A stretch of DNA of 22,486 nucleotides from the IMG/VR virus record IMGVR_UViG_3300008108_000358, positions 1-22,486 of that record, one strand, 5' to 3'. The notes under the pieces are model-generated. The model made no database searches. It saw only the letters and a list, made by a program, of their open reading frames with translations, and was not told the origin of the DNA. Positions 1 through 22,486 of the stretch are shown one piece after another. The DNA is from a virus. Numbering within the stretch: position 1 is the first letter of the stretch; each line of letters begins with the position of its first letter. The position numbers and the translations under genes are program-made.

Positions 1-86
1 TCGAATCCACCGATGAAAAAATGGTTGATTTGTTTATGGCTTTCCGCTAACTCCCTTAATCTTTGTATGACTTGTTTTAACGTCAT
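1..86 (-). CDS. Conserved phage protein, N-terminal fragment
   Basis: A reading frame opens at ATG 84-86 on the minus strand and runs off the window edge, so only the first 28 residues are visible (MTLKQVIQRLRELAESHKQI...). The opening, an amphipathic helix followed by an 'HKQI' segment and an 'F..G' turn, resembles the start of small conserved proteins in structural modules of Bacteroidota phages. It is the next gene downstream of the connector, separated by about 70 bp. A head-tail or tail-completion role is possible from position only; no function can be assigned from this fragment. Confidence 0.65.
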   Translation of the reverse strand, partial: MTLKQVIQRLRELAESHKQINHFFIGGF

Positions 87-99
87 TCTTTTTTTCTTG

Positions 100-120
100 T
101 TGCGCTAAAAAAAGGCGCAA
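100..120 (-). other. Short hairpin between connector and next gene
   Basis: TTGCGC and GCGCAA form a 6-bp perfect stem around a 9-nt loop. In the transcribed sense the loop, not the 3' side, holds the T-run, so it does not look like a standard intrinsic terminator. It lies in the 71-bp gap between the connector stop and the next start, and could affect mRNA stability or translation of the downstream gene. Confidence 0.35.
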
Positions 121-157
121 TTTATTTTCATTTTTTTTTGATGTGTTTTTCGGCATA

Positions 158-757
158 TCAAATGTAATAAGGATCATTCGAATTGTAACCGGCCGGCGGA
201 CGTTTATTCAACGAATAATCATCGCGCGGAATTTCCGTTTCATCGCCCAAATAAATAGGCGACGAATAAGAAACGCGTTCCGGATGAACAACGTCAACGC
301 CGGAAACAAAATTCAAATATTCCGGAAAATAATTGTCGGCGTATTCGATCAAATATAAACGGGCGCGTTTCGCATAGTGTTCCGCGCGGCTTTTATATTT
401 TGCGACAATGGAATACATTTCCGACATTGTCGGTTGTGTTGCATTGTCAACAGTTTTTTGCGAAACGCCTTTATTCCAATATTGATAGTTCAATCCTTCC
501 GGCAATTCAGCCATAACGTAATTGCAACAACATTCGACCAAATAATCATCGACCAATGTTTTGTAATTGCCGGACAATGTATTGTTTGAAATGTCCGTCA
601 ATATTTTATTGAACAAAGTTGATCCCAATAAAGGCATGATGTACATATCCTGGACGGCCTTAATTTCCGGGTAAATTAATTTGTCGTCGACGTTGTCATG
701 TAGCGACATCCTTTCCTTTACAACGGACGGCAATATGAAATATGTTATTGTAGGCAT
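158..757 (-). CDS. Head-tail connector-like protein (DUF6712-like)
   Basis: A 199-aa protein, mostly helical in its N-terminal two thirds. The segment around residues 15-50 (KERMSLHDNVDDKLIYPEIK, then a 'MYIMPLLGSTLF' motif) is the recognisable start of a Bacteroidota phage family (DUF6712) found beside portal and capsid genes and thought to act like gp6-type connectors. The C-terminal 40 residues are polar and rich in Pro, Asn and Tyr. It starts 5 bp after the portal stop, which fits co-translation with the portal. The family is known mainly by context, so the connector role is inference. Confidence 0.7.
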   Translation of the reverse strand: MPTITYFILPSVVKERMSLHDNVDDKLIYPEIKAVQDMYIMPLLGSTLFNKILTDISNNTLSGNYKTLVDDYLVECCCNYVMAELPEGLNYQYWNKGVSQKTVDNATQPTMSEMYSIVAKYKSRAEHYAKRARLYLIEYADNYFPEYLNFVSGVDVVHPERVSYSSPIYLGDETEIPRDDYSLNKRPPAGYNSNDPYYI

Positions 758-761
758 TGTT

Positions 762-2789
762 TTATTTTTTCTTAATTACTACATGTTTCATCCAACCATG
801 ACGACATTGAAACTCGATTGTCCCGTCATTGTTCCAAAAACCGCCGGCGCGTTTGAATACTGAATATCCTAAACGTTCGGAAAGTTTTTGAATATCTTCA
901 CGGCTGAACATCCTGGTTTTGCTTAACCCTACCATTTTAACGCAAAACGGACGCGATGTCGGGATCAACTCCGGACCGGCAACATCGGACCTTTTTTCGT
1001 ATGTGTACATGACTTTGATTTCGGGCAATGTTTGCGCCGGTAATCTTTCCGTGATTTTACGAATTGTAATTCCGCCTTTGACGATTGGTTCGATTACTTT
1101 GCTTTCGGTAAGTTTTTCGACGATCGCATTCACAACATCCTTTTCATATTTCAACGCTTCGGCAATTTGATCATTGGATAAATCCGGTTGTTTTTTTAAC
1201 AACTCCATGACCTTCGATTCCCTTTCGGTGAATTCGGTAACGGCCGCGAATGACATTTTGAAATCGTCGTCCTGGCCGATATAAACTTCGGATTTTATGA
1301 TGTTATAGGTTTCGCGATCTTCGCCATATTCCGCGAACATGTCCGCGATGAACTCGTCGGAATCATCGCTGAATTGCTGATCGTTCGTCATTGGGTTTTC
1401 ATCGACGCCCAAATATTGATTGATTTGTTCGTTTGTAAATCCATACGCTGACAATTGGATCGACGCTTGTCCCTTTGTTAACTTGCCCTGGCTGAATAAA
1501 CGAACGATCCTTAAAAGGTTTTGTTGTTGGCGTCCGGACAATTTCACCAATGTTTCATTTCCCAATTGTTCCGGCTGACTTGCCACCGCCACCGGTGCAA
1601 TGCCATATTTCGCCGGATCAATGCCGAATTTTTCCAATATCCATTCCTTCGGCAAAAGTTCCTTAAACTGCACCGGATCAAGTTCCATTCCCACGGGTTC
1701 AACATCCTTCAATTTATATTCGGCGTCGATATTTGCAACGCTTGAAAAATACCCGACTATTTCCTCAATTTGCTTTTGCTTATGGGTGACATAGGTATTT
1801 TTAAAAATTTCATATGATGTTTTCAATTCGGTTGCGTTCCCTAATTTACCCTCTTGCTGAATACCGAAAAGTAAAGGATGCGTGATATTATGACCGCTGA
1901 ATATGTTATTCGTGATCAAATTGTCGATCGTTGTGAAATCCTCTTTTGTCAAATCCGATTGACCCAAATCATCGATTGTGGGTTTTTTCAACGGATCGTT
2001 GTTGAACGCGATCAAAAGTTTTTTCCCTTCGGCACCGGTCGCGGCATTTTCTAACCTGGCCGTGATCTTTCGTTTTTTATCCTCTTCGGGTTCGCCGTTG
2101 TAAAAATTGATAAACTTCGACGCGCTGAAACCGGTTTTAGCATTTGTCAATGTGTGACGTGAAACCTCGATGTCGGATTCAACCCAATTGCACGCGGCAA
2201 CCCATGAAGGCAACGCATACGGATTTTTCCCGCATCGGTATTCCTTAAAATAAAATATCGATGTTGTTGTGCATCCAGGATGAAACGCCGGATATTCGGC
2301 TTCCGGTTGTTCCCATGTATTCTGCCATTTTTTACGATAGTAAAAACAATCGTTCGCCTCATTGGTCCGGATTCTATCATATGACATATGATAAATGTTG
2401 TAACCGCCGGCAAGTTTTGGGATAACCTGGAAATAACAACCGCCGTAATTCTCAATATCCAAACATGCGATTTTCATCAATTGGTCCCATGATTGTTTCT
2501 CATTGGCCTTTTGCAAAAATATCTTTCCGGCTTCGGAATCGGTTGTCAACCCATTGCCCAAAATATAAACGCACTTTCCGTTGATGATCGCGTTGTGTTT
2601 CGCTGACTTATTGTAAAGCCAAAGTAAATACCCCGGATAATCGTTCCGGTCCCCGAATGGAACATAACTCAATCCCCGTTTTTTTTCCATAATGGGAATC
2701 CTGGAATCCGCGAATTCCATTGATCCAATTTCCAAAATGTCCCCGTCGGTTTTATCCGGCGTAACCTTTATATGTCGTTTCGGGTTCAT
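762..2789 (-). CDS. Portal protein with C-terminal winged-helix and Cys/His minor-head-like extension
   Basis: A 675-aa protein. Residues about 40-400 read as a PBSX/SPP1-like portal: an early 'LSYVPFGDRNDYPGYLLWL' segment, a mixed core, and a helical section near 320-350 (ELKTSYEIFKNTYVTHKQKQ) typical of portal stems. Residues about 522-572 look like a winged helix (RESKVMELLKKQPDLSNDQI and onward). Residues about 595-672 hold Cys615 in 'SRPFC' and Cys662/His664 in 'CRHGW', a spacing reminiscent of SPP1 gp7/Mu F-type minor head proteins. The ATG at 2787-2789 follows a clear AAGGAAGG ribosome-binding site and overlaps the preceding gene by 38 bp. At 675 aa it is longer than most portals because of the fused C-terminus. 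The portal call is firm; the role of the extension is inferred. Confidence 0.8.
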   Translation of the reverse strand: MNPKRHIKVTPDKTDGDILEIGSMEFADSRIPIMEKKRGLSYVPFGDRNDYPGYLLWLYNKSAKHNAIINGKCVYILGNGLTTDSEAGKIFLQKANEKQSWDQLMKIACLDIENYGGCYFQVIPKLAGGYNIYHMSYDRIRTNEANDCFYYRKKWQNTWEQPEAEYPAFHPGCTTTSIFYFKEYRCGKNPYALPSWVAACNWVESDIEVSRHTLTNAKTGFSASKFINFYNGEPEEDKKRKITARLENAATGAEGKKLLIAFNNDPLKKPTIDDLGQSDLTKEDFTTIDNLITNNIFSGHNITHPLLFGIQQEGKLGNATELKTSYEIFKNTYVTHKQKQIEEIVGYFSSVANIDAEYKLKDVEPVGMELDPVQFKELLPKEWILEKFGIDPAKYGIAPVAVASQPEQLGNETLVKLSGRQQQNLLRIVRLFSQGKLTKGQASIQLSAYGFTNEQINQYLGVDENPMTNDQQFSDDSDEFIADMFAEYGEDRETYNIIKSEVYIGQDDDFKMSFAAVTEFTERESKVMELLKKQPDLSNDQIAEALKYEKDVVNAIVEKLTESKVIEPIVKGGITIRKITERLPAQTLPEIKVMYTYEKRSDVAGPELIPTSRPFCVKMVGLSKTRMFSREDIQKLSERLGYSVFKRAGGFWNNDGTIEFQCRHGWMKHVVIKKK

Positions 2790-3132
2790 ATCCTTCCTTT
2801 GTTATATTGGCCGCCGGATTCAATTTCATTTTGCCGCATTCAACCAAATTCAACCCCGTTGGATCAAGATTGACGGCTGAACTCTGTTCATAAACTTCAT
2901 ATGAATATTGTCCGGCTTGCGCGGTTGCGAATAAAGTAATTGTGTTAAATGTGTATATGTTGGCGCGTTCCGGGAATTCACTTGTATCGGACGCGGAATT
3001 TACAATGATCTTATATTGAACCTTTGTTGATACGTTTTCGAATATGAACAAATAATACGGATTCGTAATTGTCGTTGATTCATTCAACGTTACAATTGTT
3101 TCCGATTGTTGCCCAATAGTGTAAACGATCAT
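2752..3132 (-). CDS. Conserved phage structural protein of unknown function
   Basis: A 126-aa beta-rich protein from ATG 3130-3132 (MIVYTIGQ...). A TTG five codons upstream is in frame but less likely. The pattern, an N-terminal strand pair then 'TTITNPYYLFIFEN', and later 'GQYSYEVYEQSS' followed by 'LVECGKM', recurs in small proteins of Bacteroidota phage structural operons. It is the first gene after a strong terminator, and its 3' end overlaps the portal start by 38 bp, so it is probably translated together with the portal. It may be a head-tail or decoration protein, but nothing in the sequence decides this. Confidence 0.7.
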   Translation of the reverse strand: MIVYTIGQQSETIVTLNESTTITNPYYLFIFENVSTKVQYKIIVNSASDTSEFPERANIYTFNTITLFATAQAGQYSYEVYEQSSAVNLDPTGLNLVECGKMKLNPAANITKEGYEPETTYKGYAG

Positions 3133-3164
3133 GTAACTATGTGGCAAAAAATAGACGTTTGTTT

Positions 3165-3194
3165 AAAAAAAAGGCCGCCATAATATTGGCGGCC
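3165..3194 (-). terminator. Rho-independent terminator after the tube-like gene
   Basis: GGCCGCCA (3173-3180) and TGGCGGCC (3187-3194) form a perfect GC-rich 8-bp stem with a 6-nt loop. In the minus sense this is followed directly by eight Ts (complement of the A-run 3165-3172). It ends the transcript carrying the capsid and tube-like genes. The next gene starts about 30 bp further on and may depend on read-through or its own promoter. Confidence 0.88.
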
Positions 3195-3228
3195 CCTCAT
3201 GGAATCATGTGTAACCCACAACATGAAA

Positions 3229-3741
3229 TTATGTTGTCAAAGTTCCCAAGGCGGTTGAATTGACTTCATAAGCCAAATTCTTTTCGTCACCGCTGAAAAC
3301 CAATTCGTACCCGTTACGATCGGCCAAAAGTTTGCCGGTCTTGTTTGCGGATGTATCCATCATTAAACCATAATCACGGCCATACATCCAACCCGTTCCG
3401 TTTTCGTCAACGAAAACGAAGATCAAACGATTTTGAGCCAACAACAACAATTCATTGCGAACGGAGGTTGTCATTTTATTGATGGGGAATTTGATTGTTT
3501 GTTTGTTTGTCAATGTTCCCATTTCTCTATTCCCGGCAAATGCCTCGTCGGCTTCAGCGGTGTGCGCGATCAAATTGTACTTTTTGAATGTCTTTGTTGC
3601 GGCCTTTGTGATCGCGGAAATAACTCCGGCGGTTTCAGTTATGGCGGTGACATTTTCGTATTCAATAACATACAATTCCTTCACGCCGCCGAAACTATAA
3701 CGACAATCTAGGTTGTAACCTTGTGTTAAACTACACGGCAT
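3229..3741 (-). CDS. Probable tail-tube-like structural protein
   Basis: A 170-aa protein of mostly beta character. It begins 'MPCSLTQGYNLDCRYSFGGV', then 'KELYVIEYENV', and has 'NKMTTSVRNELLLLAQNRL' in the middle and 'RNGYELVFSGDEKN' near the end. This layout is familiar from Bacteroidota phages and prophages, where the gene follows the major capsid gene; size and strand pattern fit a siphovirus tail tube or a related structural protein. It lies 54 bp after the capsid stop, with a hairpin in the gap, and is followed by a strong terminator. The tube role is inference; a capsid decoration role is an alternative. Confidence 0.68.
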   Translation of the reverse strand: MPCSLTQGYNLDCRYSFGGVKELYVIEYENVTAITETAGVISAITKAATKTFKKYNLIAHTAEADEAFAGNREMGTLTNKQTIKFPINKMTTSVRNELLLLAQNRLIFVFVDENGTGWMYGRDYGLMMDTSANKTGKLLADRNGYELVFSGDEKNLAYEVNSTALGTLTT

Positions 3742-3761
3742 AGTATTAAAATTTTAAGTTA

Positions 3762-3781
3762 GGGCCGGATATTTCCGGCCC
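3762..3781 (-). other. GC-rich hairpin after the capsid gene
   Basis: GGGCCGGA and TCCGGCCC form a perfect 8-bp stem with a 4-nt loop in the short gap after the capsid stop. In the minus sense it is followed by TAACTTAAAATTTTAA, without an uninterrupted T-run. It is therefore a partial terminator or an mRNA 3'-end stabiliser that could favour capsid transcripts over downstream ones. Confidence 0.6.
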
Positions 3782-3795
3782 CGTTATTGAATAAA

Positions 3796-4794
3796 TTAAC
3801 CCAAATAAAGTACGTTGTTCGCTTGCCTTGCAACGTGTGCGGCGATTGTGAAAATGTGTTTCACAAACATATCTTCGCGGTTGTTGGCAATCTTGTTGAT
3901 CTCCATTTTGTTGATGTCGGCAACCAAATCAGTACACCAAATCAAGTTTGAAGGCAACGCGGCGATCACGCAATTTTCGGGCAATGGAACGAATTTGATT
4001 TCGATTCCGTTGTAGAAATATTTGTCGGCCTTAATGTCAACCGCAAACAAATCGCGATAGGTCGCATTAACATTGAAAATGTTGATGAATTGTTTGTGGC
4101 TATAAGGTGCGTAAAGAAAAGGCTTTTCATTTTGAGCCAAAACAACGGCCGGAATCGCGGCGTAAACTTTGCCGTATTCGGTGTTGATGTTTGTGCTTGA
4201 AATGGTTGTTCCGGCAACTTTAACCCTGGTTCCCAATGCGCCGTTGTTGTAGATCATTTTCGCAACAACGCCGTCGAATTGGGTTGCGGTTTGTGCGGCT
4301 GCCCATGTTTGTTCTGCTGCGCCAACCTGGTTTTGTGCGGTGCCAGGTGTAAGGCCGGCAATTGCGGTTTTGGTTGCGGATGCAATACCGGTCCACCATT
4401 TTGATTCAGCATCGAGTGAAACCTCTTTACCATAGGCGGCCAAAACTGTTCTTTCGAATTCGGTTGACATCATTTCCCATGCGCCGGGTTTCATGCTACG
4501 CTTGAAACGTGAAGGGCGAAGGGAATTCGGATCGAACTCATGATAATACATCACCTTTGTAGGTGTCACCGCGGTGTCAGTCAAAGTAAAGGTACCCTGG
4601 CTTGTTGGCGCGCCACTTGAAAACGCTTGCAAAGTTACGGCGTTAACGTTTTCGGTGAAGATTGTTTCGTTCTTTACATCGCTTTCGAAAGAAACCAATC
4701 CTTCGGAAATGGTTTTATTTTCGAATAAAAGTTCCTCTAATACGGGTTCATATGCTTTACCGCGTATGTCGACGATTGTTGCTGAAATTGCCAT
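3796..4794 (-). CDS. Major capsid protein (HK97-fold type)
   Basis: A 332-aa protein of the size and composition of a processed HK97-fold major capsid protein, rich in Ala, Thr and Asn. It has an N-terminal arm region, a central 'YYHEFDPNSLRPSRFKRSM' segment, an Ala/Thr-rich middle, and a C-terminal part with 'KPFLYAPYSHKQFINIF', then 'NGIEIKFVPLP' and 'NKMEINKIANNREDMFVKH'. This is typical of capsid proteins in Bacteroidota phages. It follows the protease, scaffold-like and 57-aa genes, which supports the call. The gap to the 57-aa gene is 2 bp, and the gene ends before a GC-rich hairpin. Confidence 0.82.
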   Translation of the reverse strand: MAISATIVDIRGKAYEPVLEELLFENKTISEGLVSFESDVKNETIFTENVNAVTLQAFSSGAPTSQGTFTLTDTAVTPTKVMYYHEFDPNSLRPSRFKRSMKPGAWEMMSTEFERTVLAAYGKEVSLDAESKWWTGIASATKTAIAGLTPGTAQNQVGAAEQTWAAAQTATQFDGVVAKMIYNNGALGTRVKVAGTTISSTNINTEYGKVYAAIPAVVLAQNEKPFLYAPYSHKQFINIFNVNATYRDLFAVDIKADKYFYNGIEIKFVPLPENCVIAALPSNLIWCTDLVADINKMEINKIANNREDMFVKHIFTIAAHVARQANNVLYLG

Positions 4795-4796
4795 TG

Positions 4797-4970
4797 TTAT
4801 TGATTTTTAGTTTTTGAAGATTTTGTTTCTTTTACTTCCTCGATTTCCTCCGGGAACCTTTGTTTCAAATGCTCCAATTGTTCCTGGCTCAAATTCGATT
4901 CCGATGTGAACGGATTTGACTTCGGACCATAGGCCCAAATTTCAACGCCGTCTTTAATTTTCAATGCCAT
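4797..4970 (-). CDS. Small hypothetical protein upstream of the capsid gene
   Basis: An ATG-initiated 57-aa frame (MALKIKDGVEIWAYGP...) fills the space between the scaffold-like gene and the capsid gene with 2-3 bp gaps on either side. The first 15 residues look like two short strands; the rest is a charged helix (LSQEQLEHLKQRFPEEIEEV) with a Lys/Ser/Thr tail. Codon use matches its neighbours. It may be a capsid assembly accessory, but only position suggests this. Confidence 0.75.
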   Translation of the reverse strand: MALKIKDGVEIWAYGPKSNPFTSESNLSQEQLEHLKQRFPEEIEEVKETKSSKTKNQ

Positions 4971-4973
4971 TGA

Positions 4974-5561
4974 TTAAAAGTTTTTTTGTGCGCGGAATTT
5001 TTCCAATGGTGACATTTCCTCGAAAGATTTTACCTTTTCTGTCGGTTGTTGAATGGATGAATTCGCGATGGTTTCAACCAAATGAAACATTTGCTTTAAT
5101 GTTTCGGATTGTTTTTCAATAGTGCTTTTTTGATCGGCGATTGTTTGCTTCAGTTCGTCGATGTCAGTTTTCGCGGCCGCGAATACTTGTTCCATTTCGC
5201 TGAACTTACCGGGCAATTTTTTCATTGCTTCTACTTCAACCTCAACAACGGGCGGAACTTCGGCTTTCTTTACTTCGGTGATCAATCCACCGGCAACTAC
5301 GATTTTGCTTCCATCTTCCAATTCATGTTCGCCATCGGGAGCCGGTTCGCCGTTCAATACAACGGACCCGCCAACTTCCAATTTGTCGATGGAAACAACC
5401 GCGCCGGATTTCAATTTGTAATCTTCGAACTTCGATTCAACGCCGGATTCGGGCGCAACTTTTGGCGCAACAACTCCGGACGCTGGCAATACCGGTTCCG
5501 GCTTTACTACGTCGCCGAATATCATTGTTCTGATTGTTTCGACTGCTTCGCGTGGTGTCAT
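4974..5561 (-). CDS. Scaffold-like capsid assembly protein
   Basis: A 195-aa acidic protein. Residues about 45-95 form a strand-rich segment with repeated Gly and Asp (YKLKSGAVVSIDKLEVGGSV, then 'PAPDGEHELEDGSKIVV'). Residues about 110-165 form a coiled coil (EMEQVFAAAKTDIDELKQTI and following heptads). The C-terminus has 'SPLEKFRAQKNF'. A beta segment plus a long coiled coil between the protease and the capsid gene is the usual arrangement for scaffolding proteins of Bacteroidota siphophages. It starts at ATG 5559-5561, 30 bp after the protease stop. Function is inferred from architecture and position. Confidence 0.68.
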   Translation of the reverse strand: MTPREAVETIRTMIFGDVVKPEPVLPASGVVAPKVAPESGVESKFEDYKLKSGAVVSIDKLEVGGSVVLNGEPAPDGEHELEDGSKIVVAGGLITEVKKAEVPPVVEVEVEAMKKLPGKFSEMEQVFAAAKTDIDELKQTIADQKSTIEKQSETLKQMFHLVETIANSSIQQPTEKVKSFEEMSPLEKFRAQKNF

Positions 5562-5591
5562 GTGGTAATTCTTTTTTGTTTGTGGTATTAT

Positions 5592-6617
5592 TTAAAATAT
5601 TGTTTCATTTAAGATCTTAACTATTTTTTCGAATTGCTCATCGTATTGATCTTTCTTTTTCATTCCGAAATTACCTTCGACGCTGAAGCCTTTAACCATT
5701 CCATCCTTTACCAATTTCCAGGCGACATCATTTTCGACAAACATCGACCCGAATAAAGTTCCATCGGGCAAATCTTCAAATCCTTTCATTGCGCGGATTC
5801 CCCTTTCCTTATCCGATTGAAAAACCTCAAACAATGTAACGCCTGGAATCTTCATGTCGGAATTGTGCATCAAATTGACGTTATTGTGAAATCCTTTTTT
5901 GGCTAATTTGATCGCGATTTTCTTAATCGTTTCCGGTGAAAAATAAACTTCATATTCTCCCAACTCCGGATCGTTCCGGTAAATGCGTTGATTTGCGATC
6001 ATCAACGGGCCGGATATGATTCGCTTTTCCTCGTCCTGGATTTTGAACGATTGACGATCGATTTGTTTCAATTTCCTTTCGGCCCAATCGATCATCGCTT
6101 CGCCACCCCATGCGTCCCACATAAGGCCGCCGCATCCTTCGGAATATGGAACATCTTTGTTTTGTTGATGGCGACGGAATCCGCTAATCCTGGCAATTGT
6201 CTCACGCGTCAATTTTTCTTTATTTGCGATTTGATTCGCCCGAACCTTTCCGGTTTGTTCGCCACATTCACCCCATCCGTTTTCATCTGCCCATTTCAAC
6301 GCACGTTTTGCATTGTTGACGGCCGCTTCGGGATAGTCGTTCCAGGAATCCGCTTCTGCGAAATGTTGTTCCCAAATGGAATTACAAATCGCGGCCGCTT
6401 GTCCGACGTCCTTCCCTTCGCTGACAACATATGAAATGCAACGCGGAATGAAATCGGTTTCGCGTTCGCCTTTTGCCGGTTCGACAAAATCTTCGCTGAA
6501 CTTTACGAAATCTTTTTTGATCGCCGGGCGGTCGACCAATGCAATGAAATCGACTTCCAAATCCGATTCGGGATCATCGGAAATCAACATTTCATAAACG
6601 GGTAATTTTTTCATCAT
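5592..6617 (-). CDS. XkdF-like prohead serine protease with inserted modules
   Basis: A 341-aa protein. Residues 1-45 (YEMLISDDPESDLEVDFIAL, then 'VDRPAIKKDF') and 195-320 match the XkdF-type putative phage serine protease. His251 in 'NLMHN' and Ser312 in 'KGFSVEGNF' are candidate catalytic residues. Between these halves lie two extra modules. One, at about 55-85, has Cys60, Cys78 and Trp82. The other, at about 90-187, carries 'DYPEAAVNNAKRALKW', 'RANQIANKE', 'FRRHQQNKDVPY' and 'GCGGLMWDAWGG', a set seen in other phage head proteins. It likely cleaves scaffold and capsid in the prohead. ATG at 6615-6617 or the adjacent ATG at 6612-6614 could be the start. Confidence 0.78.
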   Translation of the reverse strand: MMKKLPVYEMLISDDPESDLEVDFIALVDRPAIKKDFVKFSEDFVEPAKGERETDFIPRCISYVVSEGKDVGQAAAICNSIWEQHFAEADSWNDYPEAAVNNAKRALKWADENGWGECGEQTGKVRANQIANKEKLTRETIARISGFRRHQQNKDVPYSEGCGGLMWDAWGGEAMIDWAERKLKQIDRQSFKIQDEEKRIISGPLMIANQRIYRNDPELGEYEVYFSPETIKKIAIKLAKKGFHNNVNLMHNSDMKIPGVTLFEVFQSDKERGIRAMKGFEDLPDGTLFGSMFVENDVAWKLVKDGMVKGFSVEGNFGMKKKDQYDEQFEKIVKILNETIF

Positions 6618-6633
6618 ATTATTTTTTATTGTT

Positions 6634-8358
6634 TTATCCTAAACGGGCGGCCCTTTGTAAACGGGAATTTCTTTCATCCATATTGCGGACGTCGGAATCC
6701 AAAACATACGCGCGATTCACCCCACCGGCAGCCGCATTGCCAATGTTTTGAATTGTCGATGCTGACAATGTTGTTGCGGTCGCTTGCGGCGTTACCGGTG
6801 CGGCAACCTCACCCATCGAAGGCGTTGCGGCCCCACCGCCCCCACCTCCGGGAACTTGCGTTTTGGTTATATTTTTCACCGCGCTGAACCCAGACGCCAA
6901 AATTGTGGCAACCGATGCAACCTTTTGAATCGTTCCGAATGGTTCCGGAATTATTGTTTTATTCCGCAATACTTCGGTGACGCCCAAATATGTATTGATC
7001 AACGCTTGCGAAACGGCCAACGCTTTGCCGGCAATGGTTTGTTTTCCGACAACATCGGACAATGCGCCCAATGCTTCGCCGGTTACTTTGTATGTGTCGC
7101 GCTTTTGTTGTTCCAATAACAAAACCGCATCGGCCGCCTCTTTTTCCTTTTTCGCAATTTCATTTTTCTTTTCAATCTCTTTATTCAATCGGTCGTTTTC
7201 CTCTTTAAACAACCTTTCCATTTCGGCATTGTCCGCCTCTAATTGTTTTTTCTCTTGCTCCCTGGCTTCGGCTGCTAAACGTAACCGGTTTTCCTCAATC
7301 TCTTTCCTGGTTTCATATTCGATTTTGGCAATCAATTTGCGGTGCGCTTCTTCTTCTTCTAAAATCTTTTGTTTCCTTTCTGCCTCTTTACGCGCCGCTT
7401 CAACACGTTTGTCCCTTTCCTCTTTCTCAATCGATGTGATTTGCGATTGTGTTTTTTTGGAAATCTTCGCCATTGACGCGGCTTCATTTTCCGCGGCAAT
7501 GATCATGTTGTCAATTGCCGACAATTTTTCTTTGTCGACATTTTTCATGTTCTGCAATTCCAAACGGGCCGCCTTCAATTGTTCGATTGAACCTTCGCGG
7601 ATTTTTGCAATCAAATCACCGCGCGCGCCCATTTCCATTGCCATTGCTTCCATTGTCAACCTGGCTTTCGTTTGGTTGATCTCGATCACCTTTAATGATT
7701 CCTCTTTTTCAATCCTGGCCGCCTCTTTCAATGCGGCGATCCGATCTTTGATCGGTAGATTTGAATCGGCGGCAATTTCGCGCGCATCTTGCAATTTGCG
7801 ATTTGCTTCGGCCGTTGCGATGGCTGAATTCCTTTGCGCATCTTCTAAATCGTCCAGGGCTTCAGTTATTTCACCGAATCTTTGCGCCGTCTTTTCGGTT
7901 GTCACGCCCAACGCAGACAAAACAGAAATCAATCCGCCCGTGACCAATTCGGTAATTTTGACGAACCCGTCGATCAACGGCGTCAAAATACCCGTTATGA
8001 ATTTATTGAAAACGCCGGACAAGGTCCCGAATGCCTTACCCAACGCATCGGAAACGCCTTCCATTTGTTTGAACTTTTGGAATAAGGCAACGACAAGGCC
8101 GGCCAACAATGCGAAAACGCCAATGATCGGATTCGCTTTCAAGATGTTGAACGCTTGCGTCAATGTTCCAACGCCTTGCGACGCCTGGCCTAATGCCGGG
8201 GATAATGCGCCCAATTCACCCTTCAACTTTCCGAACGATCCGCCAACCTCTTTCGTTTGATTCGACGCGCCTTTCATGGCGTCTTGCGTCTTGCCTATCT
8301 TCGCGGCCGAATCGCCCGTGTCAACGTCGATTTTGGCTTTTATGTTTATGTCTGCCAT
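6634..8358 (-). CDS. Tail tape measure protein
   Basis: A 574-aa protein with a hydrophobic stretch at about 76-93 (NPIIGVFALLAGLVVALF). Further hydrophobic helices lie at about 120-150, and a very long charged coiled coil (Glu/Lys/Arg-rich, about 290-420) follows. A second hydrophobic zone and a Gly-rich linker come near 500. The C-terminus, with 'NRAYVLDSDVRNMDERNSRL', is the ending typical of tape measures in Bacteroidota phages. At about 0.15 nm per residue the predicted tail is roughly 85 nm. It is short for the class. It lies downstream of two large tail proteins and upstream of the protease, which is not the common order. Confidence 0.9.
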   Translation of the reverse strand: MADINIKAKIDVDTGDSAAKIGKTQDAMKGASNQTKEVGGSFGKLKGELGALSPALGQASQGVGTLTQAFNILKANPIIGVFALLAGLVVALFQKFKQMEGVSDALGKAFGTLSGVFNKFITGILTPLIDGFVKITELVTGGLISVLSALGVTTEKTAQRFGEITEALDDLEDAQRNSAIATAEANRKLQDAREIAADSNLPIKDRIAALKEAARIEKEESLKVIEINQTKARLTMEAMAMEMGARGDLIAKIREGSIEQLKAARLELQNMKNVDKEKLSAIDNMIIAAENEAASMAKISKKTQSQITSIEKEERDKRVEAARKEAERKQKILEEEEAHRKLIAKIEYETRKEIEENRLRLAAEAREQEKKQLEADNAEMERLFKEENDRLNKEIEKKNEIAKKEKEAADAVLLLEQQKRDTYKVTGEALGALSDVVGKQTIAGKALAVSQALINTYLGVTEVLRNKTIIPEPFGTIQKVASVATILASGFSAVKNITKTQVPGGGGGGAATPSMGEVAAPVTPQATATTLSASTIQNIGNAAAGGVNRAYVLDSDVRNMDERNSRLQRAARLG

Positions 8359-8361
8359 ATC

Positions 8362-10377
8362 TTAATAAATTCGATTAATTACTTTTAAAAGTTCAACGGA
8401 ACAAACATCTTCATTCGTTGCGTTGAAATCCGAAATTTTGTTCAAACGATACAACGCCCCATCGATCCAAATCAATTTTGAAAAATCAAGTTTGTAAATA
8501 TCTTTGAACGCCAATTTCATGGTACATGTTAACAACCGGGAATCTTTGTCCGTGATTTCCGCCAAATATGCGGACCAATACGAATTGAACATATTGGCCG
8601 ACGGATAGGCGGCAACGCTGAAATTGATTTCCTTCGGAACGGAAAAATTCAAATCGAATGTCGGTGTCGTCGGATCGTCAATGTGTCCGGCGAATCCGTA
8701 TGATGTCAACGTCACCAAATTGGTATTTCCGTTTTTGATTTTCCAGGATGTCACGCCGTTGATCTTTTTGGCTTGCATGATCCGGACAACCGAATCCATG
8801 CGATCTTCGGATTTGTTCGAATTGGACAATTTAAAAATGGACGGAAACAATTTATCCTTACCGGTGTAATTCGTCAACACGGACCCGGCGAACATGACTT
8901 CGATTGTTTTCGTTTCCTTTGCGAAATCGAATTCGGTGTCATAAATAAAATCGCCATATCCTTCATTGTATTTTTTCCGGTAATTCTCATTGAAAAAATC
9001 GTTGTCGGATTTTAACTTAAAATGATAGTATCGTGAATTCAATTCCGACATGGGTTTGATCCGCATCGGCTTTGATCGATCCACTTTCAACGACCAATCG
9101 ACGGACGTTGCGTCCTCGTAAAAAGTTACGAACGGCAACAACTTTAATTTTTTGTCCGTTTCATAATCTTCAAAAACGTAAAGGTTGAACATTTTAACAA
9201 TGTCCGAAATGAAATCACGTTGAAATATTCCCTTCGGGATGCAATTGTTTATTTGTATCGTGTCCCCATATGCGACCGGAACATCGGTCGCGACGGATGA
9301 TTCGACTTTGAAATCCCCACCGAATGATTGATATGATGTTATGTTCGAACTAACTTCAACCGATAGGACATCATTTTGCGCCAATGAAACGCCGGAAACG
9401 TCCAGGTTCATATTGATATAGTACGGAACCGCCGGAACGTATCGGGATTGTTGCGACAATACCGCGCCGTTTTTCTTTACATAAAACGTAATCGTTCCGG
9501 GTGTCGCCGTCAATGAATTAATTTGTCCGATCGGCCGGCATGTTATGTTGATCGTTTGATTCGCGGCCGGTGTGTATGTAATCGGGTTTGTTCCGGTGAA
9601 CGATCCGGCCGTGACGATCGTCATCGGAATATATGTCGGGTTTGAGTAAGTACCGGTACTGAAATTGGCTTCGAACAATAATTGTGACAAATTCGTCAAA
9701 TCCTTTTGATTGTTCGGGATGATCAGCCGATCGAACAACGCCGTCGACAATAAAGGGAAATCCCATGTGTAACCTGACCCGGCGATAATTTTATTCAAAA
9801 TTTCCTTAACATATAGGGCCGGGCGGAATGTATCGAAATTGAAATCTACTTTTGTATTTGATGCCGCGCCGTAATCGATCAACGGGAAATAAACGCCGGA
9901 CCCGGCAATCGTATTCCATGAATTCGTAATGTTTGTGTAATTCCAGGCCGTATTATATGCGCTGAAATCCAAATCCTCGATTTTCTTATTTGCCAGGGCA
10001 GAAACGAATCCGCCCAATTCTCCGAACACGGCGCATTCATATTCAATGAATCCATCTTCAACGATGATTTCCAGGACCCGGAAAATGCCTTTGAAAACTT
10101 GCATGTTGTCGGCAAAGATGATAGCATCGGCGGCAACGGCCGGGTTGAAATTGTTTCCGACGTTGTCCGATGCCGGATCGTAATTGTTCCGGACATTGAC
10201 TTCAAAGATATTGCCGAAAATCTTGTTATTGTTTTTTGTCCCTGGCAAAATGATCGTTTTCGAAAACGTCGTATTTTTCGCGCCGAAATCTTTGATATCG
10301 TCGATCGCCATCGTCAACAAGGTGCTGAACGATTCGTTTATGTCAATCCGTTGTTTCTCGACAAATAATTCGATCAT
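8362..10377 (-). CDS. Large tail protein of Bacteroidota phage type (distal tail or baseplate-like)
   Basis: A 671-aa beta-rich protein. It begins 'MIELFVEKQRIDINESFS' followed by 'GAKNTTFSKTIILPGTKNNN', an opening I recognise from large tail proteins of Bacteroidota phages and prophages. Residues about 250-360 look like an inserted beta-sandwich rich in Thr, Ile and Val. Residues about 385-480 hold a charged mixed section with 'RDFISDIVKMFNLYVF'. It overlaps the preceding gene by 4 bp (ATGA) and ends 3 bp before the tape measure start. It probably forms part of the tail tip. No receptor-binding domain or enzymatic motif is evident. Confidence 0.7.
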   Translation of the reverse strand: MIELFVEKQRIDINESFSTLLTMAIDDIKDFGAKNTTFSKTIILPGTKNNNKIFGNIFEVNVRNNYDPASDNVGNNFNPAVAADAIIFADNMQVFKGIFRVLEIIVEDGFIEYECAVFGELGGFVSALANKKIEDLDFSAYNTAWNYTNITNSWNTIAGSGVYFPLIDYGAASNTKVDFNFDTFRPALYVKEILNKIIAGSGYTWDFPLLSTALFDRLIIPNNQKDLTNLSQLLFEANFSTGTYSNPTYIPMTIVTAGSFTGTNPITYTPAANQTINITCRPIGQINSLTATPGTITFYVKKNGAVLSQQSRYVPAVPYYINMNLDVSGVSLAQNDVLSVEVSSNITSYQSFGGDFKVESSVATDVPVAYGDTIQINNCIPKGIFQRDFISDIVKMFNLYVFEDYETDKKLKLLPFVTFYEDATSVDWSLKVDRSKPMRIKPMSELNSRYYHFKLKSDNDFFNENYRKKYNEGYGDFIYDTEFDFAKETKTIEVMFAGSVLTNYTGKDKLFPSIFKLSNSNKSEDRMDSVVRIMQAKKINGVTSWKIKNGNTNLVTLTSYGFAGHIDDPTTPTFDLNFSVPKEINFSVAAYPSANMFNSYWSAYLAEITDKDSRLLTCTMKLAFKDIYKLDFSKLIWIDGALYRLNKISDFNATNEDVCSVELLKVINRIY

Positions 10378-11519
10378 GTGAATTGCGTTTTATAGGTTGC
10401 CCCGAAATCAACTTCAATCATCAAATTGATCAACCCGTCGACAATATGTTCTTTAAATTGGTAATTGTTGTCCGTGATTGTCACCGGGTACAATTTGCCG
10501 GTATCTTCGACGAATACTTCGGGCGATGTCACCAATTGTGCGAGCCATTGATATTCCGCGTCCGATAGCCAATTCGTATTCAAACGCAATTTTTCCCGGA
10601 ATCGTCCGGCGAATTGCGTACCTTGTTTATACATGGTGTTTTGATTCAAAACCGATACCACTCCGGACGCGCTGACCCGATACGGCAATTGTTTCCAGGA
10701 CTTGCGTTCGATGTCAAACGATTTCCGGGAAACCTTATTGAACAACATCGTTTCATAACCGCCCCATTTGTTAAGGAAATGAACAAAATAGTTTTTGTAA
10801 AGGCCTTCGCATATGATATTGACGACATAGGTTTTCGTACCTACTGCCACTGAATAGGTTGTCGTTGATGTTGTGAAATTGCCCGTATATTCGTTGTTGA
10901 TCGCGCCCGGTGCAATGTTGATGATTTGAATCGTATTCGTCGCCGTTGGCGTGATCGTTTTCGTCCTGGTTGCGGTTCCGCCGGTTACAACGACATTGAA
11001 CGACGAAGATAATTCGGAATAATACGGAATGAAATAATTGCCACATGTGAACGGCAATTCGATTGTGACCGGTCGATCCGATGCGACGTCGTCGTCGTAA
11101 TTGGACAATGATTCAAAACCGGGATATCGTCCATTGTAGTAATTGAAATAAACACGGGATGAATCGGTAAGTAAAACGGCCGACAATGTTGTTCCGTATT
11201 CCTCGCGTATTTTTACGACGCATGAAACGCGCCATTCGCCTTCGCCCATTTCATCGGCCAACATGGCACCGCCGACATTCACGTTCAATGATTGAACGCA
11301 ATATTCACGGATCACGGAACCCAAATCAATGATTCCGCGGCTTGTCGTTGGATGCGGAAAATATTTCCCGGTGAATACCTGGACGGAATTAATTTCAAGT
11401 TCAACGACATATTTATAGTTTGGATATGTTGTCGGATTCGTTGCGTGTGCATCATAGACAACGTAAACCAATGGATCGTTTACGCTTGAATATGTTGGCG
11501 GTGTTGTTTCGAATGTCAT
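10374..11519 (-). CDS. Tail protein of Bacteroidota phage type
   Basis: A 381-aa protein starting 'MTFETTPPTYSSVNDPLVYV', then 'YKYVVELEINSVQVF' and 'SRGIIDLGSVIREYC', a pattern shared by a family of tail-associated proteins in Bacteroidota phages. Residues about 185-240 are a Thr-rich beta segment, possibly an Ig-like insertion. The C-terminal third contains 'YKQGTQFAGRFREKLRLNTN' and 'EYQWLAQLVTSPEVF'. Four-bp ATGA overlaps link it to both neighbours, so it is tightly co-translated with the gp10-like and 671-aa proteins. A tail-tip role is inferred from context. Confidence 0.68.
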   Translation of the reverse strand: MTFETTPPTYSSVNDPLVYVVYDAHATNPTTYPNYKYVVELEINSVQVFTGKYFPHPTTSRGIIDLGSVIREYCVQSLNVNVGGAMLADEMGEGEWRVSCVVKIREEYGTTLSAVLLTDSSRVYFNYYNGRYPGFESLSNYDDDVASDRPVTIELPFTCGNYFIPYYSELSSSFNVVVTGGTATRTKTITPTATNTIQIINIAPGAINNEYTGNFTTSTTTYSVAVGTKTYVVNIICEGLYKNYFVHFLNKWGGYETMLFNKVSRKSFDIERKSWKQLPYRVSASGVVSVLNQNTMYKQGTQFAGRFREKLRLNTNWLSDAEYQWLAQLVTSPEVFVEDTGKLYPVTITDNNYQFKEHIVDGLINLMIEVDFGATYKTQFT

Positions 11520-12145
11520 TGCGTTAAATTATTAATTACATCAATTTTTATGGCGACGCCTAATTCGTTTTCCATGTAAACCAAAAATTCATTTGTTGCC
11601 TCTTTCCAAAAATATTTCGGTTTTAATCCAAATCTTTTAATGAAATAAGATGCTGAAACCGCGGCTTTCGTTGTGGCGTCGCTTACTTTCTTTTGTTTTG
11701 CCTCTCGATTTGAAATCGGCGTTTTGACATTTCGGGCCGATTTGCCTTCGCGCGCCATCCATGCTTTTATCGATTTGACCATTTCGCCGTTGGGATCAAC
11801 GCCCCTTGTCTTAAATGAAAACCTCGATCCGCGATTAATTGCCCATCCATTCACGCCCTCGTCCTGGTAACTTGCATAATATGGCGCAACGATTCCGACC
11901 GAATAGGTTTGCCCGTCAAACTCGACGTTCGTCGGTTTGATCAAATCCATCAATTTGCCGGATGATACGACGTCTTTTTCCTCGATCTTTTGGGTGACAA
12001 GGTCGACGTAATTCGCCGCCAATTGAATGATTGTATTGCTTACATCGGAAAGTTTAACCGGTTCAAAATTCGACGCATCTTCGCCCAATAGGTCGATAAA
12101 CCCGTCGGCCAATGCTTCATGTTGAACTTTGTTAAACGATGCCAT
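11516..12145 (-). CDS. gp10-like tail completion / neck protein
   Basis: A 209-aa protein. An N-terminal helical part (to about 60) is followed by a compact domain containing 'YASYQDEGVNGW', 'FSFKTRG', 'VKSIKAWMAREGK' and near the end 'ASYFIKRFGLKPKYFWKEAT'. The order 'oblong domain with a conserved (Y/F)QDEG loop, then a helix ending in FW' is what HK97 gp10/tail-completion-like proteins of Bacteroidota phages show. It abuts the chaperone-like gene directly and overlaps the next gene by ATGA. The likely site of action is the tail-to-head interface. I am fairly sure of the family, less of the exact role. Confidence 0.68.
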   Translation of the reverse strand: MASFNKVQHEALADGFIDLLGEDASNFEPVKLSDVSNTIIQLAANYVDLVTQKIEEKDVVSSGKLMDLIKPTNVEFDGQTYSVGIVAPYYASYQDEGVNGWAINRGSRFSFKTRGVDPNGEMVKSIKAWMAREGKSARNVKTPISNREAKQKKVSDATTKAAVSASYFIKRFGLKPKYFWKEATNEFLVYMENELGVAIKIDVINNLTQ

Positions 12146-12811
12146 TTATTTGTTAATATGCTTTTGATATGATTGATAGGCTTTTAAATACGAAAGATCA
12201 TTGAACGCCTGGATAACGGGCAAATCAAATGCCTGGTCCAATGTCAATCCCTCATGTTCCGCAACTTGTTTCGCTGAAAAAATCCATCCATATTGATCAA
12301 TGAATGGGTGCGGCTTGTCCGCTTTCATTGGTTCGTCGGATTCATCTTCGATTTCATCCTTTTCAAATAAACCTTTGTATGAATTAATAAGTTCAGCAAA
12401 TGAAACGTAAAACTTTGAAACGTCTTGTAAAACATGGCGGATATTTGTATTTAACAATATTTCGGATTTCGTTTTGTGATCGCGTTTGTCTTTCCATATC
12501 GACGCGCCGACCAAATGCATGGCGTCAATTTCGCCCTCTTTCATAAAATGTTGGCATTCGATGAATTGGCCCAATGTTATTTTGGTCGCGTCGATTTCGA
12601 ACCGGAACCATGACCAAAAAGGTTTTTTATCAATATTGTGAAATTTGTTCGCGATCTTTTTGGAATATCTTAAAAATGTTCGTTTGTCCATTGTATTGAC
12701 CTCGTCATATGACATGTTGAACATGTCCATAATGATCCACGCGATTTGCGCGATGTCGTCGTTTTCATCGTTATACAATGCCGCGGTCCGTTGATATTCT
12801 GCCAATGTCAT
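12146..12811 (-). CDS. Tail assembly chaperone-like protein
   Basis: A 221-aa, mostly helical, acidic protein. The middle has 'FWSWFRFEIDATKITLGQFI', 'LVGASIWKDKRDHKT' and a helical C-terminal half ending 'YLKAYQSYQKHINK'. The 'F-x-Ile-x(3-4)-Ile-Thr-Leu-Gly-x-Phe-Ile' element followed by a helical bundle is seen in chaperone-like proteins encoded near the tape measure in Bacteroidota phages. It starts the structural operon, 36 bp downstream of the terminase terminator T-run. No ribosomal slippage site or overlapping second chaperone frame was found. Function is inferred from motif and neighbourhood. Confidence 0.6.
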   Translation of the reverse strand: MTLAEYQRTAALYNDENDDIAQIAWIIMDMFNMSYDEVNTMDKRTFLRYSKKIANKFHNIDKKPFWSWFRFEIDATKITLGQFIECQHFMKEGEIDAMHLVGASIWKDKRDHKTKSEILLNTNIRHVLQDVSKFYVSFAELINSYKGLFEKDEIEDESDEPMKADKPHPFIDQYGWIFSAKQVAEHEGLTLDQAFDLPVIQAFNDLSYLKAYQSYQKHINK

Positions 12812-12846
12812 ATATCGTATATGGTCGTTTATTTTATTTTGTTTCT

Positions 12847-12879
12847 ATAAAAAACCCTAGTATTGAAATACCAGGGTTT
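12847..12879 (-). terminator. Rho-independent terminator after the large terminase
   Basis: In the minus sense AAACCCTGGTAT pairs with ATACTAGGGTTT over 12 bp with one G-U wobble and a 4-nt loop. A run of six Ts (complement of 12849-12854) overlaps the stem end and follows it. It separates early/packaging transcription from the tail and head operon, so that operon probably has its own promoter or relies on antitermination. I could not find a convincing TAnnTTTG box before the next gene. Confidence 0.85.
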
Positions 12880-12908
12880 ATGTCAAATCCTAACAAACTA
12901 AACAAAAA

Positions 12909-14102
12909 TCAGTAATCGTCATCTGCGAATGAATATTCCCCGATCGCCTCGAATTGCGACAACTTATTCAATCCGACGTACCGGACGGCGTCAATGGCGT
13001 GATTTAATACATCTTCGGGCGCATTCAATGTTTTTCCCTCTCGATCCTTCGCCCACCGGTATTGCCTCAATTCTTTGATAAAATTAAGGGAATTTTTGGT
13101 GACGCGCAATTCGTAACCTTGCAAACGGTCAATTGATGCTTTGATCGAATCCGGACCCTTTCGGGCGGCCTCGACATAAAACCCGGCGTTCATCAATTCG
13201 GCAATGGATTTCGGTTCCGCCGAATCCGCAACAATGCACCGGGTTGAATTAATCCCGAATTGTTTAAGGTAGTTCACAATTTCGGAATTCGTTAATTTGG
13301 TTTGATACAATAGTTCGTTAATGTAGATCATGCCATTGAACCTGTAAACCTCGACCAACGCCGTTGGATCATTCGTAAATCCCCAATCCAGGCCGTACGC
13401 GATGAACTCTGCTTCGGTCGGTATCTTTTCACATTGCTGCCAATTTTGGAAAACGACGCCGTCCAAGGAACCGATTTCACCCAACCCATAAACCCGAAAC
13501 CAATTTCCCCAAAATGCGGACCCAGCGTCGGCCTTTTCCTTTGCCTTCAAAATAAAGTTTAACGCCGATTCCGGACATGCTTCATTGTCCTGGTAATTGA
13601 TGATAATGAAATCGACGTCCTCGTCGTTGATCAATTCGTCATGAAACCAAAACGGGTTAGTCGGGTTCCAATCCAGGAAAACGCCTTTTTTGGTCCGGGA
13701 TGCCAATTCGGTATAAGAATGAAACGACATGTTGTTGCACTCATTCATATACAACCAATCGCGACGAGCACCCCTTAACTTTGCGTCATTGTCCGCGCTG
13801 AAAAATTCGATTTGTGATCCGTTCGCAAATGTATATTTGAAATCGGTTGCGTTCCAACGATCATCGAACCAACGTCCCGTTTCGAACATTATTTTTTTAA
13901 AATCCTTCATTGCGCCGCGTTTCAAATGTGGTATTGATTCGGCGACGATGGATATTTCGCTGAATGGATTTTTCGCGGCGATGTCGATCAATATCGGGAT
14001 AATCGCATAAGTTTTGCCGGCCGATGTTCCGCCTTGGATACCACGGACGAAACGGCGCATTTTCAAAATCTTATTGATCGCCGTTGTTCGAATGAATGCC
14101 AT
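12909..14102 (-). CDS. terL: Terminase large subunit
   Basis: A 397-aa DNA-packaging motor. The N-terminal ATPase shows Walker A 'GGTSAGKT' (24-31), a Walker B-like 'WLYMNE' ending in Glu121, and 'FLDWNPTNPFW' at 142-152. The C-terminal RNase H-like nuclease has three expected acidic residues: Asp239 in 'GLDWGF', Asp293 in 'VADSAEPKS' and Asp371 in 'HAIDAVRY'. Length is normal for PBSX-type large terminases. It lies 4 bp after the small subunit, but its base composition differs sharply from that gene. It ends before a strong terminator. All catalytic motifs are present, so it should be active. Confidence 0.95.
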   Translation of the reverse strand: MAFIRTTAINKILKMRRFVRGIQGGTSAGKTYAIIPILIDIAAKNPFSEISIVAESIPHLKRGAMKDFKKIMFETGRWFDDRWNATDFKYTFANGSQIEFFSADNDAKLRGARRDWLYMNECNNMSFHSYTELASRTKKGVFLDWNPTNPFWFHDELINDEDVDFIIINYQDNEACPESALNFILKAKEKADAGSAFWGNWFRVYGLGEIGSLDGVVFQNWQQCEKIPTEAEFIAYGLDWGFTNDPTALVEVYRFNGMIYINELLYQTKLTNSEIVNYLKQFGINSTRCIVADSAEPKSIAELMNAGFYVEAARKGPDSIKASIDRLQGYELRVTKNSLNFIKELRQYRWAKDREGKTLNAPEDVLNHAIDAVRYVGLNKLSQFEAIGEYSFADDDY

Positions 14103-14106
14103 TCAA

Positions 14107-14520
14107 TTATTTTTCTGGGAACAAAGGTTGTTCGACTTTCAAATCTGTTTGCGTTTTCTCAACCAAGTTGTTCAAACGTTGCGTAATTGAAGGATTATAA
14201 ATACCAGTCATTCCACCAGATATTTGATCCTCTCTTATACATTGCTTTATGCGTGAACAGATAGGTACATATTCCTCATATCGTCCATCTCTGTTTGAAA
14301 AATAGTCTTTAAGTTGACTTATTTTATCCCAACAGAAAATTTCAAAACCTTCCATTGTTAATGGTCGTTCTTTTTTTCTTTCTACTTGAGTACCCATTCC
14401 TCCTACCCAATCAACTACTACAAATGGTTTACTTTTAGCATCTTTACAATATGCCTCAAATAGTTCCCAAAGCACTGATGGTGATTCAATATATTTTTTT
14501 AAACCTTTTTTTGTAGGCAT
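14107..14520 (-). CDS. terS: Terminase small subunit (gp3-like)
   Basis: A 137-aa protein beginning 'MPTKKGLKKYIESPSVLWEL', with 'FEIFCWDKISQLKDYFSNRD' and 'EEYVPICSRIKQCIREDQI', then 'GGMTGIYNPSITQRLNNLVEK'. This series matches the P22 gp3-type packaging protein family, which recognises the phage genome and hands it to the large subunit. Location immediately before the large terminase supports it. Most of the gene is AT-rich like the replication region, but the last 100 bp or so look like the GC-richer structural region, so the C-terminus may be of different origin. Confidence 0.85.
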   Translation of the reverse strand: MPTKKGLKKYIESPSVLWELFEAYCKDAKSKPFVVVDWVGGMGTQVERKKERPLTMEGFEIFCWDKISQLKDYFSNRDGRYEEYVPICSRIKQCIREDQISGGMTGIYNPSITQRLNNLVEKTQTDLKVEQPLFPEK

Positions 14521-14521
14521 T

Positions 14522-14722
14522 TTATTTTTTTGTTTTTACTTTTTGATTTTCAAAAACAAATTTAACTAATTCATTTACGCATGATTGACATCCTTTTACT
14601 GTCCATTGTAATTCTGAATTAATTTCATTAGCCAATAAAACCAATTGATCTAATTCTGCATCTGATGGATGTACATCAATTCCTAATTGTACTCTGTCAT
14701 AGAGGTATTGCAAATTTGTCAT
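14522..14722 (-). CDS. Small hypothetical protein
   Basis: A 66-aa frame, ATG at 14720-14722, overlapping the stop of the sigma-like gene in an ATGA arrangement and ending 1 bp before the small terminase. It is helical, with 'MTNLQYLYDRVQLGIDVHPS' at the start, one 'CQSC' pair at about 45-48 and a basic C-terminus (QKVKTKK). I do not recognise the family. Tight spacing suggests co-translation with the terminase genes. Confidence 0.72.
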   Translation of the reverse strand: MTNLQYLYDRVQLGIDVHPSDAELDQLVLLANEINSELQWTVKGCQSCVNELVKFVFENQKVKTKK

Positions 14723-15189
14723 AAGTCTATATGTTTTTTAATGTTTTTTCTAGCTTTTTGTACTGTGTGATAAATTGAAATATGCGGGATTCCTGTTACT
14801 TCAGCCACTTTTCTATAGGTACCAAGTTCTGCATACAATTCTAGTATTTTAGCTTCATACCAGTGAATCTTTTGTAAAGGTACAACAATTATTTCATTTT
14901 TTTGTTCATCAATTATTTCAGGAAGTTCTTGTAATAGTATTTCTTTTGTCTCTGATGATCTAAAAGATCCTCTTTCCCATCTTACCATATTGTATATCAT
15001 TTTTGCTATATAGGCCATCAGTTTGTTTCTGGCATAAAGATCAAGAATAATTTCTTTATCTTTTAGCAGCAACTCAGTGAATGTACATTGAAGCACATCT
15101 TGCTGAATAGTTACTGGTCTTATTTTAGAAACACATTCTTTTAATTCATCTGATCTATAAATTTTCTCTAATATTTCTTTTGTTTCCAC
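14719..15189 (-). CDS. Sigma-70 region 4 / ArpU-like HTH regulator, GTG start
   Basis: A 156-aa protein. The C-terminal part (about 105-156, containing 'WYEAKILELYAELGTYRKVA' and 'GIPHISIYHTVQKARKNIKK') is a helix-turn-helix like sigma region 4 or ArpU-type late regulators. Residues about 45-75 (LYARNKLMAYIAKMIYNMV) recall a sigma core region. GTG at 15187-15189 is the start: an in-frame TGA lies a few codons upstream and the next Met comes too late. It sits between the replication genes and the packaging genes, the usual place for a switch to late transcription. Direct RNA polymerase binding is unproven. Confidence 0.68.
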   Translation of the reverse strand: METKEILEKIYRSDELKECVSKIRPVTIQQDVLQCTFTELLLKDKEIILDLYARNKLMAYIAKMIYNMVRWERGSFRSSETKEILLQELPEIIDEQKNEIIVVPLQKIHWYEAKILELYAELGTYRKVAEVTGIPHISIYHTVQKARKNIKKHIDL

Positions 15190-15213
15190 AATTAAAATTA
15201 ATCATTTTTTCAT

Positions 15214-15242
15214 ACGCGTGTTCGCCTTAGCGAACAACGCGT
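15214..15242. repeat. Strong GC hairpin upstream of the sigma-like gene
   Basis: ACGCGT-GTTCGC, a CTTA loop, then GCGAAC-A-ACGCGT forms a 12-bp stem with one bulged A. ACGCGT is itself palindromic. It lies 25-53 bp before the GTG start of the sigma-like gene. In the minus sense it is followed by ATGAAAAAATG, without a T-run, so it is not a classic terminator. It could be an operator, an origin hairpin or an mRNA leader structure. Confidence 0.7.
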
Positions 15243-15260
15243 GTATATATTTTATTTATA

Positions 15261-15446
15261 GTTATAACACATGCACACCATGTGTTATAACAGTGTTATA
15301 ACAGTGTTATTAATTAATTGATTTATAATATTTTGCATATTTGCGTTTATTTTAATATTTATGTTTTTGTTATTTTTTATTAAAAAATCATTTTGTTATA
15401 ACAGAAAAAAACATTTGTTATAACAGTGTTATAACAGTGTTATAAA
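15261..15446. repeat. Phased TGTTATAACA iteron region, candidate origin or operator
   Basis: TTATAAC cores start at 15262, 15285, 15296, 15396, 15418 and 15429, with a variant TTATAAA at 15440. A degenerate copy is near 15307. Neighbouring copies are 11 or 22-23 bp apart, so they lie on one face of the helix. Most are part of the palindrome TGTTATAACA. The first two form a perfect 13-bp inverted repeat (15261-15273 with 15279-15291, 5-nt loop). An 85-bp AT-rich stretch separates two clusters. The region holds no credible gene and lies just behind the primase-helicase; the last repeat overlaps its stop. Iterons plus AT-rich DNA fit a replication origin; repressor binding or partition are alternatives. 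Confidence 0.8.
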
Positions 15447-17206
15447 GTGTATTCATATTGCCTAGTATAAGTATTATAATTAAAGTTTATAAAACCGATT
15501 TTTCCAAGCCAAGAATATCTTACCTTTTGAATGTATATTGTTACCAGATTATTTGAAAAATCCCTGTAAACAGTTATTCCATTGTCTGTTTTATTAAAAA
15601 AATGTGCTGATCCTGATATTGAATATAATGTAGGTACTTCATATTTACCTGTTGTTTTATCTTTTTGCAATTTAGTTGGATGTGCAATTATGATAATATG
15701 AATGCCTAATTTAAGGGCTGTTTTTTTTATTTTAGTTAGACATTCACTTACGTACTGCGTCTCACTGAATCCATTTGGTATATTATGTTCTATATAATTC
15801 CAAGGATCTATAAGCAATCCTTTTATTCCTTTCCTTAGTACAAGTTCGGTTGTTTTAGATAATATACCATCTATTGTTATATCAGTGTCAGTAGTATTTA
15901 TAAAATTAAAATTCTCCTTTAGGTGACCAATGGTGATGTCTAGTTCAAATTCTGATACTCTATTAAGTGGATCAATTCTGTAATCAAATGCGCGCCCAGA
16001 TAACTTCTCGATTATTTTAGTGGCATGAAATACTGGTGGAGTATTTTCAAATGAACATATTGCCCATTTCCAATCATGATTTATAGAAGTTTTAGACATA
16101 ATATAATCAGTGAACTCACTTTTACCAGATCCAGGAATACCGGTAACTATTGTTATTTGACCTTCCATTAACCTGACATGATCATCTAAACCTGGGATTC
16201 CTATTTCTATTCCTTTAGGATAACCATTTTTATAGTAATCCCATATCTCTTGTTCTATCTCATCGTTTGATACAATACCTTCTATCGGAAACTGTTTTGC
16301 GTTTTCTACTAGATTACGTAAAGTTTCTTTTCCGTACTTATTTAATATATCATTTGAATCTTTACAATCGATCGGGTACTCTATTTGATAGCAAATCTCC
16401 TTACCTAATCTCCTAGACAATTCCTCTTTCAATAATTTGCCGACATTGTCATTATCTGTAGCAATAACTATTTTCTTTTTATTTACAAAATACTCATAAC
16501 AGTTGTCCAAATATTTTAATTGCATATTCCCTTTTGGACTTGTTCCATTAGGGACAGATATACAATTGTAAATACCAGCCTCGTACATACTTAGACAATC
16601 TATTTCGCCTTCAACTATTACAACTTCTTCTTTATCTTCTATGGCATCAATATTATAAAATATTAATTCAGCGTCTTTTGCTAGTTTAAAATCTTTACCA
16701 GGTCCTCTAAATTTTATATTTACTAATTCATTTTTTTTAAAATAATTAAAACAAACTACAGGAACTTCCATTTTTGATTTTGGCATCCATTCTGTTCCTT
16801 GTGTTATTTGAAATCTTAATAAAGTATTATTTGAAATACCTCTTTTTTCAAACCAGTTAATATAAGCGGGATTTATTTTTTCAATCCTATGGATTGGTTT
16901 TACATAATCTTTACTTATTATATCAAGTTCAAAATTGTATTTATTTGCAACTTTTTTTACAGCTTCATGAAAACTGCAATTCTCTATTTCTATAATAAAT
17001 GAAAATACATCTCCAGACTTGCCACATCCAAAACATTTATAGAAATCATTTGATCTTCTAATTTTAAATGAAGGCGTTTTTTCATTATGAAAAGGACAAC
17101 ACGCAATAAACTCAGAACCTGATTTTTTTAATTTAATATAATCATGTACTACTTCAGTAAGTTTAGCTATTTCCTTTAATTTAGTTATTGATTCATGACT
17201 TATCAT
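15440..17206 (-). CDS. Bifunctional DNA primase-helicase (T7 gp4-like)
   Basis: A 588-aa replication enzyme, close to the length of T7 gp4. The N-terminus has a CHC2-like zinc finger with Cys37, His40, Cys58 and Cys61. The Toprim domain shows 'VEGEID' (198-203) and 'ATDNDN' (249-254). The helicase domain follows with Walker A 'GIPGSGKS' (356-363), Walker B 'GLLIDPWN' with Asp467, 'IIAHPTK' with His509, and 'ISGSAHFFNKTDNGI' (530-544). It should unwind DNA and make primers at the fork. It overlaps the DUF4373 gene by 4 bp (ATGA). All key residues are present. No DNA polymerase gene lies in this window. Confidence 0.95.
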   Translation of the reverse strand: MISHESITKLKEIAKLTEVVHDYIKLKKSGSEFIACCPFHNEKTPSFKIRRSNDFYKCFGCGKSGDVFSFIIEIENCSFHEAVKKVANKYNFELDIISKDYVKPIHRIEKINPAYINWFEKRGISNNTLLRFQITQGTEWMPKSKMEVPVVCFNYFKKNELVNIKFRGPGKDFKLAKDAELIFYNIDAIEDKEEVVIVEGEIDCLSMYEAGIYNCISVPNGTSPKGNMQLKYLDNCYEYFVNKKKIVIATDNDNVGKLLKEELSRRLGKEICYQIEYPIDCKDSNDILNKYGKETLRNLVENAKQFPIEGIVSNDEIEQEIWDYYKNGYPKGIEIGIPGLDDHVRLMEGQITIVTGIPGSGKSEFTDYIMSKTSINHDWKWAICSFENTPPVFHATKIIEKLSGRAFDYRIDPLNRVSEFELDITIGHLKENFNFINTTDTDITIDGILSKTTELVLRKGIKGLLIDPWNYIEHNIPNGFSETQYVSECLTKIKKTALKLGIHIIIIAHPTKLQKDKTTGKYEVPTLYSISGSAHFFNKTDNGITVYRDFSNNLVTIYIQKVRYSWLGKIGFINFNYNTYTRQYEYTL

Positions 17207-17586
17207 AATATCATTTTATTTTGTTGATTTGGTTTAGACCATCTTTTTTTCATTCCCTCTTTTCCAGATTGAGATTTTTTTTCTTTTAAAGCTTTATACT
17301 GTTCCATACTTCTTATCAATCTTTCAGAATAAAAAACTTCATTATCAACAACAAATAAATCATAATCATTGATCACAGATTCCACTTTTTCAGTACTTAT
17401 ATTTAAAGAATAAGATATATCTTCAATGCAAGTTTTAGGTAATTTATGATCTTGTGATTCTCTTAATATCTCAATGATGCACCAATATATTCCATAACCT
17501 TCTAAACCAAGATTTCTTCTTAGTTTTAATATTTTTACATCATTCCTGGCGTTACTATCATGAGAAAAATAAAATGATTCTTTCAT
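17203..17586 (-). CDS. DUF4373-like replication-associated protein
   Basis: A 127-aa protein from ATG 17584-17586 (MKESFYFSHDSNARND...). A TTG-initiated extension to 17652 is possible but would run through a strongly self-complementary stretch. 'FSHDSNARNDVKILKLRRNL', 'GLEGYGIYWCIIEIL' and a winged-helix-like middle match DUF4373/Lin1244-type N-terminal domains found in phage replication initiators. The C-terminus ends soon after 'GKEGMKKRWSKPNQQ', so the second domain often present is absent. ATGA overlap with the primase-helicase suggests it helps load or recruit that enzyme, as an inference. Confidence 0.78.
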   Translation of the reverse strand: MKESFYFSHDSNARNDVKILKLRRNLGLEGYGIYWCIIEILRESQDHKLPKTCIEDISYSLNISTEKVESVINDYDLFVVDNEVFYSERLIRSMEQYKALKEKKSQSGKEGMKKRWSKPNQQNKMIL

Positions 17587-17686
17587 GGTAAAATGAAATG
17601 GCCTCAAAAGTTTTTGACAAGGGTAGCATCCAAGTCTAACTAATGAGGCCAAAAATTTAATAGTCTATGCTACAGACTTTGTAAAA
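17587..17686 (-). other. Structured 100-bp gap, possible RNA element
   Basis: This gap is large for this compact cluster. It contains three inverted-repeat pairs: TGGCCTCA (17599-17606) with TGAGGCCA (17644-17651), GTAGCAT (17623-17629) with ATGCTAC (17667-17673), and AAGTCT (17632-17637) with AGACTT (17674-17679). The pairs occur in the same order on both sides, so they cannot all nest; a pseudoknot or alternative folds would be needed. It lies directly before the DUF4373 start. Confidence 0.4.
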
Positions 17687-18154
17687 TTAAATACTATCGT
17701 ATAAATCAAAAAATTCTTCTGGCGTTTTTATAAATTCATAAATGCCGCCAGCTTTTCTTTCTTTAATTTGTTCTAGCAATTGATGTTCTCTAGGCTTATC
17801 TGATCCTACTTTTATTTCAATCATTACAGATCTACCTTTGATTGTCGCAGATATATCAGCTGTTCCTTTTCTAGTACTAGATGGAATCCATTTTTTTACA
17901 CCAATTTTTACCCCTGATGGTTGTTTTTCCATAGTATCAACAAGTCTTCCTGATACATTTATTCTAGTCGCTCTATGACCTTTCCAAGATAAGAAATTGC
18001 ATATAAAAGTAGTTAATCCATTTGAGGTATTTATTTTTGGAAATTTAGGTTCTAAATAAAATCCATCTTTATAAGCATTTGGATATTGAATTTTAAACCA
18101 TTCTTCATGCGCTTTTTTATATTTCTCTTTCGTGTAATTTGAAATGTTTTTCAT
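17687..18154 (-). CDS. VRR-NUC domain nuclease
   Basis: A 155-aa protein from ATG 18152-18154 (MKNISNYTKEK...); a start 13 codons upstream would lengthen the overlap with the previous gene. The C-terminal half carries 'KGTADISATIKGRSVMIEIK', with the Asp and the Glu-x-Lys of the PD-(D/E)XK fold, followed by 'HQLLEQIKERKAGGIYEFI', which matches the VRR-NUC family. Such proteins cut branched or structured DNA and are common in phage replication clusters, where they may resolve Holliday junctions. The N-terminal half is basic and may bind DNA. The nuclease fold is clear; the substrate is inferred. Confidence 0.82.
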   Translation of the reverse strand: MKNISNYTKEKYKKAHEEWFKIQYPNAYKDGFYLEPKFPKINTSNGLTTFICNFLSWKGHRATRINVSGRLVDTMEKQPSGVKIGVKKWIPSSTRKGTADISATIKGRSVMIEIKVGSDKPREHQLLEQIKERKAGGIYEFIKTPEEFFDLYDSI

Positions 18155-18773
18155 AAATATGTAGGTTTTGAGCAAAATGATAATACCATCCAATTTCTTT
18201 TTTTAATTCATTAGCTACTATATTTTGCAATTTTGAAAAACAATATTGATCATTGCAAAATCCAAATACTAAATCATTGCTTCTCATTGTTACAGTCATG
18301 CATAATTTATTATCATTTATACAAAAAACAATAGAAAGAGTGCATGGGGTATCAAATTTATATTGATCATGTTCTTTACCATCATAAATAGTCAATACAG
18401 CTCTTCTAGATGTTGGATCTCTTTTTAATTCATTTATGACATAATCCAATTGATTATTTCTGTTCCATTGCCAACCATAATTACTATTTACTATGTCATC
18501 ACCTGAATGCATTGTGTCCCATATTTTAGCAATCTTTTTTATGTCTCTAACTGATCTGTTTTGTGATAAATACCAATTGAATTCATATTCCGCATATGAT
18601 TTATTAAATTTTCTCCATGGCGTTTTAATATCATTATCCATTGGATTTTCTATTAAAAAACCAGTATTATAAATCATTTTTGTATTATTGCTTTTTAATC
18701 CAAGATGATTTATTAAAAAATAATAATATTCAAAAGCTTCAGTCGCTGATTTGAATTTGCTCTGTGTATACAT
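18117..18773 (-). CDS. Thymidylate synthase-family enzyme, possible dCMP-acting variant
   Basis: A 218-aa protein. Key ThyA features are present: 'YEFNWYL' (63-69), 'KIWDTM' (83-88), 'YGWQW', the arginine pair in 'PTSRRAVL' (123-124), nucleophile Cys144 in 'DTPCTLS', 'RSND' (164-167) and 'HIY' (205-207). Ungapped alignment from memory with E. coli ThyA puts Asp175 at the position of Asn177, the residue that reads the dUMP base; Asp there is known in T4 dCMP hydroxymethylase. The C-terminal 45 or so residues of ThyA are missing. It overlaps the dCMP deaminase by 35 bp and the nuclease by 38 bp. It makes either dTMP or a 5-substituted dCMP; I cannot decide which. Confidence 0.82.
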   Translation of the reverse strand: MYTQSKFKSATEAFEYYYFLINHLGLKSNNTKMIYNTGFLIENPMDNDIKTPWRKFNKSYAEYEFNWYLSQNRSVRDIKKIAKIWDTMHSGDDIVNSNYGWQWNRNNQLDYVINELKRDPTSRRAVLTIYDGKEHDQYKFDTPCTLSIVFCINDNKLCMTVTMRSNDLVFGFCNDQYCFSKLQNIVANELKKEIGWYYHFAQNLHIYEKHFKLHEREI

Positions 18774-19155
18774 TTAATTTTTTTAAAAGTTCTAATCCTG
18801 ATTCATCTCGATATTTATCTATAAAATAGACTTGCTTTATTCCTGATTGTACAATAAGTTTAGCGCAGTCAAAGCATGGTGAAAGAGTACAAAACATGAT
18901 CGCGTCATTTGAACTATAAAAAGATTTTGCGCATTTTGTTATAGCATTAGATTCTGCATGTAATACTTCTTTTATTGTGACGTCGTCTATTTCACAAACA
19001 TTGTCGAAACCAGAAGGGGTGCCATTATAACCAAACGAAATGATATTATCATCTTTTACTATAATAGCACCCACTTTTGATCTCTTACAATAAGAAGCTT
19101 TACTAACTTCTTTTGCGATAGATAAATAGAACTTAATCTTTAACGAATGTTCCAT
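18739..19155 (-). CDS. Deoxycytidylate (dCMP) deaminase
   Basis: A 138-aa zinc enzyme converting dCMP to dUMP. It has the family's 'GYNGTPSGF' substrate loop (42-50), the 'HAESN' motif with zinc ligand His66 and catalytic Glu68, and 'SPCFDC' with zinc ligands Cys94 and Cys97. Length is normal for phage dCMP deaminases. It lies between the MazG-like gene and the thymidylate synthase homologue and overlaps both (23 and 35 bp), forming a short pyrimidine deoxynucleotide pathway. All active-site residues are present. Confidence 0.93.
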   Translation of the reverse strand: MEHSLKIKFYLSIAKEVSKASYCKRSKVGAIIVKDDNIISFGYNGTPSGFDNVCEIDDVTIKEVLHAESNAITKCAKSFYSSNDAIMFCTLSPCFDCAKLIVQSGIKQVYFIDKYRDESGLELLKKLNVYTEQIQISD

Positions 19156-19432
19156 TGATCATTGATCCTTTTCTTTTAGATATAACATTGTAAGCTGAAT
19201 TCACGCAAGTTTCAATTCTTAAACCAGATAATTCAGCCAAATTTGTTAATACTACAACGCAATCTCCAATGGCGTCACTTATTTCGTATTTATCATTTGA
19301 TAAAATAGCTTTTGCTAATTCGCCAACTTCTTCTTGTAGTTTCAAAGTCTGTGTTTTAGGATCACCTTTTTCATAAATACCTCTTTGTTTTGCCCATTCT
19401 CTTATTGGTTCAAATTCATTAAATAGTCTCAT
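19133..19432 (-). CDS. MazG-like nucleotide pyrophosphohydrolase
   Basis: A 99-aa all-helical protein. 'LQEEVGELAKA' (32-42) and 'ISDAIGDCVVVLTNLA' (51-66) give the EExxE...D..D metal-binding arrangement (Glu34, Glu35, Glu38, Asp53, Asp57) of MazG-type NTP pyrophosphohydrolases, which turn (d)NTPs to NMPs and pyrophosphate. Placed before dCMP deaminase it could supply dCMP from dCTP or clean the nucleotide pool; the base specificity cannot be read from sequence. It overlaps the preceding gene by 14 bp and the following one by 23 bp. Confidence 0.88.
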   Translation of the reverse strand: MRLFNEFEPIREWAKQRGIYEKGDPKTQTLKLQEEVGELAKAILSNDKYEISDAIGDCVVVLTNLAELSGLRIETCVNSAYNVISKRKGSMINGTFVKD

Positions 19433-19604
19433 TGCAAATTTGATTTTTTGTTACCAATCTTTTTTTACCAGAAACATTTAAAATATAAAAAACTTGATTT
19501 GTTTTTTTATATAAATATTCTTTGACAAAAGTGCCAACTAATATTTCTTTCTTTTTATTCTTAAATGTAACTGTTTGACCTTGCTCAAAATTTAAGTTTT
19601 CCAT
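19419..19604 (-). CDS. Small hypothetical protein, beta-barrel-like
   Basis: A 61-aa lysine-rich protein (MENLNFEQGQTVTFKNKKKE...). Alternating hydrophobic residues (ILVGTFVKEYL, QVFYILNVSG, KRLVTKNQI) suggest five or six short strands, like a small SH3/KOW-type barrel. ATG at 19602-19604; 10-bp gap after the methyltransferase and 14-bp overlap with the MazG-like gene. Nucleic-acid binding is possible from charge and fold impression only. I do not recognise a family. Confidence 0.72.
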   Translation of the reverse strand: MENLNFEQGQTVTFKNKKKEILVGTFVKEYLYKKTNQVFYILNVSGKKRLVTKNQICNETI

Positions 19605-19614
19605 TTTTATTATT

Positions 19615-20367
19615 TTATTTTTGTTTTAAAACCCAAAGCGTGTTTCTAGAATGTTCAGGGAACATAGGCGCCATCAAGTTACTAAGCAAATTGCTGTCGT
19701 AATATTCTTTTAATGTTTCAAACATTTTCATTTGCCATTCATTCATTAGAGGTTTGTAATCTCTTATGGATGCAAATGTTCCAAACTTTCTTTGTATTAC
19801 AAAGTACTTTTCAATGTGATCTTGAAGTTCTTGATGACCAAATTCTTGAATAGCAATACCTCTACCATCTCCAGAATCATACGTGTGATTTCCGGCGGCA
19901 CCTACTTTCTCATCGAAGTTTGGCGTTGATAAGTAGTAAGTTGCATTTGAATTCCCGCATGATTTGAAATTTATCAAAAATTGATCAATGTTTTGTTTGC
20001 CAACATGCTCGGCAACTTCAAACGTGCAAACTTTATCTGCTTGAAATTTAGTATAATCTTCTTTAGGAAAGATAAGATCATCAGCAATAAATTCGGCCCA
20101 TTCTACTGGTTTAAATTTTTCTTTCGCTTGATCAATTGTTTGCTTTCTAATATCTATTCCAATAAATTTTTTACACTTGAATTTATTTCTATAAAAAACT
20201 TCTAGCAAATTGCCTTTGCCACATCCAAAGTCTACTATAGTTTCACCTATTGTAGCTTCTTTTAAAATGTGGGTCCATCTTAAATAATGCGCGAATTGAT
20301 CTCTATGAAATACGTGTCTTTCAAATGTAGATACTGGATCTAAATCCGTTGTGTTATATTTTTTCAT
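19615..20367 (-). CDS. Class I SAM-dependent methyltransferase
   Basis: A 250-aa enzyme. Motif I 'VDFGCGKGNLLEVF' (45-58) binds S-adenosylmethionine, 'FIGIDIR' gives the acidic motif II residue, 'FIADDLIFP' fits motif III and 'CTFEVAEHV' motif IV. There is no DNA-methylase (D/N/S)PP(Y/F) motif, so base methylation of DNA in the usual restriction-type way is unlikely. 'STPNFDEKVGAAGNHTYDSG', followed by 'EFGHQEL', resembles small-molecule or RNA-end (HEN1-like) methyltransferases. It overlaps the DUF6378-type gene by 14 bp in the nucleotide cluster, so a nucleotide or nucleic acid substrate is plausible but unproven. Confidence 0.8.
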   Translation of the reverse strand: MKKYNTTDLDPVSTFERHVFHRDQFAHYLRWTHILKEATIGETIVDFGCGKGNLLEVFYRNKFKCKKFIGIDIRKQTIDQAKEKFKPVEWAEFIADDLIFPKEDYTKFQADKVCTFEVAEHVGKQNIDQFLINFKSCGNSNATYYLSTPNFDEKVGAAGNHTYDSGDGRGIAIQEFGHQELQDHIEKYFVIQRKFGTFASIRDYKPLMNEWQMKMFETLKEYYDSNLLSNLMAPMFPEHSRNTLWVLKQK

Positions 20368-20635
20368 TTTCTTTGTTTTGATTTAAAAAATCATTTAAAG
20401 AGGCCAAATATGCGATCGCATCTAAAATATTATCTTCTTTATGACTATAAGATTGTCTAGATAATTTTAAAGCTATTAAAGCTTTATACATATCATCTGC
20501 TGACGCGTCTTTTCCTGTCATTCCAGAATAAATACTTGCTGCTCTTTTCATGCCGTCAATGAATGGGCCATATTGTCTTTCTTTTTCTTCAGCGCGATCA
20601 TATACTATTTTAGTTGCTCTTTCTAAAATATTCAT
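20354..20635 (-). CDS. DUF6378-type phage protein, MazG-like helices
   Basis: A 93-aa helical protein: 'RAEEKERQYGPFIDGMKRAA' then 'DDMYKALIALKLSRQSYSHK', with 'EDNILDAIAYLASL' closing. The series 'D(R)xxxYG...IALKLxR...KxDNxxDxxxYL' is that of DUF6378 proteins, common in tailed phages and distantly similar to MazG-type helical folds. It lies between the SSB-like gene and the methyltransferase. A nucleotide-handling role is suggested by neighbours; no activity is established for the family as far as I know. Confidence 0.72.
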   Translation of the reverse strand: MNILERATKIVYDRAEEKERQYGPFIDGMKRAASIYSGMTGKDASADDMYKALIALKLSRQSYSHKEDNILDAIAYLASLNDFLNQNKENEKI

Positions 20636-20646
20636 GATATTTTTTT

Positions 20647-20913
20647 TTAAAATGGAAGATCATCAAAATCAGCTTTAGGTTGTTCTTGAACTTGTTTTTG
20701 AATATATCTAACATTTCCAAGTATTGCACCTCTAATCCCTTGATCTCTTTCTTCTTTAGTAACGCTTTGAACTATCATGCCAATATTATTATATTGATCT
20801 GGTTCGTCTTTCATAATAATAACGGCGTCTAAATAGGTGCCTTTTTCACCTTTGTAAAGTTTCAATTTGTCGATTTTTGTAACATCTAGTTTTACAGCTA
20901 TATTTGTTGCCAT
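20647..20913 (-). CDS. Small SSB-like protein with acidic C-terminal tip
   Basis: An 88-aa protein. Residues 1-70 alternate in a way compatible with a compact OB fold ('NIAVKLDVTKID', 'GTYLDAVIIMKDE', 'NIGMIVQSVTKEE', 'GAILGNVRYIQKQ'). The last residues 'ADFDDLPF' closely match the DDxPF tip by which bacterial SSB recruits partner proteins. It follows a Sak4-like ATPase and one other gene, and single-strand annealing of Sak4 is known to be helped by a cognate SSB. At half the length of E. coli SSB it has almost no linker. The call rests on the tip, position and size; the fold is not proven. Confidence 0.68.
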   Translation of the reverse strand: MATNIAVKLDVTKIDKLKLYKGEKGTYLDAVIIMKDEPDQYNNIGMIVQSVTKEERDQGIRGAILGNVRYIQKQVQEQPKADFDDLPF

Positions 20914-20923
20914 GATAATTGTT

Positions 20924-20944
20924 GGTTGATTTTACCCGTCAACC
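20924..20944 (-). promoter_or_regulatory. Hairpin just upstream of the SSB-like start codon
   Basis: GGTTGA (20924-20929) and TCAACC (20939-20944) form a 6-bp stem with a 9-nt loop. It ends 10 bp before the ATG of the SSB-like gene, inside the 41-bp gap after the preceding stop. It could tune translation of the SSB-like protein. No known protein or ligand site can be named. Confidence 0.35.
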
Positions 20945-20954
20945 GGCGGTTTTG

Positions 20955-21377
20955 TTATTTTGCTAGTTGAACTTTAAATGTGGATGTTGCTGATTTTATT
21001 GGAAGATCTCCTCTATGATATTTTTTTTCATGCTCCTCTATTTCTTTTTGTTTTTCTCTCAATACCACTATTTGATCTTCTAATTCTTGCCAACCCGGTA
21101 AATTAGAATAGTCGTATTTTACTGAATCCATTGTAGAAACTGTAGCACCATGTATTTCAGCTTTATTTTTAGGATATTTATACAATTCGTTTATGACGTC
21201 ATTTTGAATTTTTTCTTTAACTGATTTAGTTAAATATTCAATACTGTTCATGATAATTGCAACATGTATACTATTGTAAACTCCATTATTTACTAAATCA
21301 GATATATGATCAACAATGTCAGATATATCAGTTTTAGATAATGGTTTATCTATTATATTAACCTGTTTTAAATTCAT
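20955..21377 (-). CDS. Hypothetical protein between recombination ATPase and SSB-like protein
   Basis: A 140-aa protein. N-terminal half helical ('ISDIVDHISDLVNNGVYNSI', 'HVAIIMNSIEYLTKSVKEKI'), then a 'YDYSNLPGWQELEDQI' segment, a charged coiled coil (VLREKQKEIEEHEKKYHRG) and a Thr/Ser-rich end 'IKSATSTFKVQLAK'. The 'YDYSNLPGWQELE' element and coiled coil remind me of hypothetical proteins next to recombination genes in Bacteroidota phages. ATGA overlap with the ATPase gene suggests a joint role. No function assigned. Confidence 0.72.
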   Translation of the reverse strand: MNLKQVNIIDKPLSKTDISDIVDHISDLVNNGVYNSIHVAIIMNSIEYLTKSVKEKIQNDVINELYKYPKNKAEIHGATVSTMDSVKYDYSNLPGWQELEDQIVVLREKQKEIEEHEKKYHRGDLPIKSATSTFKVQLAK

Positions 21378-22261
21378 AGTTCAACCTTTTGATATGTTTC
21401 AAATTTTTGTTCTAAACTAGATGCTTTTATTTTTGTGAAATCAATTATTTCTTGAAGAGATCTAATATGTGAAGGTAATGATTTCCAAACATTAGATAAT
21501 TCATCTTTTGTTTTACAATCATCAAGTAAAGAAAAATAATCTATTTCTTTAGGTTTTTCTGGTACAACTCCTTTGTCGCACCATTCTTTTATAAGTGTTC
21601 CAGTTTCTTCAGAAATTAAAAACGGTTCTTTTCCTTCGAATAATTCTGTTCTATCTTTTGACGCAACAGTCATGTGAGTATCTCTATCAATACTCAAAGA
21701 TACGGTTAATTCATATTCCCAACCGTCTCTTTGAATATCTTTCATTCCAACTTTCTTTATTTTTTTATCTTCACCCATAATAGTTTCCATTTTTGATCTT
21801 GTACATGTAATTACATGTGCATCACAATGCAAAACTTTTTGAACAAAAGCGTCATGTCTTGGTGTAGTCTCATTCCACGCTGACCAAGTATTTCTGCGGT
21901 ATTTGGCTTGAGCAAGTTTTTCATTAATTTCAAGACAACCGCCAGGACCTGACCATTCATGTGATGACGAATCAATGATTATTACTTCCATTCCTCCTGA
22001 AACACAAGCGTCTATCGCTTCTATGTATCTTTCAGGCGAAAATGGAGGAACTAAATCTATAACATTAAAATTACCTAAATGCTCATATAATGATGCCGAT
22101 CCGTTTTCTGTATCTATAACTGCAATTTTATCCCATGATCCTACTAGACCTTTTGCTAATAGTAGAGCGCCATAAGTTTTACCGGCGCCTGAAGGGGCAG
22201 ATAGATTTAATCTTAGTTTTACTTTTTTTCTTGTCGCTTTTTTTAACTGTAATTGATTCAT
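21374..22261 (-). CDS. Sak4-like RecA-fold recombination ATPase (AAA_24 type)
   Basis: A 295-aa ATPase. Walker A 'APSGAGKT' (22-29), 'VIDTENGSASLY' (48-59) and Walker B 'VIIIDSSSHEW' with Asp97 are clear. 'WSAWNETTPRHDAF' and 'ITCTRSKMET' follow, then a region (WEYELTVSLSIDRDTHMTVA) and a helical tail. This is the pattern of phage AAA_24/Sak4 proteins, RecA-related single-strand annealing proteins. An SSB-like gene two positions downstream supports that role. It is the first large gene of the early operon. General nucleotide-binding proteins of the same domain exist, so the recombination role is probable rather than certain. Confidence 0.82.
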   Translation of the reverse strand: MNQLQLKKATRKKVKLRLNLSAPSGAGKTYGALLLAKGLVGSWDKIAVIDTENGSASLYEHLGNFNVIDLVPPFSPERYIEAIDACVSGGMEVIIIDSSSHEWSGPGGCLEINEKLAQAKYRRNTWSAWNETTPRHDAFVQKVLHCDAHVITCTRSKMETIMGEDKKIKKVGMKDIQRDGWEYELTVSLSIDRDTHMTVASKDRTELFEGKEPFLISEETGTLIKEWCDKGVVPEKPKEIDYFSLLDDCKTKDELSNVWKSLPSHIRSLQEIIDFTKIKASSLEQKFETYQKVEL

Positions 22262-22277
22262 GTTGTGGGTTTTTGAT

Positions 22278-22433
22278 TTATAATTTAGGAATTATTACCT
22301 CTTTTATTGCAGCAGTTAAACTACCATATTTTTTTAATATGGCTTTTTTTTGCTTATCATTTATATAAGCACTAACCATTTTTACTTTTTGGTCATCAGG
22401 TATTTTTTTTCTACCAGGTTTTTGTTTTTCCAT
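22278..22433 (-). CDS. Small basic protein, possible DNA-binding regulator
   Basis: A 51-aa frame from ATG 22431-22433 (MEKQKPGRKKIPDDQKVKMV...) to TAA at 22278-22280, ending 16 bp before the ATPase gene. The N-terminal 'KPGRKKIPDDQK' is an AT-hook-like basic arm; 'SAYINDKQKKAILKKYGSLT' and 'AAIKEVIIPKL' could form two helices, as in small ribbon-helix-helix-like proteins. A candidate promoter lies just before it, so it would be the first gene of the early transcript. It may regulate the operon; evidence is composition and position only. Confidence 0.72.
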   Translation of the reverse strand: MEKQKPGRKKIPDDQKVKMVSAYINDKQKKAILKKYGSLTAAIKEVIIPKL

Positions 22434-22454
22434 TCTTTTTGTTTTTGATTTCTG

Positions 22455-22462
22455 CAAATATA
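22455..22462 (-). promoter_or_regulatory. Candidate Bacteroidota -7 promoter box for the early operon
   Basis: On the minus strand TATATTTG matches the TAnnTTTG -7 box of the Bacteroidota primary sigma factor, 21 bp before the first ATG. An A/T-only stretch lies upstream. The matching TTG element near -33 is not visible and the window ends there. The A-rich leader AAAACAAAAAG before the ATG fits a Bacteroidota ribosome-binding region. Confidence 0.5.
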
Positions 22463-22486
22463 ATATAAATATTTTATAAAAAAAAA

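Follow-up and report, generated by a model that had tools for sequence, protein, structure and literature searches.

The repeat array at positions 15260 to 15447 of the window, the 22,486-nucleotide stretch of viral DNA analyzed here (positions 1 to 22,486 of IMG/VR record IMGVR_UViG_3300008108_000358), is very probably the site at which a Bacteroidota-type phage begins to replicate its DNA. Comparison with related loci makes it highly likely that this array is the phage origin and is bound by the DUF4373 protein, which would recruit the adjacent primase-helicase. The first-pass annotation had proposed an origin with DUF4373 as a candidate ligand, and this proposal is supported by 11-bp arrays that travel with DUF4373 genes across several phyla, sometimes with the same motif. 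The features of the window are listed in Table 1.

Table 1. Features of the window that bear on the putative origin
Feature	Position	Strand	Basis or remark
Sigma-like protein, 156 aa, first gene past the array	14719..15189	-	Weak PHROG 1740 match, E 0.069
Hairpin between the array and the next gene	15212..15242	-	z -4.3
Short A-rich tract TATAAATAAAATATATAC	15243..15260	-	After the last iteron in the gene direction
Iteron cluster B	15260..15312	.	Palindromes 15260-15269, 15283-15292, 15294-15303; partial site 15305-15312
AT-rich spacer between clusters A and B	15313..15393	.	Candidate unwinding DNA
Iteron cluster A	15394..15447	.	Palindromes 15394-15403, 15416-15425, 15427-15436; degenerate copy 15438-15447 over the stop codon
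Primase-helicase (CHC2 zinc ribbon, Toprim, DnaB-like C-terminal domain)	15440..17206	-	Domain search; PHROG 239
DUF4373/Lin1244_N protein, 127 aa, proposed initiator	17203..17586	-	PF14297, E 1.1e-13
Protein with a 51-aa core, ribbon-helix-helix-like by eye	22278..22457	-	Rival ligand

When the sequence was rescanned, TTATAAC cores were found at 15262, 15285, 15296, 15396, 15418, and 15429, with a variant at 15440, giving core-to-core spacings of 23, 11, 100, 22, 11, and 11 bp. The gap after the primase-helicase gene contains five exact TGTTATAACA palindromes and one more with a single mismatch. The degenerate copy at 15440 overlaps the primase-helicase stop codon, the lattice also holds a partial site, TGTTATTA, at 15305, and a perfect 13-bp inverted repeat lies at 15261 to 15273 and 15279 to 15291. 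The first-pass annotation had reported these cores, which rescan and simulation bore out, and its palindromic copies, its 13-bp inverted repeat, and its spacing of 11 or 22 to 23 bp within the clusters (measured as 23, 11, 22, 11, and 11 bp) were likewise recovered. It had also placed the two clusters about eight helical turns apart, but the nearest sites are separated by 100 bp, or about nine 11-bp steps. The spacer that it had described as resembling AT-only DNA is indeed very AT rich but is not AT only. Positions 15251 to 15750 are the GC minimum of the window.

In 20,000 runs of a first-order Markov simulation of the 251-bp gap, the mean number of TGTTATAACA copies was 0.0076 and the maximum was 2, versus the five exact copies observed, and the 11-bp periodicity score of the gap was matched by none of 3,000 simulations. 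With two mismatches permitted, the whole window gave 20 matches versus 17.4 expected. Because such looser matches show no excess, what is unusual is confined to the strict motif and to the way its copies cluster. The lack of excess, and the fact that the repeats lie in the most AT-rich region of the window, would fit functionless low-complexity DNA. However, that reading is made extremely improbable by the number of exact 10-mers and by a register that is conserved although the helicase protein of the relatives differs by up to 19%.

Relatives of the primase-helicase were numerous among viral contigs, and those with about 80 to 100% helicase identity carry the same repeats straight after the helicase stop codon. 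In these close relatives, the repeats lie near 4, 15, 26, 37, and 137 to 181 nt past the stop codon, the last range being the counterpart of cluster B. Array position and register are kept in L006 to L015 and L078, where the 11-bp lattice has acquired some sites and dropped others. The lattice positions used vary by phage while the sites remain near multiples of 11 bp, the gap between clusters is 110, 111, or 122 bp (likewise close to multiples of 11), and L009 and L010 retain one cluster only. In the more distant L016 to L028, a related but altered motif (GGCTTAAGCCA/GGCTATAACAT in L018) occupies the same place. The first-pass annotation had held that relatives with the flanking genes but without the repeats would speak against an origin; close relatives instead keep the lattice, even with the sigma-like gene replaced.

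The same loci bear on whether the array is an operator for the sigma-like gene and the downstream late genes, bound by a phage regulator. An operator would suit an array that lies where early genes give way to late ones, 70 to 250 bp ahead of the next gene, and in several relatives the hairpin is followed by a Bacteroidota-like promoter box, TAnnTTTG. However, in L016 to L028 the downstream sigma-like gene has been swapped for other small genes or terminase genes and the array stays, and in other phages equivalent arrays lie in the middle of the DUF4373 coding sequence, at a distance from gene starts. An operator is thus an unlikely explanation of the array.

The DUF4373 protein of the window scores 52.2 bits against PF14297 (gathering cutoff, 25), which places it in the family, and it matches PHROG 2562, annotated "replication initiation protein" (E 2e-19). 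Its gene lies directly upstream of the primase-helicase gene, the start of which overlaps its end. DUF4373 loci were fetched from bacterial genomes (80 loci) and viral contigs (80 loci), and the stretch with the strongest 11-bp periodicity was located within about ±6 kb of the DUF4373 gene. Among genome loci, this stretch fell within the DUF4373 gene itself in 55 of 76, where 5.8 were expected; among viral loci, it did so in 58 of 74, where 5.4 were expected. At the same loci, control lags of 8, 12, and 18 were at or near chance; a 5-bp A-rich tract also lifted lags of 10, 15, and 20, and lag 22 was elevated as the double of 11. The DUF4373 genes with such arrays span Bacteroidota, Bacillota, Campylobacterota, phages, and prophages, and in EF62phi the in-gene array is the top peak in 6.4 kb.

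Within these genes, the arrays lie at about codons 110 to 135, just past the winged-helix domain, with a second cluster near codon 47. In the mean of 86 dereplicated loci, 11-bp periodicity was maximal 330 to 450 nt from the domain start and showed a second peak at 90 to 210 nt, the 5-bp tract was maximal at 390 to 480 nt, just beyond the iterons, and lags of 8 and 14 were flat. Dyad symmetry was significant (P < 0.05) in 22 of 67 arrays, so palindromy is common and not universal. Among 92 long DUF4373 genes, 24 did not contain the top peak of their locus, and 11 fell outside the top three 100-bp bins. The array scan found no array in the remote members from Flavobacterium phage 1/32 and Vibrio phage 1.132. 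In L031, L032, L042, and others, the second iteron cluster lies at about codons 40 to 60, within the conserved N-terminal domain, and protein and DNA-site constraints therefore overlap there.

To separate DNA from protein, synonymous codons were shuffled within each gene (60 shuffles per gene), which preserved both the protein and the codon usage. The lag-11 score exceeded that of all 60 shuffles in 44 of 101 dereplicated DUF4373 genes (1.7 expected), versus 1 of 100 control open reading frames from the same loci; lags of 8, 13, and 16 were at chance level. Because 11 is not a multiple of three, a repeated protein cannot simply cause this period, and since the in-gene periodicity exceeds that of the shuffles, selection acts on the DNA and not on the protein.

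The motif is also shared. Several in-gene arrays bear the window's own TGTTATAACA motif, the consensus of the in-gene array in an Alistipes prophage (L098) is TGTTATAACAA, and other clades use motifs besides TTATAAC, such as GCGAACGC and GGCTTAAG. The window core GTTATAAC occurred 9 times within long DUF4373 genes and 16 times outside, an enrichment given that the genes make up 6.7% of the loci and the remainder 93%, and a looser tandem pattern, ATAACANNGNTATNNCA, occurred 14 times in DUF4373 genes and never outside at the same loci; these counts derive from a small number of genes and, within a gene, are not independent.

A different ligand would be the protein with the 51-aa core, acting as a repressor or in partition at cooperative 11-bp-spaced sites. 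Ribbon-helix-helix dimers are known for short operators about one turn apart, and the gene for this protein co-occurs with the TTATAAC lattice in L006 to L009, L011, L012, L014, L015, L180, L022, and L028. However, L016, L018, and L020 have related arrays at this location but yielded no homologue, and, barring a chance-level match in L096, none was found in the genome loci with TTATAAC arrays inside DUF4373. These distributions make the 51-aa protein a very unlikely ligand. The protein had no Pfam or PHROG match. Its gene heads the early operon and is kept in the window's clade.

With DUF4373 as the favored ligand, the position of the array in the window can be compared with the length of the protein. 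Lin1244_N members elsewhere have a longer tail beyond the N-terminal domain, and in an alignment the window's protein lacks the linker that carries the iterons in other members. When DUF4373 genes of ≤135 aa without the linker were classed as a short form, the peak lay within the gene in 0 of 6 short genes versus 68 of 92 long genes (Fisher P, 6e-4). Two changes, one in the window's clade and one in L027, are needed to explain the short form in a tree of 109 DUF4373 domains. Near the helicase end, two of the six short-form loci gave no clean result in the automatic scan: in L027, repeats (GGTTATAACAA...) and then a purine tract are seen by eye after the helicase gene and the automatic score is low, and in L028 the top automatic stretch there is a CAA run and repeats are visible by eye. 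The short tract TATAAATAAAATATATAC is the counterpart of a longer AAAGN tract behind in-gene iterons and is weak in the window. Because the automated count of A-rich tracts misplaced the last iteron in extragenic loci (L017, L020, and L023), the sequences themselves were used instead. In the window's clade, then, DUF4373 lacks the iteron-encoding linker, and the array follows the next gene. If the array is an origin, the window suggests that an origin inside an initiator gene can become detached from that gene. This case would separate selection on the DNA sites from selection on the protein linker.

In the mechanism that we propose, DUF4373 winged-helix dimers would bind palindromes of about 10 bp that are spaced one helical turn (11 bp) apart and would stack along one face of the DNA, straining the neighboring AT-rich DNA and opening it. 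DUF4373 would then use its short C-terminal tail, which ends in MIL, MVL, or VVL in many members of the alignment, to recruit the primase-helicase encoded by the overlapping next gene and hand it the strand. In most relatives, the same kind of array sits in the DUF4373 gene and doubles as code for a variable linker; in this clade, the linker is absent and the array is placed just beyond the next gene. A helicase or helicase loader (a DnaC-like loader or DnaB-like helicase) adjoins DUF4373 in EF62phi and in Porphyromonas and Vibrio phages.

In an AlphaFold2 model (pLDDT, 85), DUF4373 forms a compact domain of helices and a wing, and this domain matches winged-helix proteins. In VIA-align, many winged helices scored at Z 5 to 6.7, which does not discriminate among them; the RepA_N-type entries 4pql, 4pt7, and 5kbj scored at Z 5.4 to 5.8 over 82 to 83 residues, tied with unrelated winged helices. 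A Foldseek search with the model gave no significant match (best E, 0.09), and a sequence search against solved structures gave nothing meaningful (best E, 0.12). Fold comparison of this model thus neither supports nor excludes kinship with RepA_N.

The best reading by analogy is that DUF4373 would recruit its helicase as λ O and pSK41 Rep do, both of which have in-gene origins. The λ ori lies within the O gene (PMC7466680). The initiator gene adjoins a helicase-loading gene in λ as well (O and P), and extra iterons add residues to O, as they would in the in-gene DUF4373 arrays. The spacer adjoins the iterons of the window as the AT-rich tract does in a λ O-like origin, but λ differs in that here the pitch is 11 bp, the sites are palindromes of about 10 bp, and the array lies beyond the primase-helicase gene rather than within the initiator gene. 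RepA_N initiators (pSK41 Rep and PLE RepA) have a winged-helix N-terminal domain. The pSK41 ori is central in rep, and the protein stretch that it encodes is dispensable (PMC5703833), which parallels the linker loss and relocation in the window's clade. In PLE, a RepA_N ori can be intergenic as well (PMC7145576). DUF4373 differs from these proteins in that the Pfam scan of the window's protein gave PF14297 only, with no match to PF06970 (RepA_N).

The closest likeness in family is to the Lin1244/Lin1753-like (DUF4373) replication protein of EF62phi, which belongs to the same Pfam family and has an 11-bp array in its gene; the window's clade differs in its truncated linker and extragenic array. 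DUF4373-type genes are carried by EF62phi, a plasmid-like phage, and by a 45.8-kb circular Paenibacillus plasmid. In the literature searched, which included few subscription journals, no description of DUF4373, Lin1244, or EF62phi iterons was found. From these sequence comparisons, we consider it likely that PF14297 proteins form a widespread family of initiators, used by phages and plasmid-like elements in several phyla, with sites of about 10 bp, often palindromic, at an 11-bp pitch and followed by an A-rich pentamer tract. Such a unit would be a portable origin that normally lies in the linker and, on at least two occasions, has ended up outside the gene with loss of the linker. If a recognizable 11-bp array lies in or beside DUF4373 genes, both origin and initiator would be predictable for many phages in several phyla, and the origins of many unstudied phages could be read straight from sequence.

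Other observations concern the surroundings of the array and of its relatives. GC content is about 43% in the structural genes but drops to about 28% in the replication genes, and the changeover lies near the array (14000 to 15500). GC skew showed no sign change or inflection at the array within the window, where little signal is expected because all genes run in one direction. The hairpin past the array keeps its position, with a differing stem sequence, in L009, L011, L012, L021, and L022, which suggests compensatory change; it is probably a terminator of the early operon. In L043, L051, L067, and L068, in which DUF4373 was not detected, 11-bp arrays (CAACAGATAAC and AAAGCACTTG) lie directly upstream of the helicase gene, a hint that the same pitch may serve other initiator families. 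In the Paenibacillus plasmid NZ_CP054611 (L254, positions 2229 to 3069), the DUF4373 frame ends within the A-rich tract and a second, overlapping open reading frame follows, an arrangement that is possibly a split initiator or a frameshift.
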